From contig CP098528.1 of the NCBI GenBank assembly GCA_030440445.1, positions 248,001-312,000 of the forward strand: a stretch of 64,000 nucleotides of DNA, written 5' to 3'. The notes beneath the pieces were generated by a model. It had not been told where the DNA came from. It saw only the letters and a program-made list of their open reading frames with translations, and did no database searches. A program made the position numbers and the translations under genes. The stretch's first letter is position 1; each line of letters begins with the position of its first letter. The stretch comes from Halomonas sp. KG2. Lineage in GTDB: Bacteria; Pseudomonadota; Gammaproteobacteria; Pseudomonadales; Halomonadaceae. Shown piece after piece: positions 1-64,000 of this stretch.

Positions 1-35
1 GCTTTTCTAATGCGTATTTTTCTTAAGCCGCGGTG

Positions 36-1085
36 TTAACCATCGGTGCGCTTTCGAGTGGTGCTATTAAAAGGATGAAGAGCATCGCGGGGCACGTAGA
101 AGCGCAATGTTTCACCTTCACGAACGGCTGGCTGGCCCGCGGTGCGAATCACCGTGGGTTGTTCGCTGTCGGCGAGATTAACGTACAGATGGCTTTCCGC
201 GCCTGCTGCTTCAAAGAGCATGAGTGTCGCGTCGATGGCTAGGTGTGGCGCATCGGGGGCGGTGAGGTGCATGTCGTCTGGGCGAATGCCGAGGGTATCG
301 GTGCCTTCGGGAAGGTGATCCAGCATGCCGCTTTGAGTACGCAGGTAATCCAGCGGCAACATGTTCATTGCCGGGGAGCCAATAAATTCCGCAACGAACA
401 TGGTGGCCGGACGGGCGTAGATCTCCATCGGGGTGCCTACTTGCTCAATTTGCCCGGCATTTAGCACGACCAAGCGGTCGCCCAGGGTCATGGCTTCCAA
501 CTGGTCGTGGGTGACATACAGGCTGGTGGTTTTTAGGCGACGCTGTAGTTGTTTAATCTCCACCCGCATCTGCACGCGCAGCTTGGCGTCCAGGTTGGAA
601 AGCGGTTCATCGAACAAGAAGGCTGAAGGCTCGCGCACCAGTGCTCGGCCCATGGCTACCCGCTGGCGCTGGCCGCCGGAAAGCTTGCGCGGTTTGCGCT
701 CCAGGAAGTCTTCAATCTCCAACATCTTGGCCGCTAAGCGCACGCGTTTATCGATGTCATCTTTTTTGAAACCGCGGTTCTTTAAGCCATAAGCGAGGTT
801 GTTGTAGACGGTCATGTGCGGATAAAGCGCGTAGTTCTGGAACACCATAGCGATATCGCGCTCGGCGGGTTCTAGCTTATTGACTACCCGGTCGCCGATT
901 TTGAGCGTGCCTTCGGTAATGGTTTCAAGCCCCGCGACCATACGCAGCAGGGTCGATTTGCCACAACCGGATGGCCCGACGAGTACTACAAATTCACCAT
1001 CTTCAATCTGTAAGTCGATGCCTTTGACGGCGTGAACATCGCCGGTATAGGTTTTCTTCAGCCCTTCCAAGGTAATGCTGGCCAT
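36..1085 (-). CDS. ugpC: Glycerol-3-phosphate ABC transporter ATP-binding protein UgpC
   Basis: Cytoplasmic ATPase that powers import of sn-glycerol-3-phosphate through UgpA/UgpE. The 349-residue protein shows Walker A (GPSGCGKST, near residue 38), the ABC signature LSGGQRQR (near 137), Walker B with [13 protein letters not shown] (near 158) and a C-terminal TOBE-like part, which is the MalK/UgpC layout and the usual family length. It is the last gene of ugpBAEC and starts 1 bp after ugpE, so translation is probably coupled. MalK-type ATPases are hard to tell apart by sequence alone; the Ugp assignment rests mainly on the typical UgpB at the head of the operon. Confidence 0.93.
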
Positions 1086-1086
1086 C

Positions 1087-1947
1087 TTATTTCTCCGTCT
1101 CGGTCAGGCCTTTCACAAATAGGCGTTGCATAAACAGAATCACCAGTACCGGCGGCAGGGCGGCCATTACCACTGCGGCCATAATCAAATGCCACTGGGG
1201 ATTTTCTTCCGAAGTCATGCGCTGGATACCCATCACAATGGTGTAGTAGTCAGGATCGGTGGTGATTAGCAGTGGCCACAGGTATTGGTTCCAGCCGTAG
1301 ATAAACATGATCACAAACAGCGCGGCGATATTGGTCACCGACAGTGGCATCAAGATGTCTTTAAAAAACTTCAGTGGCCCGGCGCCGTCGACGCGAGCGG
1401 CTTCGAGCATTTCTTCGGGAATGGTCATAAAGAACTGGCGGAACAGAAACGTCGCGGTGGCCGAGGCAATTAACGGAATTGACAGCCCGGCAAAGCTATT
1501 GAGCATGTTGAGATCCGCAACGACCTGAAACGTTGGAATAATGCGCACTTCGACGGGCAGCATCAGCGTGATGAAAATTAGCCAGAAGAAAAACATCCGA
1601 AAACGAAATCGGAAGTAAACAATTGCAAACGCCGACAGTAGCGAGATCGACAGTTTTCCTACGGTAATCGCCATGGCCATAACAAAACTGTTCCATAGCA
1701 TCATGCCTGCTGGTGAGGCTCCTGCGTTGGAAACGCCGGACTGCCACATACGGGTAAAGTTTTCGATACCATGGGCGCCGGGCAGCATCGGCAGTGTACC
1801 GCGTAGCAAGTCGCCTGGCGCCTGGGTAGATGCCACGAGCGCAACGTACACGGGGAACACCACCACCGCGACGCCAATCATCAACGTCAGATGAGCAAAA
1901 AAATTCGCCCAGGGTCGGTTTTCAACCATTGAAAGTCTCCCAAACAA
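1087..1947 (-). CDS. ugpE: Glycerol-3-phosphate ABC transporter permease UgpE
   Basis: Inner-membrane permease of 286 residues with about six hydrophobic segments and the cytoplasmic EAA loop ([10 protein letters not shown], near residue 183) that docks onto the ATPase. With UgpA it forms the heterodimeric channel of the G3P importer. It lies between ugpA (13 bp upstream) and ugpC (1 bp downstream). Length and ending (VKGLTETEK) match UgpE of other Gammaproteobacteria. Confidence 0.93.
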
Positions 1948-1960
1948 TTAGCCAGTGGTG

Positions 1961-2845
1961 TTAGTAGTTCACGCGGCGCTCGATAAAGCGGAACTGCACC
2001 ACCGTGAGTGCGACCACAATGGCCATTAAAATCACTGACTGAGCGGCCGAAGAGCCTAAATTCAAGCCTACGAAGCCATCGGCGTAGACCTTATAGACCA
2101 GCGTGTTGGTGGCCTGGGCGGGGCCGCCTTGGGTAGTTGCGTGAATAATGCCAAATGTATCGAACATGGCGTAAACCACGTTAACGACCATTAAGAAGAA
2201 GGTAGTTGGCGTGAGCAGCGGGAAAATAATCGTCCAGAAGCGCTTAGTCGGGCTGGCGCCGTCAATGGAGGCGGCTTCAATCAGCGATTGTGGGATTGAC
2301 TGTAAGCCCGCTAGAAAAAATAGAAAGTTATAGGAGATCTGCTTCCAGGCGGCGGCAAAAATCACCAGCAGCATGGCGTCACTTCCCGAGTTGCGGTGGT
2401 TCCACTGATAGCCCACCATTTCTAGCATATAGGGCACAATGCCAATCGACGGATTGAAGATAAACCACCACAGCACACCAGCAATGGCAGGGGCAATCGC
2501 ATAGGGCCATACCAGCAGTGTGGTGTAGGTACTACGTGAGCGAATCATCCGGTTGACGGTGCTGGCCAATAATAGAGCCACCGTCATTGACAGGAGTGTG
2601 GTACCGACGGCAAACACCGCTGTCACGGAGAGCGAGTTAAGATAAGCGCCATCGCGAAACAGGCGAGCGAAGTTTTCCAAGCCCACAAACGTCGAGCGCA
2701 GCCCAAAGGCGTCTTCGCGCAATAGCGACTGATACAACGCTTGGCCAGCAGGCCAGATAAAGAAAATCAGCGTCACAATCACCTGGGGTGCCAGCAGCGC
2801 GTAGGGCAAAAAGCGACCAGGGTAGGTCATGCGTTTAGTTTGCAT
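1961..2845 (-). CDS. ugpA: Glycerol-3-phosphate ABC transporter permease UgpA
   Basis: Inner-membrane permease of 294 residues, MalF/UgpA type, with about six membrane segments and an EAA loop ([10 protein letters not shown], near residue 190). It pairs with UgpE. It is separated from ugpB by about 90 bp that hold a strong stem-loop, and runs closely into ugpE. Nothing unusual is seen. Confidence 0.93.
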
Positions 2846-2893
2846 GGGCAGCTCTGCAAATGGTTAGTAAATATAAGCATCGACAAACGAAAT

Positions 2894-2921
2894 CGCCGCC
2901 TACCCAGTGGGGTAGGCGGCG
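2894..2921 (-). promoter_or_regulatory. Intercistronic stem-loop between ugpB and ugpA
   Basis: A perfect 12-bp inverted repeat (CGCCGCCTACCC with its complement) around a 4-base loop. No long T-run follows, so it need not end transcription. In binding-protein transporter operons such hairpins often protect the upstream mRNA and lower permease expression; that role is inferred here. Confidence 0.7.
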
Positions 2922-2935
2922 AAGTGAGTACTTAT

Positions 2936-4261
2936 TTACTGGTTGGCAGCTTCAAAGTCACGGAGTAAATCATTACCACGTGCCACTGCGTCGTCAGCTG
3001 CTTCCTGGCCCGATTTGCCACCGGTCATCACGGCTTCCATCTCTTCGGAGATAATGTCGCGGATCTGTACAAAGTTACCAAACCGCAGTCCCTTCGAGTT
3101 CTCGGTCGGTTCGTTTAGCGTCATCTGCTTCAGTGAAATATCGGCGCCTGGATTCTCATCGTAGTAGCCCTGCTCTTTGCTCAAGTCCCATGCCGCTTGA
3201 GTGATGGGCAGGTAACCGGTTTGCTGGTGCCACTCGGCTTGTACCTCAGGCTGTGAGAGGTACTCAAAGAAAGCGGCAACGGCTTCATACTCGTCATCGG
3301 TGTGGCCTTGTAGTGCCCACAGGGTGGCACCGCCAATGATGGAGTTCTGTGGCGCGCCATCTACGTCGTCATAGTAGGGCTGCATACCGAAACCGACTTC
3401 AAAGTCAGAGTTAGCAGCGACATCCGCACGGGAAGCAGAAGAGCCGAAGAAAATCGCGCAGTCCTGGGAGTAGAACAGCGGCTCTGAGTCAGGGCCAGAA
3501 CCGGGGCCGCCCCACTTAAAGACACCCTCTTCCTGCCAGTTATGGAGGTTATCCCAATGGCGGGCGACCAGCTCATTGTTGAAGGTAAGCTCGGTTTCCA
3601 TGCCGCCAAAGCCGTTTTCCAGCGTACCAAGTGGCACGTTATGCCAAGCGGAGAAGTTTTCCAGCATTACCCAGCTAGGCCAGGAGGTGGTAAAGCCACA
3701 GCTGGCCGCCCCAGAATCGACGATTTGGCGCGAAAAATCGGCCACTTCAGACCAGGTTTGTGGCGCCTGCTCAGGGTCTAGACCCGCTTCCTCAAACATG
3801 TCCCGGTTGTAGTACATAATCGGCGTAGAAGAGTTGAACGGGAACGACAGCATGTTGCCGTTGGTGTCGGTGTAATAACCAACCACGGCGGGCAGGAAGG
3901 CTTCGCGATCAAACGCGCGGCCATGCTCTTCCATCAACTCGTACACCGGGTAGATGGCGCCTTTGGCGTTCATCATAGTGCCGGTGCCGACTTCAAAAAC
4001 CTGCAGAATATGCGGCTGCTCGCCCGCACGGAACGCCGCAATGGCGCCGGTCATCGTTTCGGTATAATTGCCGCGGTAGCTGGGTGTGACGTGGTAGTCG
4101 TCCTGAGAAGCGTTAAACTCCTCCGTCATTTCTTCAAGGATTTCACCAAGCTGGCCTCCCATGGCGTGCCACCAGGTCACTTCGGTCGCAGAATGGGCAG
4201 AAAGGCTAAACGTGGCCGTAGCCACCCCTAGGGCAAGCGCGTGCAATGTGAAACGAGACAT
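2936..4261 (-). CDS. ugpB: Glycerol-3-phosphate-binding periplasmic protein UgpB
   Basis: Periplasmic solute-binding protein that captures sn-glycerol-3-phosphate and glycerophosphodiesters for UgpAE. The start at 4261 is chosen because AAGGAG lies 6 bases upstream and it begins a clean signal peptide (MSRFTLHALALGVA, cleavage after AHS-A); a longer reading frame upstream would destroy this. The mature start TEVTWWHAMGG and the GNYTETMTGAIAAFRAG segment are typical of UgpB. 441 residues, usual for the family. First gene of ugpBAEC, divergent from argE. Confidence 0.94.
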   Translation of the reverse strand: MSRFTLHALALGVATATFSLSAHSATEVTWWHAMGGQLGEILEEMTEEFNASQDDYHVTPSYRGNYTETMTGAIAAFRAGEQPHILQVFEVGTGTMMNAKGAIYPVYELMEEHGRAFDREAFLPAVVGYYTDTNGNMLSFPFNSSTPIMYYNRDMFEEAGLDPEQAPQTWSEVADFSRQIVDSGAASCGFTTSWPSWVMLENFSAWHNVPLGTLENGFGGMETELTFNNELVARHWDNLHNWQEEGVFKWGGPGSGPDSEPLFYSQDCAIFFGSSASRADVAANSDFEVGFGMQPYYDDVDGAPQNSIIGGATLWALQGHTDDEYEAVAAFFEYLSQPEVQAEWHQQTGYLPITQAAWDLSKEQGYYDENPGADISLKQMTLNEPTENSKGLRFGNFVQIRDIISEEMEAVMTGGKSGQEAADDAVARGNDLLRDFEAANQ

Positions 4262-4435
4262 AACGGCTCCTTGTGGGTCGTTCGCAGTACGTTTATTAAG
4301 TTTTTGGGTGCACTGAACAGTAGAAAGTGTAGATGACGTTTTCATGAATGCACGATGAACTCGACGTGACAGTCAACGTTTGGCTGTCCGTCGGCCTGCT
4401 TAGTAGGCAAAGGAGAGAGGCGGTGATAGGGTGAT

Positions 4436-5632
4436 ATGAAGAGCCTAACTGACGAGAGCAGTATGACTGACGCGACCACATTACTGGCGAAGCTAGTATC
4501 GTTCGATACCACTTCCAGTGAATCTAATTTGGCCCTAATTGAATTCGTTGAGCACTATCTAGCCGATTATGGTGTGGCTTCAGAGCGGGTGATGAGCCCG
4601 TGTGGCAGCAAAGCCAACCTGATTGCCCGCGTAGGCCCTGACGCCCCTGGCGGAGTGATGCTTTCTGGGCATACCGACGTCGTGCCGGTGGCTGGTCAAC
4701 CATGGTCGAGTGATCCGTTTACCCTGCGTGACGGTGGCGATGGGCGCCTGTATGGGCGTGGTACCTGTGATATGAAAGGCTTTATTGCCTGTGCGTTAGC
4801 CATGGTGCCTACCTGGGTTAATGCGCCGCTGAAGCAGCCTATCTATTTCGGATTTTCTTACGACGAAGAAATTGGCTGTGTGGGCGCGCCGAGTCTTATT
4901 AAACGCTTTTACGAGCACTACTCCACCACTGCCCACGTCATTGTTGGTGAGCCTACCAGCATGCAGCCGGTGGTCGCGCAAAAAGGCGCAACTAATCTGC
5001 GCACTAGCGTGATTGGCCAGGAGGCCCACAGTAGCCAAGTGAATCAAGGCACCTCAGCTATCCATGTTGCGGCAAGGCTCGTCACGTTCATTGAAGACAC
5101 CATGGCGGCATTGGTAGAAGAGGGCCGCGTCGATGAGGCTTTTAATGTGCCTCATACCAGCCTGCACGTTGGCAAAATAAAAGGCGGTACGGCGATCAAC
5201 ATTATGGCGCGGGAGTGTCAGTTTGAGTGGGAAATTCGCCATCTGCCCACGGATACCTTCGACGAAATATACGCGCGCTTTGATGCCTATTGCGCCCAGC
5301 TAAGCGCTGAGCTGCAGGCTAAAGGCAAGCACGTTGAAATTACCACCGAGCCGCTAAACGTGACAGTGCCGGGCTTGGCCGACCGCGAAAACGACCAGGT
5401 GCTTCGTTTAGCTAAAGATCATTTGCCACACGCCTGCTGTAATCATGCGGTCGCTTATGCCACCGAGGCCGGGCAGTTCCAAGGCCAGGGCTTGCAGACA
5501 ATCATTCTTGGCCCTGGCAGCATCGCCCAGGCGCATCAACCCGATGAGTATATTGAGACGGCGCAGTTGCATGAGTGTACGGCGTTTATGCAGCGCTTAG
5601 GGCAGGCGCTAGAAACACCCCATTTGGGATGA
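4436..5632 (+). CDS. argE: Acetylornithine deacetylase ArgE
   Basis: M20 metallohydrolase that removes the acetyl group from N2-acetylornithine in arginine synthesis. Metal-site motifs are present: SGHTDVVPV (near residue 79), GRGTCDMKGF (near 105) and DEEIGCVGAP (near 143). The protein is 398 residues from this ATG; a second ATG at 4463 gives 389, close to the 383-residue E. coli enzyme, and neither has a strong ribosome site. It diverges from ugpB. Other M20 deacylases are similar, but length and the CDMKGF/EEIGC motifs favour ArgE. Confidence 0.85.
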   Translation: MKSLTDESSMTDATTLLAKLVSFDTTSSESNLALIEFVEHYLADYGVASERVMSPCGSKANLIARVGPDAPGGVMLSGHTDVVPVAGQPWSSDPFTLRDGGDGRLYGRGTCDMKGFIACALAMVPTWVNAPLKQPIYFGFSYDEEIGCVGAPSLIKRFYEHYSTTAHVIVGEPTSMQPVVAQKGATNLRTSVIGQEAHSSQVNQGTSAIHVAARLVTFIEDTMAALVEEGRVDEAFNVPHTSLHVGKIKGGTAINIMARECQFEWEIRHLPTDTFDEIYARFDAYCAQLSAELQAKGKHVEITTEPLNVTVPGLADRENDQVLRLAKDHLPHACCNHAVAYATEAGQFQGQGLQTIILGPGSIAQAHQPDEYIETAQLHECTAFMQRLGQALETPHLG

Positions 5633-5676
5633 TGGTCGTTACTTATAATGGCGGCTTCGTAAGCTAGTTGTACACG

Positions 5677-6546
5677 TCAATGGGCGAACATTTCGGCGAT
5701 CGCCTCCACAACGACCCGGACCCGAGCCGTGCGTGCTAAATCCTGGTGCAAGACAAGCCATGCCTCATAAGGCTTGGCCCGGCGACGCTCAGGCCATACG
5801 CGTATCAGCTTGGGGTCACGCTGGGCCAAGTAGTCCGGCAATTCTCCCAAGGCCAGGCCTGCACGTACAAAGGTTGCCAACATCAGGCTGGAGTCCAGCT
5901 CGGCGACTACACGCCCCCGTCGCCTTGATTCGCCAGCCAACGTGTCATCCTGCCGCCCGGTCACTCCTCTTTGGTAGAGCGCAATATCGTGACCTGCGAA
6001 GCCTTCACCGGGTTGTGGCTCGCCATGCTGCTCCAGATAACGCTGGGTCGCGTATAAACCGACCTCCCAGCGGCCAAGCTGTCGCACGATCAACTGGGGT
6101 TGTTCCGGGCGTAGCGTACGCACGGCGACATCGGCTTCACGCCGCGCCAAGTCGAATAATCGCGTTGTGGTGCTCAAGATCACACGCACTTCAGGATGGC
6201 TGGTACGCAGGCGTTCAATTGCTGGCACCACGAAGTCCACAGCGAGTGCGTCAGTCGTGGTCACGCGCACTTCACCAGCGACTCGCTCGTCAGCTCCCTC
6301 GCCGCGTCGCTTGAAGGAGACGGCTAGCCGCTCCATGTCTTCGGCCGTGGTTAGCACTTGTTGACCACTATCGGTCAGTACCAACCCGCCCGTGGCGCGC
6401 AGGAATAGCCGACTACCCAGTGCTCGCTCCAGGCTAGTCAAGCGCCGGCCCACGGTGGTTTGGTCAATGGATAGCTGCTGCGCTGCTCCTCGTAGCGTAC
6501 CTGCGCGATACACCGCTAGGAAAATTTGCACATCATCCCAGTTCAT
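5677..6546 (-). CDS. LysR-family transcriptional regulator
   Basis: An N-terminal winged helix-turn-helix (residues 1-60, MNWDDVQIFLAVYRAG) is followed by a substrate-binding domain; 289 residues from the ATG at 6546. The short MNWDDVQIFLAV opening is typical of the group that often controls a neighbouring transporter or oxidoreductase. It is transcribed away from the Bcr/CflA exporter, and the shared 158-bp gap holds inverted repeats, so the exporter is the likely target. The inducer is unknown. Confidence 0.88.
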   Translation of the reverse strand: MNWDDVQIFLAVYRAGTLRGAAQQLSIDQTTVGRRLTSLERALGSRLFLRATGGLVLTDSGQQVLTTAEDMERLAVSFKRRGEGADERVAGEVRVTTTDALAVDFVVPAIERLRTSHPEVRVILSTTTRLFDLARREADVAVRTLRPEQPQLIVRQLGRWEVGLYATQRYLEQHGEPQPGEGFAGHDIALYQRGVTGRQDDTLAGESRRRGRVVAELDSSLMLATFVRAGLALGELPDYLAQRDPKLIRVWPERRRAKPYEAWLVLHQDLARTARVRVVVEAIAEMFAH

Positions 6547-6559
6547 GCATTTCTCCATG

Positions 6560-6573
6560 CTGCAAATATGCAG
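6560..6573. promoter_or_regulatory. Inverted repeat in the LysR/exporter intergenic region
   Basis: CTGCA-AATA-TGCAG is a perfect 5-bp inverted repeat just upstream of the LysR start. Further TGCAT/ATGCA half-sites follow to about 6606. Position and dyad form suit a LysR operator controlling both divergent genes; this is inferred. Confidence 0.5.
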
Positions 6574-6704
6574 TCACTCACTGCATATTCATGCATTTTC
6601 ACATGCAAGGCCGCCTCGTACCATGGCACCTATTCCTTCTGAATTTAAATTCTTCTTAACCCATATCGCGCGCAGCAGATTGACTGCCGCTGCAGGGAGT
6701 GGCC

Positions 6705-7877
6705 ATGCCTCGTGTATCTTTCATCCTGACCGTCGCCATGCTCAGTGCCTTTGGCCTGATTGCCTCGGACGTGTATCTACCCGCGATGCCGAGCATGACC
6801 ATTGAGTTCGGCGTTGCCGACTGGCAAATGCCGCAAACGGTCTCTATTTATCTGCTGGCGCTGGCGAGTGCGCAATTGGTCTATGGACCACTGTCGGACC
6901 GTTATGGTCGCAAGCCGTTGCTGTTTGCTGGCATTACGCTGTACATGGCCGGTTCGCTGGGCTGTGCGGCCTCTGATAGCTATGTCGGGTTCCTGGCCTG
7001 GCGCATACTCGAAGCGGTTGGTGCGGCGTCGGGCTTAGTGATTGGTCGCGCTTTGATCGCCGACACTTGTGATAAGCGCACATCGGCCAAGGTTTACGCG
7101 ATGGTCTACCCGCTAGTATCGCTATCACCAGCGTTAGCGCCAGCCATCGGAGGGCACTTGGCCGCTACCTTCGGATGGCGAGCCGACTTCCTATGCGTGG
7201 CTGCTTTCGGCGCTATGGCGCTACTGATGGTGCTAACGCTGCTGCCAGAAACGCTCCCTGTCCCGGATCGTACTCGAACCTCGCCCTTTACCGGATTTGG
7301 CCACGTTTTGCGTGACCGGACCTTCTGCCGCTATACGCTGGTCGTCTGTGCGATCTACAGTGCTTGGTTTGTCTACCTAACCCAGTCGCCCTTTCTATTC
7401 GCGCGCCAAGGGTTGAGCGAGGAGCAGAGTGGCTGGATGTACTTGCCACTGACAGCTGGCATCATCGGTGCCAATCTACTGGCTAAACGACTGCTCGATC
7501 GCTGGCCCTATGATCGCATCGTCACAGCAGGCATCGTGTTTTTCGTACTTGGCGGTGTCGCATTTTTGGCCGTGGGCGCGTTGCAACTACAGGGCACAGC
7601 CAGTGTGATACTCCCGATGTGTTTAGTCAGCCTTGCTAATGGTTCCTCGCTATCGCTAGCGGTCTCCGGAGCAGTTGCCAGTGAACACGGGCATGTGGCG
7701 ACGGCATCGGGGCTGGTGGGGTTCTGCCAGATTGGTAGTGCTGCATTGGTAGCGATGGGGGTGAGTGCTGTGTTCGGTACGGGAGTTGGTGTGCTTGGCG
7801 ATGCGGTACTAGCGCTTGGGCTACTCGCGCTACTCACATGCTTGCCATGGTCTGAATGCCGGAAGAAAGTAGTGTAA
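6705..7877 (+). CDS. Bcr/CflA-family multidrug efflux MFS transporter
   Basis: Twelve-segment major-facilitator exporter of the inner membrane, about 390 residues, driven by the proton gradient. Visible features are the opening FGLIASDVYLPAMPSM typical of Bcr/CflA, the MFS motif A region YGPLSDRYGRKPLL (near residue 67), and the LxRxxQ-like ARILEAVGAASG region. The ATG at 6705 is chosen for GGGAG five bases upstream; a GTG at 6699 is possible. Probably regulated by the divergent LysR protein. Substrate unknown. Confidence 0.88.
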   Translation: MPRVSFILTVAMLSAFGLIASDVYLPAMPSMTIEFGVADWQMPQTVSIYLLALASAQLVYGPLSDRYGRKPLLFAGITLYMAGSLGCAASDSYVGFLAWRILEAVGAASGLVIGRALIADTCDKRTSAKVYAMVYPLVSLSPALAPAIGGHLAATFGWRADFLCVAAFGAMALLMVLTLLPETLPVPDRTRTSPFTGFGHVLRDRTFCRYTLVVCAIYSAWFVYLTQSPFLFARQGLSEEQSGWMYLPLTAGIIGANLLAKRLLDRWPYDRIVTAGIVFFVLGGVAFLAVGALQLQGTASVILPMCLVSLANGSSLSLAVSGAVASEHGHVATASGLVGFCQIGSAALVAMGVSAVFGTGVGVLGDAVLALGLLALLTCLPWSECRKKVV

Positions 7878-7897
7878 TGGCAGCTAAGGGGAAATAA

Positions 7898-7931
7898 AAA
7901 ACACCCGCCAATATAAATAGACGGGTGTTTT
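7898..7931. terminator. Bidirectional Rho-independent terminator
   Basis: A 10-bp stem (AAAACACCCG with CGGGTGTTTT) around a 14-base loop, with A and T tracts on either side. It lies between the convergent exporter gene and the 33-residue gene and can serve both. Confidence 0.85.
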
Positions 7932-7955
7932 CTTGAGACGCTTACGGACTGGCTA

Positions 7956-8057
7956 TTAGTGCTGATGCTGCTCTTCGTAAAGCTCTGCTTTCGCATGGCG
8001 CATCACATCTTCGCAGGCCTGTTGGCGGGCAAGTTGGGTCAGCAGCCGCTGAGTCAC
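7956..8057 (-). CDS. Very small protein overlapping the 67-residue gene
   Basis: A 33-codon frame (MTQRLLTQLARQQACEDVMRHAKAELYEEQHQH, written from a GTG start; no long run intended beyond this short protein's halves: MTQRLLTQLARQQ then ACEDVMRHAK then AELYEEQHQH). Its GTG overlaps the stop of the upstream gene by 4 bp (GTGA), a translational-coupling arrangement, and a terminator follows directly. Composition is charged and helical. Function unknown; the tight overlap is the main reason to think it is real. Confidence 0.5.
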   Translation of the reverse strand: MTQRLLTQLARQQACEDVMRHAKAELYEEQHQH

Positions 8058-8257
8058 CTCAAACCCTTTTCCCAAACTTCGTCTCGGCTAACGTGCGGAG
8101 AGACGTTGTAGTCGATTTTTACCGTACGGCCACCGCCTTCTAGTCGATCGGCGATTTGTCTAAGCCGCCAGGCGATTCGCTCTTTCCAGGTTGCTGATTC
8201 TACCGCGCCTTCGTTTACGCTAAACGTGCACTGCCACTCGGGTTTGTAAACCTTCAT
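8054..8257 (-). CDS. Hypothetical small protein (67 residues)
   Basis: Begins MKVYKPEWQCTFSVNEGA after a good ribosome site (GGAGG, 7 bases upstream). The middle (WKERIAWRLRQIADRLEGG) is an amphipathic helix. The protein is soluble, with no signal or membrane segment. It probably forms a two-gene unit with the 33-residue frame downstream. I do not recognise a family beyond similarity in style to conserved small proteins of halomonads. Confidence 0.65.
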   Translation of the reverse strand: MKVYKPEWQCTFSVNEGAVESATWKERIAWRLRQIADRLEGGGRTVKIDYNVSPHVSRDEVWEKGLR

Positions 8258-8411
8258 AGGAGAACCTCCACTGGGTTTGGAAAGAATGCTTGGTCGTGTG
8301 TCGTACTCCGTCTGTCTGATGATGTAGCTCTGGTACTATATCTAACTCTGTGCCAATACCGAAACAAAACGTATACCAAATCTATAAACCAAAGAATACA
8401 GAGCTTTCAAT

Positions 8412-8885
8412 ATGACGCTTTCAACGCCAGTCTCAACGTCAGCCAACTGCCCGTGCGGCAGTGGTGCTGCATTCACGGCGTGTTGCCAGCCTTATCACCA
8501 AGGTGCAACGGCACCTACGCCGGAAGCGCTAATGCGTTCACGTTTTACGGCATTCGCGTTGAATAGCCGTGATTACCTACTCGCTACTTGGCACGCATCA
8601 ACGCGGCCAGCACAGCTAGCGCCCGACCCAAACACCCAATGGAAAGCGCTCACGATTGTGGCGGCACCGCCAGCAAAAGAGGCTCAGGGCACAGTCCATT
8701 TTTTAGCCTATTTCCGTGAACAAAACCGCTGGCATGTGCTGGAAGAAAACTCACGGTTTGTGCTTGAAGATGGGCGTTGGTGGTATGTGGATGGCGTGCC
8801 GACCATTGAACGCCTCAAACCCCGACGAAACGAGCGCTGTCTATGTGGTAGTGGTCGAAAAATAAAGAGTTGTTGCGGTGAGTAG
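8412..8885 (+). CDS. ychJ: YchJ-family SEC-C motif protein
   Basis: A 157-residue protein with zinc-binding SEC-C-type motifs at both ends: CPCGSGAAFTACC (near residue 14) and CLCGSGRKIKSCC (near 143). Between them is the NTF2-like YchJ core (PEALMRSRFTAFAL... VHFLAYFREQNRWHVLEENS is split here for brevity). The motif arrangement and length fit the UPF0225/YchJ family; the cellular role is not established. The stop overlaps the GIY-YIG gene start by 8 bp, suggesting coupled translation. Confidence 0.88.
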   Translation: MTLSTPVSTSANCPCGSGAAFTACCQPYHQGATAPTPEALMRSRFTAFALNSRDYLLATWHASTRPAQLAPDPNTQWKALTIVAAPPAKEAQGTVHFLAYFREQNRWHVLEENSRFVLEDGRWWYVDGVPTIERLKPRRNERCLCGSGRKIKSCCGE

Positions 8886-9177
8886 TATCAATACCGATAC
8901 CCAATGGTTCCTCTACTTACTTGAGTGCAAACGCGGCACCTATGTAGGGATTACCAATAACCTAGCGAAACGTTACCAAGCACACTGCGACGGTAAAGGC
9001 GCCCGCTATACCCGAGCGAATCCACCGATAGCACTGCTCGGCGCGCAACCTTTTGCAGATCGCGCCGCAGCCAGCCGCGCTGAATATGCGCTGAAGCGCC
9101 AAACGCCAAGCCGAAAACGTCAATGGGCCACTCAGTGGCCGATTAGCGATTTTTCCGGCTCGGCGTTGGATAGGTAA
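8878..9177 (+). CDS. GIY-YIG nuclease-family protein
   Basis: A 99-residue single-domain protein of the YhbQ/UPF0213 type. The GIY-YIG signature appears as LYLLEC followed by TYVGITN (residues about 12-27), with the expected arginine (KRYQAH) and the conserved glutamate in RAEYALKRQTPSRK. It starts from GTG at 8878 inside the last codons of ychJ. Members are thought to act on DNA, but the physiological substrate is unclear. Confidence 0.85.
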   Translation: MSSINTDTQWFLYLLECKRGTYVGITNNLAKRYQAHCDGKGARYTRANPPIALLGAQPFADRAAASRAEYALKRQTPSRKRQWATQWPISDFSGSALDR

Positions 9178-9203
9178 CTGTCGCTGATGATCGAATGGCC
9201 GGT

Positions 9204-9608
9204 CTACCGAACCACCGTCACGGTACACGCTGCCTGGCGTACAACATTGAGGGCGGTGGAGCCCATAAAGTGGTCGGGAAAGCCGGGGCGATTCGAGGAA
9301 ATAATGATGCAATCGACGCCGTTGCGTTTGGCAAACTTGACCACCTGATGAGCGGCATTGCCTTCCACAATATGAATCTCGTAGTGCTCGTCGCCAATTT
9401 TCTTACGAATACCGTCCTTAATGCGCTGCGCGGTGGTTTCGCGGTAATCACTGGGCAGTGATGGTGCGATATAAGGGGGAATACGCTCCATTACCGAAAT
9501 GATCTGTATGCTGCTGTCGTTGTCTGCCAGCTTACGTGCCACTTCGATTTTTTGCAGGATATTGGAGTTATTGTCTGCCGCCGTTGTGATTAGAATATTC
9601 TTATACAT
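9204..9608 (-). CDS. Universal stress protein (UspA family)
   Basis: A 134-residue single USP domain, starting MYKNILITTAADNNSN and ending with the nucleotide-binding pattern region FPDHFMGSTALNVVRQAACTV (G-2x-G-9x-type: GFPDHFMGSTA). Cytoplasmic, implicated in stress survival. It lies 85 bp beyond the start side of nothing and just downstream of the nhaC gene on the same strand, so it may be read from the same operon. Confidence 0.88.
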   Translation of the reverse strand: MYKNILITTAADNNSNILQKIEVARKLADNDSSIQIISVMERIPPYIAPSLPSDYRETTAQRIKDGIRKKIGDEHYEIHIVEGNAAHQVVKFAKRNGVDCIIISSNRPGFPDHFMGSTALNVVRQAACTVTVVR

Positions 9609-9693
9609 GCGAGGTGCCCTCAGGTTGATAGGCAGTGGTGCGAGGCGACAACTCGGCCGCCCCTGGCCACGTGTTCGTCTGATAGGTGGCGAT

Positions 9694-11172
9694 CTACTTC
9701 GCTAGCTCGGCTTGCGGCAGACGTTCGGTGGGTGGCTGGTTATAGGTGTTGACGTCGTTACGCTCGCCTTCACGCCAAATGCAGATATTGAACAGGCCGT
9801 ACACAATGGCAATCACGGGAGTGATAATGGCGAGGAATGTCCAGCCCATGTAATCCCACGCGGAGACGTCCAGCACGCCCATGTAGTAAGCACCGCCCAG
9901 CCCCCAAGGAACTAACGGCGAAGTAACCGTGGCCGAGTCCTCACAGGTGCGCGAACATACCGATGGCAGAATGTTGAGTTTGCGGTAGGCGGGTACGAAC
10001 ATGCGCCCCGGAATAATAATGGCAATATACTGGCTGGCCGAGAACAGGTTGGTGGCTAATGACGAGAGCACATGGGTAACGATTAGCCCGCGTGAATTAC
10101 TGACCAGTTTGCCCATCTTTTCTAATAACACTTCGAGCATACGGGTCTTCTCCAGCAGGCCGCCCAGGCTAAGCCCGATAAAGCCCAGCGAGATGGTCCA
10201 CATCATGCCTTGCAAACCGCCACGGCTAAGTAAGCTATCAACGGCTTCAACACCAGTTTCCGAGACATAGCCGTAGTTCATGTAATTCATCATGCTGCCC
10301 AGCCCGACACCTTGAGTGGCGACGGCAAGTCCCGCCCCTAATAGGCTGCCAATGACCATGACTGCCAGGGCATTGATGCGCCGATAGGCCAAAACAACCA
10401 CCACTAATGGGGGCAGGAAGGCGAGCAGACCCACTGAGAAATTATCGCTAATGCCTGACAGCAGTTCGGCAGTGCGGGAAATATCAGCCCCTTCGCCGTC
10501 AAACTGCATGCCGATAAAGAAGAACAGAATAATGGTAATGATCAGTGCCGGGCCGGTGGTATAGAACATCGAACGGATATGGTCGAACAAGTTGGCCTCG
10601 GCAACCCCGGCAGCGAGGTTGGTGGAGTCTGATACTGGTGAAATCTTGTCACCGAAGATAGCACCGGAAATAACCGCGCCCGCGGTCATCGCCGGAGAAA
10701 TATCCAGACCGCTGCCGATGCCGATAAAGGCTACGCCGAAGGTGGCAGCGGTGGTCCATGAGCTGCCGGTGACCAGTGATGCAACGGCACACACGATGAC
10801 GGCCGTGACCAGGAAATAGGAGGGGTTGATCAGTTGAAGGCCATAATAGATCAGCGAGGGAATCGTGCCGGAGGCAATCCAGCTGGCGACTAACACACCG
10901 ACCATCATTAAGATCAGCATCGGCAGCATGGCAATTTCGCAGCCATATAGAATGCCTTTCTGAACATCCTGCCAGCTGAAGCCGGAATACAGCGCGATGA
11001 TGGCGCAGACTACAATGGCAAAGATCAGCGAGATATGGGTGACCCAGTCTTCACCCAGTAAAAAGATCTGTGCAAACATCATGAAGCATAAGAAGCCGAT
11101 GCCAATGATGGCGCCCCAAAACGAGGGTCGTTTGTTTTCGTCGTTGGTTGTTGTTGACGTTGTCGTCGACAT
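9694..11172 (-). CDS. nhaC: NhaC-family Na+/H+ antiporter
   Basis: Inner-membrane protein of 492 residues with 11-12 hydrophobic segments. Typical NhaC stretches are seen: TGSSWTTAATFG (near residue 157), ISGAIFGDKISPVSDSTNLA (near 189), and the late CEDSATVTSPLVPWGLGG. Start MSTTTSTTTND follows AAGGAG at good spacing. Members exchange Na+ for H+, but relatives in this superfamily move organic acids or amino acids. Its place at the end of a catabolic operon leaves open that it carries the operon's substrate. Confidence 0.85.
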   Translation of the reverse strand: MSTTTSTTTNDENKRPSFWGAIIGIGFLCFMMFAQIFLLGEDWVTHISLIFAIVVCAIIALYSGFSWQDVQKGILYGCEIAMLPMLILMMVGVLVASWIASGTIPSLIYYGLQLINPSYFLVTAVIVCAVASLVTGSSWTTAATFGVAFIGIGSGLDISPAMTAGAVISGAIFGDKISPVSDSTNLAAGVAEANLFDHIRSMFYTTGPALIITIILFFFIGMQFDGEGADISRTAELLSGISDNFSVGLLAFLPPLVVVVLAYRRINALAVMVIGSLLGAGLAVATQGVGLGSMMNYMNYGYVSETGVEAVDSLLSRGGLQGMMWTISLGFIGLSLGGLLEKTRMLEVLLEKMGKLVSNSRGLIVTHVLSSLATNLFSASQYIAIIIPGRMFVPAYRKLNILPSVCSRTCEDSATVTSPLVPWGLGGAYYMGVLDVSAWDYMGWTFLAIITPVIAIVYGLFNICIWREGERNDVNTYNQPPTERLPQAELAK

Positions 11173-11234
11173 TATTGTTCTCCTTATAAGGAGTTAGTGT
11201 TATTTGCCGCTTGGTTAAACGGCATCTAGTTGTT

Positions 11235-12422
11235 TTAGCGTTCTAAAATGATGGCGATGCCTTGCCCACCGCCGATGCAGGCCGCCGCGCAGCCATAGCG
11301 TTGCTGGCGGGAGTGAAGAAGTCGGCTAAGCGTGCCAGCGAGGCGGATACCGGTCGCGCCTAACGGGTGCCCCAGCGCCATGGCGCCACCCCAGATATTG
11401 ACGCTTTCAGGGTCAATCGAAAGCTCTCCCATGGCATGCAGCGGCACCGCGGCGAAGGCTTCGTTGATTTCCCATACGCCGATATCCTGCGGTGCCAGTT
11501 GGGCCTGCTTCAGCGCGCGACGAATGGCGGCGGCGGCACCGGCGCCCATCTCCTCTGGCTTGACGCCGCAGTCGGCGATGGCTACAACGCGTGCTAAGGG
11601 ACTAATGCCGTGCTGGCGCAGGGCAGATTCAGACATCAGTAGCGTGGCAGCGGCACCAGAGGTCAGCGGCGAACTGTTACCGGCGGTCACTACGCCGCCT
11701 TGCATAAACACCGGGTCCAGCCCCGCCAGGCGCTCAGCGCTGGTATCCGCGCGGATGTTGCTGTCCGCGCGGACCGGTTCGCCTGCCGCGTTGTTGAGGG
11801 TTAAGCGCTCAGCGTCAAAGTGACCTGCTGCGTTGGCCTTGGCGGCACGCTTGTGGGAACTGAGGGCGAGTGCGTCCATCGCCTCCCGCGAAATACCGGC
11901 AGCCTTGGCCAGTCGTTCGGCGGTCAGCCCCATGTTGAGCACCACGTCGAGTGCCAGCCAGTCGGCTGTTTGCAGCGTTTGAGGGCTGGTCAGCACGCCT
12001 TCCTTAAACAGTGCCGGGCCCATGGGCACACGGGTCATGTTTTCCACGCCGCCGGCCATGCCAACCTCAACCGCGCCCGCCTGAATTTCCCGTGCGGTGC
12101 TGCGCAGCGCGGCAAGTCCTGAGCCACATTGCTGATCAATTTGACGGGTTGCGCAGCCCTGGCCATGTGCTCCCAGCCGCTCGGCAAGCCACAGCGGGTA
12201 ACGCCCACCAAAGCTCCACTGCTCTTTCACTGGCAAGGCGCAGCCTATGCTTAGGTCTTCCACCACCGCGCCGTCAACGCCGCTACGTGCTAATAAGCCA
12301 TCGAGCACGCTGGCCAGCAGGGCATCGCTGCGGGTATCGGCCCAGGCATCGACCTCAGGTTTGCGGGGATGCGCGCGGCTGAAGGCGCTACGTGCATAGT
12401 CGGCTAGATACACGTCTCTCAT
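11235..12422 (-). CDS. Acetyl-CoA acetyltransferase (thiolase)
   Basis: Cytoplasmic thiolase of 395 residues that splits a 3-ketoacyl-CoA with CoA, or makes acetoacetyl-CoA in reverse. Catalytic residues are visible: Cys in DQQCGSGLAAL (near 89), His in NEAFAAVPLHAM / GHPLGATG, and the C-terminal Cys in CIGGGQGIA. The start at 12422 (MRDVYLADYARSAF) is chosen because it overlaps the upstream M20 stop by ATGA; a longer frame upstream lies inside that gene. Fourth enzyme of the catabolic operon. Confidence 0.9.
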   Translation of the reverse strand: MRDVYLADYARSAFSRAHPRKPEVDAWADTRSDALLASVLDGLLARSGVDGAVVEDLSIGCALPVKEQWSFGGRYPLWLAERLGAHGQGCATRQIDQQCGSGLAALRSTAREIQAGAVEVGMAGGVENMTRVPMGPALFKEGVLTSPQTLQTADWLALDVVLNMGLTAERLAKAAGISREAMDALALSSHKRAAKANAAGHFDAERLTLNNAAGEPVRADSNIRADTSAERLAGLDPVFMQGGVVTAGNSSPLTSGAAATLLMSESALRQHGISPLARVVAIADCGVKPEEMGAGAAAAIRRALKQAQLAPQDIGVWEINEAFAAVPLHAMGELSIDPESVNIWGGAMALGHPLGATGIRLAGTLSRLLHSRQQRYGCAAACIGGGQGIAIILER

Positions 12423-13702
12423 GAGGGAGTCTCCTGGTTGTCTGCCATGCGCGCCCAACGATGGATGAATAGGGCGTAGGTGGTTAGCACGTGGCGGATT
12501 GAGTCGATGTTGACGCACTCGTCTACGCCGTGAATGCGCTGAGCAACCGGGCCGTAGCAGGTGCCATTGATCTCACCGGAAACGTGAAAGGCCCTCAGGT
12601 CAGTGGTGCAGGTGGACAGATAGTGGGCAGGGGGTTCGCCGAGCAGTGCTTCGTGGCACTCCGAGAGGAGCCGGATACCTGGGGTGTCGAGATCGACCAC
12701 ATGTCCTTCGGAACGAAAGCCATGGAAGCTGACCTTGGGTGGCGGTGTGGCGTCGTCAAGCTCGGCGTGGCGGGTCATCAGGGTGTCGCGGACCCGCTGC
12801 ATGGCCTCCTCTGGTGATATGCCGGGCGGGAAGCCAACACGCCCTTCCAGAATGGCGTGGGCTGGCACGCTGGAAGCCCAGTTGCCCGCATCTACGCGGC
12901 CAACGCTCAGGTTGAACGGATGAGGGTGGTCAACGTACAGCGCAGGCCGGGGTAAGTCGTTCATTTCGGCTTCCAGCGCTTTCAGCGCGGGCAGATAGTC
13001 CTGCAGGGCTTCAATCGCATTGCGCCCGGCGCTGGGGTCGAGCACATGGGCGGGCACGCCATCCAGGCGCATTCGAAACCAAAGTACCCCCACTTGGCCA
13101 GCGTAGATCTGAGCGCCGAAGGGTTCTGGTATCAGTACGAAATCGCCGCTAAAACCTTGGTGCAGGCAGGCCAGCGCGCCGTTGCCGGTGCACTCCTCTT
13201 CAATCACGGTTTGCAGGGTGAGCGGGAAGTTGATCTCTACACCCGCCTGGCGCACCGCCTCAACCGCCATCACCATGGCGGCAATCCCCGCCTTCATATC
13301 ACCCGCGCCACGGCCATACAGCCAGCCATCTTTTTGCCACGGCTCCCAGGGTGGGCGGGTCCACATATCGATGGGTTCGGCAGGTACCACATCGAGATGG
13401 CCGTTGAACACTAAATGTGGCCCTGGCGCGCCGGGGTTAAGGTCTGAAATAACATTGTAACGGCCAGTGCTGGGCCATTCGGTGGGAGCACGATGGGGGT
13501 GCTCCTCAAAGCCGGGTGCATCCAGGGGTACACGGGTCACTGGCAGGCCCAGGCGTTCCAGGTGGCGCTCCATGGTGTCCAGCGCACCCTGTTCCTGGCC
13601 AAGGACGCTATAGCCCCGCACCAGGTCACTGGTTAGTTCCAGGGTGTCATCCATCAAGGCATTGCAGCAGGCAATGATGCGTTGTTCGGTGGCGTCGAGC
13701 AT
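12419..13702 (-). CDS. M20-family deacylase (ArgE/DapE-like)
   Basis: A 427-residue zinc amidohydrolase with NGHLDVVPAEP (near residue 101), GRGAGDMKAGIAAMV (near 130) and EEECTGNGALAC (near 170), the M20 metal-binding and catalytic motifs. It is longer than ArgE and carries a typical lid domain. Members remove acyl groups from amino acids. It sits between the CoA-transferase genes and the thiolase with 1- to 4-bp overlaps on both sides, which implies the substrate is an N-acylated amino acid handled by the neighbouring aminotransferase. Confidence 0.87.
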   Translation of the reverse strand: MLDATEQRIIACCNALMDDTLELTSDLVRGYSVLGQEQGALDTMERHLERLGLPVTRVPLDAPGFEEHPHRAPTEWPSTGRYNVISDLNPGAPGPHLVFNGHLDVVPAEPIDMWTRPPWEPWQKDGWLYGRGAGDMKAGIAAMVMAVEAVRQAGVEINFPLTLQTVIEEECTGNGALACLHQGFSGDFVLIPEPFGAQIYAGQVGVLWFRMRLDGVPAHVLDPSAGRNAIEALQDYLPALKALEAEMNDLPRPALYVDHPHPFNLSVGRVDAGNWASSVPAHAILEGRVGFPPGISPEEAMQRVRDTLMTRHAELDDATPPPKVSFHGFRSEGHVVDLDTPGIRLLSECHEALLGEPPAHYLSTCTTDLRAFHVSGEINGTCYGPVAQRIHGVDECVNIDSIRHVLTTYALFIHRWARMADNQETPS

Positions 13703-14355
13703 CAGAATCTCCCTAAACGTGATTCATCAATCAGCAGAGGGGCGTCGGTAGCTTCGCGCAGCGCTTCAACGCTCAGCCCTTCGGCGATTTCTACTACCTC
13801 AAGTCCTTCCGGAGTCACATCCATCACGGCTTTCTCGGTGATAATGCGGGAAATACAGCGACTGGCGGTCAGCGGTAACTGGCAGCGGGTGAGGATCTTG
13901 GGGTTGCCGTGCTTATCGTTGTGGGAGCACAGCACCACCAGTCGGGCGACTTTCTGGGCCAGCTCCATAGCACCGCCAATGCCCGGCGAGAATTTGCCGG
14001 GGATCTTCCAGTTGGCCAGGTTGCCTTCCTGATCCACCTCGAAGGCACCCATAAAGGTAACGTCCACGCGACTGCGGCGGATCATTGCAAAGGACGTGGC
14101 GCTATCGAATACGCTAGCCCCCGCGCGGGTGGTGATATACGCGCCGCCGGAGTCAATCATGTCGATATCGAGCGCTTCACCTTCTTGGCGCGGGCGGCAG
14201 CCCAGCACGCCGTTTTCGGAATGCACCAGGACATTCATGTCATCGGGCAGGTAGTGGAACAGCCGTGTCGGCAGCCCGATCCCCAGGTTGACGATCTGGC
14301 CGTCGATGACTTCACGGGCGGCGCGGGCCAACATACGCTGCTGATCAGAGAGCAT
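13702..14355 (-). CDS. 3-oxoacid CoA-transferase subunit B
   Basis: The 217-residue beta subunit of an AtoA/ScoB-type enzyme that moves CoA from a donor such as acetyl- or succinyl-CoA to a 3-oxoacid. The active-site glutamate lies in SENGVLG (near residue 50). The start at 14355 (MLSDQQRMLARAAREV) restores normal length and overlaps subunit A by 11 bp. It overlaps the M20 gene by one base (TGATG). Confidence 0.9.
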   Translation of the reverse strand: MLSDQQRMLARAAREVIDGQIVNLGIGLPTRLFHYLPDDMNVLVHSENGVLGCRPRQEGEALDIDMIDSGGAYITTRAGASVFDSATSFAMIRRSRVDVTFMGAFEVDQEGNLANWKIPGKFSPGIGGAMELAQKVARLVVLCSHNDKHGNPKILTRCQLPLTASRCISRIITEKAVMDVTPEGLEVVEIAEGLSVEALREATDAPLLIDESRLGRF

Positions 14356-15046
14356 GGGGGCGAACTCCTTGCTGGCTGGAGGCACGGGCAACCTGCACCA
14401 CATGACTGACAAAGGCGCAAGGCGTATGAATGGTGTCGATAGGCAAGTCGCCGGGTTGGTCGATACGGTAGGTTTGGGCAATCACTCGCTCGGCGGCCAT
14501 GGCCATTAAGGGGTTGAAATTGCTGGCCGTGGCGCGATAGATCAGGTTGCCGTAGCGGTCGGCTCGCTCGGCATGAATTAGCGCAACATCAGCCTGTAAG
14601 GCAGGCTCAATCGCCCAGGCGCAACCTTCCACACTGATTTCCTGACGGCCTTGGGCAATTTCCGTACCGATGCCGATATCGGTAAGAAAGCCGCCATGGC
14701 CAACGCCTGCACAGCGAATTTTTTCAGCCAGCAGCCCCTGCGGATGAAAAATGACCTCCATCTCGCCAGCATTCATGGCGTCAATGGCTGTTCGATTGAG
14801 GCCTAAGTGAGAGGTAATCAAGCGCTTTACACGGCCTGCCTCAATGAGCTTGCCGATACCGATCCCAGGTTCATTGGCATCGTTTTTAATCAGCGTCAGG
14901 TTGCGTTGACCGCTGGCGAGCAGGGCGTCGAGCAACGCAAAGGGCGTGCCCGGCGAGCCAAAGCCGCCGACCATGATGGTCGCACCATCGGGAATCTCGG
15001 CGATAGCCGCGTCAATATCACAGCATTTTTGGTTTAGCAGCGTCAT
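14345..15046 (-). CDS. 3-oxoacid CoA-transferase subunit A
   Basis: The 233-residue alpha subunit (AtoD/ScoA type) with the CoA-binding motif GGFGSPGTPFALLDAL near residue 27 and the conserved FHPQGLLAEKIRCAGVG stretch. Partner of subunit B directly downstream. It starts 5 bp after the aminotransferase stop, so both are in one transcript. Confidence 0.9.
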   Translation of the reverse strand: MTLLNQKCCDIDAAIAEIPDGATIMVGGFGSPGTPFALLDALLASGQRNLTLIKNDANEPGIGIGKLIEAGRVKRLITSHLGLNRTAIDAMNAGEMEVIFHPQGLLAEKIRCAGVGHGGFLTDIGIGTEIAQGRQEISVEGCAWAIEPALQADVALIHAERADRYGNLIYRATASNFNPLMAMAAERVIAQTYRIDQPGDLPIDTIHTPCAFVSHVVQVARASSQQGVRPHAL

Positions 15047-15051
15047 GGTGT

Positions 15052-16413
15052 TTAGCGCTCCCGGGAGAGTTGTGGGTGCAAATCAGCGGCGCTAAGCGCT
15101 TGATCAAAACGTGCCATGGCATGCGCTAAGCGTTCCAGCAGAGTGTCGACTTCCTCGGGCTGAATAGTCAGCGGCGGGCAGACCAGGAAATGATCACCGG
15201 CCACGCCATCCAGAGTGCGGCGAGGGTAGATCAGCAGGCCCTCCTGTTTGGCCAATGCGGTGATCTGGGCGAAACGGTTTTGCTCGGCAGGGAAAGGCTG
15301 GCGCGATTCGCCATCAGCAACCAGTTCGACGCCCCATAACAGGCCAGCGCCGCGCACATGACCGACCCAGTCGTAGCGCTCGGCAAGCCTGCGCAACCCA
15401 GCTTCCAGCTGCGCGCCACGTTGGCGGGTATTTTCCAGCAAATCTTCGCGCACAATGGCCTCGAGCACGGCCAGGCCGGTGGCGCAGGCCAGCGGGTTGC
15501 CAGCATAAGTGTGGCCGTGTTGGAAACCGCCGCTGGCCATGACTGTTTCGACGATAGCGCTGCGGGCGAGCATCGCGCCAATGGGGTAGTAGCCCGCGCC
15601 CAGTCCCTTAGCGGTGACCAGGATGTCCGGCACCACATCGTAATGCTGGCAGGCAAACCAAGTGCCAGTTCGACCCACGCCGGTGAGTACTTCATCGGCA
15701 ATCAGCAAGCAGCCGAATTCATCGCATAAGGCACGAATGCCTTGCAGATAGCGTTTGCCTAACAGTCGTGCACCGGTACTGGCACCGCCGATTGGCTCGA
15801 TGACAAAACCAATTAGTGAGTCAGGACCAGCGGCTTCCATGGCGGCGCGGGTCTCTGCCAGGATGCGGTCAACGTGGGTGTCATCATCACACGCCTGATG
15901 ACGATAGAAATCCGGCCCCGGCACTTTGATGGACGCATGGGTCATGCTGGTGAAAGGCGCTTCCAGCGGCTGATAGCCGGTCATGCCCAGTGCCCCCATG
16001 GTGCTGCCATGATAAGACGGACGCAGCGATACAAAGCGCTGGCGCTGAGGCTGACCAAGGGCGAAAAAGTATTGCCTTGCCAGCTTGAGGGCCGACTCCA
16101 CCGCCTCGGAACCGCTGGAAATGAAAAACACCTTGCCGAGTTCACCCTCAAATAGCTCGACTAGCCGATGGCCAAGCGCAACGGCGGGAGCGCTTTCAAA
16201 CTGAGTGCGATAGGTGAAGGCCACCTTATCCATCTGGGCGAGCATGGCGTCACGAATATCCTGTCGACCATGACCAAGGTTGCAGGAAATAGCCCCGGAG
16301 CAGCCATCCAGATAATCCTTGCCCTGGGTATCCCAGAGCATAACGCCATCAGCGTGGCTGACTTCCGGCAGGGCAGGACCTGCCTGGTAGAACAGCGGAG
16401 AGTCGGTCATCAC
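15052..16413 (-). CDS. Class III PLP-dependent aminotransferase
   Basis: Fold-type I aminotransferase of 453 residues. The PLP lysine is in VTAKGLGAGYYPIG (near residue 273) and the ring-stacking aspartate in IADEVLTGVGRTG (near 243). Class III enzymes move an amino group from an omega or beta position to pyruvate or 2-oxoglutarate. First gene of the operon with CoA-transferase, M20 deacylase, thiolase and NhaC; this context suggests a beta-amino acid substrate giving a beta-keto acid. Divergent from a LysR gene. Confidence 0.9.
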   Translation of the reverse strand: MMTDSPLFYQAGPALPEVSHADGVMLWDTQGKDYLDGCSGAISCNLGHGRQDIRDAMLAQMDKVAFTYRTQFESAPAVALGHRLVELFEGELGKVFFISSGSEAVESALKLARQYFFALGQPQRQRFVSLRPSYHGSTMGALGMTGYQPLEAPFTSMTHASIKVPGPDFYRHQACDDDTHVDRILAETRAAMEAAGPDSLIGFVIEPIGGASTGARLLGKRYLQGIRALCDEFGCLLIADEVLTGVGRTGTWFACQHYDVVPDILVTAKGLGAGYYPIGAMLARSAIVETVMASGGFQHGHTYAGNPLACATGLAVLEAIVREDLLENTRQRGAQLEAGLRRLAERYDWVGHVRGAGLLWGVELVADGESRQPFPAEQNRFAQITALAKQEGLLIYPRRTLDGVAGDHFLVCPPLTIQPEEVDTLLERLAHAMARFDQALSAADLHPQLSRER

Positions 16414-16473
16414 GTTTTCCGTTTTTTATGGTGTGGTGAAAAATCTCCCTTGCAGTCTAGGTAGGCTTGTTAC

Positions 16474-16487
16474 TATATTTCAATATA
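16474..16487. promoter_or_regulatory. Probable LysR operator
   Basis: TATATT-TC-AATATA is a perfect 6-bp inverted repeat in the 107-bp gap between the divergent aminotransferase operon and the LysR gene. AT-rich dyads of this size are usual LysR binding sites. Confidence 0.55.
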
Positions 16488-16520
16488 TGATCGTTTTTCG
16501 AATATCAATGAGTAAAAGTC

Positions 16521-17426
16521 ATGCCTGAGGTCACCATTAACTCGTTGAAAGCATTAGCAACTTTCAAGACGCTATATGAAGTGGGTAGCGCTTCAGGGAC
16601 GGCACGCCTGCTTGGCATGACGCAATCGGGAGTGAGTCGTTCGCTGGCGCAGCTTGAAGAGAACCTGGGGATCCAGCTCTTTCTACGTGAAAAAAACCGC
16701 TTGCTAGCAACGCCTGAGGCACGCGAGCTGTACGATGAGATTCTCAGGCTGATGGGCAATATTGAAGAGCTGCGCCATAGTGTGTTGGCGCTTAAGGAGT
16801 TCGGCACATCACGCTTGAGAATCGCCGCTATTCCCGGGCTATGTTTTGGCTTTGTGCCCCAGGTAGTCGCTGCGTTACTAGCTGAAAACAGCCGGATAAG
16901 TATTAGTCTGGATATGATGTCGAGCCACGATGTGCAAACAGCGGTGGAATCAAGCCATGCGGATATCGGCTTTATCACATTGCCAGCGACGTCTCCTCAA
17001 CTCTTAACAGAAACACTGCTGGTGACAGAAGCCGTGGCGCTGGTGCCTGACAAGCTTGAGCTAGCCACGCGCGAGGTGGTTGAAGTCAGTGATTTGCGTG
17101 GTCAACATTTAGTGATCAGTAACCAGCCAAGTGTCAGCACGAATCCACTGCTGGAACTTGTCGCCGAGCACGGGGTTAAAATTTCAGGTAAAACGGAAGC
17201 TAATATCGGCACGATTAGCGCGTTGGTAGCTAATGAGGTCGGTGTCACGGTAATGAACCCGATTACTGCGCAAGACCAGCTGTCGCGCCATGATCATGTC
17301 AAGGTGCTGCCTTTTATGCCTGCGTTGTCGTTTGGTTTTGGCATTGTTTACCGCCCAGAATGGCATGAGTCTAAAGTGTTGGCGTCGCTTAAACACAAAG
17401 CGAAAGAGACACTAATGAATTACTAA
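16521..17426 (+). CDS. LysR-family transcriptional regulator
   Basis: A 301-residue regulator with an N-terminal winged helix (residues 1-62, including GTARLLGMTQSGVSRSLAQL) and a periplasmic-binding-like effector domain. It is divergent from the aminotransferase/CoA-transferase operon and probably controls it. Effector unknown, likely the operon's substrate or an intermediate. Confidence 0.9.
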   Translation: MPEVTINSLKALATFKTLYEVGSASGTARLLGMTQSGVSRSLAQLEENLGIQLFLREKNRLLATPEARELYDEILRLMGNIEELRHSVLALKEFGTSRLRIAAIPGLCFGFVPQVVAALLAENSRISISLDMMSSHDVQTAVESSHADIGFITLPATSPQLLTETLLVTEAVALVPDKLELATREVVEVSDLRGQHLVISNQPSVSTNPLLELVAEHGVKISGKTEANIGTISALVANEVGVTVMNPITAQDQLSRHDHVKVLPFMPALSFGFGIVYRPEWHESKVLASLKHKAKETLMNY

Positions 17427-17616
17427 CGTTTACAAATCATTTCGTTCGATTAGCAGGTATAGTACAGACATAGGACGTAATGTCTTGGTTTAGGCTATGC
17501 CTGGGAGTGGCCAGGAATAACCCGAAGGTGACAGTTGCACTAGAATCGGGCAATCTAACGCCCTTTTTCGCCAGTGCTAATGGGCCAAGCTCATTAAATT
17601 TCAATCATCATTCAGC
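17427..17616. other. Gene-free stretch
   Basis: About 190 bp with no convincing frame; a 65-codon frame at 17480 has no ribosome site and runs into the next gene in another frame. It presumably holds the promoter for the 119-residue gene and the repair genes. Confidence 0.5.
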
Positions 17617-17976
17617 ATGGAGTGCAGTGTGGCAGTTTACGGCGGTATTCAGGCGCATGAATTGGAACGCTGGTTAAATGCATTAACCAACGCGGCCTAT
17701 GATCGACGCTGCCCACTTTCCAAAGTGCACGGTGGCAACGCCCGTGCTCGCACTGCTCGTCAGGACTTGCTGCATCTCGCCCAGGTTTTCCGTAGTGGTG
17801 AACGAATTCGCGATGACGTGGCCGCTAGCTTAAGCCGCTGGTGCCAGCACTATCTGACAGAAGCGGAATGGTATGTGCTAGTGGGCGGCCGCAAGCCCGT
17901 TGCCCAATCAAAGGCGTCATCCTCTGCTGCTGATGACGATGCGCTGGACGTACTTTATCAGCACCGGGTGGGTTAA
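17617..17976 (+). CDS. Hypothetical protein (119 residues)
   Basis: Soluble, helix-rich protein. Residues around HELERWLNALTNAAYDRRCP and the following basic LSKVHGGNARARTARQD could bind nucleic acid, but no family is recognised. A GTG at 17629 with GGAG six bases upstream is an equally good start. It lies 32 bp ahead of the VRR-NUC gene on the same strand and may be co-transcribed with the repair pair. Confidence 0.6.
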   Translation: MECSVAVYGGIQAHELERWLNALTNAAYDRRCPLSKVHGGNARARTARQDLLHLAQVFRSGERIRDDVAASLSRWCQHYLTEAEWYVLVGGRKPVAQSKASSSAADDDALDVLYQHRVG

Positions 17977-18008
17977 CCTGCTTCATCAAGCACTGTTACA
18001 ATGGATAG

Positions 18009-19751
18009 ATGAACAGTGCTCCTGTCGCGTCTGCGACTGCCTCCTTAGATGACCCTTTCTACTATCTGACGAACTTTCGTTACGTGTTGGCGTGGGTAGA
18101 AACCCGCCACTACGATCTATTAAGTGCTGCTGAGCGCGACGTTATTAGTTATTTTGAGACGTTACCCCAAGCCTCCCAGGCGCTATTGGTGCGCATGGTG
18201 ATGCGTAAAGGGGAATTATTTCGTCTGGATAAACTGAGCTATGCGGAAATCGGTGACGCCGAGCAGGCCTTGGCGCCGTTGGTGGTGCTTGGCTGGGTAG
18301 ACAATGCCCCGCAGTTAAGCAGCCGCGAGCTATTTCGCCTGTTGCGATTGAGTGAACTGCGCCAGGCATTGGCAGGCGAGATGGCCAGCGCAGGTCTAGC
18401 CCGCAACAGCACAAAAGCTGCGCTTCAAGCAGCATTGGCAGAGTCGCTAGAAGCGTCTGCCCCCCTTCAACAGTGGTGGCCAACAGCGGCGACGCAGATT
18501 GTGCGGCTAACGGTGATGGCGCTTTGTGATCGACTTCGGCTGATGTTTTTCGGCAATCTGCGCCAGGACTGGGCTGAGTTTGTGCTAACGGAGCTGGGCC
18601 TGCAGCGCTTTGAGCAGGTACCGTTTACCGCGGAGTCTCGCGCGTTCCAAAGCCGCAATGAAGTGACTACTTACTTAACGCTTCATCGCTTGCGCGAACG
18701 CTTGGACGACGGCGAGCTGCCGCAAGCACTTTCCATCGAGGTACCTCCAGCTTCCAGCAACCGTTGGTTAGCTTCTCGGCGGGCGCGGTTGCTGCTTGCC
18801 ATAGGGCGCGAGGCCGAGCGCGGCGGCGACGCAGAGTTAGCGTTAACACTTTACGCTGACGCCAATAACAGCGATGCGCGTATTCGCAGGTTGCGCGTGT
18901 TAGAGCGTCTGGGCCGTTATTCAGATGCTTATGAGCTCACGGTCAGTGCGCTGGGCGCGCAGCCAAATGAAGCCGAGAGCCAAGCGCTCATGCGGCTGCT
19001 GCCGCGTTTAGCACGCAAATTACCCCAACAGGTTGATCATTCTGCTTGGGCTGATCAACAAGCGGCCCAGGCGCCTACCTATGTGCTTCATTTACCTGGC
19101 CCTCAGCCAGTCGAGCGTGCCGTTGCTGATGACATGGCGACCCCTAACGCGCCGGTGTATTACGTTGAAAATAGCCTGCTGACGGGGCTATTTGGCTTAC
19201 TGTTCTGGCCAGCCATTTTTAAACCGCTGCCAGGGGCGTTTTTTCACCCGTTTCACAGCGGGCCTGCGGATTTATACCGCGAGGATTTTGTCGCTCAGCG
19301 GCAAGTCGAAATCACCGCCTGCCTGGCCCAGTTGGATGACGGCCGCTATCAGGACACGATACTGCGCACCTGGCACGCCAAACAGGGGATCGCCTCGCCC
19401 TTTGTTCACTGGGGAATCGTCAGTGAAGAGCTGCTAATGCTTGCGCTTAAGTGCTTGCCGCCTGCCCATTTGCGGGCCTGTTTTATGCGGCTATTAGATG
19501 ACCTTAAACATAACCGTGCAGGCCTACCTGACCTGATTCAGTTGATGCCGGACGCACCGCCCGGCGAACCACGCTACAAAATGATAGAAGTAAAAGGGCC
19601 GGGGGATCGTCTGCAAGATAACCAACGCCGCTGGATCGGCTTCTTTTGCCACCACGGCATGCCCGTTGAAGTATGTCATGTGCGCTGGCAGTCAGCATCT
19701 GAAGCAGAAGAGGCTCAACCAGAAGGGCCTGAACGAGAAGATGCCGAATGA
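18009..19751 (+). CDS. VRR-NUC domain nuclease (FAN1-like)
   Basis: A 580-residue protein whose C-terminus carries the VRR-NUC nuclease core: GLPDLIQLMP (Asp) followed by MIEVKGPGDRLQDNQRRW (Glu-x-Lys and Gln), residues about 505-545. The upstream part is helical, with a SAP-like N-terminal section and TPR-like repeats as in bacterial FAN1 homologues, which act as 5' flap and structure-specific nucleases in cross-link repair. The stop overlaps the helicase start by 4 bp, suggesting the two act together. Confidence 0.88.
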   Translation: MNSAPVASATASLDDPFYYLTNFRYVLAWVETRHYDLLSAAERDVISYFETLPQASQALLVRMVMRKGELFRLDKLSYAEIGDAEQALAPLVVLGWVDNAPQLSSRELFRLLRLSELRQALAGEMASAGLARNSTKAALQAALAESLEASAPLQQWWPTAATQIVRLTVMALCDRLRLMFFGNLRQDWAEFVLTELGLQRFEQVPFTAESRAFQSRNEVTTYLTLHRLRERLDDGELPQALSIEVPPASSNRWLASRRARLLLAIGREAERGGDAELALTLYADANNSDARIRRLRVLERLGRYSDAYELTVSALGAQPNEAESQALMRLLPRLARKLPQQVDHSAWADQQAAQAPTYVLHLPGPQPVERAVADDMATPNAPVYYVENSLLTGLFGLLFWPAIFKPLPGAFFHPFHSGPADLYREDFVAQRQVEITACLAQLDDGRYQDTILRTWHAKQGIASPFVHWGIVSEELLMLALKCLPPAHLRACFMRLLDDLKHNRAGLPDLIQLMPDAPPGEPRYKMIEVKGPGDRLQDNQRRWIGFFCHHGMPVEVCHVRWQSASEAEEAQPEGPEREDAE

Positions 19752-22081
19752 GCCGTTACCGGGTAGCGGTGCGCACGCTATGTGACTTCACCGCACGGGA
19801 GGGCGACCTTGACCACCGCTTTACGCCAGCACCCAGCGCTCAGGAAGGTATCGAAGGGCATAGGTTAGTGGCTAGCCGCCGGGGCGAGGATTACCTGGCC
19901 GAATTGCCGCTTTCCGGTGAGTATCAGGGGCTTCGCGTGGCGGGCCGCGCTGATGGCTTTGACCCCAACGCTAAGCGTTTGGAAGAGGTCAAAACCTATC
20001 GTGGCAATCTAGATCGCATGGCAGCTAATCAGCGTGCGTTGCACTGGGCTCAGGTGAAAATATACGGCGCGCTGCTGTGTGCCGAGCGCGGCCTTGAGCG
20101 GGTCACGCTGGCGTTAGTGTATCTGGAGATTACCAGCGGTCAGGAAACGCTGCTTACCCACGACGCTAGCGCCACTGAGCTGCAAGCGTTTTTTATCGAT
20201 CAATGCCAACGCTTTTTGGCCTGGGCAGAGCAGGAATCTGCCCATCGCCAACGCCGCGATGAGTGGCTGGCGACGCTGACGTTTCCCTATCCTGATTTTC
20301 GCCCTGGGCAGCGGGCGTTGGCGGAAGATGTCTATAAAGCAGCCAGCACCGGGCGGTGCCTACTGGCCCAAGCCCCTACCGGCATTGGCAAAACCCTTGG
20401 CACGCTGTTTCCAATGCTGACTGCAATGCCCCGTCAGCAGCTGGATAGGCTGGCCTTTCTGACCATGAAAACCCCAGGCCGCCGTGTAGCGCTGGATGCG
20501 CTGGCGTGGCTTGCTACTCCCAGCTCATCACCGCCTGCTTCATCACCGCCTACTTCATCTTCCCTCTCATCGCCTGCACTCACATCGCCGCTGCGGGTGT
20601 TGGAACTGGTGGCCAGGCAAAAAGCCTGCGAATACCCAGGTACCGTTTGCCAAGGCGATGCTTGCCCGTTAGCAGCAGGTTTTTATGACCGCTTGCCTGC
20701 CGCTCGCCAAGCCGCGGTGGCACGTCGCTGGCTAGATCGTGCCGGACTGCGTGAGGTGGCGCTTACCCACAGTGTGTGCCCGTATTATCTAGGCCAGGAA
20801 CTAGCCCGCTGGTCCGACGTAGTGGTGGGCGATGTGAATCACTGGTTTGATAGCCATGCGCTGCTGCATGGTTTGGCTCAAGCCAACGACTGGCGGGTAG
20901 GCCTGTTGATAGATGAAGCGCACAACTTAGTTGAGCGAGCGCGGGGCATGTACAGCGCGGAGCTTTCCCAGCAGCGCTTGAGCCGTCTGCGTCGCCGCTC
21001 TCCTCCCGCGCTTGCTAAACCGCTGGCTCGTGTCGGCAGGCAGTGGCAGGCGCTAACGAAGGCAGTCACCACCGATGCAGCGGCGTCACAGCGTTACCAT
21101 TTACTTGATGCGCTGCCCAACAAGCTGGTGGCCGCGATGCAAACCTTGGCTGGCGCGATCACCGATTATTTGGTTGAGCACCCCGACGCTTCAAGCATTG
21201 AGCTTCAAGAGCTGCTGTTTGACGCACTGGCCTTCTGCCGCTTGGCGGAGCGGTTTGGGGATCACTCTCTGTGCGATCTTGCCAGTCATGGCCGAAGTGA
21301 CGCAGTGCTAGGGCTGCGCAATGTTATTCCTGCGGATTTTCTGGCGGCACGCTTCAAGGCTGCCAGCAGCGCAGTGTTGTTTTCGGCCACGCTGACCCCG
21401 TTTCATTACTACCGCGACTTACTCGGGTTACCAGAAAACAGTGTGTGGCGGGAAGTGGCCTCACCGTTCGCCGCCCGCCAGCTGGAAGTGCGTATTCGCG
21501 CCGATATTTCCACTCGCTATCATCACCGGGAGGCCTCTGTGGCGCCTATTGTGGAAGTCCTGGGCGATCAGTATCAGCGTCAACCTGGCCACTATCTGGC
21601 GTTTTTCAGTAGCTTTGCTTATCTGGAGCAGGTGATGGCGCAGTTTCAGCACGCACATCCCAGCGTGCCGATGTTTGCCCAGACCCGTGGAATGCAGGAA
21701 GCCGAGCGCGACGCCTTTCTGGCGCGCTTTACTCCAGGAGGTAAGGGAATCGGCTTTGCCGTGCTAGGCGGTGCTTTCGCCGAAGGGGTCGACCTTCCTG
21801 GCAAGCGCCTAATCGGCGCATTTATTGCCACCTTAGGCCTGCCGCCGTTTAACGACTTTAACGAAGCGCTGAAAGCGCGCATGAACACCCGTTTCGGCCA
21901 GGGCGACGACTACACCTACCGCATACCCGGTATGATCAAAGTGGTGCAAGCCGCCGGAAGGGTGATTCGCAGCCCCGGGGATGAAGGGGTTGTGATATTA
22001 ATGGACGACCGTTTTGCCCAAGCCAAAGTGCGCGCATTGCTGCCACGCTGGTGGGGGCTAGGCAACCACTCATCTTCTTAG
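19748..22081 (+). CDS. RecB-like nuclease fused to XPD/DinG-type DNA helicase
   Basis: A 777-residue protein. Residues about 30-100 contain a PD-(D/E)XK-like motif (GRADGFD then LEEVKTY). From about 185 follows a superfamily 2 helicase: Walker A APTGIGKT (near 215), a four-cysteine set (CEYPGTVC, GDAC, then SVCPYY, residues about 297-340) expected to hold a 4Fe-4S cluster, DEAH box (IDEAHN, near 387), and late motifs FSATL and QAAGRVIR. It should unwind 5'-3' and may also cut. Coupled to the VRR-NUC gene. Whether the nuclease motif is active is not known. Confidence 0.87.
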   Translation: MSRYRVAVRTLCDFTAREGDLDHRFTPAPSAQEGIEGHRLVASRRGEDYLAELPLSGEYQGLRVAGRADGFDPNAKRLEEVKTYRGNLDRMAANQRALHWAQVKIYGALLCAERGLERVTLALVYLEITSGQETLLTHDASATELQAFFIDQCQRFLAWAEQESAHRQRRDEWLATLTFPYPDFRPGQRALAEDVYKAASTGRCLLAQAPTGIGKTLGTLFPMLTAMPRQQLDRLAFLTMKTPGRRVALDALAWLATPSSSPPASSPPTSSSLSSPALTSPLRVLELVARQKACEYPGTVCQGDACPLAAGFYDRLPAARQAAVARRWLDRAGLREVALTHSVCPYYLGQELARWSDVVVGDVNHWFDSHALLHGLAQANDWRVGLLIDEAHNLVERARGMYSAELSQQRLSRLRRRSPPALAKPLARVGRQWQALTKAVTTDAAASQRYHLLDALPNKLVAAMQTLAGAITDYLVEHPDASSIELQELLFDALAFCRLAERFGDHSLCDLASHGRSDAVLGLRNVIPADFLAARFKAASSAVLFSATLTPFHYYRDLLGLPENSVWREVASPFAARQLEVRIRADISTRYHHREASVAPIVEVLGDQYQRQPGHYLAFFSSFAYLEQVMAQFQHAHPSVPMFAQTRGMQEAERDAFLARFTPGGKGIGFAVLGGAFAEGVDLPGKRLIGAFIATLGLPPFNDFNEALKARMNTRFGQGDDYTYRIPGMIKVVQAAGRVIRSPGDEGVVILMDDRFAQAKVRALLPRWWGLGNHSSS

Positions 22082-22097
22082 AGGCCATGTACGCGCA

Positions 22098-22880
22098 ATG
22101 ACGGATTTACTCTGGTACCAGTACCTTCTCATCGGGCTTATTTTTGCCTGGAGCGGTTTTGTTCGCACCAGCCTTGGTTTTGGTGGAGCCGTGCTGGCGC
22201 TGCCTTTTCTGCTGCTGGTGGTCAACGAACCGCTGGTCTTCCTGCCAATTGTGGCCATTCACCTGCTGATTTTTTCCAGTTGGATTGCCTGGAACGGCCA
22301 TCGTCAAGTGCAGAAAGCGGGCGTGGGAGGTACGTCGCCGGAAAGTAATATCGATTGGGGCTATTTAACCAAAGCCCTGAAAATCATGATCGTGCCTAAG
22401 TTGATCGGGGTGGTGGGGCTGTTAACGCTGCCCTCTCAGATCATGACCAACATTATTTTCGGCATTGTGATCATTTATGCCATTGGCTATGTGCTGAATA
22501 AGCCGTTTAGAAGTAACAACAAATACGTCGATATCGTGCTGCTTGCTCTCGGTGGCTATGTCAGTGGCACCTCGTTGATTGGCGCGCCGCTGATTGTCGC
22601 GGTATTCGCCACCCACGTCGCCAAAGAGCAACTGCGCGACACCATGTTTGTGCTGTGGTTTATCCTGGTGATGATCAAAATGGCGTCGTTTATCATCGCC
22701 GGCGTCGACCTCCAACTGATTCATCAACTATGGCTACTGCCCTGCGCATTTATCGGCCATTTGCTAGGCGAAAAAGCCCACCGTTACATGCTAAAAGCAG
22801 ACACCGGGCTGTTCTTCCGCGTACTGGGAGCCGTGCTGATCTTGGTTAGCGTGGTGGGGCTGATTCATCCGCCGGGGTAG
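22098..22880 (+). CDS. TauE/SafE-family sulfite exporter-like membrane protein
   Basis: Inner-membrane protein of 260 residues with about 8 hydrophobic segments and the family's N-terminal GFVRTSLGFGGAVLALPFLL. Relatives export sulfite or organosulfonates. It follows the helicase by 16 bp, but a functional link is unlikely. A hairpin terminator follows. Confidence 0.85.
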   Translation: MTDLLWYQYLLIGLIFAWSGFVRTSLGFGGAVLALPFLLLVVNEPLVFLPIVAIHLLIFSSWIAWNGHRQVQKAGVGGTSPESNIDWGYLTKALKIMIVPKLIGVVGLLTLPSQIMTNIIFGIVIIYAIGYVLNKPFRSNNKYVDIVLLALGGYVSGTSLIGAPLIVAVFATHVAKEQLRDTMFVLWFILVMIKMASFIIAGVDLQLIHQLWLLPCAFIGHLLGEKAHRYMLKADTGLFFRVLGAVLILVSVVGLIHPPG

Positions 22881-22897
22881 GAAGAGAAGCAAACAAC

Positions 22898-22940
22898 AAA
22901 AAACGGCCACTTGCTGTGTTAGCTAAGTGGCCGTTTTTTT
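22898..22940. terminator. Terminator hairpin, copy A (original tRNA-Pro terminator)
   Basis: AACGGCCACTT pairs with AAGTGGCCGTT around GCT-GTGTT-AGC, with A and T tracts. The same hairpin recurs at 24956 and 60523, each time next to a tRNA-Pro 3' sequence. It ends the TauE transcript and, before element insertion, probably ended the tRNA transcript. Confidence 0.85.
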
Positions 22941-22947
22941 ATGGTGT

Positions 22948-22986
22948 TCTTGGTCGGAGTAGCAGGATTCGAACCTACAACCTCTG
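22948..22986 (-). repeat. Diverged tRNA-Pro 3' fragment (oldest attL)
   Basis: About 39 bp matching the 3' end of the tRNA-Pro gene at 60574 with two differences, then breaking off in the anticodon stem region (…CCTCTG then GGAACC). One difference would unpair the acceptor stem, so this is a displaced, drifting fragment and not a functional tRNA end. Confidence 0.8.
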
Positions 22987-23020
22987 GAACCTATTTGGAA
23001 CCTAGAAAAAGGTGACCTCA

Positions 23021-23125
23021 ATGGCTAAAACGACTGCCAGCCTAACTACCCGTACCTTAGATCGACTGGTAAAGAAGTCAAAGGAAAGAAGCACAGCCCA
23101 AACCCCACGCCTTTGGTACCGTTAG
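23021..23125 (+). pseudogene. Truncated integrase N-terminus
   Basis: A 34-codon frame (MAKTTASLTTRTLDRLVK…) with AGGTGA upstream. It resembles the start of the resident integrase (KAKLTARFLSELSKS) and of P2/P4-type tyrosine integrases. It stops at 23123 and nothing integrase-like follows, so catalytic and core-binding domains are gone. Confidence 0.65.
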
Positions 23126-23390
23126 TACCCCCGACTTTTCGGACAAAACCTAGATTTTACTCCACCGGAGCGGATCAGGCAGCTGCGGCAGGATTTATGC
23201 CGTGTTTTCCTTATGCCCTGAACCCGTTGGCAGTTTTTGAGCAAGAGTACTAAAGTAAGTAAGTGGTATATTAGAAATCTCATTAGAATGTTTCTAAAAC
23301 AATAAGTTAGGATAGGGTGAGTAGCCTTCAAGATATCTTCCCATATTGGATAGGGCAGTGGACAAAGGCCCCGGACCCGTTAAAGGAATA
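23126..23390. other. Gene-free stretch inside the remnant
   Basis: About 265 bp with no supportable frame on either strand. It probably holds the promoter of the following gene; a 69-codon minus-strand frame here has no ribosome site. Confidence 0.5.
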
Positions 23391-24857
23391 ATGATTATGG
23401 AGCTTCAGGATAGCGGTAAAATAGTACAATCAATCTACTTTTCTCTACTTGGCCGCGCGGCAGACCCCGAAGGGTTTGGTTTCTGGCAGGAGCGGCTGGA
23501 AAGCGATGGACTTCAGGCCGTATTGTCTGAAATTGCGAGCTCGAAGGAAGCTCAGACGTACATGCAAGAGGCATCTGATAGCGAATATGTTGCTGACCTC
23601 TATGAGCAGCTGTTTGCTAGAGCGGCGGACACGGAAGGTCATGACTTCTGGGCTGGCAAGTTAGAAGCCGGTGAACTAAGTCGTGCAGAACTCCGCGGGG
23701 CTGTGATACAGGCCGCGGCAGACACTGATACAGAGGCTTTGAATGCCAAGCTGGCGGTTGCCGACTATTATAGCCAGAACGTATCAGCAGAGAATTACAG
23801 TGCCGAGCAGTCTCTGGTCATGGAGAGCCTTCACAGTAATGAACAGCTATATGCTGAATTGCAGCGCCTGGATACTGAGTACGAATCCATGGACCTTTCT
23901 CAGGTTGGAGAGTCCGTGGAAGGTAACCCGCTTTACAAAGCGGTAGTCGGTAGTGGACCCAAGACGCTGATGATTGCTACTCAGCAGCATGGGGACGAGC
24001 CGCTGGGAACAGAGGCGGCTTTGTATCTGCTGGACTATCTGGCAGGAGATAGTGCCGAAGCTGAAGCATTGCGAGAAGAGGTAACCGTAGTGGTCATGCC
24101 TCGAGTCAATCCTGACGGCTTTGCCCGCTGGGAGCAGCAGGTTGCAGGAGCGGAAGATGTGCTCGACCCGCGACGTAACTCGAATGACATTGATCTCAAT
24201 CGTACTTATGACCCCAACGAGGAGCAGAACCCTGAGCAGGCTCCTGAGTCGGCGGCGGTGAGAGAAGTCGTCAAGGAGTATCGGCCCGACTTATACCTCG
24301 ATTACCATCATCAGAACAACTACCGGTCTGAGGATGAGACGCTGGATAGCATGTCGGTGCTCTGGGCGACCAGCGATGAAGTGGAGCCTGCCTTGATGGA
24401 ATCGGGGCAGCGCGCTGTGGTTGCCATCAAGGAAGCCTTGGAAGACTTCGAGCATGACAGCCTGACCCTGTTCCCCGGTAGTGATAACCCGGCTATCAGC
24501 CGCAACGGCTTTGCACTTGATGGTACGCCCACGTTGTTGATCGAGCAGCGTGGACTCCAGGAGATGGATCAGCTTGCTCAAGGTCTTGACCTAGATTACA
24601 GCGCATTAGCTGCAGCTCTGACTCTGGAAGGGTGGCTCAGCATGATAGGTGTGATCGAGTTCATGGCATCGGGGGAGTTCGACTCTCTGGACCCGGCGAT
24701 TGCACAGCAGATAGCTGAACGCTCTGAATATGTCGACTTTGCTGACCTGTATAGTGACGATGCGGCTGTCGCGAATATTGCTGAAGAGGCAGGGGGCTTT
24801 GAAGAGGCCTTTCTGGCTGGAGTGTCGCAAGGTCTGGAGGATGGTCTAGTTGGGTAA
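23391..24857 (+). CDS. DUF4214 repeat protein with M14 zinc carboxypeptidase domain
   Basis: About 488 residues. Two DUF4214-type repeats open the protein (IVQSIYFSLLGRAADPEGFGFW and VADLYEQLFARAADTEGHDFW); such repeats are common in secreted, type I-exported proteins. An M14 domain follows with HGDE (zinc His/Glu, near residue 198), VNPDGF and DLNR (substrate carboxylate binding), a third zinc His in DYHHQ (near 304) and the catalytic Glu in LLIEQRG. No Sec signal is seen. AAAGGA lies before ATG 23391; ATG 23397 has better spacing. Strongly acidic. Carried by the older element remnant. Confidence 0.82.
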   Translation: MIMELQDSGKIVQSIYFSLLGRAADPEGFGFWQERLESDGLQAVLSEIASSKEAQTYMQEASDSEYVADLYEQLFARAADTEGHDFWAGKLEAGELSRAELRGAVIQAAADTDTEALNAKLAVADYYSQNVSAENYSAEQSLVMESLHSNEQLYAELQRLDTEYESMDLSQVGESVEGNPLYKAVVGSGPKTLMIATQQHGDEPLGTEAALYLLDYLAGDSAEAEALREEVTVVVMPRVNPDGFARWEQQVAGAEDVLDPRRNSNDIDLNRTYDPNEEQNPEQAPESAAVREVVKEYRPDLYLDYHHQNNYRSEDETLDSMSVLWATSDEVEPALMESGQRAVVAIKEALEDFEHDSLTLFPGSDNPAISRNGFALDGTPTLLIEQRGLQEMDQLAQGLDLDYSALAAALTLEGWLSMIGVIEFMASGEFDSLDPAIAQQIAERSEYVDFADLYSDDAAVANIAEEAGGFEEAFLAGVSQGLEDGLVG

Positions 24858-25001
24858 ACCCACTAGGTTGTTCACGGAAAGGCCTAGCCGGCTAACTGGC
24901 GCGCGCTTACAGTGCATTTATAAACAGGTGTCACCTTCACCTAGCAGCCATTAGCAAAAAAACGGCCACTTGCTATATTAGCTAAGTGGCCGTTTTTAAT
25001 G
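24858..25001. terminator. Terminator hairpin, copy B, with flanking gene-free DNA
   Basis: About 100 bp without a gene, then the hairpin at 24956-24997 (AACGGCCACTT / AAGTGGCCGTT), almost identical to copies A and C. It ends the M14 gene transcript and belongs to the 3' end of the tRNA copy brought by the older element. Confidence 0.75.
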
Positions 25002-25055
25002 AATTCTTGGTCGGAATAGCAGGATTCGAACCTACGACCTCTGCCTCCCGAAGGC
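25002..25055 (-). repeat. attL core (54 bp, tRNA-Pro 3' half)
   Basis: Identical over 54 bp to 60568-60621. It spans from just beyond the tRNA CCA end to the anticodon stem (…TCCCGAAGGC). Beyond this point the sequence leaves the tRNA, marking the crossover side of the prophage. Confidence 0.93.
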
Positions 25056-25181
25056 TTGTGGATAAGATAACTTGGTATATCCCCAGAATAGTGTGGATAA
25101 GTCTATATCCTATTAATCAGTTAGTTACGCTCTATCTTTCCGTTCTGCTTGTTGCTGGCTTTGCCTGCCTTTATCCTCACC

Positions 25182-25203
25182 TTGCTACCTATATGCTACC
25201 TAG
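25182..25203. repeat. Probable integrase arm-type site, left
   Basis: TGCTACCTA occurs twice in tandem (11-bp spacing) just before the integrase start. The same 22-bp element, one base different, lies at 60487-60508 near attR, and a variant lies in the old remnant. Paired direct repeats at both prophage ends suit integrase arm binding. Confidence 0.6.
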
Positions 25204-25223
25204 TTTTTACATGTGGAGTTTTC

Positions 25224-26573
25224 GTGGTCAAGAGCACGGATAAGGCTAAGTTAACCGCTCGTTTTTTATCAGAGCTTAGCAAGTCGCCACCAGGGAATGA
25301 CGTCTTTGATACCGAGCTTTCAGGGTATCACGTGCGCCACGGCACGCGTGGGTTGTCATTTCGACTTTACTACCGTTCTAAGTCGGGCAAGCAGCGCGTG
25401 CTCACTATTGGAAAGTATGGTGTCTATACCGCCGCCCAGGCGCGTGAAGCCGCACGCGAGGCATTGGCCGTCGTTGCCCAAGGCGGCGATCCCCGCGCGG
25501 TGATTGAAGAATCGAAAGCTGAAGCGGAACACCGGCAGCAACAAACGCTTAGATCTTACCTGCAGGCTGATTATGCTGACCACCAGAAACGTCGCAAGGA
25601 TGGCGACGCCACCTTGAGACGCATCGAAAATAGCTTTACCGAGTGGCTAGATAAACCCATGGATACGCTTAGCCTGGGTGATGTGGAGCGTTGGCAATCA
25701 AAAAGGGAAGCGGGAGCCCCAGATTCATCGCCACCGATAAAACCCCAGGCTTACCAAACCCTCAAACGCTCTTATGGCGCACTGCAAACACTGCTTAACC
25801 ACGCGGCTAAGCGCGGCGTTATTGCTCAAAACCCTCTAAAAGATATCAAGCTCCAGAAGCCAGCGCTGACGGACGACCAGCTCGAAGCGGATGAAGGGCG
25901 CCGTTACCTTGAGGATAGCGAGCGTGAAGCATTTTTTGCTGGTTTGGATGTTTATCAAGAGGAGAAGCGGGCGCAGCGAAGAAGCAGCCGGGCACATGGC
26001 AAGCGGTATTTACCTGACCTGGATGGGGTGGCCTATGTCGATCATGCCGCGCCGTGGCTGTTGCTGATGTATTACACCGGCTTTCGCCCCGGCGATTTGT
26101 TTGGGCTTCGTTGGCCGCACGTGAATTTTGAGTTTAAGAGTATTCGCAAGATCATCGAAAAAACCGCGCACCAAACCCCAGAGCCGCAAACTTTCCCGCT
26201 TTCAGATCCCGCCTTAGAAGTGCTTCAAACATGGTGGGAGCAGCAAGGAAAGCCCAGCAGTGGCTATGTGTTTTCATCACCTGTTACCGGCAAGCGGCTG
26301 GGCAAAGATGCAATGCGGAAACCGTGGAGGCGGGTTCGTGAGCTGGCAGGGCTCAACGAGGGAATGGTGCTTTATACGCTGCGCCATAACTTTGCGAGTC
26401 AGCTGGTGATGGCGGGAGTGGATCTTCTCACGGTGAGCAAGCTGATGGCCCACTCGGATATTCAGACGACGATCAAATACTACGCTCACCTCCAGCCCGA
26501 CCATAAGCGTAATGCGGTACAGCTGTTTGCTCAGATCGGGCAGGGGAAAGAGGTCATAGGCGAGTCGTTATGA
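25224..26573 (+). CDS. int: Phage tyrosine-recombinase integrase
   Basis: Catalyses integration and excision at tRNA-Pro. 449 residues from GTG 25224 (GGAG 6 bases upstream); the longer frame upstream overlaps the arm repeats. N-terminal DUF4102-like arm-binding domain (GLSFRLYYRSKSGKQRVLTIGKYG split as GLSFRLYYR…TIGKYG), SAM-like core-binding domain, and catalytic domain with Arg in YTGFRPGDLFGLRW, the LRHNFAS box (His/Arg), HSDIQTTIKYYAHL with the nucleophile Tyr. Its 3' end overlaps the convergent AlpA-like gene by 6 bp. Confidence 0.94.
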   Translation: MVKSTDKAKLTARFLSELSKSPPGNDVFDTELSGYHVRHGTRGLSFRLYYRSKSGKQRVLTIGKYGVYTAAQAREAAREALAVVAQGGDPRAVIEESKAEAEHRQQQTLRSYLQADYADHQKRRKDGDATLRRIENSFTEWLDKPMDTLSLGDVERWQSKREAGAPDSSPPIKPQAYQTLKRSYGALQTLLNHAAKRGVIAQNPLKDIKLQKPALTDDQLEADEGRRYLEDSEREAFFAGLDVYQEEKRAQRRSSRAHGKRYLPDLDGVAYVDHAAPWLLLMYYTGFRPGDLFGLRWPHVNFEFKSIRKIIEKTAHQTPEPQTFPLSDPALEVLQTWWEQQGKPSSGYVFSSPVTGKRLGKDAMRKPWRRVRELAGLNEGMVLYTLRHNFASQLVMAGVDLLTVSKLMAHSDIQTTIKYYAHLQPDHKRNAVQLFAQIGQGKEVIGESL

Positions 26574-26867
26574 GGCTATGGATGCTTCAGCGGTGCTTGA
26601 ATAGCTCTCACTAGACTCCAGCCAGGCGTATACATCGGATAAGCGATAGCGCACATGGTGGCCACGCTTAACGAATCGTGGCCCAGGTCTACCGAGTAGT
26701 ATGCCAGTGCTGCGTGCTTTCCGAGCTGTCGCGGGCATTGCTGGAATCAGCCGCGGGAAAACCACGATATCAGGCAGCTCGATCATCGCCAGGTCTACCC
26801 CTGCCTTTGCGCGCGCTAAAGCATCGGCGAGTTCTTTATCGATATCACGTTGATCGGTAATGCTCAT
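26568..26867 (-). CDS. AlpA/MerR-like phage regulator, possible excisionase
   Basis: 99 residues from ATG 26867, which overlaps the upstream stop (ATGA). Central section PRLIPAMPATARKARSTGILLGRPGPRFVKRGHHVRYRLSDVYAWL is in form a winged-helix AlpA-type domain (key residues: RSTG, GPRFVKRG, VRYRLSDVYAWL). Last gene of the early operon and next to int, as expected for a directionality factor. It converges on int with a 6-bp overlap. Confidence 0.75.
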   Translation of the reverse strand: MSITDQRDIDKELADALARAKAGVDLAMIELPDIVVFPRLIPAMPATARKARSTGILLGRPGPRFVKRGHHVRYRLSDVYAWLESSESYSSTAEASIAS

Positions 26868-27172
26868 TGGCTCTTTTCTCCTTTTTCTTTCGCCCGCCAG
26901 CGGTTGAAGCGGTTGCGGATCATTCGGAATGTTTGGCACGCATGCTGGTTGCTATCTAACTCGGCGCGGCTGTTGATTTTGCAGGCGGCGATTAACCAAT
27001 CGCGGGCGTCTTCTGCAGTGTGGGTGCCGTCGGGTAATTCGCTTTCGTTCAACTGGTGCTTAAACCGGCGACGGCGATCAAGGTAGAGCTGGAACGCTTT
27101 GTCTTGGCAAAGCATCGCGGCTTGGCGGGCGTATGCGCCGCCTTTGGGTGGCGGAGCTTTTTGACCGGTCAT
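26864..27172 (-). CDS. Conserved phage early protein (102 residues)
   Basis: Basic, soluble protein with a central AEDARDWLIAACKIN helix and a C-terminal FRMIRNRFNRWRAKEKGEK stretch rich in Arg/Lys. Family not recognised. Overlaps both neighbours by 4 bp, so translation in the early operon is coupled. Confidence 0.7.
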   Translation of the reverse strand: MTGQKAPPPKGGAYARQAAMLCQDKAFQLYLDRRRRFKHQLNESELPDGTHTAEDARDWLIAACKINSRAELDSNQHACQTFRMIRNRFNRWRAKEKGEKSQ

Positions 27173-27387
27173 GGTTTTACCCCCACGCCCGTAAAATATC
27201 GTGAATCCCTCAGCCCTTGATCACTAGCATTCTTAGCTTGCCGGAACCCTAATTCCCATGCGTTCCCGTTCCCCCAGGGGGACTTCTTATAGGGGTTTTC
27301 AGCAATGCTCTTGCCTTCCCAAAAGGCATCATTACCTTTTCTCACTGCTCGACGAAAAGCTTCAGTCCGTTCTTTAGCACTCATCAT
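27169..27387 (-). CDS. Small CrpP/Rmf-like protein
   Basis: 72 residues. The pattern RRAVRKGNDAFWEGKS-NPYKK-GNAWELGFRQAKN resembles ribosome modulation factor and CrpP-type small proteins (Gly-rich helix, NPY, then AW-x-x-GF). Such proteins are frequent in phage early operons; their role there is not known. The similarity is by eye. Confidence 0.6.
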   Translation of the reverse strand: MMSAKERTEAFRRAVRKGNDAFWEGKSIAENPYKKSPWGNGNAWELGFRQAKNASDQGLRDSRYFTGVGVKP

Positions 27388-27980
27388 TCACCACCTTTTT
27401 CCAAGCGCCGTAGCAGTGCTGCCGTTTCCGCTGCAATCCGCCCGCACCCAAAATTACAACCATCATGCTCAATGGACCCTGGAATAACTTCTAATAGGTT
27501 TTCTAACGCTTCCGCCCTTTCCTTGTAGGTTCTACGGGCTAGGCTGGCGTTAGGATCGTTAAGTGCCCATTTCCCAATCTGTCTTGCCAGTTGCCATGTT
27601 GCCGCTGTTGTTTGCTCGTTTTCGAGCCAATCGGTTGCTATTTGCCGCGCCATTTCCAGATGTGCTGCCAACACGTCGCGCTCTTGCTCTACCTTTTTAA
27701 CCTCATCGTGGTTGGTTACATCAATAGCTTCGAAATTAACCTCCCTATTAACAAAGATGGCCGCGCCAGATGAATGCTTTGCGAACCCCTGCATGACCTC
27801 TTTTGCTTCATCTCTGTTTATGTCACCAACCATTCTTATCACTAGGTAACGGCTTTTTAGGTCAGCGGGCAGTGCTTCCAGTTTCGCGCACATGAGTGCA
27901 TCGTATTTTTTACCGAGCAAATCCAGCTGCCTTGCCGCTTCTTCTGGGTTTTCGCGTACCCAATTTGGGTCAATGGTCAT
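27384..27980 (-). CDS. Hypothetical phage early protein (198 residues)
   Basis: Starts MTIDPNWVRENPEEAARQL after AGGAGG. Central coiled-coil-like stretch (EVKKVEQERDVLAAHLEMARQ) and a C-terminal segment with HDGCNFGCGRIAAETAALLRRL, whose cysteines could bind metal. No family recognised. Followed by a 4-bp overlap with the Rmf-like gene. Confidence 0.7.
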   Translation of the reverse strand: MTIDPNWVRENPEEAARQLDLLGKKYDALMCAKLEALPADLKSRYLVIRMVGDINRDEAKEVMQGFAKHSSGAAIFVNREVNFEAIDVTNHDEVKKVEQERDVLAAHLEMARQIATDWLENEQTTAATWQLARQIGKWALNDPNASLARRTYKERAEALENLLEVIPGSIEHDGCNFGCGRIAAETAALLRRLEKGGE

Positions 27981-28065
27981 GCTCCCTCCTGATTTTTTTG
28001 TGCATCAAGCTGCTCACTTATCGCTGCTTTTCTGTTTTTTGAGCAGTTAAATTCACATCGGTAAT

Positions 28066-28386
28066 CTAAAAATCGAAACGTTGCGCAATGCCCTTGGCAC
28101 TGGGCTTTGCTTCGTTGCGCATCTCGATTACTTCGCGGATCTCGATGACCTCGACGCGGGGTTTAATGTTGCTCGCGATGCTTATTCCGAGCTGGAAGGC
28201 GCTACCCACGCAAAATGCGAGAACCGTAAACTTGATGACGTAGCGCCAATCTTTGGGTATTGGGTTATGCATCATCGGGAATTTCTCTCTAAGCTCTTTG
28301 GGGTATCCCCCATAGCACAGCATTCCTATGGCGATAGAGATGCATAAGGCGGTTATTGCTACCAGAGGGGCGGTGTAATTATCCAT
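28066..28386 (-). CDS. Small membrane protein (about 106 residues)
   Basis: Starts MDNYTAPLVAITALCI at 28386, overlapping the upstream stop by 8 bp. Two hydrophobic segments (residues about 7-25 and 48-70) separated by a charged loop, then a soluble tail. Could be a superinfection or lysis-timing factor, but nothing in the sequence shows which. Confidence 0.65.
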   Translation of the reverse strand: MDNYTAPLVAITALCISIAIGMLCYGGYPKELREKFPMMHNPIPKDWRYVIKFTVLAFCVGSAFQLGISIASNIKPRVEVIEIREVIEMRNEAKPSAKGIAQRFDF

Positions 28387-28642
28387 TGGCTTCACCATTT
28401 AATGTGGTTTTACGGTTGGCCACTTCGTCCCATACCGCGCTCACTTTCTCTCGGGTGACGTGGGTGAACTTCTTTTTCCACTGTTCAAACACGGCATTAC
28501 GGCTCGGTTCAGGCGCTAACAGCATTTGCAGTGCTACGAATTTCACTTCTTGCTCTTTGGCCCATTCGAACCACTCGGGCGGGTAGCCGTTGAGGCCGCC
28601 AAGCGGGCGACCGTCTGACCATTGCTTCGGACATTCCATCAC
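28379..28642 (-). CDS. Hypothetical phage early protein (87 residues)
   Basis: Starts MMECPKQWSDGRPLGGLNGYPP; Trp-rich and soluble (PPEWFEWAKEQEVKF, FEQWKKKFTH). No family recognised. Overlaps the upstream gene by 4 bp and the next by 8 bp within the early operon. Confidence 0.68.
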   Translation of the reverse strand: MMECPKQWSDGRPLGGLNGYPPEWFEWAKEQEVKFVALQMLLAPEPSRNAVFEQWKKKFTHVTREKVSAVWDEVANRKTTLNGEANG

Positions 28643-28959
28643 TTACCCCCTCTGGCTTCTAAACGCTCTAATCGGTCGTATTCAGCCGCGAGCAAAGCCA
28701 TTGCTTTAATGATGTTTTGTTTAGGGTCATGGCTCGGTTTCCACCACTTTTCACACCACTGCCACTGACCAGGGGCCGGTAGGTATGCCGCTGTTAAATT
28801 GTTTTGGATAGCCATGCTGGCGATTCGCGCATAGCAGTGAGCCGCCGATGAAAGCTGCCCACTTTTCCATTGGTCGTCATGCTCAAGGGTAAAACCTTCC
28901 TCATTTATCTGACGTAGGCGCTCTTCGTGGGCTTTTATAAATACTTGGCCTGGGTGCAT
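28639..28959 (-). CDS. Conserved phage early protein (106 residues)
   Basis: Starts MHPGQVFIKAHEERLRQI after AAGGAG. The pattern EEGFTLEHDDQWKSGQLSSAAHCYA resembles a family common in phage and prophage early regions (EGW-x-x-EHDD-x-H-x-x-G-x-L). Its function is not established. Directly downstream of the replication gene. Confidence 0.72.
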   Translation of the reverse strand: MHPGQVFIKAHEERLRQINEEGFTLEHDDQWKSGQLSSAAHCYARIASMAIQNNLTAAYLPAPGQWQWCEKWWKPSHDPKQNIIKAMALLAAEYDRLERLEARGGK

Positions 28960-28973
28960 AACTGACTCCTTTT

Positions 28974-31289
28974 TCAACAAAGCTCGGGCGGGAAGTACTC
29001 TTCTTCCTCGCTAAATGGGTTGGGGGGGGGTGATGCCGCCCTTTTTTTGGCGGCTTCGCGGTCTGCGATGATGTCGCGGTGTACCGCTTCCAGTTCTGCT
29101 CTATATAAATCTGAGCTTTGCCACGCTTTGAAGCGTTCAAGCTGGGCTTTTAGCTCCGCTGGTGAAGGTTCGCGGGGCTGAATATCTGGCCCCTGCGTAC
29201 AGTTAGTGACACGAGTCCAAGGGCTTTCGGCTTCGCCTACAGCCTGAAAATCACCCCCAACCCGCGAACCTTTCGCGCGCACTTGCCACTTATAAACGCG
29301 GGTCATGTACTCGCTAGAAAAGCCAGGGCGGCCGGTGGCCACCAATCCGAACGTGACTTTCTGCTCTTCGCCGTAGCGGCCTTTCGCCACCACGGCTTCA
29401 TAGCCGTAGTCTTCGCCGGTGGCGTGGCTGAACGTCTCGATGTTTGCGCCGGTGGTCATCTTGGTTTCTACCCACGGTTTGATGGGCTGGTCTTTGCGCT
29501 TGGTCATCGGGCCACCCATGAGGCGCAAGAATTGATCCCACTGACCCGCGTTGGCGGCTTTGCGGATTTGGGCAAAGCGCATCGCGGCGCAAGGGTGCGG
29601 GCGGGTGGCGGCTTCCCAATCTTTAAGCATTTGATCTTGCTTTTCTGTGAGTCGGCGCACTTCACGCCACACCGTGACGCTGGGCAGGCCCAGGAACTGA
29701 AACTGACGGATTCCCCAGACGCTCGCCCATGCTTCAATACGCGGGGCGCTGGTCTTCATTTCATGGCCGTATTTGTCCATCTCCATGAACTGTTCGCCGT
29801 TGATATTTTTCGAGATGTATTTAGCGACGTAACCGGCGGCAGTACCTCGCTCATAGTCGATACGCTTGGCATCAAAGCGGGCGGTGGTTTTACCCCAGCG
29901 GTTGAACAGCTCTTCGGGGTTCGCCTCTTCGGCGTACTCGCGAAGGGTGCCGGTGACCGCGTCTTCGTCCTCGGGCTTCATCCAGATAAGCAAATGCCAG
30001 TGCGGCGTGCCGTCGTGGTGAGGCTCTACCACGCGAATGCCGTAAATGCCGATGTCATCACGGGCCAGCTTGGCGCGGATCTTCGCCCAAAGCCCCTGTA
30101 AATACTGCTGAGTCTCGCGGGGTGTGGCGCCTTTGTACTTCGGGTTTCTAAAGCAGTTGCTAGCGACCACTGGGTGATACTTCGACGGCGCTGTCATGGT
30201 GTAAAACATGCCAACGTGACCGAGTCGACGGGCTTCGGCTTCTGTGTCGTTGATGCGCAGCATTAGCTCTGCCCGGCGGTGATCGGGATTGGCTAGCCCC
30301 AGCTCGGCGAGTTCGGCGAGCGTGTAGGTTTGGCCCTCTTGATTGATGGCCTCTAACGTTTCGAGCAAAGCGTGATTACGGAATATCTGAGAACGGCGGC
30401 GCTCAACCGTAAAGTCACTGCAGTAGATACCCGCGCGCATATGCACTCGGTGGGCTTCGCGCATGACCTGCTCGACGGTGCGCCCACACAGACGGCGCAA
30501 TTTACGACGCCACACACTGGGGCAGCTCAGCTTGGCCAACTGCGTTTTAGCCGGCAGCTTGTCGCTGGGCGGCGCGATCCCATGCATTGCACAGCGGTGG
30601 CGACCCTGCTCGACAGCAATGGCACGCACCATGGAAATGCACAGCGGGCGCAGGTAGTGCCACTGCTGAAAGCGGAAGTTGCCGATAAAGGGCGGTGGGG
30701 TGAACTGGTTACGCGCACGGGCACAAGCGTCTTGATAGTCGCGGAATTGCTCAGACAATGGCTTGCCTTTAACGGCCACCATCTTCGGCTTAGGCGGTGG
30801 GAACATGCCCAACCGCTGCAACCGATTTGCCTTAGCAATATCGCCTATCAAGAGACTCGCGTTTTTATCGATGGCGGCCGCTTGGGCCTGGGCGTAATTA
30901 ACCAGGGCGTCGTCATCGTGAGTGGCGTTCAGGCCACCAATGACCAAACGCTTTTCGACCGACAATAACCACTGATTTGCTACATATAATCCCTCGACGG
31001 TGGTTGGGCTACGCTTCACCAAGGCGGCCATGGCCCGCGTAAGCGCTCCGCGAATTGGCAGAAACCGACTCAGGATAAAAGACGGTTCTACCAAACGCTC
31101 TGCGTGGTGAGCTAACCAGCGGTTAGCGGCGCGATGGCCGTGCCGCTTGGAAACGTGCACATAACCACCGGCCAACTGATCAGCGAGAGACGGCAGACGC
31201 TTAAAATAGTCTTTGATGTATCCATAACAGTCCTTTGTACCAGAACTGTAGGGAAAGGCTTTTTCCAACGCCTTCTCGAACTCGCTCAT
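28974..31289 (-). CDS. A: Replication initiation protein gpA (HUH endonuclease)
   Basis: Nicks the phage origin and starts rolling-circle replication. 771 residues, as in P2 gpA. The HUH motif is TPHWHLLIWM (near residue 433) and the paired-tyrosine region is YVAKYISKN (near 488), with an upstream CRF motif area. The phage origin is expected inside this gene, as in P2. Overlaps the upstream 91-residue gene by 4 bp. Confidence 0.92.
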   Translation of the reverse strand: MSEFEKALEKAFPYSSGTKDCYGYIKDYFKRLPSLADQLAGGYVHVSKRHGHRAANRWLAHHAERLVEPSFILSRFLPIRGALTRAMAALVKRSPTTVEGLYVANQWLLSVEKRLVIGGLNATHDDDALVNYAQAQAAAIDKNASLLIGDIAKANRLQRLGMFPPPKPKMVAVKGKPLSEQFRDYQDACARARNQFTPPPFIGNFRFQQWHYLRPLCISMVRAIAVEQGRHRCAMHGIAPPSDKLPAKTQLAKLSCPSVWRRKLRRLCGRTVEQVMREAHRVHMRAGIYCSDFTVERRRSQIFRNHALLETLEAINQEGQTYTLAELAELGLANPDHRRAELMLRINDTEAEARRLGHVGMFYTMTAPSKYHPVVASNCFRNPKYKGATPRETQQYLQGLWAKIRAKLARDDIGIYGIRVVEPHHDGTPHWHLLIWMKPEDEDAVTGTLREYAEEANPEELFNRWGKTTARFDAKRIDYERGTAAGYVAKYISKNINGEQFMEMDKYGHEMKTSAPRIEAWASVWGIRQFQFLGLPSVTVWREVRRLTEKQDQMLKDWEAATRPHPCAAMRFAQIRKAANAGQWDQFLRLMGGPMTKRKDQPIKPWVETKMTTGANIETFSHATGEDYGYEAVVAKGRYGEEQKVTFGLVATGRPGFSSEYMTRVYKWQVRAKGSRVGGDFQAVGEAESPWTRVTNCTQGPDIQPREPSPAELKAQLERFKAWQSSDLYRAELEAVHRDIIADREAAKKRAASPPPNPFSEEEEYFPPELC

Positions 31290-31561
31290 GAGTCGGCCTC
31301 ATCATCAAACATGCCTGCAACCTCAGCCCAAGCATTGCTCAACCTATACCGCAGTGTTTTCAGCCCTTTTAGGCGTGCCTCTTGGTAAACCCTCGCATCC
31401 AGGTACTCAAGGTCATAAAAACTTGTCTCAATACGCCTTACCTCTTCGGCCACCTGCGCTTCCAACTTCTTAATCGCATCGACGGCATATCGTTGCTGAA
31501 CTTCGTTTTCAGCTTTGGCAAAGTGGTCAAAGCCCTTGTAGTTCGCCCTGATTATTTCCAT
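31286..31561 (-). CDS. Hypothetical phage early protein (91 residues)
   Basis: Starts MEIIRANYKGFDHFAKAENE; ATG 31561 overlaps the upstream stop (TGATG). Mainly helical with a coiled-coil-like centre (AIKKLEAQVAEEVRRIE). Immediately precedes gpA. No family recognised. Confidence 0.68.
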   Translation of the reverse strand: MEIIRANYKGFDHFAKAENEVQQRYAVDAIKKLEAQVAEEVRRIETSFYDLEYLDARVYQEARLKGLKTLRYRLSNAWAEVAGMFDDEADS

Positions 31562-31815
31562 CACTGTTTCACCTCGGCCATATCTACGCCGTAGAACTTG
31601 GCGGGCCTTTCCGGCACTGCTTGGGCGGCGGCAATGTCGATTTGATAATCATCAAAGACGCTATCCAACTGCGTTAGCTGGCAGCCGAATTTGTCGGCTT
31701 CGCGCATTAGCTCAGCGGCGGCCATTTGGTAGCCCTGGTCATGCAACTGGCGGGCGAGATAGTCGAAGCGGGCCTTAATGACGTACAAGGCGTGCATCGT
31801 GGTTTGGATATTCAT
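31561..31815 (-). CDS. Hypothetical phage early protein (84 residues)
   Basis: Starts MNIQTTMHALYVIKARFDY. Helical, soluble, with a conserved-looking QMAAAELMREADKFG segment. Translationally coupled to both neighbours (4-bp and 1-bp overlaps). Role unknown. Confidence 0.68.
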   Translation of the reverse strand: MNIQTTMHALYVIKARFDYLARQLHDQGYQMAAAELMREADKFGCQLTQLDSVFDDYQIDIAAAQAVPERPAKFYGVDMAEVKQ

Positions 31816-32222
31816 GCCACCCCCTTTTCGATCAGGCTGAGCCAGTGCAGCGCGGCTTTGGTGTTGCCTTCTGCCAGCGCTTGGCGGGCGTGGCTGGCCA
31901 GTTCGGCGCTTGGGTGCTGGGTGCGGTTGCGCAGTTGGTCACGCAGGCCGGTGGCGTAACTGCTCATACGGTGTATGGCCGCGCGCACTGCATCGCGTTC
32001 GGGCTTGGTTAGTTGGCTGATTTGCTGGGTGGCATCGGCTGTTAGCCCTGCGCTTTTAAGCACAAGGCGGCGCTCGGGATAATTGAGATCTGCCCAGACG
32101 TCGACCAGATCTTGATCGGCTACGCGGCTGTGCAGCTCGGCGAGGAGTTCGCCAAAGCCTGCGCGGTCGGTTTGAACGCGCGGCGGGGCTTGGCGTGTGG
32201 GTAGTGGGGTCACGTTGGCCAT
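31812..32222 (-). CDS. Hypothetical phage early protein (136 residues)
   Basis: Start at 32222 (MANVTPLPTRQAPP), where the normal leader begins; the longer frame overlaps the gene upstream. The centre (DLNYPERRLVLKSAGL, TKPERDAVRAAIHRM) is helical and basic. Similar proteins sit in this place in other P2-like prophages; no function known. Confidence 0.68.
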   Translation of the reverse strand: MANVTPLPTRQAPPRVQTDRAGFGELLAELHSRVADQDLVDVWADLNYPERRLVLKSAGLTADATQQISQLTKPERDAVRAAIHRMSSYATGLRDQLRNRTQHPSAELASHARQALAEGNTKAALHWLSLIEKGVA

Positions 32223-32232
32223 GGGGCGAACC

Positions 32233-32610
32233 TCAGTGTTCCAAAACGATGGGGCGGCGGGTATCGGCATCGACGACTTGAGCGAGGCCAGCGTCGCGGG
32301 CTTGCTGAATCATGCGGGTTAGGTCGCGGGCGGTGAGCATTACTGGACGGCCGCTGTTGTCGCGAAAAATCACGACGTGCGACGTGCTGGCCTCTACGTC
32401 GATGCGAGCGGTTTCGTTGACGCTATCGAGGTCGGCGTAGGCTTGGATGCTGGCCACTTCGGCATTGGCTTCTGCGATGCCGTAATCGTTCACCAGCGTG
32501 CCGATGGTGACGCGTAGCGCTTCGGCGCGGCTTTCCCAGCGGTGTTGCCATAGCAGCTCCGTGGCTAGATCGAAGGGGGCTTTTGCTGAGTTAATGGGCG
32601 TTACGTTCAT
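32233..32610 (-). CDS. Hypothetical phage early protein (125 residues)
   Basis: Start at 32610 (MNVTPINSAKAPF) with AAAGGAAG at good spacing. The second half (SHVVIFRDNSGRPVMLTARDLTRMIQQARDAG) looks like a small alpha/beta domain. Overlaps ogr by 4 bp. No family recognised. Confidence 0.66.
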   Translation of the reverse strand: MNVTPINSAKAPFDLATELLWQHRWESRAEALRVTIGTLVNDYGIAEANAEVASIQAYADLDSVNETARIDVEASTSHVVIFRDNSGRPVMLTARDLTRMIQQARDAGLAQVVDADTRRPIVLEH

Positions 32611-32927
32611 TTTTTCGCTTCCTTTCTGGCATCTAAAATTAGGCGGATTTGGCCTTCGTCTTCGAGCTTTGCATGGCGCTTTAGCCAGGGCGAAAGCTGG
32701 ATATTGACCGCCGGATTGGGGTGGTAGCTGGGGGCTAACGTCTCTATGAGCGTTAGCTCTGACTTGACGCGGTACCCACACCCAAACTCATTGGTGCAAT
32801 GCAGGTAGAGCGTGCGGTACTCGGGATGATGCGTCTTCGAAGTTCGCACCTTCATGTAGCTACCGCAGTGGGGGCAGTCGAAGCGAAGCCGACTGACCTC
32901 GCTCATTTCTTCGTTTGGCTCAGTCAC
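32607..32927 (-). CDS. ogr: Ogr/Delta-like late-gene activator
   Basis: Zinc-finger activator that in P2 binds late promoters and recruits RNA polymerase. 106 residues; the Ogr/Delta pattern is clear: CPHCG, RTSKT, TLYLHC-x6-CGYRV, then LAPS. Start may be 32927 or 32906 (MSEVSRLRF). It lies inside the early operon, where P2 places ogr next to D, so late activation here follows directly from early transcription. Its likely targets are the three boxes at 44089, 49785 and 55869. Confidence 0.88.
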   Translation of the reverse strand: MTEPNEEMSEVSRLRFDCPHCGSYMKVRTSKTHHPEYRTLYLHCTNEFGCGYRVKSELTLIETLAPSYHPNPAVNIQLSPWLKRHAKLEDEGQIRLILDARKEAKK

Positions 32928-33123
32928 TTGGCCCCCTCTTCACTTCGTACAGGGCGCGACCCCGTCCCGTGATTTTGTTACCCCCTATACGAATGCCACG
33001 AGACAGCAAGAACTCAATGGCCGCCTCGTGTGATTCCAGCCCTTGCTCCTCACACACTTGATCGAGCGTGTCGCTCATTACTGGGTCTACAAAAATCTCA
33101 ATTCGCTTATCTCTGGGTGGCAT
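32920..33123 (-). CDS. Small ribbon-helix-helix-like regulator (67 residues)
   Basis: Start at 33123 (MPPRDKRIEIFVDPVM). A short strand (RIEIFVDP) followed by two helices (SDTLDQVCEEQGL, SHEAAIEFLLSRG) suggests a ribbon-helix-helix DNA-binding fold. Overlaps ogr by 8 bp. Exact role unknown. Confidence 0.6.
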   Translation of the reverse strand: MPPRDKRIEIFVDPVMSDTLDQVCEEQGLESHEAAIEFLLSRGIRIGGNKITGRGRALYEVKRGPSD

Positions 33124-33169
33124 ACAGCACCTTTTGAGGGGTTGAAGCAGGGTGCAACAGGGGGCTTTT

Positions 33170-33364
33170 TTACCCCGTGCGCTGCCCCACACTGTTGATG
33201 TTGCCGACGCCCAGCAGCTCATTTGCTTGGTTCATTATCATCTGGCGCATTAACGCCGCTTTGCTGATGCCATGAAGATTGGCAAATGCAGTAATAACGG
33301 CGTCTTCGTACTCATCCAGGTAAACGCTTTTCTTGGTGCGTAGGCGCTTAGTGTCCTGATACAT
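33170..33364 (-). CDS. Small ribbon-helix-helix-like protein (64 residues)
   Basis: Strand TKKSVYLDEYE followed by helices (DAVITAFANLHG, SKAALMRQMIMNQANELL), an RHH/CopG-like pattern. Second gene of the early operon. It may share the Cro/Cox role with its neighbour; this is a guess from position. Confidence 0.6.
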   Translation of the reverse strand: MYQDTKRLRTKKSVYLDEYEDAVITAFANLHGISKAALMRQMIMNQANELLGVGNINSVGQRTG

Positions 33365-33398
33365 GAGGGGCTTTCCTTATGCAGTGCGTGAGCTGGGG

Positions 33399-33611
33399 TT
33401 AATCGGCGATGAGGGTGTCTTGTTGGTATTGGCTTAGGCCGCGAAGCGAGAGCATGCGGATGGTGGCGGAAAGTGAGCGCATTTCGTTTTGAGCCAATTT
33501 CTCAATGCTTTCCCGCTCATCTGCTGTGAAGCAGCAGACCATTTGTTGGTCGACACTAGGACGCGGGGAACGAACGCTCGCTTTAGGGGAAATGGAATTA
33601 ATTTCGGGCAT
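33399..33611 (-). CDS. First early-operon gene, putative RHH regulator (Cro/Cox position)
   Basis: 70 residues with VCCFTADERESIEKLAQNEM and SLSATIRMLSLRGLSQY, an RHH-like strand-helix-helix. It is divergent from the repressor gene across a 98-bp gap, the place of cro or cox in related phages. No direct evidence for its targets. Confidence 0.62.
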   Translation of the reverse strand: MPEINSISPKASVRSPRPSVDQQMVCCFTADERESIEKLAQNEMRSLSATIRMLSLRGLSQYQQDTLIAD

Positions 33612-33668
33612 GGTTTAGTCTCTCAGGTGAGTATCAATGGGTTTCTTGGTAACTCTTTGTGGCAATTT

Positions 33669-33688
33669 AGATGATCAAACGATCATCT
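33669..33688. promoter_or_regulatory. Palindrome in the repressor/early switch region
   Basis: AGATGATC-AAAC-GATCATCT is a perfect 8-bp inverted repeat, 21 bp before the repressor ATG; a half-site ATGATCAC covers the ATG itself. It is the best operator candidate for the CI-like repressor and would control both directions. Confidence 0.65.
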
Positions 33689-33709
33689 GTCAAATACGGA
33701 ATGCAATTA

Positions 33710-34408
33710 ATGATCACTTTAGGCGACCGGTTACGTGAAGAGAGGAACAAAAAAGGGCTAACACAGGCCGATTTTGCTGCTCTTGCTGGGGTTACAAAAA
33801 GGTCTCAATCTCTGTATGAGGGGAACGAACGAACGCCTAAAGCTGATTACCTTGCAGCTCTTCACGACGTTGGCGTTGACACGCACTACGTACTTACCGG
33901 AAACCGTAGCCATGGAAGTGCTTCTTTCGGCTCGGAAGGGAATATTGAGGAACAGCAGGCCGCTTACCTCGAACGCCAACTCAACGATCCAGATGTTGCA
34001 TCGATACCGATGTATGACGTTGAGTGCGCGGCGGGTAGTGGGCGGGACTTCACAGAAGAGAAAGTACTGGGTTACTTCCACATGGATCGCGCCGTGCTGG
34101 CAGAACTGAAATTGCCAGCTGACTCGGGCGCGTGGGTGCGTGCCCGTGGTGATTCGATGGTTGGCACGATTGACGACGGCGATTATGTGTTTGTGGACTT
34201 CACGCAGCGCGACCCCAGCCGGGAGGGTGTTTACTTAATCTTGATGGATGGCGAGCGACGGATTAAGCGGATGCAACGGGTCGCGGGCGGCGGATGGCTG
34301 TTGATTAGCGATAACACGCGGTACGACAAAGAGTTGATTAAACCTGAGCAAAAGCAGTTTGTTGAGATTTTAGGCCGGTGCTTGGTGAACCTAGGGCAGG
34401 TGCTTTAG
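33710..34408 (+). CDS. CI/LexA-like prophage repressor (XRE-S24)
   Basis: 232 residues from ATG 33710 (MITLGDRLREERNKKG). N-terminal XRE helix-turn-helix (TQADFAALAGVTKRSQSLYE), a linker with a probable AAG self-cleavage site (CAAGSG, near residue 106), and an S24 peptidase domain with Ser in RGDSMVGTI (near 149) and Lys in RRIKRMQ (near 185). These residues predict RecA-stimulated self-cleavage, so SOS induction of the prophage. Divergent from the early operon. Confidence 0.92.
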   Translation: MITLGDRLREERNKKGLTQADFAALAGVTKRSQSLYEGNERTPKADYLAALHDVGVDTHYVLTGNRSHGSASFGSEGNIEEQQAAYLERQLNDPDVASIPMYDVECAAGSGRDFTEEKVLGYFHMDRAVLAELKLPADSGAWVRARGDSMVGTIDDGDYVFVDFTQRDPSREGVYLILMDGERRIKRMQRVAGGGWLLISDNTRYDKELIKPEQKQFVEILGRCLVNLGQVL

Positions 34409-34440
34409 CAATATAAAAAAGAACAAGGGAGCATGGACTG

Positions 34441-35553
<1,113 letters not shown>

Positions 35554-35580
35554 TTAATATACAAAAGGGAACAGTAAGTT

Positions 35581-35910
35581 ATGAAATTAAAAAATATAGC
35601 CGTGTTTACAATCACATCTTTAGCGCTGGCGTCATCGTTAAGTGCCTTCGCTCAGGAGCGCGAATTTAAAGGCGGGAATTACGTAGCCTGCGTAAGTGAA
35701 GATCTACTTGATCAGTTTGTTGATGCTGCCGTTAAAAACGACAATCGCGCTATGAACTACCTACTTAACAATGGATGTACCGCGCCTCGATCAGGCATTC
35801 CCGTTAGTGTTTTAGACAGTTCATGGACTGGCACCGTGCACGTTAGAGCCTATGTCGGAGATCAAGCTATAGAGCTTTGGACAATCCGCGATGCTTTAAC
35901 TGACCGCTAA
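35581..35910 (+). CDS. Small secreted protein (109 residues)
   Basis: A clear Sec signal peptide (MKLKNIAVFTITSLALASSLSAFA, cleaved before QERE) precedes an 85-residue mature part with two cysteines (VACVSE, NNGCTA). AT-rich compared with the late genes. It follows the WYL-BRCT gene by 27 bp and could act in the periplasm or outside. No family recognised. Confidence 0.72.
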   Translation: MKLKNIAVFTITSLALASSLSAFAQEREFKGGNYVACVSEDLLDQFVDAAVKNDNRAMNYLLNNGCTAPRSGIPVSVLDSSWTGTVHVRAYVGDQAIELWTIRDALTDR

Positions 35911-35915
35911 CCACT

Positions 35916-36275
35916 ATGCGCTTAACGTACTTGGGGCCGTTGGCTATTGGCATTGACCACCCCGCACTCGATGACGTGGACTGTGACAGCTACTCACCCA
36001 GCTGCTTTGCTGTTGAAGTGGGGCCGGATGCGGGCGTTGGCGGTGCGGTGATTGAGGGCGATGTGTTGGTAGTGGATGAGTCGCATAGCCTGGGGCATGA
36101 CGATTTGGCGGTTGTAGAAATGGATGACGCGCTGCATCTTTACCGTGTGTTTCGCGTGGGGCCCCGCTTTAGACTGTTGCCGCCTAGTGGTGGTAACGGG
36201 CTGATGGCAACGGCGCGGATGGTGCGCGGCGTGGTCGTTCATCAAGCGCGGTGCCAGTTGGATGAAGCGCTGTGA
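35916..36275 (+). CDS. S24/UmuD-like fold protein lacking the catalytic dyad
   Basis: 119 residues that align by eye with the LexA/UmuD peptidase core: GGAVIEGDVLVVDES corresponds to LexA GIMDGDLLAVHKT, and LAVVEMDDALHLYRVFRVG to VVVARIDDEVTVKRL. The position of the nucleophile Ser is occupied by Asp/Ala (GPDAGVG) and that of the Lys by Tyr (HLYRV). It therefore should not self-cleave. Five bp after the secreted-protein gene; overlaps a tiny membrane-protein gene by GTGA. Confidence 0.65.
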   Translation: MRLTYLGPLAIGIDHPALDDVDCDSYSPSCFAVEVGPDAGVGGAVIEGDVLVVDESHSLGHDDLAVVEMDDALHLYRVFRVGPRFRLLPPSGGNGLMATARMVRGVVVHQARCQLDEAL

Positions 36276-36388
36276 ACATGCGGCTTATTCGCTGGATTGA
36301 GCGTCATCCCAAGGTGGGCTACACAGTTCTGGGTATAGTCGCTATGTCGGCTTTTGCGGGTGCGGTTAGGCTAATCTTTAGGCAATAA
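36272..36388 (+). CDS. Tiny membrane protein (36-38 residues)
   Basis: GTG at 36272 overlaps the previous stop; ATG at 36278 gives MRLIRWIERHPKVGYTV then a hydrophobic stretch (LGIVAMSAFAGAVRLIF). One membrane segment with positive N-terminus. Its stop runs directly into the terminator, which supports it as the last gene of the cargo operon. Confidence 0.5.
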   Translation: MNMRLIRWIERHPKVGYTVLGIVAMSAFAGAVRLIFRQ

Positions 36389-36412
36389 AAAGCCCCGCGA
36401 TTGCGGGGCTTT
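36389..36412. terminator. Bidirectional Rho-independent terminator
   Basis: AAAGCCCCGC-GATT-GCGGGGCTTT. It closes the rightward cargo operon and can also stop the leftward 106/44-residue operon. Confidence 0.9.
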
Positions 36413-36454
36413 GCTGTTTTCATCTAACAGTTATTAGACGGCGCATAAAAATTA

Positions 36455-36589
36455 TTATGCGGCTTTATGTTCTTGTCCAGTAGCTTTCAGGTGCTGCTGG
36501 TAGCAGTATTCTAGTTTTTCATTCACCTCAGTCGCTAGTTTTAAGGCACGACGAAGTAATTTGATGTTTTCAAGTTCTTGGTTTTTCAT
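36455..36589 (-). CDS. Small helical protein (44 residues)
   Basis: Starts MKNQELENIKLLRRALKLA and overlaps the upstream 106-residue gene by 4 bp (ATGA). Entirely helical and charged, no signal or membrane segment. The second gene of a two-gene operon convergent with the repressor-side cargo. Unknown function. Confidence 0.55.
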   Translation of the reverse strand: MKNQELENIKLLRRALKLATEVNEKLEYCYQQHLKATGQEHKAA

Positions 36590-36906
36590 AGAAAAGACCT
36601 CCGGTCGAGTTCGTGAACATGTCTGTTCAACGATTCTTCATCTTCAATTTCAATTGCCGCCGCAATGAGTCTCACATGGTCTGCGTACTCTCTCGCTTTG
36701 GCGATTTTTAGATCTGGGTCGCTATCACCTAGATCGTCCAAAATGTCGCACAGATCTTTCAGCTGATCGGCAATCTGAGCATATGTTGGGTCTTCAAGCT
36801 GTAATACAGAGATAGAGAATTTTTTGCAGTTACGCAAGACCAAGTTAGCTGATTGTAGAATTTGGTCGTATACCTCTTCGACAAGCCTTTTGCTTATTGC
36901 GTTCAT
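36586..36906 (-). CDS. Helical protein (106 residues), first gene of a two-gene cargo operon
   Basis: Starts MNAISKRLVEEVYDQIL; all-helical with acidic centre (DLCDILDDLGDSDPDLK). AT-rich. With the overlapping 44-residue gene it forms a compact unit with its own upstream operator-like repeats, a layout seen in toxin-antitoxin and immunity pairs, but neither protein matches a family I know. Confidence 0.6.
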   Translation of the reverse strand: MNAISKRLVEEVYDQILQSANLVLRNCKKFSISVLQLEDPTYAQIADQLKDLCDILDDLGDSDPDLKIAKAREYADHVRLIAAAIEIEDEESLNRHVHELDRRSFL

Positions 36907-37110
36907 TGCGTCCCCGTATTTGTTCTAAGCTAACTTAGCCAAAGCTAACTTTCCTTAGGCGTGAGGACGCGTATTTTACATGCCCGATAGTTACCTATCA
37001 ATACTTTTCGTGTTATGCAGTTTAATCACTGTTACACATAGTCGGATCAACCCGCAAGTTAAATTTGCATGAAAGTACATTACATTCCTTGGCAACGCCT
37101 GGCTGAAAAT
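36907..37110. promoter_or_regulatory. Upstream region of the 106/44-residue operon
   Basis: About 200 bp without a gene. AAGCTAACTT occurs twice (36927-36936 and 36942-36951, 15-bp period), and CTAAG-CTAA-CTTAG (36925-36938) is an inverted repeat. This suits autoregulation of the leftward operon. The rest separates it from the end of gene D; no clear terminator for the tail operon is seen. Confidence 0.5.
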
Positions 37111-38112
37111 CTAACTAGGAGCGGCCGCGTTGCCTGGGCGGGTTTCTAGCTGTAGGGCGGTGGTGTAGCTGGTGTCGGTGAGGTTGTGGGTTACCTCGGT
37201 GATGATCCATGGGGTGGCGTCTATTTGTGGTTTCCAACCGATGCATTGCGTGGGCGTTTCGGGGAATACATCGGGGTCGCCTATTGCCTGGGTGATTGAG
37301 AAATAGGCGACGCCGCGTTGCAGGCGTTGCCATTCGGCTTGTGCGGCTTCTAGCGCTTCTTCCTCGCTTGCGTATGTGTGGCGTAGTTGTTGTGCGTTTT
37401 GTGGTTCGCCGACGGTGACCGCTTCACGGGTGGCGTGGGCTTTGTTATTCCACAGCGCCGTGACGCCGGTGTACGCATCACGCTCGGCAACTAAATAGCG
37501 GTGTTGGTCGCCGCTTTGGCGGTATAGCTGGATGGGTGGGATTTCTAGCCCGGTCGCTGTTGTCGCTTGGCCAGCGGGTACGAATATTAGGTTGCCGGTT
37601 TTGACGGTGGCCACCGCGTCGAATCGTTCGGCTAGGCGGGTTAAAAAGTGTAGGTCTGATTCGTCGGTTTGGTCGATGTGTTCGATGCGAATGCCTGCCA
37701 GCGTTGCGCCTATGCTGGGCGTGAGGTCGTGTCGCTCTGCAATCGTTGTGATGATGTCGCGCACGGTGACTTCATCCCAACTTTGGGTGCGTTTGCCGGG
37801 CAGCCCTTGGCGCATATCTGCACTGGATGCGCGGATGTTTAGCGTATCTGGCGCGCCGGTGTGCTCCACTTCATCGACAATGTAGGTGCCGCGTTCGGTC
37901 AGCGGCTGCCCCTTCCAGCCAATGGCTAGGGTTAGCTCTGCGCCTGTCGGCGGTATATCGAGCATGCCGTCATCGTCGGTTAAGGTGATGTCGAGCTGGT
38001 CGGCTTGCATACCGCGTCGATCATGCAGCGTGAGCAGTGCCAGTCGGGCGCGGAACTCCGGGCTGATGACTTGCCCCTGTAGGCTGATGCGGTAATCAGG
38101 CTGCATGCTCAT
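37111..38112 (-). CDS. D: Tail protein gpD (late control D)
   Basis: 333 residues, P2 gpD family: baseplate hub protein equivalent to T4 gp27. Seen from PDYRISLQGQVISPEFRARL, the TLHDRRGMQADQLDITLTDDDG-type start (key: DRRGMQADQLDITL) and the length. Last gene of the FI-D late operon, overlapping U by 4 bp. Confidence 0.92.
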   Translation of the reverse strand: MSMQPDYRISLQGQVISPEFRARLALLTLHDRRGMQADQLDITLTDDDGMLDIPPTGAELTLAIGWKGQPLTERGTYIVDEVEHTGAPDTLNIRASSADMRQGLPGKRTQSWDEVTVRDIITTIAERHDLTPSIGATLAGIRIEHIDQTDESDLHFLTRLAERFDAVATVKTGNLIFVPAGQATTATGLEIPPIQLYRQSGDQHRYLVAERDAYTGVTALWNNKAHATREAVTVGEPQNAQQLRHTYASEEEALEAAQAEWQRLQRGVAYFSITQAIGDPDVFPETPTQCIGWKPQIDATPWIITEVTHNLTDTSYTTALQLETRPGNAAAPS

Positions 38113-38552
38113 GCTATGGCACCTGTTATTGCGCGTAGCATGCTGCTTTGTAGTACGCCGATCAGCTCGGTTCGGCTGTCATCGATTCGCGTTAGCTTCA
38201 AGTCAAACTCTATTTGCTTGGCCGCGCCGTCGCGGAAGAACTCGCTTTTACGCTCTTGCAGGCTTGTGATGCTGAACATGCCGTAATAGGTGCCGGTGCC
38301 TTCGATGAGTGGCCACGCCCGCCCGCCATCTGCTAGGGCGCGGAGCATATCTAAATTCTGTTGGCCACCGGTGAACATAGGCAGTAGCGAGCCCGTTAAG
38401 TTGATGATGTCATCACCTGGGCCAAGAAACTGATGCACCGGGCGGGCGTTGACGCGGCTTTGGCTAACGTGGCGCCAATCGGTTTGGCGCTGTAGCTCTT
38501 GATAGGCGGCGGTACTGAGGCCGAACACAAACAGGCCATATGTCATCATCAT
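38109..38552 (-). CDS. U: Tail protein gpU
   Basis: 147 residues, P2 gpU family (MMMTYGLFVFGLSTAAYQEL; later GPGDDIINLTGSLLP). Needed for tail completion at the head-proximal end. Start at 38552 is just after the T stop. The order T-U-D is that of P2. Confidence 0.92.
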   Translation of the reverse strand: MMMTYGLFVFGLSTAAYQELQRQTDWRHVSQSRVNARPVHQFLGPGDDIINLTGSLLPMFTGGQQNLDMLRALADGGRAWPLIEGTGTYYGMFSITSLQERKSEFFRDGAAKQIEFDLKLTRIDDSRTELIGVLQSSMLRAITGAIA

Positions 38553-38562
38553 GTGGTTGCCC

Positions 38563-41500
38563 TCAATCGTTATCGTAGAAGTTTCGGCGATTGGCCGCGG
38601 CGGCGCGGCGTTCTTTGTCGCGCATTGCACGCTCGACCTCTTGACCCACTAAGCGGGCTAGGGCTTGCTCATCCATGCCGGGGGCTGCCTGCACGCTGAT
38701 ATTGATGCCGCCGTGAATATGAAGGCCGCCGCTTTGTGGTTCGCTGACGTGGCTTTGCAGGGGCGGGCGGGCGTCGATCTGTATGCCGCTGGTGTCGATA
38801 TTGGCGGCGCTGGCAGTGGTGGCCAGCCCTGCACCGAGCATTAACCCGCCTGCTGCGTTGCGCAGGTTGTTGGCGAGGCTGCGCACTTGTTTGAGCGGGC
38901 TGTCGGCGTCGTCTTTGATGCCGTTGGCCAAGCCTTGAGAAACGAAGTTGCCGATGGTGGCAAACACGCGCGAGGGGGAGCGAATGCGCAGCCAGTCGCG
39001 TGCGGTGCTGGTGACATCGCTGGCGAGGTTGGCGGCGCTTTCGGTGGCGCGGCTAGCACCGTTGCGGATGCCTTGACCCATTCCGGCTGCTGTGTCCCGC
39101 CCCCATTGCATGGCTCGTGTTGCACCGTCACCGATTGAATCCCAGGCGCTTGTCATTGCTTCCTGTACCCATCCTGCGATATCGCCCGCCATGCCCATGA
39201 CTTGGTCGCGCAGCGCCCCGGCCATGCTGGCAATGCCGTTGATCATGCCTTCCACGATGTTGATGCCGAAGCCTTCAAACACGCGGCTAGGTGAGTTGAT
39301 GCCGAGCACGTCTTTGAACCAAGTGGCTAGGCTGCCAGCCATGCCTGTTATCCACTCACGCAACGCTGCTAGCTTTGACCCTAGCCCGCTCAGCAAGCCG
39401 TCGATCACAAAGCCGCCTAAGGTGCGGAAGCCTTCCGGCACCGAGACGCCTAGCCGCTCTAAGGTGCTGGTAAAAGCACGATAGATTAGCCCTAGCGGTG
39501 ACCAGTTGATTAGCAGCCGGGCAACGCCGCCTACCCCTTCATCGAATGCGGCTTTCACTTGCTGCCATAGACCCACGAAAAACGCTTTGATGGGTTCCCA
39601 ATACTTGTAGATCAGGAAGGCAGCACCTGCGATGGCGGCAATGCCCCAGCCGATGGGACCCATGGCGACCAGCAGGCCTTTCAGTGCACCAGCTACCCAG
39701 GGGATGGCGGTTTTGGCTATCCAGCCTAGTGCGGTGCCCAAGCCACCAACCTTGATGCCGAGCGTCGTCATGGCGAACTTGGCGAACAGCAGCGGGGAGA
39801 GGATGCTGGCGAACGTCATAGTTACGGCGCCGCCCACGGTGGCGAGCGCTATCATGCCCGCCGCGACTTTTGCGATGGTGCCGGTTAGCTCGGGGTTGGC
39901 CTTGATCCATTCACTCACGCCGCGCGTGATGGCGGTGATTGTCTGCACTAAATCCCGTAGCGGGCCGTCATTTGTGTCGGTGATGCTGATGCCGACTTCT
40001 TCCCAGGCACTGCGCAAGTTTTTGAGGTCACCGCCGAGGTTGTCTGCCATGACGCGCGCCATCTCGGCATTTTCACCGGCGTTAGTTTGCAGCGCGTTTA
40101 TTAGCTCATCCAAGTCACCGTCGGTCATCCCATTGACTAGCTCAGTCATACCGGAGCCTGCCTCGGCACCAAAGATGGCAGAGAGCAGGGCGCGACGCTC
40201 AACGTTGCCCAGATCCCGCGTGGCGTTGTTAATGTCGCGTAGGATATCTGGCATATCGCGCATATTGCCGTTGGCATCTGAGACCTGTAGGCCCAGTTGC
40301 TCCATGGCATCGCGTCCTTCCTTTGCGGGTTTGGTTAAGCGGTTGGCCATGGCGCGCATGGCAGTACCGGCCATGCTGCCTTGAATGCCGATATTGCCCA
40401 TCAAGCCTGCCATGGCGGCGGCTTGTTCCATGGTTAGGTCGAGGTCTTCGGAGCCGCCCAGGTACTTCATGGTTTCGCCGAGCATTTCCAGGTTGACGTT
40501 CGCGCGGCTGGCGGTACCAGAGAGGATATCCGCAACGCGAGCCATGTTGCCGTCGACTTCCATATCGATTTTGAAGGTACCCGCGATGTTGGAGGCAATA
40601 TCCGCTGCTCGGGCTAGCTCGGTGTTGTTGGCCAATGCGAGGTCAAGCACGTCGCGCATCGAGGCCTGAATTGCTTCCGCACTCATCCCCGCCCGTAGCA
40701 GGAACTCTTGTCCGCCGCCGACTTCGGTAGCACTGAACGCGGTGGAACCGCCCAGTTCGCGGGATTGTTCACGCAACGCCTGGTAGCGTTCATCGTCAGC
40801 ACCGAAGCGGCCCACCGCTTGTAGGGTGCTCATCTGCTCGCCCCAGGCAACGCCTGGTGTTAGCAGGCGGCTAGCGGCGTAACCTTGCGCGACACCAGTG
40901 CCGAACATGCCCATACCCACGCCCTGGGCGCGGGCGACGTTGGCCATGCCATTTTGATAGCGGTCGCGGGCTTGGGTTAGGCGTCGCTGGCGTTCGGCGA
41001 CTTCTGATAGGTGTCGTTTCTGTTCCTGCAGAGTGGTATTTAGCCGATCCTCTTTTGTTCGCAGCTCTCGCGAACTTCGACCGAGGTTGTCGGTGCTAAT
41101 GCCCGCTTCATCCAAGCGCGTTTTTAGGCCACGGATGCGCTCGGTTTGGGTGGCGTGGTTCTGGGTGAGCTTTTTGACTTCCTCACCGGCGTTTCGGGTT
41201 CGGTTGCGGTATTCCCGCATGGCTCGGGCGGATCTATCGAACTCGGTTTGCTGGCCGTGCAGGCGCACGCGGGCACGTTCCAGCGAGGCGGTTAGCTGGT
41301 CGCTGGGTTGCTTGGTGTTGAGTAGTTGTTTAGCTAATCGGTCGTATTCGCGGCGGGCAACGGTCAGCCCCGACTTTATTCCGGCGTGGGCTTCGCGCTG
41401 CTGTTCTAGCGCCTGGGTGTATTGCCGGTTGCGTTCGCGGGCGTCGCGCATTGCGCGGGTGTTGGTGCGCATCGCGGCATTGGCTTTGCGGTAGCTGGTG

Positions 41501-41655
41501 AGGTCGCTTTGCTGACGCTGCAGGTCTCGCAACTGGTCGCGGGTTTCACGCATCGCTTGGCCAGTTTTTCCCGCGCCTTCGCGTATGCGCTTGAGTGGGC
41601 CGGTGACACGGTCCACGGCGTTGAGCATTACTTGCAGTCGTAGATTACGTGCCAT
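38563..41655 (-). CDS. T: Tail tape-measure protein gpT
   Basis: 1030 residues; sets tail length. Residues 1-230 are a long coiled coil (many Arg/Gln-rich heptads), followed by the phage-tail TP901-like domain (about 270-600) and hydrophobic stretches near 630-700 (IAKVAAGMIALATVGGAV). C-terminus is Arg-rich. Directly after E/E', as in P2. Confidence 0.93.
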   Translation of the reverse strand: MARNLRLQVMLNAVDRVTGPLKRIREGAGKTGQAMRETRDQLRDLQRQQSDLTSYRKANAAMRTNTRAMRDARERNRQYTQALEQQREAHAGIKSGLTVARREYDRLAKQLLNTKQPSDQLTASLERARVRLHGQQTEFDRSARAMREYRNRTRNAGEEVKKLTQNHATQTERIRGLKTRLDEAGISTDNLGRSSRELRTKEDRLNTTLQEQKRHLSEVAERQRRLTQARDRYQNGMANVARAQGVGMGMFGTGVAQGYAASRLLTPGVAWGEQMSTLQAVGRFGADDERYQALREQSRELGGSTAFSATEVGGGQEFLLRAGMSAEAIQASMRDVLDLALANNTELARAADIASNIAGTFKIDMEVDGNMARVADILSGTASRANVNLEMLGETMKYLGGSEDLDLTMEQAAAMAGLMGNIGIQGSMAGTAMRAMANRLTKPAKEGRDAMEQLGLQVSDANGNMRDMPDILRDINNATRDLGNVERRALLSAIFGAEAGSGMTELVNGMTDGDLDELINALQTNAGENAEMARVMADNLGGDLKNLRSAWEEVGISITDTNDGPLRDLVQTITAITRGVSEWIKANPELTGTIAKVAAGMIALATVGGAVTMTFASILSPLLFAKFAMTTLGIKVGGLGTALGWIAKTAIPWVAGALKGLLVAMGPIGWGIAAIAGAAFLIYKYWEPIKAFFVGLWQQVKAAFDEGVGGVARLLINWSPLGLIYRAFTSTLERLGVSVPEGFRTLGGFVIDGLLSGLGSKLAALREWITGMAGSLATWFKDVLGINSPSRVFEGFGINIVEGMINGIASMAGALRDQVMGMAGDIAGWVQEAMTSAWDSIGDGATRAMQWGRDTAAGMGQGIRNGASRATESAANLASDVTSTARDWLRIRSPSRVFATIGNFVSQGLANGIKDDADSPLKQVRSLANNLRNAAGGLMLGAGLATTASAANIDTSGIQIDARPPLQSHVSEPQSGGLHIHGGINISVQAAPGMDEQALARLVGQEVERAMRDKERRAAAANRRNFYDND

Positions 41656-41664
41656 CGGTGATCC

Positions 41665-41874
41665 TTACTTTTTGCCTTGCTTGCCACCTTTGGGCTTGTT
41701 GCCTTCGTGGCGTTTTCGGGCGCGTTCGCGCCATTCCATTAGCTCTTCGAGCTGCATGCCGTCCATCGCGCTGGGTTCCCAGTGAAACACCATGGCGAGA
41801 TCCGCCATGGCGTCTTCGACGAACTCGGGCAGGGCTAGGCTTCGATGTCCTTGTACTTCTTTGGGATTAAAAAA
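41665..41874 (-). CDS. E': gpE' frameshift extension
   Basis: The -1 frame relative to E, entered at T-TTT-TTA (41868-41874) and ending at 41665. It encodes about 68 residues after the slip, including MADLAMVFHWEPSAMDGMQL and the basic tail NKPKGGKQGKK. P2 makes gpE+E' by a -1 shift; the fused protein and gpE are tail assembly chaperones, like lambda G/GT. The internal ATG at 41808 is unlikely to be the main start. Confidence 0.85.
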   Translation of the reverse strand, partial: FFNPKEVQGHRSLALPEFVEDAMADLAMVFHWEPSAMDGMQLEELMEWRERARKRHEGNKPKGGKQGKK

Positions 41875-42194
41875 TTGTTGAGCGCCGTGCCGAGCTGGAT
41901 AAGGTCGACGATATCGATTGTTTTTACTTCGGCTTCGGTGAGCGCGGGCGTTGTGACGCGGGGCAGCACTTTATGCAGTGAGGCAACATCTAGGTTCATG
42001 ATGTCGACTAAGCTGACGCCGCGCAGGCCTCCGGACATGGGTTTACGCACTGTGATTTCAGTCACCGTGTTGCTACCGCGCTTTAGCGGTGTTTCTAGTG
42101 GCACTACTTCGGTCGGCACGCCGGGGGCGGTGGCTGGCTGATTTTCGTTGGCTTCTGTTTTCTCAACGGCTTGGGTTTCGTTCTTAGTATCCAT
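41835..42194 (-). CDS. E: Tail assembly chaperone gpE
   Basis: 119 residues from ATG 42194 (MDTKNETQAVEKTE). Core GSNTVTEITVRKPMSGGLRG and the end LNNFLIPKKYKDIEA match P2-like gpE. The slippery site lies in the codons for Asn-Phe-Leu near the end. Between FII and T. Confidence 0.9.
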   Translation of the reverse strand: MDTKNETQAVEKTEANENQPATAPGVPTEVVPLETPLKRGSNTVTEITVRKPMSGGLRGVSLVDIMNLDVASLHKVLPRVTTPALTEAEVKTIDIVDLIQLGTALNNFLIPKKYKDIEA

Positions 42195-42266
42195 TAGGTG
42201 TCTCTCTAAAATGATTGCATGAGGCCCCGCTTGGGGCCGTGGTGGTGCGGGTCGTGTAGCTCTCAC

Positions 42267-42773
42267 TTACAAGCCGAGGGCGCGCCGCCGTTCAGCGAGT
42301 CGGTCGGTGCCGCGCACACGGAAGACGTAGCCGGGTACGTCGCGCTCGATAACCTCTTCGCCGTCAACCACCAATTTGTAATAGCTGATGGTGGTGGTGA
42401 CGCTGATTTGGTTGTTGTCGCCTTTGCTTGCGTCGCCCATAGCGATGGTTTTGTGACGACCACGTACGACGATCTCAACGGGGATGATGTCGCCCGTTTC
42501 GTCGGATTCGTAGGAGCCGGTGAAGCGGAGCATGGTGGCGTCATGAATAGCACTCCCGTAGGTGTCGAATAGCTCGACGATCATTCCGCCTGCTGTCCAT
42601 TCGAACGTTTGCAGTTCGTTGCCGTGGTCGACCTCAATCGGGCCGTCCATGCCGCCGCCTTCGTATTCGACCATGCGGCGGGCGAGTTCGGGCAGCGTTA
42701 GCTCTGGAATCTGGCCTTGCCAGTTGTTGCCGTCGCCGAAGAGATTAAAATCTTTGAGTATGTTGGGTAGCAT
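42267..42773 (-). CDS. FII: Major tail tube protein gpFII
   Basis: 168 residues, P2 FII family (MLPNILKDFNLFGDGNNWQGQ, FEWTAGGMIVELFDTYGS). Forms the inner tail tube. Directly after the sheath gene. Confidence 0.94.
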   Translation of the reverse strand: MLPNILKDFNLFGDGNNWQGQIPELTLPELARRMVEYEGGGMDGPIEVDHGNELQTFEWTAGGMIVELFDTYGSAIHDATMLRFTGSYESDETGDIIPVEIVVRGRHKTIAMGDASKGDNNQISVTTTISYYKLVVDGEEVIERDVPGYVFRVRGTDRLAERRRALGL

Positions 42774-42818
42774 TCTGCTTGCTCCTGTTGGTGCTTAGTT
42801 GCTTGCTCAGGCGGCGGT

Positions 42819-43991
42819 TTATTCGCTGATGCGGGCGGCGAAGTCGACTAAATAGCAGTCGGTGATGCGCTGCTGAAAACTGAGGTTTTCGAGTGGCGGC
42901 ACCGGGGTGTAGTCGTAGTCGATGTAGAGCTTGCCGGATTTCAACACTTCGGGGCTGTTGAGGGATTCGTCGAACCACGCTGAGCCACCTAGGATGTAGC
43001 CGCGCCGTGTTAATTCGCGGAACTTTGCGTTGACGCCTTCGATGATGTCGCGCACTAGCGTGGGGTGCATGGGTTTGTCGATGGCCCATAGGTGCGCTTC
43101 GGCGATGGTGTCGGCGAGGACTTGCGCGGTGCGGGTGTAGGACTCGAATGCGAAGAGGGGTTCTTCTGAGCAAGTGCGTGAGCCCCAGAAGCGGAAGCCG
43201 CTTTTGTTGATCAGCGTGGTGATGTCGGCGGCGTTGAGATATCCGGCATCGGTGGCGGGATCTTGCAGATCCCACGACAGGTCTTTGGTGACTCCCGTTA
43301 CGCCGTTCACGGGCATGTTTGAAAGCGTCTTGTGCCAGCCGATTTGATTGTCGAGTTTTGCGCGGTGGCCTAGGGCTTTGGCGACAGCGGAGAGGGGGCG
43401 GGTTTCTTCGGCATCAACATCGAACGCTTGGAAATTGGGCCAAATCACCATCACTTCGCGTTGGCCAAAGCCTTCGCGGTACATGCTGGCGTCTTCGATG
43501 GTTTCGCAATCAAACGCACTGACATAAGCGAAGGCGCGCAGCTGCTGGGCGATGCCTGCTAGCTCTGCGGCGACGCTTTCGTTGTCGAGTTCCGGCACGC
43601 CAAGTATGCGCGGCTTAACGCCTAGCTTTGTTTCAGCGGCGGTGAGCGCTTGCATGCCGAGCTTTTGGCCGGTGGTTTCATCGACGCCGCCGATAATGTT
43701 GGCGGTGGTGGCTTCGTCGTCGGCACCTTCTTCTACGCGGACGACGACGCACACGGCGCGGGTTTCGCTAACAATAGCGGAGAGCGTGCGGCGTAGCGTG
43801 CCGCCTTCGCCCGCGTTGCCAATGGCGGCGTATATGTCTGTGACCAGTACGGGGGTGTTGAGCGGGAACGCGGTTTCATCGGCGTTTGGTGCGGTAACGA
43901 CCATGCCGATCACGGCGGTGGAGACCGTGCGGATGGGGCGCGTTCCTTCGTTGATTTCGACGACGCGGACGCCGTGATGGTAATCGGGCAT
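42819..43991 (-). CDS. FI: Major tail sheath protein gpFI
   Basis: 390 residues, P2 FI family: MPDYHHGVRVVEINEGTRPI at the start, GFRFWGSRTCSEEPLFAFES late, and C-terminal sheath region (ENLSFQQRITDCY). Contractile sheath, which shows the phage is a myovirus. First gene of the FI-D operon, about 100 bp below the late box at 44089. Confidence 0.95.
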   Translation of the reverse strand: MPDYHHGVRVVEINEGTRPIRTVSTAVIGMVVTAPNADETAFPLNTPVLVTDIYAAIGNAGEGGTLRRTLSAIVSETRAVCVVVRVEEGADDEATTANIIGGVDETTGQKLGMQALTAAETKLGVKPRILGVPELDNESVAAELAGIAQQLRAFAYVSAFDCETIEDASMYREGFGQREVMVIWPNFQAFDVDAEETRPLSAVAKALGHRAKLDNQIGWHKTLSNMPVNGVTGVTKDLSWDLQDPATDAGYLNAADITTLINKSGFRFWGSRTCSEEPLFAFESYTRTAQVLADTIAEAHLWAIDKPMHPTLVRDIIEGVNAKFRELTRRGYILGGSAWFDESLNSPEVLKSGKLYIDYDYTPVPPLENLSFQQRITDCYLVDFAARISE

Positions 43992-44088
43992 TTGCTTGTC
44001 TCCTGCGCAGGTTCAAGCGGGTTATTCGGTTTGGCTTGCTAGTGGTGCCATGGTGAGAGGGTTACGCGCGGGAGGGTAGTGGTGAGCG

Positions 44089-44110
44089 TTGTGCGACGAG
44101 GGCTAGACAA
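44089..44110 (-). promoter_or_regulatory. Late-promoter activator box upstream of FI
   Basis: TTGT-N14-ACAA dyad, with a shared flanking block (ACGCGCGG-AGGGTAG, from 44063) also found at the V box. The position equals that of the P2 FI late promoter. Probable Ogr target. Confidence 0.75.
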
Positions 44111-44120
44111 GATGGATGTA

Positions 44121-44143
44121 AAAAGCCCGCCGATGGCGGGCTT
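44121..44143 (-). terminator. Rho-independent terminator after the tail-fibre genes
   Basis: AAGCCCGCC-ATC-GGCGGGCTT followed by T residues on the minus strand, 15 bp past the end of the 257-residue gene. It ends the V operon just before the FI promoter box. Confidence 0.88.
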
Positions 44144-44157
44144 GGGGGAGTGACCTT

Positions 44158-44931
44158 TTATTGCGGTCCTGCTGGAATACCATGCAATCCCATTAGAAAA
44201 TTTTCTATCGATTTGAGCAGCACTTCATTTTCAGGAGCACTTAGATCAGCATTTACAATGCCCAGCTCGCCCCAACTTCCGCGACACGCATAAAAAATTT
44301 GATAGTCGTTCGCGCCAAATCCTGTTCCTAAAGGTCTTTTATCGTCTGACTGGCTAACGATCTGGCCGCCATCTCGCAGTTGCATGCCGTATTTAGTGCT
44401 GAATGTCAGTGTGAACAGCGAGGGGCTGGCTCTGTCCGCTAAACTAACGTCGACTTCAGGCAGTCGATACGCGCCTTCCACTGTTCTTTCTTCCGTTTCA
44501 AAAACTCGGAATAACACTCCGTTTTGTGAAATAGCAACATTTAACGCTATATCACTCTCATTTCCCGAAGCTCCCATGATGACACGCTGAACGAGCTGAT
44601 CGTTAGCTACCCATCCTGGCCCTTTTATAAAAAACAACGTCCAGGCATCTGGATTTATCGGCCCGCCAACGTTTTTTAACAGACTGTTTTGATAAATCTC
44701 AAACAATCCGTTATCAACATTAAATGCACCTTCAGACTCTGCATGCGTTCGAAATTGCGCCATGTTTCGTACGCTAAACTTATCAGCAGATACATTTGAG
44801 TAATCTGGTTTCAGGTATACGGTTAGTTCTGTTGCATTACCCATTACGTCGTCGTCATCGATACGAGTGATAACAGGTAATCCATTTGTGTTCTTTATGT
44901 CGACTCCGTGCACGACTTGATAGCTTCTCAT
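44158..44931 (-). CDS. Tail-fibre-associated protein with lectin-like features (257 residues)
   Basis: Occupies the place of P2 gene G (fibre assembly) but does not resemble it. Beta-rich sequence with a LamG/concanavalin-like rhythm (LFEIYQNSLLKNVGG, WTLFFIKGPGWV, SLFTLTFSTKYGMQLRDGG, NDYQIFYACRGSWGELGI) and a helical end (NEVLLKSIENFLMGLHGIP). Markedly AT-rich. Overlaps the fibre gene by 4 bp. Probably a receptor-binding or fibre-cap protein; this is inferred. Confidence 0.65.
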   Translation of the reverse strand: MRSYQVVHGVDIKNTNGLPVITRIDDDDVMGNATELTVYLKPDYSNVSADKFSVRNMAQFRTHAESEGAFNVDNGLFEIYQNSLLKNVGGPINPDAWTLFFIKGPGWVANDQLVQRVIMGASGNESDIALNVAISQNGVLFRVFETEERTVEGAYRLPEVDVSLADRASPSLFTLTFSTKYGMQLRDGGQIVSQSDDKRPLGTGFGANDYQIFYACRGSWGELGIVNADLSAPENEVLLKSIENFLMGLHGIPAGPQ

Positions 44932-47075
44932 TGCAAACCCCCTAATTCATCGACTAGATGTTGATCATAAAATGCTTTGATAGTTGATCTGAAGTTTTTG
45001 TTATTAAACTTCAGCGCGTCTTGTCGGTAGATTCCGAACTCACTTGCTAGCGATGTTACCGATTCAAAATAAATTCCTGGCACGTTTTTCTCTACACTCC
45101 AGTAAGTTGCGATAAAACCGCCGCCGGAGTCCGACACTTGATTAATTGGTACTTGAATATCGTCAGTCAAATAGGGGAATTCAGAACGTATATATCCTGT
45201 TAAATCCCTGCCTACTTTTCCTAATATCAATCTTTCCCGAGCGCCGCGTGCACCCACCCAGCTCGCAAACGTGCTCACGTCTAGTCGAGTGTGATTGTGT
45301 AGGTCGATATACAAAAACGCATTGGGATAACTGTCCGGCAGGCTCATAGCGACTTGCGTCTCTATCTCAGACCCCGGTGCAGGGCCGATATACATGTCAT
45401 CAGTCGGATCTGTAGACCCAGACTCTCCCCATTCTGCGGGCGCGTTTCTGTTTGCATCGACACCGTTGGGATTTTTTCTAACATTTTCCTGACAGCCGTA
45501 CGGAACCATGCAAGGCACAAAAACAACTTTAACTCCGAATCTAAATGTTCTAGCCAGTTCGTCAGAGTGCCAGCTATTACATAAATCATGTGCAAACTGC
45601 AGCGATACGAACGCGCCAGTTTTTTCTATTCCGTGAGTCCCACTAACAATCACGATGCTCGGCAACCGTGTTGCGTTATCGGGTATCGGATACGATACAC
45701 TTTTTCTCAAATCTGGCGGCGTGAACTCATACGCATAAATTGGGTTGCCGACACTATCCGTATCTAACAGCACTCTAGTGATGTAGTCCGGATTGTTTTC
45801 CATCAAGCTGTCGTAATAGCCATACCATGTAGCTAGGTCTGGAAGCGCTTCTAGTGGAAATGCATTAAAAAACGGGCTGCTATAATCACGGCGTTTTTTA
45901 ACTTGATCATAATTAAGATAGAGCTCCCCATCACTTGCCGATCTTTCGTTAATCTCTAGGCTGTCAAAATCTCCGCCACCCACCATTTTTTTTCCGGTGG
46001 GGTCGATGCCGTGAAATATAATTCCTTTTTTATCAACTTTTGCGTATGTCGGCTGATCATCTGATGTGTATAACGCTTTAATCAGCGGAACGATAGGCTG
46101 TCTATTCTCATCAATGGCGTACAAATCAATGCCATTTTCATTTTTGATAGAAAAAACAGGATCGTCATCCTTACGTATTAAACCCTTTCTAGCGGGATTG
46201 ATTTGATAACCCTGTCGATCCCAGGCAGCTAAATATTGTCCCGACTTAGTCGTAATACCGTACAAAGGGCTGTCTTCCTCATCTTTATAAAGCCCACTAC
46301 GTAAACCGCCCGCAAGCCCTGCCATTCCTTGAACCACTTCAAGTCTCTGACGAACTAATTCAAATGCCTTGTGGCTCGGATAAGCTCCATAAAAATCCGC
46401 AACACCCCCCTCGTTTTTGTAGAGTGCGACTAAACTTTCTTCGTTTTGCAGCGATACCCAAAAGTAATCATCATCGCTAGTCGCTGTGATGCCCGCTTGC
46501 TCGCTGTTGAAAATACCGACGGCAAGCTGGGCAATGTCGCGGGCGACTTCGGCGCGTTCGACTGCGTCGTCGAGCATCGTGAGCGCGTGCGGAATGGCAC
46601 TTTCTAGCACCCATGCACGCGTGGCCATCACTTGCGATGGATCGATCTTTAGCTGGACAACAGACGCTTCGCCAACCTCTAGAATTGAGCGAACTAGTAG
46701 ATCCGCTTCAACGGCGGTAGCTATTGGTTTGTAGGTTTCTGGATAAACGCCGATGGCGATCAAGTCACCAGCAATGTCAAAGATACCTACTTCGCGGATG
46801 TACCAGCCACCCACCTGCGTTGGGATGAGCCCTTCGGTCACGACCCAGGCGGGGTTGTTGGGATCAACATCCACTAGGTTTAAATCGTCTGACCAGTGTT
46901 GATTCACGAGTGATGAGCGCTGCTTTAGCGCGTCACGGTCGTATTGGTCATAAAAATTCGGGCCGCCGCCATCGCCTACGGCCATGCTTTGCGGTTGCAG
47001 GGCTGGGCCGCCGCTGAGTGCGGCGACGACTTTGGCGAGGCCTTTCGTTGTCAGCATTGTGTAGTAGTCGGCCAT
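44928..47075 (-). CDS. H: Tail fibre gpH with C-terminal M14-type zinc hydrolase domain
   Basis: 715 residues. Residues 1-195 are the conserved gpH N-terminus (MADYYTMLTTKGLAKVVAAL; DPSQVMATRAWVLE) that attaches to the baseplate. A variable linker follows. Residues about 400-700 carry a complete M14 signature: zinc HGIE (GTHGIEKTG, near 480), NPNGVDANRN (near 540), zinc His in DLHNH (near 592) and catalytic Glu in IYFES (near 668). This suggests a fibre that trims a cell-surface amide or peptide. The C-terminal part is AT-rich compared with the N-terminus. Confidence 0.85.
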   Translation of the reverse strand: MADYYTMLTTKGLAKVVAALSGGPALQPQSMAVGDGGGPNFYDQYDRDALKQRSSLVNQHWSDDLNLVDVDPNNPAWVVTEGLIPTQVGGWYIREVGIFDIAGDLIAIGVYPETYKPIATAVEADLLVRSILEVGEASVVQLKIDPSQVMATRAWVLESAIPHALTMLDDAVERAEVARDIAQLAVGIFNSEQAGITATSDDDYFWVSLQNEESLVALYKNEGGVADFYGAYPSHKAFELVRQRLEVVQGMAGLAGGLRSGLYKDEEDSPLYGITTKSGQYLAAWDRQGYQINPARKGLIRKDDDPVFSIKNENGIDLYAIDENRQPIVPLIKALYTSDDQPTYAKVDKKGIIFHGIDPTGKKMVGGGDFDSLEINERSASDGELYLNYDQVKKRRDYSSPFFNAFPLEALPDLATWYGYYDSLMENNPDYITRVLLDTDSVGNPIYAYEFTPPDLRKSVSYPIPDNATRLPSIVIVSGTHGIEKTGAFVSLQFAHDLCNSWHSDELARTFRFGVKVVFVPCMVPYGCQENVRKNPNGVDANRNAPAEWGESGSTDPTDDMYIGPAPGSEIETQVAMSLPDSYPNAFLYIDLHNHTRLDVSTFASWVGARGARERLILGKVGRDLTGYIRSEFPYLTDDIQVPINQVSDSGGGFIATYWSVEKNVPGIYFESVTSLASEFGIYRQDALKFNNKNFRSTIKAFYDQHLVDELGGLQ

Positions 47076-47083
47076 GGCGGCTC

Positions 47084-47779
47084 CTAGATACTCGGGTAGA
47101 TGGTGGTTTGCCCACTGGCGTGCTGTCCGGTGCCGATTGTGGTCGGCCCAGGCACAGCGAGCTGCCGAGGGTGGTAGGGCGTGAGGGTGATAGTGGTACT
47201 GGCGTGCTGGCCTGCGCCTATCGCGGCGGCACCGTTGGTGGTGAGGTGCGAGGGGCGATAGGGCTGTAATGTGATGTTGCCGCTGGTGTGTTTGCCTGCG
47301 CCTAGCCGTACGTTGCCTCGCGTTGTTGTACTGATTTGCGTGGGGTCAAAGTGGGCGCTTAGGCGTTTGGCGCGGTTTATGCCGGTGATAAGTTCGTCGT
47401 AGCTTTTTTGGCTGATGCCGACGCCGTCGAGGTCTAGCACTAGGCGGAAGTGGCCGGGCTGGCCTTGGTAATCAAACCATTCGGCGATGTCGCCACCCTC
47501 AATGCCGTGCATGCCGATGACTTGACGCAGTGCGCCGAGGGTACCCGCGCGGCGGCGAATGTTGAGGGCGTTTTTCACTTCGGCGCGTTTGCGCGCTTCG
47601 CTCCACTCGTCTGACCATTGGCGCACGCCCACGGCCCATGCGAGCCAGGGCAGTAGGTGCCCTGCTATACGGTCGGCGTCCCACAGTGTGTCTAACTCGA
47701 CATCTATTGGGCGGTCGGTGACCTGCTCGATGTCGCGTTCAAGCGCCGTGGTGTTGGGTGGTAGCAGCGTTTTAGTCAT
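47084..47779 (-). CDS. I: Baseplate/tail protein gpI
   Basis: 231 residues, P2 gpI family (ALERDIEQVTDRPIDVEL, LLPWLAWAVGVRQWSDEW). The C-terminal part holds near-repeats (TTRGNVRLGAGKHTSG, GAAAIGAGQHASTT, GPTTIGTGQHASGQ), a tripled GAG-H-SG pattern not needed for the core function. Between J and H as in P2. Confidence 0.92.
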   Translation of the reverse strand: MTKTLLPPNTTALERDIEQVTDRPIDVELDTLWDADRIAGHLLPWLAWAVGVRQWSDEWSEARKRAEVKNALNIRRRAGTLGALRQVIGMHGIEGGDIAEWFDYQGQPGHFRLVLDLDGVGISQKSYDELITGINRAKRLSAHFDPTQISTTTRGNVRLGAGKHTSGNITLQPYRPSHLTTNGAAAIGAGQHASTTITLTPYHPRQLAVPGPTTIGTGQHASGQTTIYPSI

Positions 47780-48614
47780 GTAGCGCTACCTCCACGTTTG
47801 AGCAATACGCGGCCTGAATTGCTGAGCGGGGGATATCTGCTGTAGGGCTATTCAGGAGCACGCGCTCGACGCCTTCGACGTAGAGCGCAGCGAGAACGGC
47901 ATCTTGAAAAATGTCATCGCCCAGGCGATGGCGGCGTTCTGCGAACTCGACCGCTGAGGCATGGGCGGCGGCGCGGACGACGTCGGGATCTGGCCCCGGC
48001 CGGATGATGAGCGCGGCGGATATTGCGTAGTTTTGTACGTCTGCGCCTATAACTGTGACGCGATCCGTTAACGGGCGGACGAATTCGGCATTTAGGGCGT
48101 TTTCGACGGTTTCGATTAGCTCCGGCGATGCGGTGCCGTCACCCGTGTTGGCCAGGACGGCAACGATGACTTCCGTGGCTTCGGGGCTGGTTGCTGATGC
48201 GTCTTTTACTTGGGCATCTGCGCTTAGCGCGTGGTAGATATAGGCGGCTTCAGCACCGGCGGTGCTGAATCGGTCGGGCGCTAACAGCAGGCGGCGGCGG
48301 TAGGCGTCGTCGCTTTCGCCGTCAAAGCGGGCGGTGAAAAAGTAGGTGACGCCGATGTGGTCGAGGGCGTCGCCGTATGAGTATGCGAGCAGTAAGCGGC
48401 GGACGCGTTGATTGTGGCGGTGGCGGTTGATCATTTCGCGATACGCGACCACTTCTAGCAGCTTGTTGACCGGTTCGCTTTCTAGCTGCAGTACGTCTGC
48501 TATATCGGGCGAGCGGTCGAGTAGGTCGGCGCGTAGCTCGGTCAGGATCTCTTCAAAGCTGAGTTCGTCGAGCAGCGTGGGCGTGGGCAGTCTCGATAGG
48601 TCTATTGTGCTCAT
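47772..48614 (-). CDS. J: Baseplate protein gpJ
   Basis: 280 residues, P2 gpJ/T4 gp6-like baseplate wedge (LSFEEILTELRADLLDRSPD, HIGVTYFFTARFDGESDDAYRRR). Edge of the baseplate. Overlaps W and I by a few bases. Confidence 0.93.
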   Translation of the reverse strand: MSTIDLSRLPTPTLLDELSFEEILTELRADLLDRSPDIADVLQLESEPVNKLLEVVAYREMINRHRHNQRVRRLLLAYSYGDALDHIGVTYFFTARFDGESDDAYRRRLLLAPDRFSTAGAEAAYIYHALSADAQVKDASATSPEATEVIVAVLANTGDGTASPELIETVENALNAEFVRPLTDRVTVIGADVQNYAISAALIIRPGPDPDVVRAAAHASAVEFAERRHRLGDDIFQDAVLAALYVEGVERVLLNSPTADIPRSAIQAAYCSNVEVALHD

Positions 48615-48946
48615 ACCAGTGGCACCTCTGCTGTGATGGGGGTGCCGTCGGCGGTTTTGCCGATTAGCTCTATCGTTGCGCGGCCTTGCTGGTCGGTGCT
48701 GATGTAGTGGCGGGTGCTTGTGATGCTGATGCGCGGCTCCCAGCGGCTAACGGCAATCACGGTGGCGGCGTAGACTTGCATCATTAGGGCGTCAGATATC
48801 GGCATATCGAGCAGATCGGGTACTAGGCTGCCGTAGTCGCGGCGCATCACGCGCGAACCAATCGGGGTGGTGATGATGTCGGCTACTGATTGGCGGATGT
48901 GGTCGATGCCCGTTAGGTTTTCGCCGGTTTGTGCGCTCATGCCCAT
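48611..48946 (-). CDS. W: Baseplate protein gpW
   Basis: About 111 residues, P2 gpW/T4 gp25-like (GIDHIRQSVADIITTPIGSRVMRRDYGS). The start may be 48946 or 48940 (MSAQTGENL). Baseplate wedge with lysozyme-like gp25 fold. Confidence 0.9.
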   Translation of the reverse strand: MGMSAQTGENLTGIDHIRQSVADIITTPIGSRVMRRDYGSLVPDLLDMPISDALMMQVYAATVIAVSRWEPRISITSTRHYISTDQQGRATIELIGKTADGTPITAEVPLV

Positions 48947-48947
48947 A

Positions 48948-49145
48948 TCATTCAACCCCGTAGTTGCCTGCCGATGATCCGCCGGTTACCTGGACTTCTG
49001 CGTTGCTTTGCACTTCATCAACGACCGCATTGGCGATGGCTTCGGCCATGCGATTCACCCAGCTGTGTTCACCGGTTGCGGTTGCGCCGTGGGCCTGCAT
49101 TTCAGTGATGATTCGGTTTTTTAGCTGCGCTTTGCTGAGTGCCAT
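48948..49145 (-). CDS. Small protein between V and W (65 residues)
   Basis: Starts MALSKAQLKNRIITEMQ and has a helical core (WVNRMAEAIANAVVDEVQ). P2 lacks a gene here; several related prophages have one of this size. Possibly a minor baseplate part. Three bp after V, overlapping W. Confidence 0.7.
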   Translation of the reverse strand: MALSKAQLKNRIITEMQAHGATATGEHSWVNRMAEAIANAVVDEVQSNAEVQVTGGSSAGNYGVE

Positions 49146-49148
49146 TGA

Positions 49149-49739
49149 TCATTGCCCCGCTGTTACAGTTGAGCTGCCGTCGCCGTGTGGGTTGCCGGTG
49201 AAGTGGCAGACGTGGGCGGTGGTGACTACTGGGCTGCCACCGTTGTGGTGGATGCTTTCGGCATCGACGGTGGCCACGCCTGCTACCGTCGCTTGCATAT
49301 CCCCGCCGACAGTCGCCGTTAGGTTTCCCGCGACTTCCAGGTGGATATCGCCCACGCAGTGGATCAACAGCCGGTTGGCTTGGTGGTCGTATTCGATGCG
49401 GGTGCCGTCTGGGTACCAGCGGCCGATCAATGCGGGGTCGTTGCTCGGTGCTGGGTGGGCGTTCTGGTAGAGCCCTGGTGCTGCAAAGGCGTTGGCGGTG
49501 TCGCCGCCGGGGGAAAACAACACGCACTGCTCGCCGATGGTGGGCGGGTTCCACTCTCGCGTGGTACCGGCGCGGCTGGTTAGCCAGGGCACCCAGGCGG
49601 TTAGCAATTCCCCAGATTTGACGCGCACGCGGGGTGGTTGCGGCGGGTCGGCGGCTGGGTTGCCATGATCCACTTGGGCGACTGCACCCAGACGAATCAG
49701 GTTGGCAATTAGGCGAAGTATTTCGGCGGCGTTGTTCAT
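49149..49739 (-). CDS. V: Baseplate spike protein gpV
   Basis: 196 residues, P2 gpV family: N-terminal helix and OB domain (LIRLGAVAQVDHG, RVKSGELLTAWVPW) and a C-terminal beta-helix spike (DIHLEVAGNLTATVGGD), ending in a region with HNGGSPVV and HVCHFTGNPHGDGSS, whose His residues bind iron in P2. Punctures the outer membrane. First gene of the V operon. Confidence 0.94.
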   Translation of the reverse strand: MNNAAEILRLIANLIRLGAVAQVDHGNPAADPPQPPRVRVKSGELLTAWVPWLTSRAGTTREWNPPTIGEQCVLFSPGGDTANAFAAPGLYQNAHPAPSNDPALIGRWYPDGTRIEYDHQANRLLIHCVGDIHLEVAGNLTATVGGDMQATVAGVATVDAESIHHNGGSPVVTTAHVCHFTGNPHGDGSSTVTAGQ

Positions 49740-49784
49740 GCCGCCATGCTGCGATGACTACGCGCGGAAGGGTAGCGGCGGGCG

Positions 49785-49806
49785 TTGTGCCAGCATGCTA
49801 GGACAA
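49785..49806 (-). promoter_or_regulatory. Late-promoter activator box upstream of V
   Basis: TTGT-N14-ACAA, in the same context (ACGCGCGG-AGGGTAG) as the FI box and with the shared GTTGTGC and CTAG parts. It lies between S and V, the site of the P2 V promoter. Confidence 0.75.
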
Positions 49807-49814
49807 GTGGCGGG

Positions 49815-50270
49815 TTATTTAGGGGGTGTTAGGTGGTTTAACACGCTGTTGCCGATGTGGTCGGCATCGGCTGCAGTGATGCCGATGAGTTCGCGGCGGG
49901 CGTATTGGTGGATGGGGCCGCCGCGTTCGACGCGATCCCGTAGCCCGTAGTGGTGCACGCGGGCAATTCTTGCTACTTGCCCCAGGAAACCGACTTCGGC
50001 GGCGTCTGCATTGGTTTTGATGCGTAGGTATTTGGCGGTGCTGATTTTGCTGAACATGGCTTTTCGGCGGATAGCTCCGCTTCGCCCGCGTAGTTGGGTG
50101 CGTGGCTCAAACGGCGTGCCGTCGGGGTTGGTTTGGGCCTTGATGCGGTTGCGGTTGGCTAGGCGTAGATCCCGCGCGACTTCGCGGGCTAATAAGCGGC
50201 GCTCTTTGGGGCTTAGTTTGTTGATGAGCGGCGTGATCCACTGTTCTAGCTGCTGGAGTTCGTCGCTCAT
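49815..50270 (-). CDS. S: Tail completion protein gpS
   Basis: 151 residues, P2 gpS/virion morphogenesis family (LSPKERRLLAREVARDLRLANRNRI; FEPRTQLRGRSGAIRRK). Joins tail to head. Last gene of the O operon; overlaps R by 4 bp. Confidence 0.92.
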   Translation of the reverse strand: MSDELQQLEQWITPLINKLSPKERRLLAREVARDLRLANRNRIKAQTNPDGTPFEPRTQLRGRSGAIRRKAMFSKISTAKYLRIKTNADAAEVGFLGQVARIARVHHYGLRDRVERGGPIHQYARRELIGITAADADHIGNSVLNHLTPPK

Positions 50271-50749
50271 GGGCTATGCCACTCGGCTTCGAGGGTGTAG
50301 TCGTCATTGCCTGGGTGCTTGATGTTGAGTTGCCAGCTTTCAGCGGGGCAGGCATCGGCGGGGTATTCGGGCATGCGGTGGTGGGCGTTGATGCTGCCGG
50401 TGTCGCAATCGACTTTTGCGACGACGCGTTCTGTTAGGCGCACCGTTAGCGCTAGATCCCAGTTTGTGTTGTTGAGGATCTCAGCTTCAATTTGGACGGC
50501 TTCATCTTCGACTAAATCGGGCTGGTAGGTATTGAGCCACTGCAGTAGCGGGATCATGACGGTATCGAGTGATCCGCTGTAGTCGGTGATGATGATTTGT
50601 GCATCGACGCGGTATTCGTGACTGAGATTGGTACCGCGCGCGAATTTTATCTTGCCATCGTTGACGAAGGTGTGGAGCTGTTCAGGGTTACGGCGTAACT
50701 CTTCAACTGAGGCGAGCAGGTGTTGGCGTAGGGATTGGAGTTTGATCAT
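50267..50749 (-). CDS. R: Tail completion protein gpR
   Basis: 160 residues, P2 gpR family (MIKLQSLRQHLLASVEELRRNPEQL; MIPLLQWLNTYQPDL). Head-tail joining. Overlaps the Rz1-like gene and S by 4 bp each. Confidence 0.92.
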   Translation of the reverse strand: MIKLQSLRQHLLASVEELRRNPEQLHTFVNDGKIKFARGTNLSHEYRVDAQIIITDYSGSLDTVMIPLLQWLNTYQPDLVEDEAVQIEAEILNNTNWDLALTVRLTERVVAKVDCDTGSINAHHRMPEYPADACPAESWQLNIKHPGNDDYTLEAEWHSP

Positions 50750-50988
50750 TCGAGGGCGTCCACTAATCCATTATGGCGGGTTGCACAGCGGTGATACTCG
50801 GCTGCCCAGGCGCTCATGGTGAGCGCGACATCTTCGCCGGTGCCAGTGCTGAGTAGGGGCAGCACGCTAGGGCAGCGTGTCATCAAGTTCTGCTGAATCG
50901 GGGGCGGTTCCGGCGGCGGCGTGGTTGAGCAGGCGGATAGCGTCAGGCTCAAGACAGACGCGCTGATAAATGGGTTTTTGAATTTCAC
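50746..50988 (-). CDS. Rz1-like outer-membrane spanin lipoprotein
   Basis: 80 residues with a lipobox (LTLSACST) and a Pro-rich mature start (PPPEPPPIQQ), the hallmarks of Rz1. Its first 40 codons lie inside the Rz-like gene in another frame. It pairs with the inner-membrane spanin to fuse the two membranes at lysis. Confidence 0.85.
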   Translation of the reverse strand: MKFKNPFISASVLSLTLSACSTTPPPEPPPIQQNLMTRCPSVLPLLSTGTGEDVALTMSAWAAEYHRCATRHNGLVDALE

Positions 50989-51217
50989 GAATGATTCCCC
51001 TATCGATTACGCGTTCGTTTGCCGTTAGCTCGCCCAGACGTTGTTCGACGTGCGCGGCGATCTCGGATTCGCGCGCCATGGCGGCGTTAATGGCTTGCTG
51101 GGCGGCGCGTTCGGCGGTTAGGGCGTGGCTGTCGTTTTGCCAGTTAGCTACCTGCCAACCGGCGGCAAAGGTGATGGCTAGGGCGGCGGCGCTGGCTAGG
51201 AAGGTGAGTTTTTTCAT
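50867..51217 (-). CDS. Rz-like inner-membrane spanin (LysB-like)
   Basis: 116 residues: an N-terminal membrane anchor (residues 5-22), then a periplasmic coiled coil (ALTAERAAQQAINAAMARESE) and a C-terminal region. It overlaps the amidase stop by 4 bp and shares 122 bp with the Rz1-like gene. Confidence 0.85.
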   Translation of the reverse strand: MKKLTFLASAAALAITFAAGWQVANWQNDSHALTAERAAQQAINAAMARESEIAAHVEQRLGELTANERVIDRGIIREIQKPIYQRVCLEPDAIRLLNHAAAGTAPDSAELDDTLP

Positions 51218-51780
51218 GCTGCTTTACCCACGCATACCGCTTCGATTAGCACATCGCCAACGGCCTCTACGCAGGCGTCGATGTTTTCAATGTAGCTTTT
51301 TAGGTCGTTTTGATTGGTGAGGAAAAACAGCTCGACGATGATGCCTTTGCCGCGACTGATGAACGCTAGGCGGCTGTGCTGGCCGGAGGTTTCGCCTTTT
51401 GCGCCACGATTGGCAATACCTAGTGTCTTTGAAATAGCGACACACAAAGCATTGCCAATGGGGTAGTGATGCGCGGCGCTTAAAGTTTCGACACCAGTGG
51501 CGGTTGGGTTGGTGAATGCGTTGCAGTGAAATTCGACGGCGATATCATGCTCGGCGGCGCGGTTAGAGGCGACAGTGAGCGGTAGGTTTTGGCCGCGTTC
51601 GCCGTCTTTGGTGAAGTAGACCTTTTCGCGCAGGTAGTCCGCTAGCCGGTCGCGAAAATCTAGCACCACTTGGGCTTCTGTGAATCCGTTTGCTGCTGCG
51701 CCGGGGTCTTTGTCGCTGTGACCTGCTGAGAAAAACAGCGAAAGCCGCTGCAGCGCGGCGTATTTGACGAGGGCTTGCAT
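51214..51780 (-). CDS. Endolysin, N-acetylmuramoyl-L-alanine amidase
   Basis: 188 residues, Amidase_3 family. Zinc ligands: His in SAGHSDKDPGA (near 21), Glu in TEAQ (near 33), His in VEFHCNA (near 93); catalytic Glu in IIVELFFLTN (near 160). No signal peptide, so release needs a holin. P2 uses a different lysozyme-like endolysin in this slot. Confidence 0.92.
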   Translation of the reverse strand: MQALVKYAALQRLSLFFSAGHSDKDPGAAANGFTEAQVVLDFRDRLADYLREKVYFTKDGERGQNLPLTVASNRAAEHDIAVEFHCNAFTNPTATGVETLSAAHHYPIGNALCVAISKTLGIANRGAKGETSGQHSRLAFISRGKGIIVELFFLTNQNDLKSYIENIDACVEAVGDVLIEAVCVGKAA

Positions 51781-51781
51781 G

Positions 51782-52048
51782 CTATTGCCTCCGTAGTGGG
51801 ATTAGGTGTGCGACGTTGCCGCCGGTGCGGATGACACCCACGGCGAGGGCGACCATAGCGATGGCGATTAGCCAGCGTGCCAGCTCTGGTAGCGGCGGGC
51901 CGTATACGGCGGCGACCGGCATCGCGACGATGATTAGCCATGCCAGCAGTGATACACCTGGGCGGTAGCGACCAGCGCGGCGGAATGTGATTATCCGGGC
52001 GATGACAACTAGCGCGGCGGTGATGGTGATGATGTAGGTGATGCTCAT
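51782..52048 (-). CDS. Second holin-like membrane protein
   Basis: 88 residues from ATG 52048 (MSITYIITITAALVV), with about three membrane segments (4-19, 33-50, 58-75). It resembles the Phage_holin_3 group. One-base overlap with the upstream holin gene (TAATG). Together the two may act as holin and antiholin; which is which is not visible. Confidence 0.8.
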   Translation of the reverse strand: MSITYIITITAALVVIARIITFRRAGRYRPGVSLLAWLIIVAMPVAAVYGPPLPELARWLIAIAMVALAVGVIRTGGNVAHLIPLRRQ

Positions 52049-52389
52049 TAGCGACCCCCTAGCCATTTTTTTAGGTCGAGCGTTTTTACTCCTTCGATTG
52101 CTCTTAACCCAGCTGTGACAGACACGGCAGATGCGATGAATGCCGCCACGGCGGTGTGCTCAAGCAAGCCGCCGAGGGTGGCGGGGCCACCGAGGTAGCC
52201 GATCCAGAACGAGATAAATAGATATACAAGCCGCTCGATGATGCCGAGTTCTTTCGCGCTGATGACGAATAGCGTGGCACCGCAAAATGCACCGACGACT
52301 GCGTTGGCGTCGATGCCGGGCAACATGCCGATCACCAGCGCGGCGAGCGATGCTGCACCAGCGGCGGCGGCGGTGGATGGTTCGGCCAT
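52048..52389 (-). CDS. Putative holin (113 residues)
   Basis: Starts MAEPSTAAAAGAASLAALVIG. Three hydrophobic segments with short loops and a charged C-terminus (LKKWLGGR). It lies where P2 has holin Y, between X and the endolysin. Confidence 0.82.
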   Translation of the reverse strand: MAEPSTAAAAGAASLAALVIGMLPGIDANAVVGAFCGATLFVISAKELGIIERLVYLFISFWIGYLGGPATLGGLLEHTAVAAFIASAVSVTAGLRAIEGVKTLDLKKWLGGR

Positions 52390-52411
52390 GTGTTCCCCTT
52401 TTACGTTTCGT

Positions 52412-52627
52412 TCAGCTCCATAGCTGAATTTTCGGTTTCTTGGTTTCGCGGGTTTCCGGTGGTGGCGGTAGCGTGACCGGGGTTCCCTCTCTCAGCACCG
52501 GCTCTTGTTCGGCGAGGTGCGGGTTTAGCTGTAGCGTTTGTTCAGTGATATCGGCGGTCTTGCCGTATACGCGGTAGAGCAGGGCGTCGAGTGTTTCGCC
52601 CTGGTGTGCGCGTACTACTCGCTTCAT
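52412..52627 (-). CDS. X: Tail protein gpX
   Basis: 71 residues with a LysM-like motif (VRAHQGETLDALLYRVYG), P2 gpX family. Needed for tail assembly. Overlaps L by 4 bp. Confidence 0.92.
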   Translation of the reverse strand: MKRVVRAHQGETLDALLYRVYGKTADITEQTLQLNPHLAEQEPVLREGTPVTLPPPPETRETKKPKIQLWS

Positions 52628-53094
52628 ATCAGGTCGACCGTGGTGTGGTTGCGTCCGGTGAGTTCGGCTATTGCCCAGCGGGCGTCGGCGCGGTAGTCAT
52701 CCGCCGCTAGGTCTTTGGCTTCGCCGAGTTTGTCGCCTTCGCCGGTGGCGGATGCGTCGCGGTAGCGCTCTAAGAGATCCGCTTGGGCTTGGGCGTAGAC
52801 GGCGCGCAGGTAGAGCAATTGCAGGTCGCCGGGGGTTTGCCATGGCTCGATAGGTACGTCATCAATCGTGGCGCGGCCGCTTTCCTGCTGTTCGGCTTGA
52901 TAGCTGGCTAGTTGGCGGTTTACGTCTGCGATTGCGGCACGCAGTGCTTGTTGAATGCGCTTAGGCGTGACGTTGTGGACGCGCTCTTCTTCGCAGAATG
53001 CGTTGGGGTCGATCTGGGGCCAAAAACCGTTGTTGGCTATCGTTTCTAGCGGCTGGCTTGGCGGGTTTGTGCCGTGGGCGATCATGCTAGCCAC
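52624..53094 (-). CDS. L: Head completion protein gpL
   Basis: 156 residues, P2 gpL family (FWPQIDPNAFCEEERVHNVTPKR in P2-like form). Head-tail interface. Start at 53094, or 53085 (MIAHGTNPP). After the 96-bp gap to M. Confidence 0.9.
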   Translation of the reverse strand: MASMIAHGTNPPSQPLETIANNGFWPQIDPNAFCEEERVHNVTPKRIQQALRAAIADVNRQLASYQAEQQESGRATIDDVPIEPWQTPGDLQLLYLRAVYAQAQADLLERYRDASATGEGDKLGEAKDLAADDYRADARWAIAELTGRNHTTVDLI

Positions 53095-53190
53095 CTATGT
53101 TGTAAAGAAGGGGGTGGGCCGCTTCGCGCGAGGCTTAGAGCCCTTGCTTGGCGGTGCCCCCTTGCCGTCGGGGTGCGACTCGGTTGGCGG

Positions 53191-53871
53191 TCAGGCGGTG
53201 GCCTGTTCGCCCTGTTTTTTGATGAGGCTTTCTAGCTGCTTGATGTCTTGCTTAACGCCGATTTTGTCGTTTAGCTCTAAGGCGCGCTTGAGCTGGGCCA
53301 ATGCGCCCTCGACATCTTCGGCGGCGCGGAGTGCATAGCCGTATGATTTGTGCACTTTGGCTTTGATCTCATCGTGCATATCGGCATCACCGACGATGGC
53401 GATGCAGCGGGCCATGACGTTGGCTAGGGCGTCGTAATCGGCGCCTTCTTTTTCAAGCGATGCTTTGACGCCGTCGGCGATTTCTTCGGCGAGAATGCTG
53501 ACGGTGTCGCGCTCGTATTGGTCGGGCGTTTCTAGTCCGTGCTTCACGGCGTAGGCTCCAATTTCCATGGCTTTTTCGTAATCTCCGACGTCGATACACC
53601 AGACCATTAAGGTCATGAGTACGTCGTCTTTTGCGCCTTTGCCTTCGCTTAGTACGCCGTTGATGTAGGGCATGAACTCGGGCAGAAATTCGCGCTTTTT
53701 CTCGATCTTGGCTTCAATCGACCGGATTGCTTTTAACGTTCGGCGGGCCTCATAGAGTGCGCGGGCGTGGAGTTCGTATTGCTCGCCGCCTTGCTGTTGA
53801 CCGGGCGTTGCAGCGCCCGCCGCTTTCGCGGCGGATACTTGTTCGAAGTGTTTACGAGCTGGGCTTTTCAT
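53191..53871 (-). CDS. M: Terminase small subunit gpM
   Basis: 226 residues, P2 gpM family: MKSPARKHFEQVSAAKAA at the start, then helical core (AKDDVLMTLMVWCIDVGDYEKAM). With P it cuts DNA at cos. Last part helical with LKRALELNDKIGVKQD. Confidence 0.93.
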   Translation of the reverse strand: MKSPARKHFEQVSAAKAAGAATPGQQQGGEQYELHARALYEARRTLKAIRSIEAKIEKKREFLPEFMPYINGVLSEGKGAKDDVLMTLMVWCIDVGDYEKAMEIGAYAVKHGLETPDQYERDTVSILAEEIADGVKASLEKEGADYDALANVMARCIAIVGDADMHDEIKAKVHKSYGYALRAAEDVEGALAQLKRALELNDKIGVKQDIKQLESLIKKQGEQATA

Positions 53872-53908
53872 CTAATCCCCTTTTTCAGCTAGCTAATGGC
53901 TTTGCCGC

Positions 53909-54919
53909 TTATTCAGCGAATTCGATGTTTTCTACGAGGCATCCAAACCCGTAGTCTTCAACGACGTAGTCGTCGTTGGAGCTTTCGTAGTTTTCGATAC
54001 GGTTGCGCTTCGGGTTATCCATCACGTAGCGGCGGCGGCTTCCTAGTTGCCAGTACAGAGACAAGTTGGCCAGCGAGGTGATTAGGATGGAGCCATCTGG
54101 CACGAATGGGGCGCGCACTGCTTGCAAGCCACCGACGCGCTTTTGGCTAATGATTAGATCCAAGGCGCGGGCTTCGGTTGGCTTTTCTGCGTTTTGCTGG
54201 ATCAACGGAAAATATTTATCTGCCAACATTTTGCGACCCATGATGGCCACCAGGGCGGTGTCTTCCCGGTACCAGGGGTCGATCATTTCGTTGACCGCAT
54301 CGAACACCAGTGCATCAAGGTTCTCATAATCAGCATCTGCACCAACCGTTACGCTTCCTGGTGCTGCGCCGCCAGTCAGCACTCGGGCGGGTGCGCGTTC
54401 ACGGTACTTTTGCAGCCAGCCTTTGTTAACGTCCTGCAGCAACGGATTGGCGGCGCGGTCAGTCTCTGCGGCGGCAGCGGTGCCGTTAAAGCCGATCATG
54501 ATGCGGTCGAGCGCTTGACGCTGCAGGATTGCATTACGGATACGGGCCTGAAAATCTGGGAAGCGTGCCCACGCGTCTAACTGTGCCCACCGAATATGGG
54601 TATCAAATTCGGTGCTTACACATTCATAGCTGTTGTCGCTTAGCTCGGTAACGTCGCGTGTGGCGCGCTCGTTCTGGTCTACGTTGGTTCGACCGGCGAT
54701 AGGGCCAGACACACCCAGGCCAACTTTTTGGCCTTTGATCTCATCTACGCCAACCATGTTGATGCTGGACAGGAATTCGCTTGAGTCCTGCATGCGGTTT
54801 TCTAGCGTTTGCTGAACGCTGGGCGTGACGTTGAATTGCTCGCTGGTGTTCTCAACGCCGTTTAGGGTCGCGAGCTTCGTTTTGAATCGGTTAAAGGCTT
54901 TACGTGTATCGTTGCGCAT
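53909..54919 (-). CDS. N: Major capsid protein gpN
   Basis: 336 residues, P2 gpN family (MRNDTRKAFNRFKTKLATLNG; later MNMVGVDEIKGQKVGLGV-type stretch; ILQRQALDRIMIGFNG). Cleaved by O protease during maturation in P2. Confidence 0.95.
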   Translation of the reverse strand: MRNDTRKAFNRFKTKLATLNGVENTSEQFNVTPSVQQTLENRMQDSSEFLSSINMVGVDEIKGQKVGLGVSGPIAGRTNVDQNERATRDVTELSDNSYECVSTEFDTHIRWAQLDAWARFPDFQARIRNAILQRQALDRIMIGFNGTAAAAETDRAANPLLQDVNKGWLQKYRERAPARVLTGGAAPGSVTVGADADYENLDALVFDAVNEMIDPWYREDTALVAIMGRKMLADKYFPLIQQNAEKPTEARALDLIISQKRVGGLQAVRAPFVPDGSILITSLANLSLYWQLGSRRRYVMDNPKRNRIENYESSNDDYVVEDYGFGCLVENIEFAE

Positions 54920-54968
54920 TTGTTTTCCCTTGAATTAGTGGCGTTGACGGACTGCTTTTGGGCAGTGC

Positions 54969-55790
54969 CTAGCAGTCGGTCTCTTCAACATCACCGCCAC
55001 CGGTGGCGGGGGCGCGTCGCGTGGTGTCTGGTTCGTTATCGAGCTTGGTGAATAGCTCTTCGAAGCGCTTTTTCAGTTCGGCGTGTTCGGTTTGCAGCGC
55101 GCTGAATTGCTCGGCGGTGGGGCGTTTTTCTAGCTCGGCATGCATTGCGTCGTGTTGCTTGGCGAACTCTTCAAACGCGTTTTTGATGTCTGCTCCAAAC
55201 GCCTCAAAGCCTTTGTTGTTTTTGGCGTCTTGACGGTTGAACAGGTTTTTCACGAACTCGCCAATGCTGGGCTTGGGTGCTTCCTCTTCTTCAAAATCGA
55301 AGTCGACTGCCACAGCCTCAGTGAAGAGGTTTTCAGGATTTTGCTTGCGGCTGGCCAGCGGTGACTTGTCGCCCGCTTCTCGACTGAACTTCATCATTTC
55401 AGTACCCAGACTGGCGGGACTGTCGGTAACTGCCAGGCCTTCTAGGTATGCTTGATCTGTGTCGCCAAATTTGTGATTGATTTCGATTGAGCTGTAGACC
55501 TTTTGGCGCTTTTTATTCATCGCCTTGAGTTCGTCGGTTGGGTCTATTTCGGCGAACAGAGCCAGCTTGCCGTCCTCCACTTCTTTGGCTTCTAGCGAGA
55601 TGACGTCGCCCATTGCCCCGAAAGCGCTATCGGGGCCAATGCCACGGATATGCTCGACCCAGACGCGGGCGCCGTATTTTTTTGGGTCGTAGTTGTCGGC
55701 CATCTGCTGAATCCATTCGCGCTGGATCTCGCGGCCGTCTGTGGTTGCGCCTTCTGTAGCAACGCGGAATTTTTTAGTTTTTCCAGCCAT
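54969..55790 (-). CDS. O: Capsid scaffold/protease gpO
   Basis: About 273 residues from ATG 55790 (MAGKTKKFRVATEGATTDGRE); the frame extends further upstream but only into the late promoter box and gene P. P2 gpO is both internal scaffold and serine protease; His (VWVEHIRGIGP), Ser (VYSSIEINHKFG) and the DSPASLGTE motif are seen. The C-terminal half is scaffold-like and helical. Confidence 0.92.
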   Translation of the reverse strand: MAGKTKKFRVATEGATTDGREIQREWIQQMADNYDPKKYGARVWVEHIRGIGPDSAFGAMGDVISLEAKEVEDGKLALFAEIDPTDELKAMNKKRQKVYSSIEINHKFGDTDQAYLEGLAVTDSPASLGTEMMKFSREAGDKSPLASRKQNPENLFTEAVAVDFDFEEEEAPKPSIGEFVKNLFNRQDAKNNKGFEAFGADIKNAFEEFAKQHDAMHAELEKRPTAEQFSALQTEHAELKKRFEELFTKLDNEPDTTRRAPATGGGDVEETDC

Positions 55791-55868
55791 GTTGGGCATC
55801 CTGAGCGGGGTTGCTGAGTAATAGCGCTCAGGTTCCGCGCGTAGGACGTTTGGCTCAACGGTTGCGCG

Positions 55869-55890
55869 TTGTGCGAGGGTGGCTAGACAA
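55869..55890. promoter_or_regulatory. Late-promoter activator box between O and P
   Basis: TTGT-N14-ACAA with the same GTTGTGCGA and GGCTAGACAAG parts as the FI box. It lies in the gap of the divergent O and P genes, where P2 has two late promoters. Being a dyad it could serve either direction; no second box is seen. Confidence 0.72.
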
Positions 55891-55935
55891 GCTGCGCCAC
55901 GCGTGGGCATCGCGCGCGGCGGGTACGCTGGCGGC

Positions 55936-57714
55936 ATGACGACGACAGCCCTAGAACTCACAGAATCCCCACGCATGGCCGCCCGCCACCTCTATTGGCA
56001 GGGGTGGCGGGTATCCCATATTTCAAAGCTGATTGGCGAGAAGCCCGCCACAATTCACAGCTGGAAGGCGCGCGACCGTTGGGATGATCTAACCCCCACC
56101 GAGCGGGTAGAGCACTCGCTTGAAGCGCGGATGGTTCAGCTCATCACAAAGCCGGTCAAAGAGCCTGTTGATTACAAAGAAATTGACCTGCTAGGTAGGC
56201 AGATAGAAAGGCTGGCCAGGATTCGCCGCTATAGCGAAACGGGCAGTGAGGCGGATCTAAACCCTAACATCGAGGCACGCAACGCGGGGCCAAAGAAGAA
56301 GCCCCGGCGCAATGCACTGGATGATGAGCAGATTGAGGCGCTGGAAGCTGATTTCGAAGCGTCGCTTTTCAAATATCAGCATGTCTGGCTTGAAGCAGGG
56401 CAGAAGCACCGCATTCGCAATATTCTTAAAAGCCGCCAGATTGGAGCCACTTGGTTCTTCGCCCGCGAGGCAATCGTCGATGCGTTTAAAACCGGGCGCA
56501 ATAAGATCTTCCTTTCTGCATCGAGAGCCCAGGCGCACATTTTCCGCCATTACATCGTTCAGTTTGTTAAGCAAGTGTGTGATGTCGAGTTAAAAGGCGA
56601 TCCCATCGTGCTGGATAACGGTGCACAACTTCATTTCTTAGGCACTAACGGAAAAACCGCGCAAGGCTATCACGGCGACGTTTATCTCGATGAATACTTT
56701 TGGATTCACGGTTTTGAGCAGTTCCGCAAAGTCGCCTCAGCTATGGCCACGCATAAGCAGTGGAAACAAACCTACTTTTCCACTCCCTCTTCAATTGCCC
56801 ACGAAGCGCACCCCTTTTGGACTGGTGAGAGAGTCAATAAACGCCGTAAAAAGGCCGAGCGTGTTGATATTGACACTAGCCATAAGGCGCTTAAAGACGG
56901 TGCATTCTGTGGTGACCGTCAGTGGAAGCAAATCGTCACCGTTTACGACGCGGAAGAGGGAGGCGCGGACTTCTTTGATATTGATGATCTGAAGTTTGAA
57001 TACAGTCAAGACGAGTTCGAAAACCTGTTTTTATGCGAATTTGTCGATGATAGCCAAAGTGCCTTCCCGTTGACGGTTATCAGGGGTTGCATGGTCGATA
57101 GCTGGGAGGTTTGGGACGACTACCACCCGTTTGCACCTCGCCCCGTTGGTGATCGAGAGGTGTGGATCGGTTACGACCCGACAGGCCAAGGCGAGGATGG
57201 TGACGGCGCTGGGCTGGTGGTGGTTCTTCCCGCGCGAACCCGCGAGGAAAAGCACCGGGTATTGGAGCGTCACCGGCTCAAGGGGCAGGACTACGAAGAC
57301 CAAGCCGCGTTTATCGAATCGTTCCGCGACAAATACAACATTGGGCATATTGGCATTGATACCACCGGCATTGGTGGGGCAGTGGCCGAGCATGTCGAGA
57401 AGTGGTTCCCCACTGTTATCCGGTACCGGTATGACGTCGCCCTGAAGACTCAAATGGTGCTGCAGGCTCAGCAGATCATCCGCAAAGAGCGACTGGAATT
57501 CGACGCGGGATGGTCGGATCTCGCCGCTTCGTTTATGTCGATCAAGAAAGAGCTAACCAAAGGCGGGCAGCAATTCACTTATAAGAGCGGGCGCAACAAG
57601 GCAACCGGCCACGCTGATTTGGCGTGGGCGACTATGCACGCGCTGCAGTTTGAGCCCATCGACGGCCCCGCCGAAGAGGGCACCGGTAAATCACTAATGG
57701 AGATGTACGAATGA
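55936..57714 (+). CDS. P: Terminase large subunit gpP
   Basis: 592 residues from ATG 55936 (MTTTALELTESPRMAARH). N-terminal helix-turn-helix (VSHISKLIGEKPATIHSWKARDRW), ATPase with Walker-A-like KSRQIGATW (near 167) and Walker B DVYLDEYFW (near 248), and a RNase H-like nuclease domain (IGYDPTGQGEDGDGAG, GIDTTGIGGAV). Packages phage DNA. Overlaps Q by 4 bp. Confidence 0.95.
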   Translation: MTTTALELTESPRMAARHLYWQGWRVSHISKLIGEKPATIHSWKARDRWDDLTPTERVEHSLEARMVQLITKPVKEPVDYKEIDLLGRQIERLARIRRYSETGSEADLNPNIEARNAGPKKKPRRNALDDEQIEALEADFEASLFKYQHVWLEAGQKHRIRNILKSRQIGATWFFAREAIVDAFKTGRNKIFLSASRAQAHIFRHYIVQFVKQVCDVELKGDPIVLDNGAQLHFLGTNGKTAQGYHGDVYLDEYFWIHGFEQFRKVASAMATHKQWKQTYFSTPSSIAHEAHPFWTGERVNKRRKKAERVDIDTSHKALKDGAFCGDRQWKQIVTVYDAEEGGADFFDIDDLKFEYSQDEFENLFLCEFVDDSQSAFPLTVIRGCMVDSWEVWDDYHPFAPRPVGDREVWIGYDPTGQGEDGDGAGLVVVLPARTREEKHRVLERHRLKGQDYEDQAAFIESFRDKYNIGHIGIDTTGIGGAVAEHVEKWFPTVIRYRYDVALKTQMVLQAQQIIRKERLEFDAGWSDLAASFMSIKKELTKGGQQFTYKSGRNKATGHADLAWATMHALQFEPIDGPAEEGTGKSLMEMYE

Positions 57715-58772
57715 CAACTACCGCTGCGGCAAAGCCGCGCCATCGCGTGTATGCCTATGAGACTGACAAGGCCGCCCCAGCGGTGGCCGCCGACAGCGGG
57801 AGAATGGAGGCATTTACGTTTGGCGACCCCGAACCTGTCACTTCAATGCGTGATGTTTGGTATGAGGGTGTTTGGTTAACGCCGGATGAGTGGTATGAGC
57901 CGCCGATACCTTTGAGCATTCTGGCTAAGAGTTACCGCGCGACCCCACACCATGGTAGTGCCATGCAAGTTAAGCGCAACATCCTGCTAAAGACCTTTAT
58001 TCCCCACCCCATGCTAAGCCGCCGAGATTTCAGTGCGCTGGCATTAGACTATCTGGTTTTTGGCAACGGCTATCTCGAAGAGATTAAGGGTCGGCTAGGT
58101 CGTCGGCTAGGCCTGAAGCATCGCGCCGCTAAATATATGCGCCGGGGCGATGATGACCGCTACTGGTGGAACCCGAACTACATGGAGCGCGTGGAATTGC
58201 CCAAGGGACGGACGATCCATTTACTTGAGCCCGATATTGACCAGAGTATCTATGGGGTGCCGGACTATATTGGTAGCCTTCAATCAGCATGGCTGAATGA
58301 GAACGCTACGCTGTTCCGCCGTCGCTACTATCTCAATGGCTCACACGCGGGTTTTATCATGTACGTGAATGACCCAGCGCATGATCAAAAAGACATCGAT
58401 GATATGCGTAAGGCGCTGAAAGAGAGCAAAGGTCCGGGTAATTTTCGAAACCTGTTTCTCTACTCACCAAGGGGTAAGAAGGACGGCGTGCAGATTATCC
58501 CGGTCAGTGAAGTGGCTGCGAAGGATGAGTTTGCTTCCATCAAGAACATCACACGTGATGATCAGCTGGCTGGCCACCGCACACCGCCTCAACTGATGGG
58601 CATCATCCCCCAGAATACTGGCGGGTTTGGTGATATCGAAAAAGCGGCGCGGGTATACGTTGCTAACGAGTTGGAACCGCTACAGGCAACTATGCGAGAG
58701 GTCAACGAGCACGTTGGTGAAGAGGTGGTGAGGTTTGAACCTTACCGGCTTGATGATCCCGACGCAGAGTAA
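57711..58772 (+). CDS. Q: Portal protein gpQ
   Basis: 353 residues, P2 gpQ family (EPVTSMRDVWYEG; DFSALALDYLVFGNGYLE; HRTPPQLMGIIPQNTGGFGD). Forms the head portal. Second gene of the P-Q operon. Confidence 0.95.
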   Translation: MTTTAAAKPRHRVYAYETDKAAPAVAADSGRMEAFTFGDPEPVTSMRDVWYEGVWLTPDEWYEPPIPLSILAKSYRATPHHGSAMQVKRNILLKTFIPHPMLSRRDFSALALDYLVFGNGYLEEIKGRLGRRLGLKHRAAKYMRRGDDDRYWWNPNYMERVELPKGRTIHLLEPDIDQSIYGVPDYIGSLQSAWLNENATLFRRRYYLNGSHAGFIMYVNDPAHDQKDIDDMRKALKESKGPGNFRNLFLYSPRGKKDGVQIIPVSEVAAKDEFASIKNITRDDQLAGHRTPPQLMGIIPQNTGGFGDIEKAARVYVANELEPLQATMREVNEHVGEEVVRFEPYRLDDPDAE

Positions 58773-58790
58773 ACCAAGCGCATAAACATA

Positions 58791-58814
58791 GCCGCCCACC
58801 TGGGCGGCTTTTTT
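58791..58814 (+). terminator. Rho-independent terminator after Q
   Basis: GCCGCCCA-CC-TGGGCGGC followed by six T residues, 18 bp after the Q stop. Confidence 0.92.
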
Positions 58815-59105
58815 GTGCGCGCACACACGAAGCAAATTTAAAATGAGACGCATTAGCCTTTTTATTAGCTCTATCATTCGTTTTAAGAGCTTTTATTTCT
58901 ACCTAGCCCCAGCCTCATGAAAACCTAGAACGTGCCTTGTGTGAGCCTTACGGCCTACCTACCCACCCACGGCGGCGACCCACGCCGCGCTATCGTCACC
59001 CCGCCCCGCCCGCGCGCTAAATGTAGTGGTTTTTATGCAGTATTGCGACAGGGGTTCAGGCCGCGCCACTGCTGGGCGGGAAGGCGGTTATAAGGGTTTT
59101 TATTT
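58815..59105. other. Gene-free stretch with candidate cos site
   Basis: About 290 bp without a gene between Q and the cargo genes, the place of cos in P2. On the minus strand at 59010-58990 the sequence GGCGGGGCGGGGTGAC starts like the P2 cohesive end (GGCGAGGCGGGG) and points towards Q as in P2. TTTATGC motifs follow near 59030-59130. The exact cut is not determined. Confidence 0.5.
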
Positions 59106-59537
59106 TTATGCGTTTTCATGCACATTTATGCACTTTTTCCCATCGTAATTTATCTTAGCTCTACGCTGACTAGCAGCCCCGACAGAGCATCCGTGTTTTT
59201 TAGCAAACGCCTCAAGCTTCATTGTATGCAAATCATCTAGCCTCTCTGCCCACCACTCATCCCATGACCAGTAAAGCTCCAGGGTTTTGCGAAGGCGTTT
59301 TACCGCTGTTTTTCCAATTGGCAAATCAACGTCTTTAAGCCTCGTATTGCGCAGGTATTCGGCAAGTGGCAGCGTACAGATTATTTGCACGCCTTGGGGG
59401 CCATCTCCGACAACAGGCCAGCCAATCTCTATCAACCAACCATGGCCGCTATCGCGCCGCTCCCTGACTAACCAAGCTGCGCCAAAAACGTCCCTAGCGT
59501 TGCCGATGGCAGACCCCTCTCTGTTTAATCGCGTCAC
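59106..59537 (-). CDS. Hypothetical cargo protein (143 residues)
   Basis: GTG start with AAGG upstream. Begins TRLNREGSAIGNARDVFG; C-terminal part basic with AFAKKHGCSVGAASQRRAK, which could be a helix-turn-helix. No membrane segment. In the cos-attR region where P2 relatives carry accessory genes. Not recognised. Confidence 0.62.
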   Translation of the reverse strand: MTRLNREGSAIGNARDVFGAAWLVRERRDSGHGWLIEIGWPVVGDGPQGVQIICTLPLAEYLRNTRLKDVDLPIGKTAVKRLRKTLELYWSWDEWWAERLDDLHTMKLEAFAKKHGCSVGAASQRRAKINYDGKKCINVHENA

Positions 59538-59541
59538 GACC

Positions 59542-59727
59542 TTATCCCCGTAATGCTTGGTAAATTACAAGCGCCCAGGCAATGGGGCCTGCTAAAGCCG
59601 TTTTTAACGGGTGTTTAGAAAAAGATAGCGACCACTTGGCAGTAACATAGTCGTTATCATCAACAGTATATTTAGCGGTTAAAGTCATTCCGGTGATAGA
59701 CCATGCGAGCATCAGCCAAGCAATCAT
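59542..59727 (-). CDS. Small membrane protein (61 residues)
   Basis: Two hydrophobic stretches (MIAWLMLAWSITGMTL and LAGPIAWALVIYQAL) around a polar loop. Overlaps the upstream gene by 4 bp. Role unknown; small membrane proteins in this location sometimes exclude other phages. Confidence 0.6.
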   Translation of the reverse strand: MIAWLMLAWSITGMTLTAKYTVDDNDYVTAKWSLSFSKHPLKTALAGPIAWALVIYQALRG

Positions 59728-59957
59728 GATTTGCCCCCTGCTATTGCTGCCGCAACTTTTCTTTGATCCAGTGACCTGATAGCGCCCGCGTTAGCCATTG
59801 CGTAGATGCCTGTATGGCTATTGCGCATCAGCGCGCCAGTATCGTCGCCCCGCGTAACAGTGCCTAACACCTCCCACCCTGGTAGCGGTTGATGCTGATA
59901 AAGCCCCGCTTTGCCAGCGGGGTCTACGGTGATCCTTGCGCGGTTTTTGCTAGCCAT
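59724..59957 (-). CDS. Hypothetical cargo protein (77 residues)
   Basis: ATG 59957 (MASKNRARITVDPAG) overlaps the upstream stop by one base. Pattern TGIYAMANAGAIRSLDQRKV is common in phage small proteins of unknown role. Middle gene of a three-gene unit. Confidence 0.62.
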   Translation of the reverse strand: MASKNRARITVDPAGKAGLYQHQPLPGWEVLGTVTRGDDTGALMRNSHTGIYAMANAGAIRSLDQRKVAAAIAGGKS

Positions 59958-60268
59958 TACCAAATATCCTTTCCAGTTTCGACGTTGTAGTAGTCATCGC
60001 CCATGTGGGTAGCTTGCAAAAACCCTTCAATATCAACGAATTCCAGCAGGCAAATCGCATCATGCTCGGTCGAGTCGTATTCGGTAAAGATAGGATCTTC
60101 GCCGTTTTCAATGGCGGCAGCTAGGCTGTGATGACCGTCCAGAACAACGCGTAAGATCTGACCGTCAACTTCAAATGAGGGGGATACAAAAACTTCATAG
60201 TCGGCAGCTTCTTGCTTGGCTTCAACGACGCTGTCGTCAATGTAACGCTGCGAGGAGATCGTGATCAT
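59957..60268 (-). CDS. ParB-nuclease-fold-like protein (103 residues)
   Basis: Start at 60268 (MITISSQRYIDDSVVE). Contains LRVVLDGHHSLAAAIENGEDP-type motif: DGHHSLAAA (near residue 43) is the ParB/Srx-fold signature that in ParB binds nucleotide. Short, without a DNA-binding domain. First gene of the cargo unit next to attR. Homologues of such single domains are frequent in prophages; function unknown. Confidence 0.65.
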   Translation of the reverse strand: MITISSQRYIDDSVVEAKQEAADYEVFVSPSFEVDGQILRVVLDGHHSLAAAIENGEDPIFTEYDSTEHDAICLLEFVDIEGFLQATHMGDDYYNVETGKDIW

Positions 60269-60486
60269 GATGTTCTCTCTACCCCTGATTCGGCGAGGTG
60301 CCCGGTGGTCGTCTGACCGTACGCCTTTCATTTTAGGTCGCCTAAAGCATTTTGTCAATATACTTTTTTTGGCTTTCTACTTTTCACTTTTTCGCCGCCG
60401 TGGTGGTGCTGCCGAATGGAGTAGGTGAAGCGGCTTATCTTTTGGGGTGATCTTTTCATTATTCACGGCCCCTTCAATATTTCACG
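60269..60486. other. Gene-free stretch near attR
   Basis: About 220 bp with no supportable gene. It should hold the promoter of the leftward cargo unit; a plausible AT-rich stretch is at 60350-60375. Confidence 0.45.
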
Positions 60487-60508
60487 TTGCTACCTATTTG
60501 CTACCTAG
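60487..60508. repeat. Probable integrase arm-type site, right
   Basis: Two tandem TGCTACCTA units (11-bp spacing) matching the left arm site at 25182 except for one base. About 60 bp from the attR core. Confidence 0.6.
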
Positions 60509-60522
60509 AGCCGCTACTAATG

Positions 60523-60564
60523 AAAAACGGCCACTTACTTTAAAAGCTAAGTGGCCGTTTTTCA
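60523..60564. terminator. Terminator hairpin, copy C (tRNA-Pro terminator)
   Basis: AAAAACGGCCACTT pairs with AAGTGGCCGTTTTT. Directly downstream of the intact tRNA on the minus strand, so the phage carries both the tRNA 3' half and a terminator for it. Confidence 0.88.
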
Positions 60565-60567
60565 TAT

Positions 60568-60621
60568 AATTCTTGGTCGGAATAGCAGGATTCGAACCTA
60601 CGACCTCTGCCTCCCGAAGGC
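60568..60621 (-). repeat. attR core (54 bp)
   Basis: Identical to attL at 25002-25055. It lies within the intact tRNA-Pro gene, so the tRNA stays functional after integration. Confidence 0.93.
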
Positions 60622-60650
60622 AGCGCTCTACCAAGCTGAGCTATATTCCG
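60574..60650 (-). tRNA. tRNA-Pro (anticodon CGG)
   Basis: 77 nt with CCA encoded. Acceptor arms CGGAATA / TATTCCG pair perfectly, D-loop GCTTGGTAGAGC, anticodon loop TTCGGGA between CTGCC-type stems, T-loop GTTCGAATC. The only intact copy of this gene in the window and the phage attachment site. Confidence 0.97.
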
Positions 60651-60752
60651 AATATTGTCGCAGCAGCGCTCAACAACGGAGCGAATCATACGCAGGCGAA
60701 GGGTTTTTTTCAAGTCCCTTTTTTCGCGCTGGGTTGCTTTGTTGCGCTTACT

Positions 60753-61757
60753 TTATGCTTTGCGATCAACCGCTAACCGAGCGATGTTAGCCATGCTATC
60801 TCGATAGGGGCTGGGTGGCAGAGCATCGAGTTCGGCCAGGGCTTTATCGGCCATCTCAACGGCCCGTGCGCGGGTGTATTCCAGTGCGCCAGTTACATTG
60901 ATGATCTCAAGCACCTCGTCGAGCTGTTCCAGCCCGCCCTTGCGAATCACTTGGCGGATTAGCTTCGCCTGTTCCGGTGTGCCGCGTTCCATAGCATGAA
61001 TGAGCGGTAGGGTCGGTTTGCCTTCTGCTAGGTCGTCGCCGACATTTTTGCCCATGGCTTCGGCATCGCCTTGGTAATCCAACAGGTCGTCGATGAGCTG
61101 GAAAGCCAGGCCTAAATAGCGGCCGTAGTACTGCAGGGCACACTCTTGCTCCGGTGTGGCGTCGGCAAGCACAGCACCGCTGTGGGAGGCGGCTTCAAAC
61201 AGCATCGCTGTTTTGCCTTGAATGGTTTCAAAGTAATCCGCTTCAGAAATGCTGGGGTTACCGATATTGGTGAGCTGCAGTACTTCGCCTTCGGCAATCA
61301 CGCAGGTCGCGCCGGACAGAATCGCCATAATGCGCATCGATCCTACGTCCACCATCATTTGAAACGAGCGCGAATAGAGGAAGTCACCCACTAGTACGGA
61401 TGGCGCATTGCCCCAGGCATCGTTGGCGGTTTTTTTGCCACGCCGCATGTGCGATTCATCGACCACATCGTCGTGCAGCAGCGTGGAGGTGTGCATAAAT
61501 TCGATCAGCGTGGCCAGGGTGATGTGTTTGTCGCCCTCATAGTCCAGTGCTCGGGCAGCCAGCAGCACGAGTAACGGGCGCAGGCGCTTGCCGCCGCTTT
61601 CAATAATATATTGGCCGATGGTTTCTACCAGCGGCACCTTGGAATTCAGCTGCGCGACAATGGTCCGGTTTACGGCGTCAAAGTCATCGGCCACCACGGC
61701 GTGCAGCGGTGAAGGCGTTGGGCTGGCAGGCGGGGTTTGAGAGACGTTGGCTGTCAT
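60753..61757 (-). CDS. ispB: Octaprenyl diphosphate synthase IspB
   Basis: 334 residues; builds the C40 side chain of ubiquinone from IPP and FPP. First aspartate-rich motif LLHDDVVDES (near residue 94) with GGKRLRP upstream, second QLIDDLLDYQGD (near 222). Divergent from rplU, the usual gammaproteobacterial arrangement. Confidence 0.94.
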   Translation of the reverse strand: MTANVSQTPPASPTPSPLHAVVADDFDAVNRTIVAQLNSKVPLVETIGQYIIESGGKRLRPLLVLLAARALDYEGDKHITLATLIEFMHTSTLLHDDVVDESHMRRGKKTANDAWGNAPSVLVGDFLYSRSFQMMVDVGSMRIMAILSGATCVIAEGEVLQLTNIGNPSISEADYFETIQGKTAMLFEAASHSGAVLADATPEQECALQYYGRYLGLAFQLIDDLLDYQGDAEAMGKNVGDDLAEGKPTLPLIHAMERGTPEQAKLIRQVIRKGGLEQLDEVLEIINVTGALEYTRARAVEMADKALAELDALPPSPYRDSMANIARLAVDRKA

Positions 61758-62042
61758 GGGTTCCGTTCATCGCGGGGGTAGGATAGTTGGGGCCATGCTA
61801 TGGGGCTGTCTGTGAGGCGTCAAGGTAGTGATAGACGTTCGTGGCGCGATGTGTGATTGACAATGCCCCGTAGTCTTGTGGTAAACCGCGATAGTCGCTA
61901 TAATTCGCGACCCACTCATCATGCTCCCTGTCAGATGGCTGCCAAAAGGGGCGCCACTCGCAGCAGGTCGATAAGAGCGGAAGGCGATGAGCGTTGGTTA
62001 CGCGGGGCGTAATCGGCATTAACGACAAGTCCGGAGAGCGAC
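61758..62042. other. ispB-rplU intergenic region
   Basis: About 285 bp without a convincing gene. It contains the rplU promoter and leader, and should contain the ispB promoter. A 76-codon minus-strand frame here has no ribosome site or recognisable content. Confidence 0.6.
61876..61904 (+). promoter_or_regulatory. Sigma-70 promoter for rplU-rpmA
   Basis: TTGTGG, 17-bp spacer, perfect TATAAT (61899-61904), about 140 bp ahead of the rplU start, leaving room for a leader that could be regulated. Confidence 0.75.
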
Positions 62043-62354
62043 ATGTACGCAGTTATTAAAAGCGGTGGCAAACAGTACCGCGTTCAAGAAGGTCAAACCC
62101 TCAAGCTCGAAAAAATCGAAGTCGCTACCGGCGAAACGATTGAGTTTGATGAAGTGCTGTTGGTTGCAGACGGCGATGACGTCAACGTTGGCGCGCCTTT
62201 AGTAAGCGGTGCCAAAGTGTCCGCTGAAATCGTTTCCCACGGCCGTGGCGATAAAGTAACGATCATCAAGTTCCGTCGCCGGAAGCACAGCATGAAGCGT
62301 CAGGGCCACCGTCAGTGGTTCACTGAAGTCAAAATTACCGGAATTTCTGCGTAA
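62043..62354 (+). CDS. rplU: 50S ribosomal protein L21
   Basis: 103 residues, [14 protein letters not shown] start and the C-terminal [17 protein letters not shown], highly typical. First gene of rplU-rpmA-obgE. Confidence 0.98.
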
Positions 62355-62384
62355 GCAGTCGATTCCCTTAAGGAGGATTTTGCA

Positions 62385-62642
62385 ATGGCACATAAAAAGG
62401 CAGCCGGCTCCACGCGTAACGGTCGCGATTCCGAGTCCAAACGCTTAGGTGTGAAACTCTTCGGTGGCCAAGCAGCCAGCGCGGGTAGCATCATCGTTCG
62501 TCAGCGTGGCACTCGTTTCCACGCAGGCACTGGCGTTGGCCTGGGCCGTGATCACACGCTGTTCGCTTTGAACGACGGCTTCGTGAAGTTCGAGACCAAA
62601 GGTCCGAACAACCGTAAATTCGTTAGCATCGTTTCTGCCTAA
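62385..62642 (+). CDS. rpmA: 50S ribosomal protein L27
   Basis: 85 residues ([37 protein letters not shown]). Strong ribosome site TAAGGAGG. No N-terminal extension. 30 bp after rplU. Confidence 0.98.
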
Positions 62643-62678
62643 GCAACAGCTGTTGCGCAGAGCGAAGATGACGAAATA

Positions 62679-62706
62679 AAAGCCCCGCCATGGCGGGGCT
62701 TTTTTG
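62679..62706 (+). terminator. Terminator between rpmA and obgE
   Basis: AAAAGCCCCGCC-AT-GGCGGGGCTTTT, 36 bp after rpmA. It may leak, or obgE may have its own promoter in the following 77 bp. Confidence 0.9.
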
Positions 62707-62756
62707 TCTTTTCGATCCCTTTTGCCTGTTATTAATGGGCGGGATATTGCAGTTAG

Positions 62757-63977
<1,221 letters not shown>

Positions 63978-64000
63978 CCGATCCGTCGGTTGAATGGGTG

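Follow-up and report, generated by a model that had tools for sequence, protein, structure and literature searches.

A predicted M14 zinc-carboxypeptidase domain on the P2-type tail fibre of an apparent Halomonas prophage

Genes for an integrase, gpA, a capsid, a terminase and a portal lie together in the 64,000-nucleotide stretch of Halomonas sp. KG2 DNA analysed here (the window), and because they share this window, the region from about 25.1 to 58.8 kb looks like a P2-like prophage, its ends being approximate. Its tail operon contains a gpH-type fibre gene (Table 1), which the preliminary description had taken for a P2-type fibre. This is borne out by the N-terminal anchor and by the gpI and Baseplate_J genes upstream. 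The PF12571 anchor and the J-I-H gene order are both common to P2 gpH, from which the present protein differs in its C-terminal M14 enzyme and in the 257-aa protein encoded in the place of gpG. Downstream of this partner ORF come the genes for tail sheath, tape measure and gpD, and the prophage has an endolysin gene of its own (51217-51780).

Table 1. Features of the fibre gene and its surroundings (positions in the window)
Feature	Position	Strand	Details or basis
Tail sheath FI	42819..43991	-	next gene downstream of cassette
Low-GC cassette	44150..46450	-	part of linker, shaft, M14 domain, partner gene; 40-53% GC
Partner protein, 257 aa	44158..44931	-	overlaps gpH stop (ATGA); in place of P2 gpG
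gpH-type tail fibre gene	44928..47075	-	715 aa; PF12571 and Peptidase_M14 in single open frame
gpH residues 400-715, predicted M14 zinc-carboxypeptidase domain	44931..45878	-	profile matches, structure prediction, structural comparison
gpH E671, predicted catalytic glutamate (E270 counterpart)	45063..45065	-	
gpH H593, predicted third zinc ligand	45297..45299	-	
gpH R533 ... N542-R543, putative carboxypeptidase A R127/N144/R145 counterparts	45447..45479	-	
gpH H481-G-I-E484, predicted zinc ligands	45624..45635	-	
gpH residues 259-368, three tandem 36-38 aa repeats	45972..46301	-	comparison with shuffles
gpH residues 154-258, linker	46302..46616	-	BLASTP
gpH residues 1-153, P2-type collar-fibre anchor (Phage_tail_fib, PF12571)	46617..47075	-	5.1e-41
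gpI (Tail_P2_I)	47084..47779	-	upstream of gpH
Baseplate_J protein (gpJ-like)	47772..48614	-	upstream of gpH

The linker behind the anchor leads into three tandem repeats (residues 259-296, 297-332 and 333-368). When compared with shuffled sequences, the likeness of repeats 1 and 2 was exceeded in 1/2000 shuffles and that of repeats 2 and 3 in 0/2000, the pair 1-3 being weak (69/2000); together they probably form a beta shaft. The M14 domain, previously assigned to the C-terminal third of gpH, is indeed C-terminal, yet larger than this, as it extends over about residues 400-715 or the last 44% of the protein.

Pfam Peptidase_M14 (PF00246) matches gpH at 5.4e-19 (69.3 bits, cut-off 21.6), the related model DUF2817 is narrowly over its own cut-off (24.2 versus 23), and the match to PHROG 4722 ('zinc carboxypeptidase') covers residues 417-594 (7.4e-26). 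All four motifs reported in the preliminary description, i.e. HGIE (481-484), NPNG...NR (N542-R543), DLHNH (H593) and IYFES (E671), were recovered in the order given there. They include the zinc ligands of family M14, HxxE ... H, in order (H481, E484 and H593), and a glutamate, E671, that is predicted to be the catalytic residue found near the C-terminal strand in this family. A strict M14 pattern arose in 0/20,000 shuffles of gpH, which rules out a chance origin of the motif; the loose pattern, present in 296/20,000, would be insufficient alone. Besides, gpH appears to keep the counterparts of R127, N144 and R145 of the carboxypeptidase A/B group, namely R533, N542 and R543. In carboxypeptidases, the pair equivalent to N542/R543 binds the free carboxylate of the substrate, and since this pair is kept, the substrate of gpH may be one with a terminal carboxylate. 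The roles of R533, N542 and R543 are presumably those of their counterparts, as backed in part by an excerpt of PMC6506827.

As the preliminary description had anticipated, structure prediction and structural comparison of the predicted, metal-free model (VIA comparison, standing in for pdb) uphold a carboxypeptidase fold for the domain, the best structural matches being TAFI and carboxypeptidases A, B and O. Profile search likewise placed carboxypeptidases A/B first among solved relatives (1.9e-24; MpaA, 8.6e-12), whereas gpH alone as the query returned MpaA as its best solved relative (8.3e-6). The NCBIfam model of MpaA (NF007897) aligns over gpH 473-554 (5.5e-5), its 22.3 bits falling short of a cut-off of 157. 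Identity to the metallocarboxypeptidases of the M14 A/B group (TAFI/CPB2, CPB, CPA, CPO and bacterial carboxypeptidase T) is 13-21%; unlike these, the gpH domain sits on a phage fibre shaft and has no tyrosine between residues 636 and 657, the region of carboxypeptidase A Tyr248, where the register is uncertain. An M14 fold with the full zinc, catalytic and carboxylate-binding residue set on a P2-type fibre is supported by sequence and predicted model alike. A uridine phosphorylase match (residues 121-204, 0.0063) and those to Cas8b_C and Galactosyl_T (0.2) were taken as chance.

At all seven key positions, gpH has the same residue as three fibre-type relatives, which share 29-78% identity with it over the M14 domain (alignment A1, 4/4 rows; 55/316 columns invariant, hypergeometric p 3.5e-6 for the seven residues, a value that ignores relatedness). 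They are also identical in 9/9 rows of alignment A4 (22/316 columns invariant, p 2.9e-9, again ignoring relatedness), which leaves out L018 (a near copy of L017), L007-L011, P0002 and P0004-P0007. Conservation is lower in alignments A2 and A3, which take in some of the rows omitted from A4: among the seven, H481, E484 and N542 only stay invariant in the nine rows of A2, with H593 not present in all of them. Going by the alignments, AbIPP1 no longer has counterparts of R543 and H593, P0004 looks degenerate as well and L008 has a Lys at the R533 position, while the E671 counterpart in distant rows varies with the alignment used. The protein of virus contig L012 and that of L002/L020 in genome G021 are the same 713-aa protein and were counted once.

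The cassette containing the M14 domain stands out by its base composition, with 40-53% GC compared to about 58-62% downstream and in gpI/J. The anchor has 52-58%, and the upstream edge of the cassette is therefore gradual; no promoter or terminator pattern occurs in 43900-44300. A gpG-type chaperone gene is a usual, not strictly defining, neighbour of gpH. No recognisable gene for a gpG-type assembly chaperone was found after the present gpH, and its place is taken by the 257-aa ORF, whose product matched nothing in PHROG or NCBIfam at E<=1 and, in Pfam, Galactosyl_T alone (0.2). Given that no family matched, assignment of the partner to a known chaperone family was dropped. Its structure model (pLDDT 52) matches beta-sandwich lectin-like folds of very different functions, so that the C-terminal part perhaps adopts a concanavalin-like lectin fold, an assignment that is tentative because the model is poor.

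In BLASTP searches, gpH aligned with P0001 (62%) and P0003 (36%) from residue 188 in the linker to near the C-terminus. Both proteins bear an M14 domain behind other N-termini lacking PF12571, and their N-terminal motif is common to same-genus fibres with other C-termini: a GDSL hydrolase in L074 (9.7e-20), a Peptidase_S11 domain (D-Ala-D-Ala-carboxypeptidase) in L075 (3.4e-18) and a weak SASA match, below cut-off, in L073 (0.014). BLASTP did not connect gpH directly with any of these three at E<=1e-3, and the link to them runs via P0001, P0003 and L012, which matches L073 at 1.5e-7. L075 is encoded in the same genome as gpH, two genes from the tape-measure gene of a second prophage-like region. 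Taken together, the GC island and the relatives with swapped C-termini support, at the sequence level, the view that shaft, M14 domain and partner form a host-recognition cassette that was exchanged behind a conserved P2 anchor. The relatives with other C-terminal modules form a natural comparison set.

M14 domains on phage tail proteins are already known from databases (PHROG 4722, 36 records). Relatives of the gpH domain were present in 36/50,697 phage records at E<=0.01 (18 Staphylococcus, 13 Bacillus, 2 Stenotrophomonas, 1 Halomonas, 1 Acinetobacter and 1 'Phage f2b1'), some of them GenBank/RefSeq pairs that are counted apart. Five of these loci were opened. In 4/5, the M14 gene is part of a group of annotated tail genes, whereas its neighbours in L007 are a holin, a metalloendopeptidase and genes without a name, none of them annotated as tail in the stretch shown. 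The annotated proteins, e.g. the StB20 'zinc carboxypeptidase' (noted as a tail protein) and those of Bacillus Page/Palmer, Stenotrophomonas BUCT702 and Halomonas YPHTV-1, have the M14 catalytic domain in common with gpH, as does PHROG 4722, but their N-terminal parts are unlike that of gpH and the StB20- and Palmer-type proteins have long insertions. None of the 308 phage records with any match covered 80% of gpH in one place, a count that a fusion with a more divergent half could escape. IMG/VR contributed seven loci, and a Pfam scan of six identified a PF12571+M14 fusion in L012 and a BppU_N+M14 protein in L017. The same PF12571+PF00246 label pair was already precomputed in a database for P0002, a shorter version of gpH.

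Among 82 same-genus genomes, the full M14 fibre occurs in the genome of gpH itself and in G021 only, the matches in six further genomes (E<=1e-5) being confined to the N-terminal motif or to a portion of the domain. Profile search of genome contigs revealed no relative with A1 and 43 loci with A4 (25-43% identity, 23 of them titled Gastranaerophilales-type MAGs); two single-protein scans of viral sequences did not reveal any relative. At the DNA level, comparison with phages and plasmids returned short gene-level matches only. A search of 390 genomes of the order yielded matches at E<=1e-10 in 114 genomes, the best besides gpH at 1.5e-26. Many of the matched ORFs were of 260-450 aa and some of 550-900 aa, and judging by ORF length, we take most of them for ordinary cellular M14 enzymes. 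Protein-database searches were word-limited and gave 3 matches among 2,622 candidates and at least 7 among the 8,000 candidates listed. The open-access literature searched contained neither an experiment on M14 phage tail proteins nor a paper on the P2-fibre + M14 fusion or its cassette, and a figure legend in PMC6116005 describes carboxypeptidases as rarely produced by phages.

From the above, we consider it somewhat more probable than the contrary that gpH is a receptor-binding fibre whose M14 amide hydrolase trims carboxylate-bearing groups of a surface glycan. The anchor would hold gpH on the baseplate, linker and three-repeat shaft would project the M14 domain from it, and the enzyme, going by domain order, would act at the fibre tip. 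The clipped group, itself bearing a carboxylate, may be an amino acid that is amide-linked to a uronic acid, or else some comparable acyl or peptidyl substituent, and the receptor glycan would be modified on the outer surface with its backbone uncut, in parallel to O-deacetylation by the G7C spike. The 257-aa protein of the overlapping ORF, probably lectin-like, could be a partner that goes along with fibres of this type. The gene, the fusion, the predicted fold, the conserved residues, the GC cassette and the related fibres with other C-terminal modules were observed directly, whereas zinc binding, activity, substrate and a role in adsorption, and with them the peptide or amide-linked target suggested by the preliminary description, are inferred. 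As to the three specific targets it offered, acylated amino-sugar polymers come closest, in that amide-substituted surface glycans appear the best of them. Precedents for such a fibre are G7C gp63.1 and SGNH-type prophage fibres, to which we liken gpH as non-depolymerising enzymes on receptor-binding proteins; in excerpts of PMC10743462 and PMC13123978, receptor modification by the G7C spike is needed for infection. The G7C type is, however, a serine esterase acting on O-acetyl esters, while gpH is a predicted zinc amide hydrolase. A zinc carboxypeptidase is also said to be contained in the tape-measure protein of phage T5 (partial text of PMC11445458), i.e. inside the tail, whereas the gpH domain is on a fibre.

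A different task for the same domain would be to trim stem peptides at the cell wall in the manner of MpaA, as one of the targets offered earlier implied. MpaA is the top solved relative of gpH queried alone, its NCBIfam model aligns with part of the domain, and 31/36 matching records (GenBank and RefSeq copies apart) belong to Staphylococcus or Bacillus phages, where the wall is exposed. Yet that model's score is far below its cut-off, the profile favours carboxypeptidases A/B over MpaA, and the prophage has a separate endolysin. A gpH fibre remains outside the outer membrane if the host is Gram-negative, as we assume from the P2-like prophage and its relatives, which counts against a peptidoglycan enzyme: stem peptides are a possible target, but one hard to reach for an external fibre, and we regard this role as unlikely. 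Somewhat more unlikely is that gpH acts as a deacylase, removing N-acyl (or O-acyl) groups of amino sugars, much as SGNH fibres take off O-acetyl, with no release of an amino acid. Such chemistry would fit the fibre that bears a GDSL hydrolase behind a related N-terminal motif, as well as the AstE_AspA_cat matches in 6/10 scanned proteins, two of which (L007 and L013) are just above cut-off; the same model, however, has no reported match in gpH at E<=1, and gpH retains N542/R543, which bind a free carboxylate in carboxypeptidases. Equally, the M14 fold might be kept as a receptor-binding surface without catalysis. Zinc and arginine positions are missing by alignment in AbIPP1 and P0004, and decay therefore occurs in this group; the structure prediction, too, contains no metal. 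All seven residues are nevertheless kept in gpH and its three fibre-type relatives, and we judge a purely binding role still less likely than deacylation.

The best folds, being true protein carboxypeptidases (TAFI, A, B and O), would suit a fibre acting on a protein receptor (pilin, flagellin or outer-membrane protein) by trimming its exposed C-terminus. This we deem improbable, considering the GDSL hydrolase in the same place of a same-genus fibre and the glycan-type activity described for other phages in an excerpt of PMC13123978. The remaining target offered by the preliminary description, poly-glutamate, would make gpH a poly-gamma-glutamate hydrolase like PghP of phage PhiNIT1. PghP and B. 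subtilis PghL are phage-derived zinc peptidases with a carboxypeptidase A-related fold (excerpts of PMC4497714 and PMC6506827), and Staphylococcus phage StB20 encodes both an M14 tail protein and a PghP-type protein with one gene between them. They belong, however, to the PF05908 family and have other substrate-binding residues than gpH, PghP being a 23-kDa protein purified from culture supernatant according to the same excerpts. Poly-gamma-glutamate is disfavoured because gpH keeps the carboxypeptidase residue set, whereas PghL differs at the positions of R127/N144/R145 (partial text of PMC6506827), because gpH has no reported PF05908 match at E<=1, and because the host genome gave no match at E<=0.001 to CapC (PF14102) or PGA_cap (PF09587), which were matched in 1/14 and 7/14 control genomes, respectively; such a hydrolase is very improbable. 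That PghP is not among the 50 structural matches listed for gpH has no bearing on the matter.

Fibre enzymes in the literature are mainly depolymerases and O-deacetylases, as far as the excerpts at hand go, whereas the gpH domain is of carboxypeptidase type. If gpH does trim a surface glycan as proposed, phages would also read and remove amide-linked substituents on such glycans, tail proteins annotated just 'zinc carboxypeptidase' would gain a testable function, and the enzyme could serve for mapping amide-linked glycan substituents. A bolder version of this proposal, which we find doubtful, is a fibre releasing C-terminal amino acids that are joined to uronic acids of the surface glycan through an amide bond, with gpH and the S11 fibre sharing one aminoacylated, perhaps D-alanine-bearing, polymer by unrelated chemistries. 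A common target may be considered because the same genome has this second fibre with its S11 domain behind a P0001-type N-terminus; a fibre class trimming amino acids off glycan uronic acids was not met in the literature searched. Marine bacterial glycans with amino-acid amides are on record: excerpts of PMC3210612 mention a Microbulbifer capsule with GalNAcA amidated with D-Ala, and mannuronoyl-L-alanine in Pseudoalteromonas.

In a virus contig from IMG/VR (L017), a BppU_N-type protein bears an M14 domain like that of the tail fibre gpH, placing the same enzyme on a different anchor; the assignment was made by scanning L017, to which a further IMG/VR contig (L018) is nearly identical. A second prophage-like region of the Halomonas sp. 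KG2 genome (G000) encodes an 841-aa fibre whose N-terminus is of the type seen in P0001, a database relative of gpH, and whose C-terminal domain is of the D-Ala-D-Ala carboxypeptidase type (Table), with both the SMTK and KTG motifs found.

Table. Coordinates of additional features in the KG2 genome
Feature	Location	Strand	Match
DUF4214 + Peptidase_M14 protein, chromosomal	window 23346-24857	+	domain matches
Prophage integrase	window 25149-26573		
Peptidase_S11 fibre gene	region G000:C1:1356500-1361700; gene at 1557-4082 of locus L075 (also L105)	-	profile, 3.4e-18
BRCT-matching protein	window 34441-35553	+	BRCT; WYL (sub-threshold); PADLOC PDC-S48 (weak, 8.8e-9)

Apart from gpH, the sole M14 match in the genome (E<=0.001) was the chromosomal DUF4214 protein; BLASTP at E<=1e-3 did not link this protein to gpH. 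Its gene lies ∼290 bp from that of the prophage integrase.

A database record of 570 aa (P0002) is near-identical to gpH, yet its frame shifts inside the M14 domain and ends early. This record may stem from another assembly of the same organism, and phase, decay or sequencing may account for the altered frame.

Halomonas phage YPHTV-1 (locus L008, 5699-10284) has an annotated zinc carboxypeptidase gene, behind which come genes labelled O-antigen ligase and O-acetyltransferase, a set that would fit phage-made receptor modification. In Halomonas phage vB_HboP_4908 (locus L072, 5576-6676), an ExoZ-annotated gene directly follows a P2-type fibre and its DUF4376 neighbour. A single tail module of Staphylococcus phage StB20 (locus L010, 6503-10207) holds two genes separated by one other: the first codes for a tail protein of the M14 type, the second for a poly-gamma-glutamate hydrolase of the PghP type.

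Within the window, the BRCT-matching protein is encoded near an S24-type repressor gene.
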